From NCBI GenBank assembly GCA_003446295.1, contig DMBB01000029.1, forward strand, positions 1-6,389: DNA of 6,389 nucleotides. Direction: 5' to 3'. The notes beneath the pieces were generated by a model that was given only the letters and a program-made list of their open reading frames with translations, was not told the DNA's origin and made no database searches. Position numbers and translations under genes: made by a program. Positions 1 to 6,389 of the stretch are shown here, in pieces; position 1 is the first letter of the stretch, and every line of letters begins with the position of its first letter. The DNA is from Erysipelotrichaceae bacterium. GTDB taxonomy: Bacteria; Bacillota_I; Bacilli_A; Erysipelotrichales; Erysipelotrichaceae.

Positions 1-2305
1 CCACCAGTTCCATGATGCCGGGCACAAATACATTTCTGCCGTCGCATACCGCGTCAACTTCAACTTCTTTGCCGCTGATGTATTTATCGACAAGCACCGG
101 CTTTTCTTCATCGATCTCAACTGCTGTTTTCAGATAGTGCTTCAGCTGTTCTTCGTTGGCAACGATCTGCATCGCTCTGCCGCCAAGGACAAAGCTGGGA
201 CGGACGAGAACGGGATAACCGATCTCTTTGGCTGCAGACAGACCGTCTTCGATCTTGGTGACGGCACGGCCCTGAGGCTGAGGAATGCCGAGTTCTACAA
301 GCACTTTTTCAAAGCTGTCCCTGTTTTCTGCACGGTCGATCGCTTCAACATCCGTACCGATGATCCTGACGCCTCTCTTCATGATCGGCTCTGCCAGGTT
401 GATCGCTGTCTGTCCGCCAAGGGATGCGATGACGCCGATCGGCTTTTCAAAGTGAACGATGTTCATGACATCTTCCGGCGTCAGCGGTTCGAAGTACAGC
501 TTGTCGGACGTCTCATAGTCAGTCGAAACAGTCTCGGGGTTGCTGTTGATGATGATCGCTTCATAGCCTGCCTTGCGGATCGTCTGGACTGCGTGCACGG
601 TCGAATAGTCAAATTCAACGCCTTGTCCGATACGGATCGGGCCGGCACCGAGCACGATGATCTTTTTGCGGTCAGAGAGCACGGATGCATTTTCGCCTGT
701 ATAGGAAGAATAGTGATATGCGATATATTTGCCTGAATGCAGCGTATCCACCATTTTGAATACGGGCATCATATTGTTCTCAAGGCGCAGATTGTAGACA
801 TCCAGTTCATTCTGCTTCCAGAGCTTCGCGATGAAACGGTCGCCGAAGCCCATCTTCTTTGCCTCAAGCAGGATAGCAGTATTGCCGGGATTCGCGGCCA
901 GCTTCCGTTCCATTTCAATGATCTTGACGATCGAATCCAGGAACAGCTCCGTGATCATGGTGATCTCGTGTACCTTCTTGACGGAAACGCCGCGTCTGAG
1001 CAGTTCTGTTACGGCGAAGATATTGTCGTAGCGGAATTCCCCGACATATGACAGCAGTTCTTCTGTCGTGAAGCTGTCAAATTTAGGCATATACAGGTGA
1101 TATACACCAGTCTCCAGGGAACGGACAGACTTGAGGATGCATTCTTCAAGATTTGATCCGATGCCCATGACCTCGCCTGTTGCCTTCATCTGTGTGCCGA
1201 GCTGATTCGGCGTGTTCGGGAATTTATCAAACGGGAAGCGCGGGAATTTGGCAACGATATAATCGAGCTTCGGTTCCTTGTCTGCAGTCGTGCCTGCAAC
1301 TTCGATCTCTTCCAGAGCCATACCCATGGCGATCTTGGCAGTTACGCGTGCAATCGGATAACCGCTTGCTTTGGATGCGAGCGCTGATGAACGGGAGACA
1401 CGGGGATTGACCTCGATCAGGTAATACTCGCTTGTTTCAGGATGCAGCGCAAACTGAACGTTGCAGCCGCCTTCGATCTTCAGTTCACGGATGATCTTGA
1501 TCGCGCTGTCATTCAGCATTTTCAGATCATGGTCATTCAGTGAAAGGATCGGAGCGACAACGATGGAGTCACCTGTATGAACACCTACCGGGTCAACATT
1601 CTCCATGCCGCAGATCGTGATCGTTTTGTCATTGCTGTCGCGCATGACTTCAAATTCGATCTCTTTGTAGCCCTTGACGCTCTTTTCGATCAGTACCTGG
1701 TGTACCGGAGAAAGGTTGAATGCATTGACGCCGATCTCTACCAGTTCTTCTTCGTTGTTGGCAAAACCGCCGCCTGTTCCGCCAAGCGTGAACGCAGGTC
1801 TCAGAACGACCGGATATCCGATGTGCTTTGCCGCGAGCTTTGCTTCTTCGATATCATATGTGATCTCGGAAGGAATGACCGGTTCACCGATCTTCTGGCA
1901 CATTTCCTTGAACATCTGACGGTCTTCCGCACGTTCAATGCTTTCACGCGGAGTTCCGCACAGTTCAACGCCGCACTCCTTCAGGACGCCCTTTTTATCA
2001 AGCTGTACGGCTAGATTCAGACCCGTCTGTCCGCCGATGCCCGGAACGATCGCGTCCGGTCTTTCATAGCGCAGGATCTTCGCAATATATTCAAGTGTCA
2101 GCGGCTCCATATAGACTTTGTCAGCCATCTGGGTATCGGTCATGATCGTTGCAGGGTTGGAATTGCAAAGCACCACCTCATACCCTTCTTCCCGCAAAGC
2201 GATGCAAGCCTGTGTACCGGCGTAGTCAAATTCTGCCGCCTGTCCGATAACGATTGGGCCGGAGCCGATGATCAATACTTTTTTGATGTCTGTTCTCTTT
2301 GCCAT
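1..2305 (-). CDS. carB: Carbamoyl-phosphate synthase large subunit (3' end beyond window)
   Basis: The large subunit of carbamoyl-phosphate synthase makes carbamoyl phosphate from bicarbonate, ATP and glutamine-derived ammonia, the shared precursor of pyrimidines and arginine, in the cytosol. I translated the minus strand and found 768 uninterrupted codons from the ATG at 2305 to the window edge. The N-terminus reads [22 protein letters not shown], the classic CarB start. Residues 1-402 form the carboxyphosphate ATP-grasp half, with [10 protein letters not shown] (48-57), [12 protein letters not shown] (169-180) and [16 protein letters not shown] (298-313). Residues ~403-545 are the oligomerisation region. 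The second, carbamoyl-phosphate half starts near 546 ([28 protein letters not shown] at 588-597, [11 protein letters not shown] at 702-712). The roughly 300 missing residues would hold the rest of that half and the allosteric domain. The ribosome binding site is TAAGGAGG just before the ATG. carA is not upstream; instead there is a terminator-bearing leader with a small reading frame. Confidence 0.98.
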
Positions 2306-2314
2306 ACTTCCTCC

Positions 2315-2428
2315 TTATTTGGTCACAATAAAGAAAAACCGGTCCTGGCAATGTGCAAATACATTGCGGAACCGGTAAAAACCACTCTCTTTCCGGATAA
2401 CAATTGGATGTTTCACAATATGCTTCAT
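2315..2428 (-). CDS. Putative 37-residue leader peptide of carB
   Basis: A short frame starts at the ATG at 2428 behind a moderate ribosome binding site (AGGGGTG, 4 bases before the ATG) and stops with a TAA at 2317-2315 that forms part of the carB Shine-Dalgarno sequence (AAATAAGGAGG). It begins MKHIVKHPIVIRK and ends QDRFFFIVTK. The peptide is basic and aromatic, with no recognisable domain, membrane segment or signal peptide. Arginine codons are at positions 12, 19, 21 and 30, three of them CGG. Codons 19-30 lie in the terminator stem-loop and codons 31-33 (TTT TTC TTT) are its U-tract. The arrangement resembles E. coli PyrL, the pyrBI leader peptide, which also runs through a terminator with a Phe-Phe-Phe stretch. 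This is an inference from position and structure; the frame could instead be a chance opening. A GTG one frame over (2435) is a competing but less attractive start, since its frame runs into carB out of phase. Confidence 0.45.
   Translation of the reverse strand: MKHIVKHPIVIRKESGFYRFRNVFAHCQDRFFFIVTK
2330..2376 (-). terminator. Intrinsic terminator / attenuator ahead of carB
   Basis: On the minus strand the 5' arm ACCGGTTCCGCAATGT (2376-2361) pairs with a 3' arm ACATTGC-CA-GGA-CCGGT (2354-2338) around the loop ATTTGC. This gives about 15 base pairs with one bulged T and a two-base bulge. TTTTTCTTT follows directly. It lies only 25 bases before the carB start codon and inside the small leader frame, so it can act as a conditional attenuator and not only as the end of the upstream unit. 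A run of five Ts (2377-2381) sits just before the 5' arm, a place where polymerase pausing would matter in a UTP-sensed mechanism. Confidence 0.85.
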
Positions 2429-2484
2429 AGTACACCCCTATCTGGTCAGTTTTTCATAACCGGTACTGCTCCCGGCCATTTGAA

Positions 2485-2513
2485 AGGCTACCATCTTATG
2501 CCGCATGTGTCAA
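2485..2513 (-). promoter_or_regulatory. Candidate proximal carB promoter
   Basis: A second perfect TTGACA (2513-2508) is followed after exactly 17 bases by TAGCCT (2490-2485). That hexamer matches only the three most conserved -10 positions (TA...T). Transcription from here would start near 2478 and give a leader of about 170 bases containing the small frame and the terminator. The ARG-box-like palindrome lies just upstream of the -35. Confidence 0.3.
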
Positions 2514-2524
2514 TGAATTCTGTG

Positions 2525-2538
2525 TGAAGATTTTTTCA
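2525..2538. promoter_or_regulatory. ARG-box-like palindrome (candidate ArgR/AhrC site)
   Basis: TGAAGATTTTTTCA consists of TGAA and TTCA half-sites separated by six A/T-rich bases. This matches the spacing of the bacterial ARG-box core TGAATWWWWATTCA, with two mismatches at the inner flanking positions. It lies between the two TTGACA promoter candidates upstream of carB. ArgR/AhrC control of carbamoyl-phosphate synthase genes is well established in E. coli and B. subtilis. A single box of this quality can arise by chance. Confidence 0.3.
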
Positions 2539-2554
2539 CGTAAGGGCATGCTGG

Positions 2555-2589
2555 TGAAAATATGAAAATCCAATGAAAATACATGTCAA
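2555..2589 (-). promoter_or_regulatory. Candidate distal carB promoter with ATTTTCA repeats
   Basis: A perfect -35 hexamer TTGACA lies at 2589-2584 on the minus strand. The best -10 within range is CATATT (2564-2559, spacer 19) or TTCATA (spacer 17), both imperfect. Three copies of ATTTTCA (2580-2574, 2569-2563, 2561-2555) fill the spacer and the -10 area. They make this an A/T-rich segment that could hold a promoter, a regulator site or both. Confidence 0.3.
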
Positions 2590-2635
2590 AAGCTCCGGTA
2601 ATTCCTATGATATGAGGCAGCGATCACTGTAAGAC

Positions 2636-4579
2636 TCAGTTTCCTCTGATGATCCTTCCGTTTTCATCCAGCCTGGGCATCTCCACCGGAAGCTTTCCAT
2701 GCACCTCAGACATGCCGAAGCAGGCACATAAAGCATACAGCAGATTCGGCATCTGACCGATATAAGGCTGTTCTGTCATCTCCGGCATCAAGGATGAGCC
2801 GTATGTCAGCAATATCCCGTCGGCTTCAGAGAACCTTGCCGCATCATAAGGCAGGTGTGCTGACACAAGGATCACCTTCCTGCCGTCGGAGTGTCTTTGT
2901 TCAATAATCCTGTCAAACAGTGCTGCTGAATAGCCGTCATTGGTGCGCGCATCCAGGCAGTCTTCCGAGTATGTTCTGTATACAAGGATCACGTGATCAG
3001 CCTCTTTTGCCGCATTGAAGCAATCTTCGGTATTGTTCGGTTTATGGACCATCACAGAGATCTTTGAAGCATCTTGTATGACGCCCTGCTCCAGCATGAT
3101 ATCTGCCGCATGCTGTCCCTGGCCGAGTCTGCTGGCGCTGTTGTTGGCAAACAGGATCAGTGTCTTCTCATCATTCTGCAGGCTGATCGGGAATGCCTGA
3201 TCGTGATTCTGATAGAGCGTCACAGCCTGTCCGGCAAGCTTCCATGCAGTTTCAATATGCTCCGCGCTTCCCACCCCGTTTACGGCAGCCTTGATCTGAT
3301 CCTCCGTAACCGTGAAGTCCTTCTGATCAAGCAGACCGTATTTCTTTTTCAATGTCAGTATGCGCCGTACGGATTCATCTATGCGCTCAGAACTGATCTT
3401 TCCTTCTTCAGCCAGTCTGATCGCTGTTTCCGTCAGTTCGATACTCTCATGAAACATTTCAGTGCTTTTGACTGCAGGAAACAGCAGCAGATCCACGCCG
3501 GCATTGATTGTCATGCACAGCATATCTTCATCTGAAAAGTGATCTTTGATCGCAGCCATATCCAGTGCATCGGATATGACCACGCCTTTATATCCCATAT
3601 CATTTCTGAGAATATCCGTCAGGATCGTTCTGCTCATCGTTGCCGGCAAATATACCCGTTCACCGGTCGATACGGATGTGTATGTCTGTGTTTCGATCTG
3701 AGGATACTGGATATGTGCCGTCATGACCATATCCGCCCCGCCATCGATCGCTTTTTTGAACGGGATCAGCTCGCACTGCTGCAGTTCTTCATATGTGCTG
3801 CGGATACACGGAAATCCGGTATGACTGTCCGTATCAGTATTGCCGTGTCCCGGAAAATGCTTCAGCGCAGCGATCGTTCCCTGATCATGCAGTCCCTGCA
3901 TATAGGAAAGACCATATGCAGCAACTTTCTCCGGATCATCCGAGAATGAACGGATCGCGATGACAGGATTGGCAGGTTCATTATTGACGTCCATATCCGG
4001 CGCCAAGTCAGTATTGATGCCAAGCAGCCTGAGTTCTTCTCCGTATATGGATGCCATGGTCCTGGCGTTTTCCGTGCTGCCCGAGGCACATAAGGCCATG
4101 TTTCCCGGACCTGATGTTCCGTACTTGACACGTGTGACATAGCCGCCTTCCTGATCTGCGGAAATCAGCAGCGGAATACTGCTGATGCTCTGCAGGCCGG
4201 ATATCAGTCTGAGCGTCTGTTCCGGATCACGGAGATTTTCCGCAAACAGCAGGATCCCCCCATAATGGTATCTGCCGATGGCTTCACGGATCTCATCATT
4301 CAATTCCGTGACGTTGTTTTTCTGCGCATCACCCCATATACGATATGAAGGCATGATCATCTGACCCACTTTTTCCTCCAGTGTCATTCCTTCCAGTATT
4401 GCTTCAATTTCCATATCAGCCGATTCCGTTTCGACCGGTTCCGCAGTCTCCTGTTCAGGTTCCTCTGTTTCACCTTCAGGCTGTTTGTTCGTGCATCCGG
4501 AACATGCAAAAAACAATGCATGGCAAAGTATGATCGCTGAGGATCTGCTGAGCAGCTTTATGATTGAACGTCCTGTCAT
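2636..4579 (-). CDS. nagZ: Lipoprotein family-3 glycoside hydrolase, beta-N-acetylhexosaminidase (NagZ-type)
   Basis: This 647-residue exported enzyme most likely removes N-acetylglucosamine from peptidoglycan fragments (murein turnover) at the outer face of the membrane. Its length and layout match Bacillus NagZ (YbbD, about 640 residues). Residues 1-25 form a signal peptide (basic start, hydrophobic SAIILCHALFFA), followed by two lipobox-like cysteines (C26, C29) and an acidic Glu/Pro/Thr linker (~33-55). The catalytic TIM barrel follows: SADQEGG (141-147), KHFPGHGNTDTDSH (240-253) with the Asp251/His253 acid-base dyad, and SDALDM with the nucleophile Asp337. The dyad-to-nucleophile spacing of 86 residues equals that of the Bacillus enzyme. 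A C-terminal alpha/beta domain ends with GKLPVEMP. I chose the ATG at 4579 over an upstream TTG at 4630 because AAAGGA precedes it and the signal peptide begins there; the TTG lies in a terminator. Specificity for muropeptides and not chitin-like sugars is inferred. Confidence 0.9.
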   Translation of the reverse strand: MTGRSIIKLLSRSSAIILCHALFFACSGCTNKQPEGETEEPEQETAEPVETESADMEIEAILEGMTLEEKVGQMIMPSYRIWGDAQKNNVTELNDEIREAIGRYHYGGILLFAENLRDPEQTLRLISGLQSISSIPLLISADQEGGYVTRVKYGTSGPGNMALCASGSTENARTMASIYGEELRLLGINTDLAPDMDVNNEPANPVIAIRSFSDDPEKVAAYGLSYMQGLHDQGTIAALKHFPGHGNTDTDSHTGFPCIRSTYEELQQCELIPFKKAIDGGADMVMTAHIQYPQIETQTYTSVSTGERVYLPATMSRTILTDILRNDMGYKGVVISDALDMAAIKDHFSDEDMLCMTINAGVDLLLFPAVKSTEMFHESIELTETAIRLAEEGKISSERIDESVRRILTLKKKYGLLDQKDFTVTEDQIKAAVNGVGSAEHIETAWKLAGQAVTLYQNHDQAFPISLQNDEKTLILFANNSASRLGQGQHAADIMLEQGVIQDASKISVMVHKPNNTEDCFNAAKEADHVILVYRTYSEDCLDARTNDGYSAALFDRIIEQRHSDGRKVILVSAHLPYDAARFSEADGILLTYGSSLMPEMTEQPYIGQMPNLLYALCACFGMSEVHGKLPVEMPRLDENGRIIRGN

Positions 4580-4627
4580 GATACGTTTCCTTTCAGATTC
4601 AAGAAATATCTGTAAGATACCATACCA

Positions 4628-4653
4628 CAAAAACGGAGGACGTGTGCCCTCCG
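4628..4653 (-). terminator. Intrinsic terminator after the alcohol dehydrogenase
   Basis: CGGAGGGC-ACAC-GTCCTCCG forms an 8-pair stem (one G-T wobble) on the minus strand and is followed by TTTTTG. It lies 17 bases after the dehydrogenase stop codon and about 50 bases before the hydrolase ATG, so the two genes are probably not one simple operon. Confidence 0.88.
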
Positions 4654-4669
4654 CCTGATATGATCTAAG

Positions 4670-5875
4670 CTATTCGGTGATCCTGATCGTATCGATCAGT
4701 TTTCTGAAGTCCTTATATTTCCAGATGACAGGAACCGGATACAGGGGATTGGCTTCCTTATCCGCCCATTTGATGATCTGGTCGATATCTTCTTCCCTGA
4801 TGCAGTCAAAGCCCTTCGGTATATCCATCTTCCGGTTCATTTCTTCGATCCAATCAATAAACGCTTCGGCTTTTTCTTTACTGTCTGCTCCTGTTATACC
4901 GCATACATCAGCCAGGTCTGCCAGTTTGTCATATACTGCAGGACCGAACTGTCTCATCACATGAGGCAGGATCACTGCCATCGCAAGACCATGCGGTACC
5001 CCGTACAGTCCGCCAAGGGTATGTCCTACAGCATGCACGTAACCGACACAGCCTCTCGTGAATGCTCTGCCGGCGTGGAACGCTGCCAGCTGCATCTTTG
5101 CCCGTGCTTCCAGATCCGTGCCATCCTCATATGCCCTGTAAAGATAGTCATGGATCAGACGGACAGCTTCCTTCGCCCTGTCGTCTTCTTCTTTTGTGTT
5201 GTAGTAGTGATTTGTATATGCCTCCACAGCATGACACAGTGCATCCATGCCTGTGGTCGCAGTGATCTTTTTCGGCAGTCCGACTGTCAGTTCCGGATCA
5301 AGCACTGCGTATCTGGGCAGGATCGAAGGATCGTTGATGGAAGCTTTATGATGCGTAGCTGCTTCCGTGATCACCGCAGCCAGCGTCGTTTCCGAACCGG
5401 TCCCGGATGTTGTGGGGACCGCCCAGAACGGAACGATTGGCCAGTGCACTTTCAGGATCCCCTGCATCTGGGAAACTGTTTTGCGGGGATGTGCGTTTTT
5501 CGCTGCGATCCCTTTTGCGCAGTCGATCGGAGACCCGCCTCCGAACGCTACGATCGCCTGGCAGTAATTCTCTTTGAATATACGGTATCCCTCTTCCACA
5601 TTCTCATCAGTCGGATTGGGCTGGATATCTGCGAAGATCACATATTCCAGATGCGCCTCTTTCATTGCCTTGATCAGTCCGTCAGGAAGTCCGATCTTCA
5701 GCAGGCTCTGGTCTGTAACCAGCAGAACTTTGTAGATGCCCTTTTCACGTATCATCTTAGGCAGTTTTTTCACAGAACCGGGTCCCTCGATATATTCGGG
5801 CGTCCGGTAGCCGAGGAAGTAGTTGCCGATTTTCATCCCTGTCTGAAAAGCACGGCAATATAATCTGTTTGCCAT
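4670..5875 (-). CDS. Iron-containing (group III) alcohol dehydrogenase
   Basis: This 401-residue cytosolic oxidoreductase should interconvert an alcohol and an aldehyde or ketone using NAD(P)H and a divalent metal, usually Fe2+. The nucleotide-binding domain shows GGGSPIDCAKG (112-122) and PTTSGTGSE (154-162). The all-helical metal domain shows GMDALCHAVEAY with ligands Asp211 and His215, then YVHAVGHTLGGLYGVPHG with ligands His281 and His295. The His-x13-His spacing is that of FucO-type enzymes, so all four expected metal ligands are present. I chose the ATG at 5875 because AGAAAGGA lies 8 bases before it and the protein then begins MANRLYCRAFQ, which looks like a natural N-terminus. An in-frame ATG at 5941 preceded by AAAAGGG would add 22 residues and cannot be excluded. 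The TTSGTGSE form is closer to FucO/AdhB than to YqhD/BdhA, but the substrate cannot be read from the sequence. The gene has its own promoter and terminator. Confidence 0.95.
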   Translation of the reverse strand: MANRLYCRAFQTGMKIGNYFLGYRTPEYIEGPGSVKKLPKMIREKGIYKVLLVTDQSLLKIGLPDGLIKAMKEAHLEYVIFADIQPNPTDENVEEGYRIFKENYCQAIVAFGGGSPIDCAKGIAAKNAHPRKTVSQMQGILKVHWPIVPFWAVPTTSGTGSETTLAAVITEAATHHKASINDPSILPRYAVLDPELTVGLPKKITATTGMDALCHAVEAYTNHYYNTKEEDDRAKEAVRLIHDYLYRAYEDGTDLEARAKMQLAAFHAGRAFTRGCVGYVHAVGHTLGGLYGVPHGLAMAVILPHVMRQFGPAVYDKLADLADVCGITGADSKEKAEAFIDWIEEMNRKMDIPKGFDCIREEDIDQIIKWADKEANPLYPVPVIWKYKDFRKLIDTIRITE

Positions 5876-6002
5876 ATTCCATTCCTTTCTGCTTTTCATC
5901 TTCAAAAGCATGTTTTCGCATGGAAAGACAGGATCATTCATCGTTCATGATCCCTTTTCGATATTCGTAAATGATTGCGGTTTATGATCAGCTTCTTATT
6001 CT

Positions 6003-6031
6003 ATTTTAGTATGTTCATGGAGCATTCACAA
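6003..6031 (-). promoter_or_regulatory. Promoter of the alcohol dehydrogenase
   Basis: On the minus strand TTGTGA (6031-6026) and TAAAAT (6008-6003) are separated by exactly 17 bases, matching the sigma-A consensus at 4/6 and 5/6 positions. Transcription would start near 5996, giving a leader of about 120 bases before the ATG at 5875. It follows the terminator of the upstream transporter gene. Confidence 0.65.
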
Positions 6032-6042
6032 GATGAACGCTC
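6020..6042. promoter_or_regulatory. Inverted repeat overlapping the -35 box (candidate operator)
   Basis: GAGCATTCA and TGAACGCTC are 9-base arms around the 5-base centre CAAGA, with a single mismatch (wobble if read as RNA). The repeat covers the -35 hexamer of the dehydrogenase promoter. It has no U-tract after it on either strand, so it does not look like a terminator. A repressor binding here would block polymerase. The regulator is unknown and is not encoded in the window. Confidence 0.4.
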
Positions 6043-6060
6043 TATCCTGGGCTTTTTCAT

Positions 6061-6090
6061 GAAAAAATGTATCCTCAGGATGGATACATT
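6061..6090 (-). terminator. Intrinsic terminator after the MATE transporter
   Basis: AATGTATCC (6090-6082) and GGATACATT (6074-6066) form a perfect 9-pair stem with a 7-base loop, followed by TTTTTTC as read on the minus strand. It lies 32 bases after the transporter stop codon and marks the end of that transcript. Confidence 0.88.
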
Positions 6091-6122
6091 GATTGTAAAT
6101 AACACTGTTATGATCAGTTTCA

Positions 6123-6389
6123 TCAGACAAGCTGCGTCAGATCGTTCGCCCACTGATAGGAACGCACCCGCTTCATGCCGAAGATCAGACGGATCAGCTG
6201 TTCCAGCTGTGTGATCAGCAGCACGACTGCGATATTCGTCATGCCAAGCACCTTTACGCACAGGAAGGCACACGGCAGTCCGACCAGCCATTCAAGACCT
6301 GAATCAAGGAACTGAATGACCTTTGCATCCCCGCCGGAGCGCAGAATGCAGAAGATCATGAAGTTGTACAGACGCATGGATGCTTTGAC
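6123..6389 (-). CDS. MATE-family efflux transporter, C-terminal part (5' end beyond window)
   Basis: The frame is open from the window edge and gives the last 88 residues, ending QLV and a TGA stop at 6123. The fragment has ILRSGGDAK, a hallmark of the C-terminal half of MATE (multi-antimicrobial extrusion) proteins. Two hydrophobic helices follow, EWLVGLPCAFLCVKVL and a second around TNIAVVLLITQLEQLIRLIFG, and a basic tail KRVRSYQW. These fit the last two of the usual twelve membrane helices. MATE proteins export cationic drugs or metabolites in exchange for Na+ or H+. The internal ATG at 6377 is not the true start: the frame continues upstream with VKAS and the motif lies in mid-domain. The substrate cannot be inferred. 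Confidence 0.85.
   Translation of the reverse strand, partial: VKASMRLYNFMIFCILRSGGDAKVIQFLDSGLEWLVGLPCAFLCVKVLGMTNIAVVLLITQLEQLIRLIFGMKRVRSYQWANDLTQLV

Follow-up and report, generated by a model that had tools for sequence, protein, structure and literature searches.

The window, as the whole 6,389-nucleotide stretch of Erysipelotrichaceae DNA analyzed here is called, carries carB, the gene for the large subunit of carbamoyl-phosphate synthase (NF003671, 1124.6 bits), on its minus strand (2305..2). The gene starts at ATG 2305 and is truncated by the window end. The elements upstream of it are read on the same strand. A predicted promoter (2513..2485) is composed of TTGACA (2513-2508), a spacer of 17 nt and TAGCCT (2490-2485), and inspection of relatives' sequences found TTGACA (TTGACT in G054) and a TAnnnT box upstream of their carB leaders as well. 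A leader frame of 37 codons (2428-2315) begins at ATG 2428 behind a Shine-Dalgarno (SD) sequence, AGGGG (2439-2435), and ends with TAA 2317-2315, which overlaps the carB SD (TAAGGAGG). Within this frame a U5 run (2381-2377), a candidate UTP-sensitive pause, lies directly 5′ of a predicted intrinsic terminator hairpin (2376-2338) with 8+7 pairs and a 6-nt loop. The hairpin, whose counterpart is formed by the PGF..HVH..REPGF codons of pyrC, runs into a U-tract (UUUUCUUU, 2337-2330), and this tract plus the last U of the hairpin is read as Phe-Phe-Phe. Farther upstream on the minus strand are a beta-N-acetylhexosaminidase-like glycosidase (2636-4630) and an iron-containing alcohol dehydrogenase (4670-5941), both under the NCBIfam equivalog cut-off.

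A preliminary description of this DNA had named a 15-pair terminator with its U-tract lying wholly in the SD-bearing frame, the Phe-Phe-Phe reading, the TAA in the carB SD and a T-run before the hairpin, and all of these are present. The 66-nt hairpin piece folds at -22.1 kcal/mol (z -4.11), a value reached by 0/200 shuffles. Over the full 151 nt of the leader the fold stands out less (z -1.71; 10/200 shuffles as good), and a generic scan of the window for simple terminators and promoters listed neither this hairpin nor this promoter. In the predicted fold of the window (minus strand, 2337-2306) the U-tract pairs with the carB SD, and similar folds are predicted for some relatives; an additional translational layer at the carB SD is therefore possible.

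Related loci were collected with a CarB scan of genome contigs, from which the best 80 of 495 loci were taken. Going by their titles ('Solobacterium sp.' or uncultured Erysipelotrichaceae), the loci designated L001-L013 belong to the Erysipelotrichaceae. Eleven of these 13 have the leader arrangement before carB, L009 and L013 have pyrC there, and in the neighborhoods of seven leader loci no pyr gene was recognized adjoining carB. The leader set used below (n=20) comprises the window and 19 Erysipelotrichaceae genomes, drawn from these loci and from 70 genomes of the same group. An alignment of related leaders had been proposed as a check in the preliminary description, and relatives keep both frame and hairpin: all 20 leaders have an ATG frame of 24-42 codons, counted in G011 and G012 from 8 codons upstream of the SD-led ATG, and a hairpin with a U-tract. 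An SD-led ATG frame reaching the hairpin is seen in 19/19 carB leaders against 1.26 expected from dinucleotide shuffles; the hairpin positions used in such counts, here and for the pyrB and pyrC leaders below, were assigned by reading the sequences, and the counts are thus not blind. A run of U4 or longer stands just before the hairpin in 12/19 carB leaders and is missing in 7/19. As read from the sequences, nine of the 20 leaders enter the hairpin in one reading frame and 11 in the other.

The frame overlaps the terminator in such a way that a ribosome would block the hairpin, with the stop codon inside the hairpin in 17/20 leaders and beyond it in 3/20. These three are the window, G005 (stop 2 nt before carB) and G054 (stop 17 nt before carB); in G001, whose CarB is 98% identical, the leader frame stops inside the hairpin. 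A stop within the carB SD was considered as a conserved function and rejected on these counts. Translational coupling of the leader to carB, which had been suggested from the window, is consequently not a general feature, because the stop in the carB SD is unconserved. The stem itself is maintained. In leader alignment A2 (17 sequences, 16 distinct), 93.0% of stem cells are paired and the covariation score of 0.309 was reached by 0/500 shuffles, but the three pairs with double changes were equalled by 107/500 shuffles.

Similar layouts are found on the other pyr units surveyed in the leader genomes. The survey of the 19 genomes covered carB, pyrB and pyrC, and pyrB and pyrC leaders were located by reading upstream regions. 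In eleven genomes pyrBI is of the native type, and the pyrC cluster, seemingly with pyrC first, is xenologous. The native pyrB leaders have an ATG frame reaching the terminator in 11/11 cases, with an SD in 7/11 (shuffle expectation 0.40 with SD and 4.3 without the SD requirement). Of the xenologous pyrC leaders, 11/11 contain a frame that is preceded by an SD and extends to the terminator (0.45 with SD and 5.0 without the requirement). The remaining eight genomes (pyrB loci L229-L234, L257, L258) carry a xenologous pyrB with an intragenic hairpin, 8/8. This hairpin consists of GATTGGCA..TGCCAATC, or a close variant, and CTTTTTTTT or CTCTTTTTT (T6-8) comes after it; it codes for DWQL..ANLFFE at about codons 33-48, the Asn lying 44 codons from the start. 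These hairpins are modestly more stable than the mean synonymous recoding (z -1.2 to -2.4), with several close relatives among them. U content in the last 28 nt before the hairpin is raised over that farther upstream for carB (0.36/0.23), pyrB (0.47/0.25) and pyrC (0.45/0.23). Leader peptides are not conserved between the units, and the units share a design, not one sequence, because strong matches to the leader model R1, described below, occur only before carB. In the four native pyrB leaders that lack an SD (G003, G004, G005 and G060; L240, L246, L247 and L248), the ATG is close behind the -10 box, an arrangement resembling leaderless mRNAs.

PyrR was searched for in the 70 genomes with model NF003549 at its cut-off and was found in 25. 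It is present in 15/19 relatives with a pyrC-carB operon versus 0/19 leader genomes, a set that includes many metagenome-assembled genomes and does not include the window's own. Single absences mean little because so many of the genomes are metagenome-assembled. A PyrR site that could account for the control had also been named as a point to check: no Rfam family (riboswitch, T-box or PyrR site) reached its gathering score in the window or in five other carB-leader loci, which is a weak test for PyrR-binding RNA, since in the pyrC genomes Rfam missed a look-alike of the PyrR site as well. That look-alike is a conserved element, ATCTTTAA..CGATA..GAGA..TCGGCAAG, found in most of the pyrC 5′ UTRs of L179-L197 and followed in several by a terminator of its own. 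We take this element (CTTTAA..CGATA..GAGA..TCG) to resemble a PyrR site.

The origin of the carB hairpin was traced with a covariance model, R1, which was built from 17 leaders and used to search the 70 genomes under stricter filters. All 19 strong matches lie before carB, and a further 20 matches are weak (E 0.002-0.08). Eighteen of the weak matches fall at one place, about 1.1-1.2 kb upstream of carB; of the 19 pyrC-carB genomes, 18 are represented there and G070 has no R1 match. Reading of 11 match sites and of the pyrC 5′ ends of the 19 genomes located the site in the 5′ part of pyrC, where the hairpin DNA codes for PGF(C/T)DVHVH(L/F)REPGFSYK, a dihydroorotase motif. The 3′ part of the leader frame corresponds to this 5′ part of pyrC. 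Nine leaders, those of the first reading frame, have the phase of pyrC, and remnants of the protein are still legible in G007 (YPGF), G008 (IFPGC) and G054 (SFPGCIMYFRIMRPGFLS). The distance from start to motif is about 20-22 codons in 10/19 pyrC genes and 17-21 in the leaders, and an SD with ATG occurs at the place given by the R1 model in four of the 11 pyrC sites read (L139, L140, L141 and L147). The genomes nearest to the leader group (G009, G013, G062 and G031) differ: their pyrC starts 38 codons ahead of the motif, out of line with the leader start codons. The descent of the hairpin part of the leader from pyrC is well supported by these sequences; descent of the leader start codon from the pyrC start is conjectural.

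In pyrC the hairpin is under strong synonymous constraint as part of the coding sequence. It occurs in the 5′ part of pyrC in L138-L148, L179-L197 and the pyrC-bearing loci among L015-L080. Synonymous diversity over the 19 hairpin codons of 19 pyrC genes, some of them near-copies, is 0.228, compared with 0.524 +- 0.044 in other windows of the gene, the lowest of which is at 0.413; 0/20000 random draws were as low. A second set was drawn from 67 other loci, of which those without an intact motif or enough sequence were dropped; the 56 kept are, by title, almost all Clostridia. Here hairpin-codon diversity is 0.326 versus 0.602 +- 0.034, again with 0/20000 draws as low. The first Pro codon is CCC in 55/56 of these loci, the second is CCG in 56/56 and the next Phe codon is TTT in 56/56; Pro codons elsewhere in pyrC vary. 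The third bases of a Gly and a Glu codon covary over 57 loci (25 C-G, 0 C-A, 18 T-G, 14 T-A; Fisher 8.3e-5, uncorrected for relatedness). Over 65 distinct segments, 99.4% of stem cells are paired, with double changes at 1/8 pairs, and z-scores of single-gene hairpins against synonymous recoding are modest.

As a control, genomes of the phylum were searched. Of 295 genomes, 49 had a PyrC match at E <= 1e-70; 30 loci were taken, and 19 of them showed the motif pattern. The CCGGG-TTTTTC end is present in two of these 19 (70-72% identity) and absent in 17, one of which, L216, has a weaker look-alike, CCAGG..CCTGG-TTTT. Where the upstream sequence sufficed, no pyr gene was recognized directly before pyrC, as judged from 40 neighbor residues. 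PyrR was found in 28/50 genomes behind the Clostridia-type pyrC loci, so that intragenic hairpin and PyrR coexist; the hairpin in pyrC is not simply a substitute for PyrR, because it is present in PyrR-bearing genomes too. On balance we favor a reading in which the PGFxDVHVHxREPGF codons double as a terminator in Clostridia and Erysipelotrichia, with the enzyme's N-terminus serving as the leader peptide of its operon. After loss of pyrC this segment would have become the carB leader, in a clade where no PyrR was found and which would have coupled attenuators on other pyr units, one of them inside pyrB.

The phylogeny of CarB is in line with this history. The tree (36 proteins, midpoint root) comprises 17 leader rows and 12 of the 19 pyrC rows; two leader rows that were too short and one near-copy were left out, and one outgroup gave no protein. 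A single branch sets all 17 leader rows apart, next to pyrC-carB genomes; its support (84/64) for one leader group is modest, and 77% of bootstrap trees have one change. G054, whose leader is still in the pyrC frame, is the first branch within this group, and most outgroup loci also have pyrC before carB. Upstream of pyrC in G062, G031 and G009 the promoter layout is TTGACA-17-TAnnnT-TTTAC or -TTAC, as in the leaders. The simplest history consistent with these sequences is that the body of pyrC was lost, and that its promoter, a short frame and the hairpin were left before carB. Since the counterpart of the hairpin sits in the 5′ part of pyrC, under strong synonymous constraint, the carB hairpin is probably a relic of pyrC, retained for attenuation when the gene body was lost. 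All 19 leader genomes carry a more distant pyrC elsewhere (39-51% identity), and G001 and G029 have a third type of pyrC (upstream regions L259 and L260).

In E. coli pyrBI, low UTP slows the polymerase, and the leader has a U-rich stretch. In the carB leader as in the pyrBI leader (pyrL), a pyrimidine gene is preceded by an intrinsic terminator that a leader frame overlaps. In E. coli, tight coupling across the pyrBI leader prevents the terminator, as stated in PMC5021804. We consider it likely that the carB element is a transcription attenuator that works like that of pyrBI, coupled to translation, sensing UTP and operating without PyrR, with a hairpin that came from pyrC. Polymerase would transcribe the SD-led short frame and then the terminator. 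With the ribosome far behind, the hairpin would form and transcription would halt before carB; at low UTP the polymerase would slow at the U-rich stretch before the hairpin, allowing the ribosome to get as far as the 5′ arm of the hairpin, or a stop codon within it, to keep the hairpin open and to permit transcription of carB. In this scheme the frame would be translated and the hairpin would terminate in vivo, with the position of the ribosome as the putative switch and UTP as the putative signal. In the ancestral arrangement, with pyrC upstream of carB, the codons of the catalytic motif would already have formed the terminator, and loss of the gene body would have let promoter, short frame and hairpin stay as the carB leader.

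The preliminary description had proposed pyrBI-like logic in place of PyrR control. What stands of this is a frame whose start signals are tied to the terminator and the distribution of PyrR among leader and pyrC-carB genomes, and the recurrence of the frame-into-terminator design on other units (pyrB 11/11, pyrC 11/11, inside pyrB 8/8) supports it further; its arginine variant does not stand, and the stop in the carB SD is not conserved. The description did not include the hairpin within the coding sequence of pyrC or the probable descent of the leader hairpin from that gene. The position of gene-end terminators is a point against the proposed switch. In PMC7858274, a short distance from stop codon to terminator is given as a proxy for 'runaway' transcription, and transcription in B. 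subtilis is described as running ahead of translation. Gene-end terminators in ten of the present loci start at a median of 9.5 nt after the stop codon, 10/16 of them within 12 nt. Because they start so near the stop codons, ribosomes may usually trail far behind. With trailing ribosomes, termination would be the default and readthrough would require a slowed polymerase, which would suit a UTP switch.

Other readings of the leader differ in what they take as the signal. Readthrough could depend on translation itself, through the initiation rate, charged tRNA or antibiotics, and not on UTP. This is consistent with peptides that differ between units and with the seven carB leaders that lack a U-run, but the design recurs on each pyr unit examined (carB, pyrB and pyrC) with U enriched before the hairpin, and we regard a general sensor of translation as unlikely. 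An amino acid signal fares worse. The preliminary description had suggested that ribosomes stalled at Arg codons 12, 19 and 21 of the window frame (CGG, CGG, CGC) would cover the hairpin, and carbamoyl phosphate also feeds arginine synthesis. Across 18 leader peptides, however, the frames hold 0-4 Arg codons at variable positions, with none in G007 and one each in G006, G069 and G051. The class of arginine leader peptides, with its conserved run of control codons, was rejected for this element, and arginine sensing is the least credible of the readings weighed here. With no conserved control codon and with differing peptides, an amino acid is less likely to be what is sensed than the race of the ribosome with polymerase.

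A regulator acting on the RNA would make translation secondary: an RNA-binding protein or small RNA might govern the hairpin or the start of the frame, and the folded 5′ UTRs before the leader SD could offer it a target. Rfam gave no match, and strong R1 matches are limited to carB, with the pyr leaders alike in design and not in sequence, so that control of this type seems improbable. That the hairpin resembles pyrC coding DNA would also be expected of a functionless leftover of that gene. Although the leaders no longer encode the protein, they retain stem, U-tract, SD and start codon, and the frame that passes through the hairpin differs between groups, which makes an idle relic very improbable. 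The UTP-sensing, translation-coupled attenuator remains the reading that we prefer.

Several known systems share parts of this design. The carB leader differs from E. coli pyrBI in its Firmicute host, in the 17/20 frames that stop inside the hairpin and in the pyrC origin of that hairpin, and also in that related hairpins are embedded in the coding part of the operon's first gene (pyrC, pyrB). In the E. coli pyrE attenuator the frame ends by the hairpin and is a complete upstream gene. Several xenologous pyrC leader frames likewise end adjoining the terminator hairpin, although the frame here is a mini-frame. In Bacillus-type pyr operons, premature termination needs PyrR. The carB leader shares with them premature termination before pyr genes and differs in the lack of PyrR hits among the 19 leader genomes and of Rfam matches. 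Bacilli are also described, in PMC2965389, as having histidine leader peptides with histidine codons before hisS and hisZ genes. These are further cases of leader-peptide attenuation in Firmicutes, set apart by their histidine codons.

The most surprising part of these results is the origin of a leader in coding sequence; leader-peptide attenuation itself is already known. Ribosome-coupled pyrimidine attenuation is the textbook case of enteric bacteria, and Firmicutes are known for PyrR. In the literature searched, which excluded most subscription journals, neither a Firmicute carB leader frame nor an attenuator within pyrC or pyrB was reported. If the proposed reading is true, PyrR-free attenuators, of which some lie in enzyme codons and one is left over from a gene, would illustrate how leader frames can arise; they would also allow the coupling of ribosome and polymerase in such Firmicutes to be tested directly. 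A second CPSase, possibly a CarA-CarB fusion, is encoded by many of the genomes in a reading frame of about 1345 residues (e.g., G011:C5:84166); in G011 and G012 it is located near pyrBI.
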